A stretch of DNA of 6,287 nucleotides, from assembly GCA_003661385.1 (NCBI GenBank), contig QMWA01000102.1, positions 1-6,287 of the forward strand. Direction: 5' to 3'. The position numbers were made by a program, and so were the translations under genes. The notes beneath the pieces are model-generated. The model had not been told where the DNA came from and searched no databases. It saw only the letters and a program-made list of their open reading frames with translations. Of this stretch, positions 1 to 6,287 are shown one piece after another. Source of the stretch: Thermoproteota archaeon. Its GTDB lineage: Archaea; Korarchaeota; Korarchaeia; B14-G2. The first letter of the stretch is position 1. Each line of letters begins with the position of its first letter.

Positions 1-66
1 CTCAGCGTGCTCAGCAGTGTGCTCATAGTAGTGCTCCAAGGCCTTCCTAAGCCTGCCAGCGCTCAT
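1..66 (-). CDS. Partial hypothetical protein, N-terminus only
   Basis: The reading frame is open to the left edge of the window, leaving 22 residues that begin MSAGRLRKALEHYYEHTAEH. The peptide is charged and probably helical, with an H-rich stretch (His12, 16, 20). I do not recognise the family. The start at 66 is chosen because a TATA-like TTTTTTAA lies at 98-105 on the same strand and a GGGGGA purine run sits just upstream of the ATG. An in-frame ATG at 108 would add 14 residues, but it overlaps that TATA-like element. The gene lies downstream of hypA on the same strand, so a hydrogenase-maturation or nickel role is conceivable by neighbourhood only. Nothing in the short peptide demonstrates it. 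Confidence 0.4.
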   Translation of the reverse strand, partial: MSAGRLRKALEHYYEHTAEHAE

Positions 67-96
67 CCAGCTTCCCCCAAGCTTCCTCCTCCAGAG

Positions 97-106
97 GTTA
101 AAAAAC
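97..106 (-). promoter_or_regulatory. Putative archaeal TATA box for the left-edge reading frame
   Basis: On the minus strand the sequence reads GTTTTTTAACC. It is an AT island in GC-rich DNA, about 35 bases before the ATG at 66. It lies between the end of hypA and the partial gene, so the partial gene may have its own promoter as well as read-through from hypA. The evidence is position and base composition only. Confidence 0.35.
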
Positions 107-159
107 ATGCTGCTAGCTTTCAGGCAGTAGCCTGCGGTGGAAGCCAGAATCCAGCCAGC

Positions 160-534
160 TCATGACCTCTCTGCTCTTATGCTCCTTACTACACACCCTC
201 TCCCATCCAATATCACCGTCTCGAGGCTTGAGCAAGCTGGGCACTGCACTGCTAGCGGCAGAAGGTGGCTCTCTGGCTCAGGTGCTGAGGCTTCTCCTTC
301 ATAGCCGCACCTCAAGCACCTTATGGAAGCCCTCTTGACCTCAAACTTGAGCTCTGCCCCCTCCGCTATCGTGCCCTCTGAAAGCACCTTAAACGAGAGC
401 TCAAGCTGCTCCAGGCTCAGGAAGCTCAGCTCACCTACCTCCAAGGTGACCTCCAGCACCCTCTTGGCGCCATGCTCGTGCGCTGCTCTAAGCACCACAT
501 CTAGGATCGCTTGCGCAACTGAGAACTCGTGCAC
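160..534 (-). CDS. hypA: HypA, hydrogenase/urease nickel incorporation metallochaperone
   Basis: HypA binds nickel and, with the GTPase HypB, delivers it to the large-subunit precursor of [NiFe]-hydrogenase in the cytoplasm. The 124-residue product has the full family layout. It starts M-H2-E3, where His2 is the N-terminal nickel ligand. A zinc site follows, formed by C73xxC76 and C98xxC101 separated by a 21-residue loop. The C-terminus GCVVRSIRAE matches the closing strand of the family. Length is close to the usual 110-125 residues. The start is a GTG at 534, which puts His directly after the initiator as the family requires. A Shine-Dalgarno AGGTGG (539-544) lies four bases upstream, with the same spacing as at the nucleotidyltransferase start near the right edge. 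It is divergent from the CooT-like gene. No hydrogenase subunit or HypB is visible in the window, so the client enzyme is unknown. Confidence 0.95.
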   Translation of the reverse strand: MHEFSVAQAILDVVLRAAHEHGAKRVLEVTLEVGELSFLSLEQLELSFKVLSEGTIAEGAELKFEVKRASIRCLRCGYEGEASAPEPESHLLPLAVQCPACSSLETVILDGRGCVVRSIRAERS

Positions 535-562
535 GCTGCCACCTGATCAGATTCTATGATGC

Positions 563-577
563 CAGCCTAAAAGGCTG
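563..577. repeat. Inverted repeat CAGCC-TAAAA-GGCTG over the hypA TATA box
   Basis: Perfect 5-base arms, CAGCC (563-567) and GGCTG (573-577), flank TAAAA. On the minus strand this is the proposed hypA TATA element. A dyad centred on a TATA box is a plausible repressor site, but 5-base arms can occur by chance. The palindrome TGCATGCA follows at 579-586, between the two divergent promoters. Confidence 0.4.
566..576 (-). promoter_or_regulatory. TATA element of hypA
   Basis: The minus strand reads GCCTTTTAGGC. The TTTTA core at 568-572 is about 36 bases before the GTG start, giving a predicted transcript start near 545 and a short leader that includes the AGGTGG ribosome site. The core matches the opposite-facing element of the CooT-like gene (CCTTTTAAGC) in nine of ten bases. 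Confidence 0.5.
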
Positions 578-598
578 ATGCATGCACTCAGCAGTGAA

Positions 599-608
599 CC
601 TTTTAAGC
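599..608 (+). promoter_or_regulatory. TATA element of the CooT-like gene
   Basis: CCTTTTAAGC (599-608) lies 25-34 bases before the candidate GTG starts at 629-638, so the transcript is expected to be leaderless or nearly so. No Shine-Dalgarno sequence precedes those GTG codons, which fits. Confidence 0.55.
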
Positions 609-637
609 CAAGGGCATGCTGGCTTCTGGTGTCTGTG

Positions 638-823
638 GTGTGCGAGTTCAAGGTGTTCCTGGGTGGTGAGCTTGTTTTTGAGGATGTGGTCTACGCGAGC
701 CAAGACGGCTCTAAGGTCGTCTTAGTGAACATATTCGGTGAAAAGAGGGTTATTGACTCGTGCACGATAGCTGAGGTCGATGTCGGGAGGGAGAAGCTGG
801 TGTTGGAGCGCTCTGAGGGCTAG
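638..823 (+). CDS. CooT-family small nickel-binding protein
   Basis: The 61-residue product starts M-C-E-F-K-V-F-L and continues GGELVFEDVVYAS, then VVLVNIFGEKRVIDSCTIAEVDV. This is the pattern of the CooT family (about 60-70 residues; Pfam CooT, once called RNA-binding protein 2): an M-C start, then a small beta barrel with the central motif V-x-L-V-x-I-F-G-E. In characterised CooT the second-position cysteine binds nickel, and the protein helps nickel supply to carbon monoxide dehydrogenase. For archaeal homologues the role is inferred. GTG at 638 is chosen so that Cys is residue 2. In-frame GTGs at 635 and 629 would add one or three residues, and 629 sits at the ideal leaderless distance from the TATA box. 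An ATG at 578 is rejected because it precedes the TATA box. Head-to-head placement with hypA supports a nickel role. Confidence 0.85.
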   Translation: MCEFKVFLGGELVFEDVVYASQDGSKVVLVNIFGEKRVIDSCTIAEVDVGREKLVLERSEG

Positions 824-831
824 CTAAGCAG

Positions 832-849
832 CTCCAGCAGCTGCTGGAG
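832..849. repeat. Perfect 18-bp palindrome after the CooT-like gene
   Basis: CTCCAGCAG (832-840) is immediately followed by its reverse complement CTGCTGGAG (841-849). It begins nine bases after the CooT-like stop codon. It could fold as a hairpin in transcripts from either strand, ending the CooT-like message or the opposing candidate RNA. There is no T-run on either side, so it is not a standard archaeal terminator. It could also be a protein-binding dyad. Confidence 0.6.
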
Positions 850-863
850 GGCTTAACGTTCCT

Positions 864-911
864 GGCTCTCCGCTACACATGTATCCAAAGCTATGAAAGT
901 AGCGGAGAGCC
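864..911. repeat. Perfect 13-bp inverted repeat with 22-base loop
   Basis: GGCTCTCCGCTAC (864-876) and GTAGCGGAGAGCC (899-911) are exact reverse complements around a 22-base loop. It is the longest long-arm hairpin in the window and lies outside any convincing gene. It is treated as a helix of the candidate RNA, but a cruciform or a protein-binding dyad is possible. Confidence 0.75.
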
Positions 912-956
912 TTCCCGTCTCAGGGTTCATAGGCGGGCTTTCGGGGGAGTGGAGCT

Positions 957-1026
957 CCCCACATCTATCTGGCTCCTTAGCTCCGCCCCTTCGGCTTACC
1001 CTCCCTCTCTCCACCCACCCCACATC
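957..1026. repeat. Direct repeat of CCCCACATC
   Basis: The 9-mer CCCCACATC occurs at 957-965 and again at 1018-1026 inside the candidate RNA region (GATGTGGGG in the minus-strand transcript). It may be an exposed repeated loop sequence or coincidence in C-rich DNA. Confidence 0.35.
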
Positions 1027-1057
1027 CCGAGCGGAGCTCACCTAACACGAAGAGGCC

Positions 1058-1071
1058 TCCCTTTATAAAGG
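1058..1071 (-). promoter_or_regulatory. Strong TATA promoter facing the candidate RNA
   Basis: On the minus strand the sequence is AAGCCTTTATAAAGGG: a GCC-flanked TFB-recognition-like segment and the TATA core TTTATAAA at 1062-1069. About 25 bases further lies 1039-1041, the start of the structured segment. The core is self-complementary, so firing to the right is possible, but that would only give transcription antisense to the 3' end of the Nre gene. Confidence 0.55.
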
Positions 1072-1111
1072 CTTTGAGCTACAAAAGTTTTCGTGTGCTA
1101 CAAATGCAACG
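1072..1111 (-). terminator. Possible 3' end of the Nre transcript
   Basis: Downstream of the Nre stop the minus strand has two short T-rich clusters (CATTTG, then ACTTTTG) inside a repeated 8-mer TTTGTAGC (1104-1097 and 1085-1078). Archaeal termination often occurs at T-rich stretches, but these are short and no hairpin is evident. The call rests on position between the Nre stop and the next promoter. Confidence 0.25.
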
Positions 1112-2395
1112 TCATATGTTTCTGCCCCTAAGCATGCCCTTCTCCACGAGCTTAGCTTGCCTCCCTGGCTTCAGAAGCCTGCTTACCTGGAGCCAGGCTT
1201 CCAGCGGCATCAGCATCCTCTCTGATATGTGCTCTAGGATCTCCTGTAGGCTGCTGTACCTGGCTGGCTTCTGCCTGAGCGCCAGCCTGACGCTCTCCCT
1301 CACCTGCCAGACTCCAAGCGGCATTATGTGCCCTGGGTATGCTTCCCTCAGGACTACAGCTGCTGCCTGCCTCCTTCTCCCATATAGGTGCTCTGCTACA
1401 GCTAGCCTAGCTGCATAGTAGCATCCACCTATGCTAGCGTAGCTTGACCTCCCATAGTAGCCCTCCCAGTCTGAGCCGACTGCTATGCTCTCACTGCTGA
1501 GGTTCCATGCTGTGCTGGGGTACCACGCCTCTATGAGCTCGTAGCTCCATGGCCTTGGAGTCAGCACGACCACGAACTTGTTGTCTAGCTTCTCAGCCTC
1601 ATAGACCTCATACTCACCTAGCTCCTCGAAGCTCCTCAGCTCTGAGATCAGCTTCAAGCCTATCATGGAGTCTACTGCTGTTATGCTCCACCTTGTCGGG
1701 ACAAGCCTCCTCCGGGGCTTCAAGCCGAGCGCGCCCAGGCTCAGCGCCCTTATTATAGCTGAGACAGGCACACCACCCCTGTAGAGCTGGAGCACTGCTT
1801 CAGACGCCTTGAGATCCGTGTCTTCATAGGCCTTCTCGATCCTCCTATCAGCCTTAACGCCCCCTGCCTTGAGGTCTCTGAGCGGGGCTGAGGGGCCGAA
1901 TGGCTGTGAATCTGGGTCCAGCTGTGTCTTGAGGACTGGCTTAGACTTCAGCTCCATCTCGACTTCCGCTGGCCTAGCTGAGATGCCCAGCTCCACCAGC
2001 TCCTCCAGCATCCTTCCAAGAGGCCTTCTAGCATCAACCTCAGCTACCCCTCTTACGAGAGAAAGCCTGCCCTTGACTATCTGCTCTCTGCTGAGCTGAA
2101 GCCACCTCTCAGGCTCAGCTAGTATCGACGTGTCACCTCTGTAAGGCGGAACCAGGGGGCCTACTGTCACCCTAGGGTACCTGGCTCTCCCAATGAAGAT
2201 GTCTGGTGGGCTGCTTCCATCCACCTGTGTGCTCTGGAGTGAGGGGGCTAGCGGAGCATAAGCTCTGATCTTGAAGAGAACTGGGCAAGCTGGCCTACCG
2301 CAGAGGAGCTTTACCCCCCTGCAGTGCAGGCAGCTAGCCTCCGGGCTTCGAGAAGCTGAGCTAACCCACCTGTCTAGGCGGTGTGCCCAGGGCAC
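1112..2395 (-). CDS. Nre-family archaeal DNA repair protein
   Basis: Nre proteins are an archaeal family implicated in repair of DNA damage; in haloarchaea NreA is thought to work with the sliding clamp PCNA. The 427-residue product has the family hallmarks in order. A zinc-site pattern C22xxC25-x6-C32-x4-C37 comes first. Then come SPPDIFIGRARYPRVTVGPL and GDTSIL (around residues 60-90), RRLVPTRWSITAVDS near the middle, TPRPWSYELIEAWYPS, and DWEGYYGRSSYASIGGCYYA plus the PLGVWQVRESVR block toward the C-terminus. Length is normal. The start is GTG at 2395, with GAGGT about 11 bases upstream; the frame has no other ATG, GTG or TTG back to a stop. The C-terminal tail (QAKLVEKGMLRGRNI) lacks the aromatic pair of a typical PCNA-interacting box. 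It lies 37 bases behind the roadblock gene on the same strand, so co-transcription is likely. Confidence 0.9.
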   Translation of the reverse strand: MPWAHRLDRWVSSASRSPEASCLHCRGVKLLCGRPACPVLFKIRAYAPLAPSLQSTQVDGSSPPDIFIGRARYPRVTVGPLVPPYRGDTSILAEPERWLQLSREQIVKGRLSLVRGVAEVDARRPLGRMLEELVELGISARPAEVEMELKSKPVLKTQLDPDSQPFGPSAPLRDLKAGGVKADRRIEKAYEDTDLKASEAVLQLYRGGVPVSAIIRALSLGALGLKPRRRLVPTRWSITAVDSMIGLKLISELRSFEELGEYEVYEAEKLDNKFVVVLTPRPWSYELIEAWYPSTAWNLSSESIAVGSDWEGYYGRSSYASIGGCYYAARLAVAEHLYGRRRQAAAVVLREAYPGHIMPLGVWQVRESVRLALRQKPARYSSLQEILEHISERMLMPLEAWLQVSRLLKPGRQAKLVEKGMLRGRNI

Positions 2396-2432
2396 TCTAG
2401 CCCTGAACCTCTTGGCTGGCAGCCTCCTGCAC

Positions 2433-2876
2433 CTAGACTACTGGAGGGGAGGGTGGCTTTAAACCTGCCTGCTCTCCACCTGCCATCTTCTCTGTCCAGC
2501 TCTTCACTATGCTCTCAACCTGTGTGGCAGCTGTCTCAAGCACCAGGAAGAAGAGCCCTCTCACGGGGTTTCTGCCGGTTAAGGCTGCTATCACAGCTTC
2601 CCCAGCGCCCACAACTATGAGGTCGCCGTTCTCTCCGCTTGCCATGACCTTCCTCAGCTTCCCCCTCCCTGTCCTGGCTAGGGCGTTCTCTGATGTAGCT
2701 AGGAGCGTGGCAGCCATCGCAGCAAGCTGCTCGCTGTCAACGCCCTCAGTCATCTCAGCTGCCATCAGCAGCCCATCTCTACCAGCTACAAGCACACCCT
2801 CCAGGTCAGGTAGGTTCTCTCTGACCTTCGAGAGGACGTTCTTAAGCTGTATGTACACGCTCTCGCTCACACCCAT
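2433..2876 (-). CDS. Roadblock/LC7-domain protein
   Basis: The 147-residue product fits the roadblock/LC7 fold, small dimeric proteins that commonly bind and regulate Ras-like or MglA-like small GTPases. A first helix (QLKNVLSKVRENLPDLEG) leads into the signature GVLVAGRDGLLMAAEM. This is followed by SEQLAAMAATLLATSENALA, a strand pair around VMASGENGDLIVVGAG, and RGLFFLVLETAATQVESIVKSW. A short Gly/Pro-rich tail (GLKPPSPPVV) extends beyond the domain. The start is ATG at 2876 because a TATA box (2901-2908) lies about 28 bases upstream, which suits a leaderless message. An in-frame start at 2930 would run across that promoter. No GTPase partner is encoded in this window, so its client is unknown. 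The next gene on the same strand is Nre. Confidence 0.85.
   Translation of the reverse strand: MGVSESVYIQLKNVLSKVRENLPDLEGVLVAGRDGLLMAAEMTEGVDSEQLAAMAATLLATSENALARTGRGKLRKVMASGENGDLIVVGAGEAVIAALTGRNPVRGLFFLVLETAATQVESIVKSWTEKMAGGEQAGLKPPSPPVV
2456..2466 (-). promoter_or_regulatory. Possible internal TATA element for the Nre gene
   Basis: The minus strand reads GGTTTAAAGCC, with core TTTAAA at 2458-2463 inside the last codons of the roadblock gene. It would start a transcript near 2434 with a leader of about 40 bases before the Nre GTG. A GCAGGAGGC purine block (2422-2430) lies in that leader, but it is too far (about 27 bases) from the GTG to act as its ribosome site. Confidence 0.3.
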
Positions 2877-2898
2877 GCACCAGTGCCCTACTCTACTG

Positions 2899-2912
2899 GC
2901 TTTTAAAAGCTG
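2899..2912. promoter_or_regulatory. Palindromic TATA box shared by two divergent genes
   Basis: GCTTTTAAAAGC (2899-2910) is fully self-complementary, with core TTTTAAAA at 2901-2908. The roadblock ATG (2876, minus) lies about 28 bases to one side and the amidotransferase ATG (2929, plus) about 25 bases to the other. Both distances suit transcription starts at or next to the start codons, that is leaderless messages, and neither gene has a convincing Shine-Dalgarno. The whole gap between the two ATGs is 52 bases, and this is its clearest TATA box. Confidence 0.6.
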
Positions 2913-2928
2913 TGCACATCTATATGCC

Positions 2929-4341
2929 ATGCAGGCTCAGCTCATAGCCATACTCCCCAGGGCAGGTAGGCTAGAGCACATAGCTGAGAGAGCTAAAGAA
3001 GCCATGGCCTTAGTCTACGGAGGCTGTAAGGTGGCTGATGTACACGGAGTGCTCCTGGTGCTCTCAGGAGGAGAGCTAGCTGAGGGAGCTTGCACCCTCG
3101 TCTCAAGCCAGGTTGAAGGAACCTACCTGGAGAAGGCTGACGCTTGCATGCTGCTAGACGAGTACACGAGCCTGGAGGCTGGCTTCACGACCTCCATCAG
3201 GTCTCTCATGAGAGAGGAGCGTGGCCTGCTGTCCCTGACCATAGCCTCAAGGCACTACCTTGCTGCAGCAAGAGACCCAGCTGGCGCAACCCCCATGTAC
3301 TACGCTAGCACCCCACTGCACCTGGCAGTCTCAACGTCTCCGCTCCTGCTGGAGCTCTGCGGCTTTAGGAGCTACGTGAGCATACCAGCTGGGTGCTGCC
3401 TGGCTGGAGACCGAGCAGGCGAGGTCATAGCTCCACTAGCTAGCCTGCTGTGGTGCAGGGGAGAAGGCTCTGCTAGAGAGGTGCTGAGGAAGCTCAGGCT
3501 ACAGCTCTCACACGTAGAGAGGGCTGCAGTCATGTTCTCAGGGGGGCTAGACAGCTCTGTGCTAGCTGCAGCCATGAGGGACTCAGGCTGCAGCATCGAG
3601 CTCTACACGTGTGCAGCCAAGGGGTCAGCTGACGAGCAGGCTGCGCTAGAGGCAGCAGAGGCACTGGGCCTCAAGCTAAACCTGGTGGAGCTCAGCGAGC
3701 AAGCTGTCGAGGACACGCTCCCAGTGGTCTTAGCTCACACGTGCAAGCCTACCTTGATGGACGCTAGCATAGCAGTACCCCTGCACCTAGCGTCAAGAGA
3801 GGCCTCATCCAAGGGCTTCAAGCTCTCAGCCCTGGGGCAGGGGGCAGACGAGCTCTTCGGCGGGTATGCGAGGTTTGTCTGGAGGCTCAGGGAAAGCGGC
3901 CCTAGAGGGGCCCTAGACTCGATTGAAGCCAGCATACTCCAGCTCCAGAGGGGCTTTGAGAGAGACCACGCTACCGTGTCTGCAGCTGGCCTCGAGCTCT
4001 CAACGCCATACGCCTCCCAGATGATAGCTGGAGAGGCTCTCTCAGCCCCCCTAGCCATGAGGGTCTCAGCTGACGGCTCGAGGAAGCTTCTGCTCAGGGA
4101 GGTAGCCAGGGCGCTAGGGCTCCCAGAGAGCATAGCTGAGAGAGCCAAGAAAGCAGCGCAGTACGGCAGCATGTCAGAGAAGCTGGTGAGGAAGGCTGCT
4201 GAGAAGAGAGGGTATAAGGGGGCGAGGGAAGCGGCCTACTATCTGAGGGCCTTGAGCGAGGAGGCCAAGCTCAAGCTAGTAAGAGAGCTCACGTCGCTTT
4301 CAAGGTTTTCAACGCTTTCAACAAGTAGGGTTTTAAGCTAG
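2929..4341 (+). CDS. Asparagine-synthetase-like ATP-dependent amidotransferase lacking the glutaminase cysteine
   Basis: The 470-residue product resembles AsnB, which activates aspartate with ATP and amidates it. The C-terminal synthetase domain (about 195-440) is well kept: PP-loop SGGLDSS (204-210), the GSADEQAALEAAEALGL block, GQGADELFGGY (303-313), ERDHATVSAAGLELSTPY (344-361), SRKLLLRE and KKAAQYGS. The N-terminal domain (about 1-190) keeps traces of the class II glutaminase fold (ARDPAGATPMYY, YVSIPAG), but the protein starts MQAQLIAIL rather than MCGI. The catalytic Cys2 is absent, so ammonia would have to be free or come from a partner. ATG at 2929 is chosen from the TATA box at 2901-2908; frame upstream of it is only the mirror of the roadblock gene. 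The substrate could be aspartate or another carboxylate. The C-terminal tail (SLSRFSTLSTS) is coded by a 9-base tandem repeat. Confidence 0.82.
   Translation: MQAQLIAILPRAGRLEHIAERAKEAMALVYGGCKVADVHGVLLVLSGGELAEGACTLVSSQVEGTYLEKADACMLLDEYTSLEAGFTTSIRSLMREERGLLSLTIASRHYLAAARDPAGATPMYYASTPLHLAVSTSPLLLELCGFRSYVSIPAGCCLAGDRAGEVIAPLASLLWCRGEGSAREVLRKLRLQLSHVERAAVMFSGGLDSSVLAAAMRDSGCSIELYTCAAKGSADEQAALEAAEALGLKLNLVELSEQAVEDTLPVVLAHTCKPTLMDASIAVPLHLASREASSKGFKLSALGQGADELFGGYARFVWRLRESGPRGALDSIEASILQLQRGFERDHATVSAAGLELSTPYASQMIAGEALSAPLAMRVSADGSRKLLLREVARALGLPESIAERAKKAAQYGSMSEKLVRKAAEKRGYKGAREAAYYLRALSEEAKLKLVRELTSLSRFSTLSTSRVLS
4295..4321 (+). repeat. Three tandem 9-base units before the glmS promoter
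   Basis: CGCTTTCAA, GGTTTTCAA and CGCTTTCAA follow one another without gaps. They end nine bases before the glmS TATA element and also encode the serine-rich tail of the preceding protein. The local AT content is clearly higher than in the rest of that gene. It could be a regulator site or simple slippage. Confidence 0.55.
4329..4338 (+). promoter_or_regulatory. TATA element of glmS
   Basis: GGTTTTAAGC overlaps the final codons of the amidotransferase gene. Its TTTTAAG core (4331-4337) is about 34 bases before the TTG start, the same distance as in the CooT-like gene, so the leader would be only a few bases long. glmS may therefore be transcribed independently as well as by read-through. Confidence 0.5.
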
Positions 4342-4367
4342 AGTAGACTAGCCTACCGGGGCAGGCC

Positions 4368-6194
4368 TTGTGTGGGATAGTGGGGTGCATACTCCAGGGG
4401 AGCAGTGAGGTAGCTAAGGTGCTAAGAGACGCCTTAAAGTCCCTTGAGTACAGGGGATACGACTCAGTTGGGGTAGCTGTCTGCTCTGAAGGCAGGATCA
4501 CGGTGAAGAAGGATGCTGGCAAGCTAGAGGAGGTGGACAGGAAGCTGAACCTCCGGGGGCTCAAGGGGAGCGTAGGGATAGGGCACACCAGGTGGGCTAC
4601 ACATGGGAGGCCAAGCCAAGAGAACGCTCACCCCCACCTGGACTGCACTGGGACCATAGCTGTGGCACACAACGGGATAATAGAGAACTACTCTGAGCTG
4701 AGGAGCGAGCTCGCAGCTAGAGGCCACGTCTTCAGGTCTGAGACAGACACTGAGGTGGTCCCCCACCTGGTTGAGGAGGGCTTGAAGAGAGGCTTACCGC
4801 TCTATGAGGCGTTCAAGCAGGCTGTATCGAGGCTAGAGGGCTCCTATGCCCTAGTCATGATAGCTGCAAGCAGCCCGTCAAGGATATACTTCGCTAGGAA
4901 GGACAGCCCCCTAGTCCTAGGGCTGGCCAAGAAGGCATGCTATGTCTGCTCAGACATCCCAGCGATCCTAAGCTACACCCGCGACATAGTCACGCTCAGG
5001 AACTACGACATAGGCTACATCGGTGTAGGAGAGCTCTGGATAGAGAACCTGAAGCTGAAGGCTCCAGTCAAGAGAGCTCCAATGAGAGTCACGTGGTCAG
5101 CTGAAGCAGCTCAGAAGGGAGGCTACCCGCACTTCATGCTCAAGGAGATACATGAGCAGCCAACTGCACTCAGAGAGAACTCCAGGATAAGCAGGGAGCA
5201 GCTTGAGAAGATGGCTAAGCACGTGGTTGACGCTGACAACGTGCTGCTGATTGCAGCTGGGACATCGTACCACGCCTGCCTAGCTGGAGCAATCCAGCTC
5301 CTCAACTACCTCAGGAAGCCCATCTCCGCTATGATATCCTCAGAGGTGCAGTTCATGAAGCCTCACATAGACAGCAGGACAGCTCTCATAGCAGTCTCCC
5401 AGAGCGGTGAGACAATGGACACACTGAAGGCCATGAGGTACGCCAGAGAGATGGGGGCCAAGGTCCTCTCCATAGTGAACGTCTTCGGCTCAACCATACA
5501 CAGGGAGTCAGATGACACGATAGTGATGTTCGCAGGCCCAGAGATAGGCGTAGCAGCAACGAAGACCTTCACAGCACAAGTCCACACCCTCAGCATGCTG
5601 GCAGTGAAGGCAGCTGAGCTATCTGGCGCGCTAGACCACGGGGAAGCTGGGAAGCTCAACATGCAGCTCAGGGAGATATGGAAAGCCGCAGGAGAGGTCA
5701 TAAGGAGGTCTGAGATAAAGGCGAAGTCGCTAGCAGAGTACTTCGCCAGAAGACACAGCTGCTTCTACCTAGGCAGGGGGATAGGCCTGCCTACAGCCTT
5801 AGAGGGAGCGCTCAAGATGAAGGAGATAGCATACGTGCACGCTGAAGGCTACCCTGCAGGAGAGTCAAAGCACGGCCCAATAGCCCTGGTTGAGGAGGGC
5901 TTCCCAGTAGTCTTCATAGCCCCGAGGGACGAGACGAGAGCGAAGATAGCTGGGAACATAGAGGAGATGTCTGCCAGGGGGGCTAAGCCCATCATAGTAT
6001 GCGAGGACGGAGACCAGCTTGCAGAGTACACCCAGCCAGACTGCGCATTCCACATCCCACCAGGGTACTCACCTCTCTTCTCACCAATACTCTACGTGCT
6101 GCCACTGCAGCTCCTAGCATACTACACAGCTATAACACGCGGATACGACCCAGATAAGCCGAGAAACCTAGCCAAGAGCGTGACCGTGGAGTAG
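4368..6194 (+). CDS. glmS: Glutamine:fructose-6-phosphate aminotransferase (isomerizing)
   Basis: GlmS converts fructose-6-phosphate and glutamine to glucosamine-6-phosphate and glutamate, the first committed step to UDP-GlcNAc, in the cytoplasm. The 608-residue product is full length (E. coli about 609). The class II glutaminase domain (1-240) has nucleophile Cys2 (MCGIVG), HTRWATHG (73-80), NGIIEN (102-107) and D127. A linker LKEIHEQP (258-265) leads to two SIS sugar-isomerase domains: GTSYHA (298-303) and SQSGET (344-349) in the first, ALEGALKMKEIAYVHAE with E486, then KHG (501-503) in the second. The C-terminus PRNLAKSVTVE carries the Schiff-base lysine K603. The start must be TTG at 4368, because it places Cys at residue 2. 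It begins 26 bases after the amidotransferase stop and is followed eight bases later by a sugar nucleotidyltransferase, a natural pathway partner. No glmS ribozyme is expected or seen. Confidence 0.97.
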   Translation: MCGIVGCILQGSSEVAKVLRDALKSLEYRGYDSVGVAVCSEGRITVKKDAGKLEEVDRKLNLRGLKGSVGIGHTRWATHGRPSQENAHPHLDCTGTIAVAHNGIIENYSELRSELAARGHVFRSETDTEVVPHLVEEGLKRGLPLYEAFKQAVSRLEGSYALVMIAASSPSRIYFARKDSPLVLGLAKKACYVCSDIPAILSYTRDIVTLRNYDIGYIGVGELWIENLKLKAPVKRAPMRVTWSAEAAQKGGYPHFMLKEIHEQPTALRENSRISREQLEKMAKHVVDADNVLLIAAGTSYHACLAGAIQLLNYLRKPISAMISSEVQFMKPHIDSRTALIAVSQSGETMDTLKAMRYAREMGAKVLSIVNVFGSTIHRESDDTIVMFAGPEIGVAATKTFTAQVHTLSMLAVKAAELSGALDHGEAGKLNMQLREIWKAAGEVIRRSEIKAKSLAEYFARRHSCFYLGRGIGLPTALEGALKMKEIAYVHAEGYPAGESKHGPIALVEEGFPVVFIAPRDETRAKIAGNIEEMSARGAKPIIVCEDGDQLAEYTQPDCAFHIPPGYSPLFSPILYVLPLQLLAYYTAITRGYDPDKPRNLAKSVTVE

Positions 6195-6198
6195 GTGG
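6193..6198 (+). promoter_or_regulatory. Ribosome binding site fixing the TTG start of the nucleotidyltransferase
   Basis: AGGTGG is followed by four bases (TAGC) and then TTG. The hypA start has the same hexamer and spacing (AGGTGG, CAGC, GTG), which supports both non-ATG starts. The site overlaps the last bases of glmS, as expected for translational coupling within an operon. Confidence 0.6.
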
Positions 6199-6202
6199 TA
6201 GC

Positions 6203-6287
6203 TTGAAAGCCTGCATCCTAGCTGGGGGCTATGGGAGAGAGCTAGAGCCCTTCACCCAGACCAGGCAGAAGTCCATGTTCCCAGTCC
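6203..6287 (+). CDS. Partial sugar-phosphate nucleotidyltransferase, N-terminus
   Basis: Only 28 residues are present before the window ends, but they match the nucleotide-binding signature of the family that joins sugar-1-phosphates to NTPs (GlmU/RmlA/GalU-like): KACILAGGYGRELEP, then TRQKSMFPV. The Gly-rich loop and the conserved lysine (Lys23) are present. The usual order G-T-R or G-E-R is changed to G-R-E. The start is TTG at 6203, with Shine-Dalgarno AGGTGG (6193-6198) four bases upstream, overlapping the glmS stop. Following glmS, the likely role is making UDP-GlcNAc from glucosamine-1-phosphate, as archaeal GlmU-like bifunctional enzymes do. The C-terminal domain that would settle this lies outside the window. 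Confidence 0.85.
   Translation, partial: MKACILAGGYGRELEPFTQTRQKSMFPV

Follow-up and report, generated by a model that had tools for sequence, protein, structure and literature searches.

Positions 856-1128 of the DNA analyzed here (the window, i.e., the whole stretch of 6,287 nucleotides) most probably correspond, with a probability of about 0.85, to a solo, non-autonomous mini-element of the IS607 family which carries an omega-RNA scaffold of the sRk48/sRk52 type. Its insertion site is the 3' end of the gene nre. It retains the two ends of the transposon and a TATA promoter, along with the omega-RNA (reRNA) scaffold, which derives from the 3' end of tnpB and overlaps it in autonomous relatives; tnpA and nearly all of tnpB are gone. 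The identification is based on: (i) matching ends; (ii) homology to tnpB 3' ends, the tnpB genes in question adjoining IS607 serine transposases; (iii) an RNA structure with compensating changes; (iv) a TATA box whose position is kept in solo copies; and (v) two homologues that are positionally identical to the Pyrococcus abyssi RNAs sRk48 and sRk52. An earlier note on this DNA had proposed a possible structured RNA at 830-1040: the features described are indeed there, but the element is larger (about 856-1128).

The mini-element lies on the minus strand, where the following order is read: GG (1128-1127), left end, TATA box, scaffold and right end (about 856). Its limits (left end at 1128, right end at 856-857) are those of multi-copy relatives with sharp boundaries, in which the left end is GG-GGCAGAAAC.TAT... 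and the right end is CAGAACGG. The window copy shares both ends, its right end being CAGGAACG (CAGGAACGT with the boundary) at the place of CAGAACGG. The left end (GGGGCAGAAACATATGACGTTGCATTTGTAGCA..., 1070-1128, minus strand) matches the left ends of solo copies in genomes G014 and G139, as well as copies in G203; the left ends of the G014 and G139 solo copies match, in turn, those of full elements carrying both tnpA and tnpB (L080, L093). The boundary dinucleotides of the window copy are GG (left) and GT (right), and GG is found at both boundaries in G383, G139, G290, G135 and most of the G203 copies. No tnpA was found in the window by means of the ORF list and a Pfam search, and the element is not an autonomous IS607. 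An origin from IS200/IS605 (Y1) elements was considered and rejected, since the genome itself has no Y1 transposase and the transposase of the autonomous relatives is the serine enzyme of IS607.

The insertion has left its mark on nre (1112-2395, minus strand; identified from the ORF list, a domain search and the tails of relatives), whose last four codons and stop (GRNI stop) lie inside the left end of the element and are supplied by it. Relatives have a QxxLxx(F/Y)L-like Nre tail, possibly a PCNA-interacting peptide; in the window, the Nre C-terminal tail (1112-1150) is altered by the insertion and runs into the element, the motif being absent. For an empty-site comparison of the nre-cooT region, no relatives were found above approximately 50% Nre identity.

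On the other side of the element lies the convergent gene cooT (638-823, plus strand; PF10133). Between both, a sequence check located the 18-bp palindrome CTCCAGCAGCTGCTGGAG at 832-849, with TAAGC/GCTTA flanks (827-856). This palindrome, formerly counted among the features of the RNA, does exist, but it is outside the element, in the host flank, where it is possibly a transcript-end hairpin for the convergent genes.

The mini-element belongs to a family that is dispersed among archaea. A DNA search of 60 relatives detected similar, dispersed copies in six further archaeal genomes; G014 alone gave seven matches, and those in G022 and G055 fall on the 3' end of tnpB. In its own genome, the window region is single-copy, and the nearest relatives are only about 75% identical to it. 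A covariance model, R1, was built from a ten-segment right-end alignment (the window was one of the ten seeds and none came from genome G075) and gave matches in 51 of 394 archaeal genomes, with E-values down to 1e-33. Around these matches 80 loci were fetched, and 83 matches were classified. Some of the R1 matches coincide with the 3' end of an intact tnpB ORF. Full copies have an intact tnpB of approximately 390-410 codons (many others are broken) and, in several cases, an upstream serine transposase. According to assignments made on representative proteins, the latter consists of an N-terminal HTH followed by a Resolvase domain (PF12728+PF00239), i.e., the IS607 domain order, and TnpB corresponds to PF07282. 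Both ORFs are present in L080, L084, L093, L111, L120 and L122; a left end resembling that of the solo copies was found in each of them except L084.

In solo copies, homology to TnpB is confined to the last part of the gene. Those listed amount to 42 and come from at least 19 genomes and at least 10 families. Within one genome, solo copies resemble each other up to sharp edges, beyond which their sequences are unrelated. For instance, five nearly identical copies in G383 have their left edge between GG and GCTGTTTC and their right edge between CAGAAC and GG; the same edge pattern occurs in G139, G290 and G135. Since, in addition, full elements in G139 and G203 start with the left end of the solo copies, solo and full copies are mobile elements of one family. 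A strict scan of contigs with the exact pattern recovered only four solo copies: three from Thermococcus/Thermococcaceae and one from Ca. Alkanophaga.

For the near-identical solo copies of G383 (L081, L083, L085, L087, L089), no tnpB-linked copy with the same right end was found in that genome, which suggests that they were moved by the transposase of another element or that an autonomous element was lost recently. A shorter derivative of about 110 bp (L155; G035:C4, approximately 2600-2703) has the left end and TATA box joined directly to the right-end hairpin, the scaffold being gone.

The dispersal of the family bears on the proposal, made in the earlier note, that the RNA might regulate the CooT-like gene. 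As a dedicated regulatory RNA for the convergent cooT or for nre, it would be suitably placed between both genes, and its transcription would run towards cooT. Nevertheless, the homologues examined, including several copies per genome, adjoin unrelated genes, as befits a mobile element, and the flank is the only locus-specific segment. A regulatory role is therefore very improbable.

A small protein gene is likewise hard to sustain. A frame of 62 codons (853-1041) is indeed open on the minus strand, but it has no Pfam match, and a remnant of the C-terminus of TnpB makes up its second half (SPESPPMNPETGRLSAT...VAESQ; 862-945, minus strand). This remnant was identified through a BLASTP comparison of two sequences alone, with the TnpB tail of L005 as the other (47% identity, 58 aligned positions, E 2e-9); the frame's second half and the TnpB C-terminus have in common the motif PESPPMxPExGRLSAT...VAESQ. 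Besides, the indels among solo copies are not multiples of three, and the helices are kept by compensating changes. The frame thus ends in coding sequence left over from tnpB and is not an independent gene, in line with the initial impression that no convincing protein gene was present; the chance that it is one is close to negligible.

Regarding the RNA itself, four helices can be differentiated on the minus strand: (i) P0, in which the 5' arm AGCUCCGCUC (1029-1038) pairs with the 3' arm GGGCGGAGCU (979-988) and which covaries across families; (ii) stem-loop P1 (GGGG...CCCC, 943-960); (iii) stem-loop P2 (914-937), with an AUGA...UGA loop (K-loop in sRk52) in which alignment A1 shows no variation at the UGA and in part of the GA side; and (iv) P3, with arms GGCUCUCCGCUAC (5', 899-911) and GUAGCGGAGAGCC (3', 864-876). 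P1 and P2 were derived from comparative alignments, and P3 from these and a sequence check. A conserved GATGTGGGG occurs twice: at 1018-1026 (GATATGTGGGG in most copies) and at 957-965, where it is near-invariant in A1 and leads into P1. Most of these features had been noticed from the sequence at the outset: the perfect 13-bp hairpin (864-876/899-911) is P3, the 8-bp long-range helix (979-986/1031-1038) is P0, here extended to 10 bp, and the repeated 9-mer CCCCACATC corresponds to both copies of the conserved motif.

In dinucleotide shuffles of 830-1040 (n = 500), the longest stem was 10 bp, and none of the 500 reached the 13 bp of P3. Folding was more stable than in shuffles, with z-scores of -2.9 (minus strand) and -4.4 (plus strand). 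P0 is not in the minimum-energy structure when the window RNA is folded as a single sequence, so the structure rests on comparison. In the ten aligned right-end segments, three stems were supported, with 88.2% of cells paired and seven pairs changed on both sides. In 43 solo copies, 95.6% of cells were paired vs. 81.8% after shuffling, a percentage that leans towards the covariance model because the alignment was fitted to it; both-side changes amounted to 128 vs. a shuffled mean of 45.6, and pairing fell to 27-47% when partners were slid by one or two columns. P0 lies outside the model and, hence, provides a more independent test, albeit not a wholly choice-free one, since the anchors by which its arms were placed had been chosen group by group (two groups of copies) and with knowledge of the P0 register: among 40 distinct arm pairs (solo and tnpB-linked), 88.9% of cells were paired vs. 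a maximum of 74.2% in 1000 whole-arm shuffles, and 89 both-side (compensating) changes were counted vs. a shuffle maximum of 55. Kinship among copies inflates both tests (that of the 43 solo copies and that of the P0 arms) somewhat. Divergent P0 arm pairs that still pair include GCUCCGCUC/GGGCGGAGC, ACAGUCUCC/GGAGACUGU and CCUGUGCCC/GGGCACAGG. In full elements, the zinc ribbon of TnpB is encoded by codons that overlap with P0. Overall, relatives show strong covariation of the structure.

Upstream of P0, the minus-strand TATA box TTTATAAA reported at 1069-1062 is present and agrees with the TATA consensus at eight of eight positions. Among solo copies, 25 of 42 have an 8/8 consensus box in the corresponding position (28-51 nt before P0), vs. 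none of 17 tnpB-linked copies, these copies not being independent of one another. Elements that bear tnpB and lack tnpA (L114) also seem to have a left-end TATA box near the equivalent place, and solo copies may be derived, to judge from such sequences, from tnpB-only elements through internal deletion. In the two G075 copies, the TATA box was computed to start at 985777 (sRk48) and 1104029 (sRk52), followed by the mapped 5' end after 28 and 27 nt, respectively. When projected onto the window, these distances predict a transcription start at 1042-1041 (minus strand), no more than a few bases from the site near 1039 that had been expected earlier. The structured RNA with its own promoter that the earlier note had put forward is upheld by covariation in relatives, by the TATA box of most homologous solo copies and by the mapped P. 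abyssi starts; there is good support for the predicted archaeal promoter dedicated to this minus-strand RNA.

The P. abyssi ncRNAs sRk48 and sRk52 have stems P0-P3, a BRE/TATA promoter and similarity to the 3' ends of IS607 OrfB; they are encoded in repetitive intergenic loci and show covariation in P0 and P3, and P1 is conserved in sequence (Phok et al., 2011, PMC3124441). They were located at 985849-986002 (sRk48; 5' start at 985805) and 1104008-1104286 (sRk52; 5' start at 1104056) (PMC3124441, Table 1). The R1 matches G075:C1:985859-985983(+) and 1104116-1104231(+) coincide with these loci on the same strand, by which G075 was recognized as P. abyssi. As far as sequence can tell, the window RNA is of the sRk48/sRk52 type, since sequence, structure, upstream TATA box and stems P0-P3 all agree. 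In the sRk48 copy (L104, 2601-2725 in G075), the P3 loop is extended into a stem, as was already pointed out for sRk48-like sequences in 2011 (PMC3124441). The initial statement that the RNA fits no known family holds for Rfam, in which a scan of both strands gave chance-level matches only (the best, MIR8041, scored 28.9 bits vs. a gathering score of 80, and RAGATH-18 was not listed), but not for the literature, which contains both sRk48/sRk52 and the reRNA scaffolds of IS607 TnpB.

A mechanism can be proposed for the family by analogy with TnpB reRNAs. Transcription from the promoter would begin near 1041 on the minus strand and yield an RNA of about 185 nt, to which the flank is added. This RNA would be bound by TnpB acting in trans, which would take the flanking host sequence as its guide; in the window, the segment equivalent to the guide, provided that the RNA serves TnpB, would be the host DNA directly 3' of the right end (836-855, minus strand), as deduced from reRNA anatomy. 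By cutting sites that lack the element, TnpB would help the element be kept, and IS607 TnpA, also acting in trans, could move it. Genomes G139, G203, G290 and G135 have solo copies and also encode TnpB and serine transposases. For the family, such a trans-acting mechanism is somewhat probable; for the window copy at present, it appears unlikely. The wider proposal that archaeal IS607 mini-elements, a class spread over at least 10 families, are genuine genes for trans-acting guide RNAs (an omega-RNA with its own promoter, L7Ae at the P2 K-loop, and TnpB recruited from elsewhere to protect or re-copy the insertion) is put forward tentatively, at somewhat less than an even chance.

The window copy might, on the other hand, be a dead relic, that is, the same internally deleted IS607 element with promoter and RNA idle in the present host. 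This alternative, to which about even odds can be given, shares its identity with the mini-element reading and differs from it solely as to whether this copy is active today. A search of the window genome (G000, 91% complete) gave no cognate TnpB, and this copy may thus no longer work. A single PF07282 match, of a different kind (L017), is found in the genome, as well as a single IS607 TnpA, whose neighbour is a divergent TnpB-like ORF (L158); no R1 match lies at or near either of them, so the window copy may be stranded. It is also single-copy, and the changed right-end dinucleotide (GT instead of GG) and one broken P2 pair are as in a decaying copy. Diverged solo copies are present in two genomes, G052 and G236, that have neither TnpB nor serine recombinases. 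Nevertheless, the four helices are all essentially preserved, and the TATA box is perfect, in spite of only about 75% identity to the nearest relatives; besides, the genome is fragmented and lacks approximately 9% of its content, and assemblies frequently miss mobile elements. In the L158 locus (G000:C195, 1320-3106), IS607 TnpA is followed by a TnpB-like frame of 420 codons in which SSIDPFTGKR replaces the usual zinc-ribbon cysteines.

The mini-element reading connects expressed Pyrococcus ncRNAs of unexplained function with TnpB guide RNAs, and the same combination of promoter and scaffold recurs in solo copies from at least 10 archaeal families. Provided that TnpB uses such RNAs in trans, a single nuclease gene can suffice for many mini-elements at scattered sites, and the function of sRk48 and sRk52 becomes directly testable in the genetically tractable Thermococcales; if the mini-elements are trans-acting guide-RNA genes, both RNAs gain a function.

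In comparison with known systems, the window RNA resembles sRk48 and sRk52 in its four stems P0-P3, its TATA promoter and its homology to the 3' end of tnpB, but this copy is found in another archaeal phylum, as a single copy, at the end of nre and with about 75% identity to the nearest copies. The work that described sRk48 and sRk52 is older than TnpB guide RNAs and assigned no function to them, and L7Ae binding to the P2 K-loop was demonstrated for P. abyssi sRk52 only (PMC3124441). Like the IS607 TnpB reRNA or omega-RNA (ISXfa1, PMC10711439; RAGATH-18-derived, PMC11061315), the window RNA is placed at an IS607 right end and overlaps the 3' end of tnpB. That reRNA runs past the right end, and a fixed flanking nucleotide is part of its scaffold (PMC10711439); the window RNA would likewise continue into flanking DNA. 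Unlike IS607 TnpB reRNAs, it has no tnpB in cis and has its own promoter directly upstream. Stand-alone HEARO/omega-RNA loci of IscB are also guide-RNA genes without a nuclease gene in cis, like the window element, but they serve IscB instead of TnpB, are bacterial and encode another RNA. The PATEs of Haloquadratum are, like the window element, archaeal mini-elements that arose when elements carrying TnpB lost their core; yet they have an IS605-type origin and subterminal palindromes, whereas the window element has an IS607 origin and an interior made of a conserved structured RNA and its promoter (PMC3119063). The window RNA thereby adds a member to a kind of RNA that has been known from Pyrococcus since 2011 and is still poorly understood.
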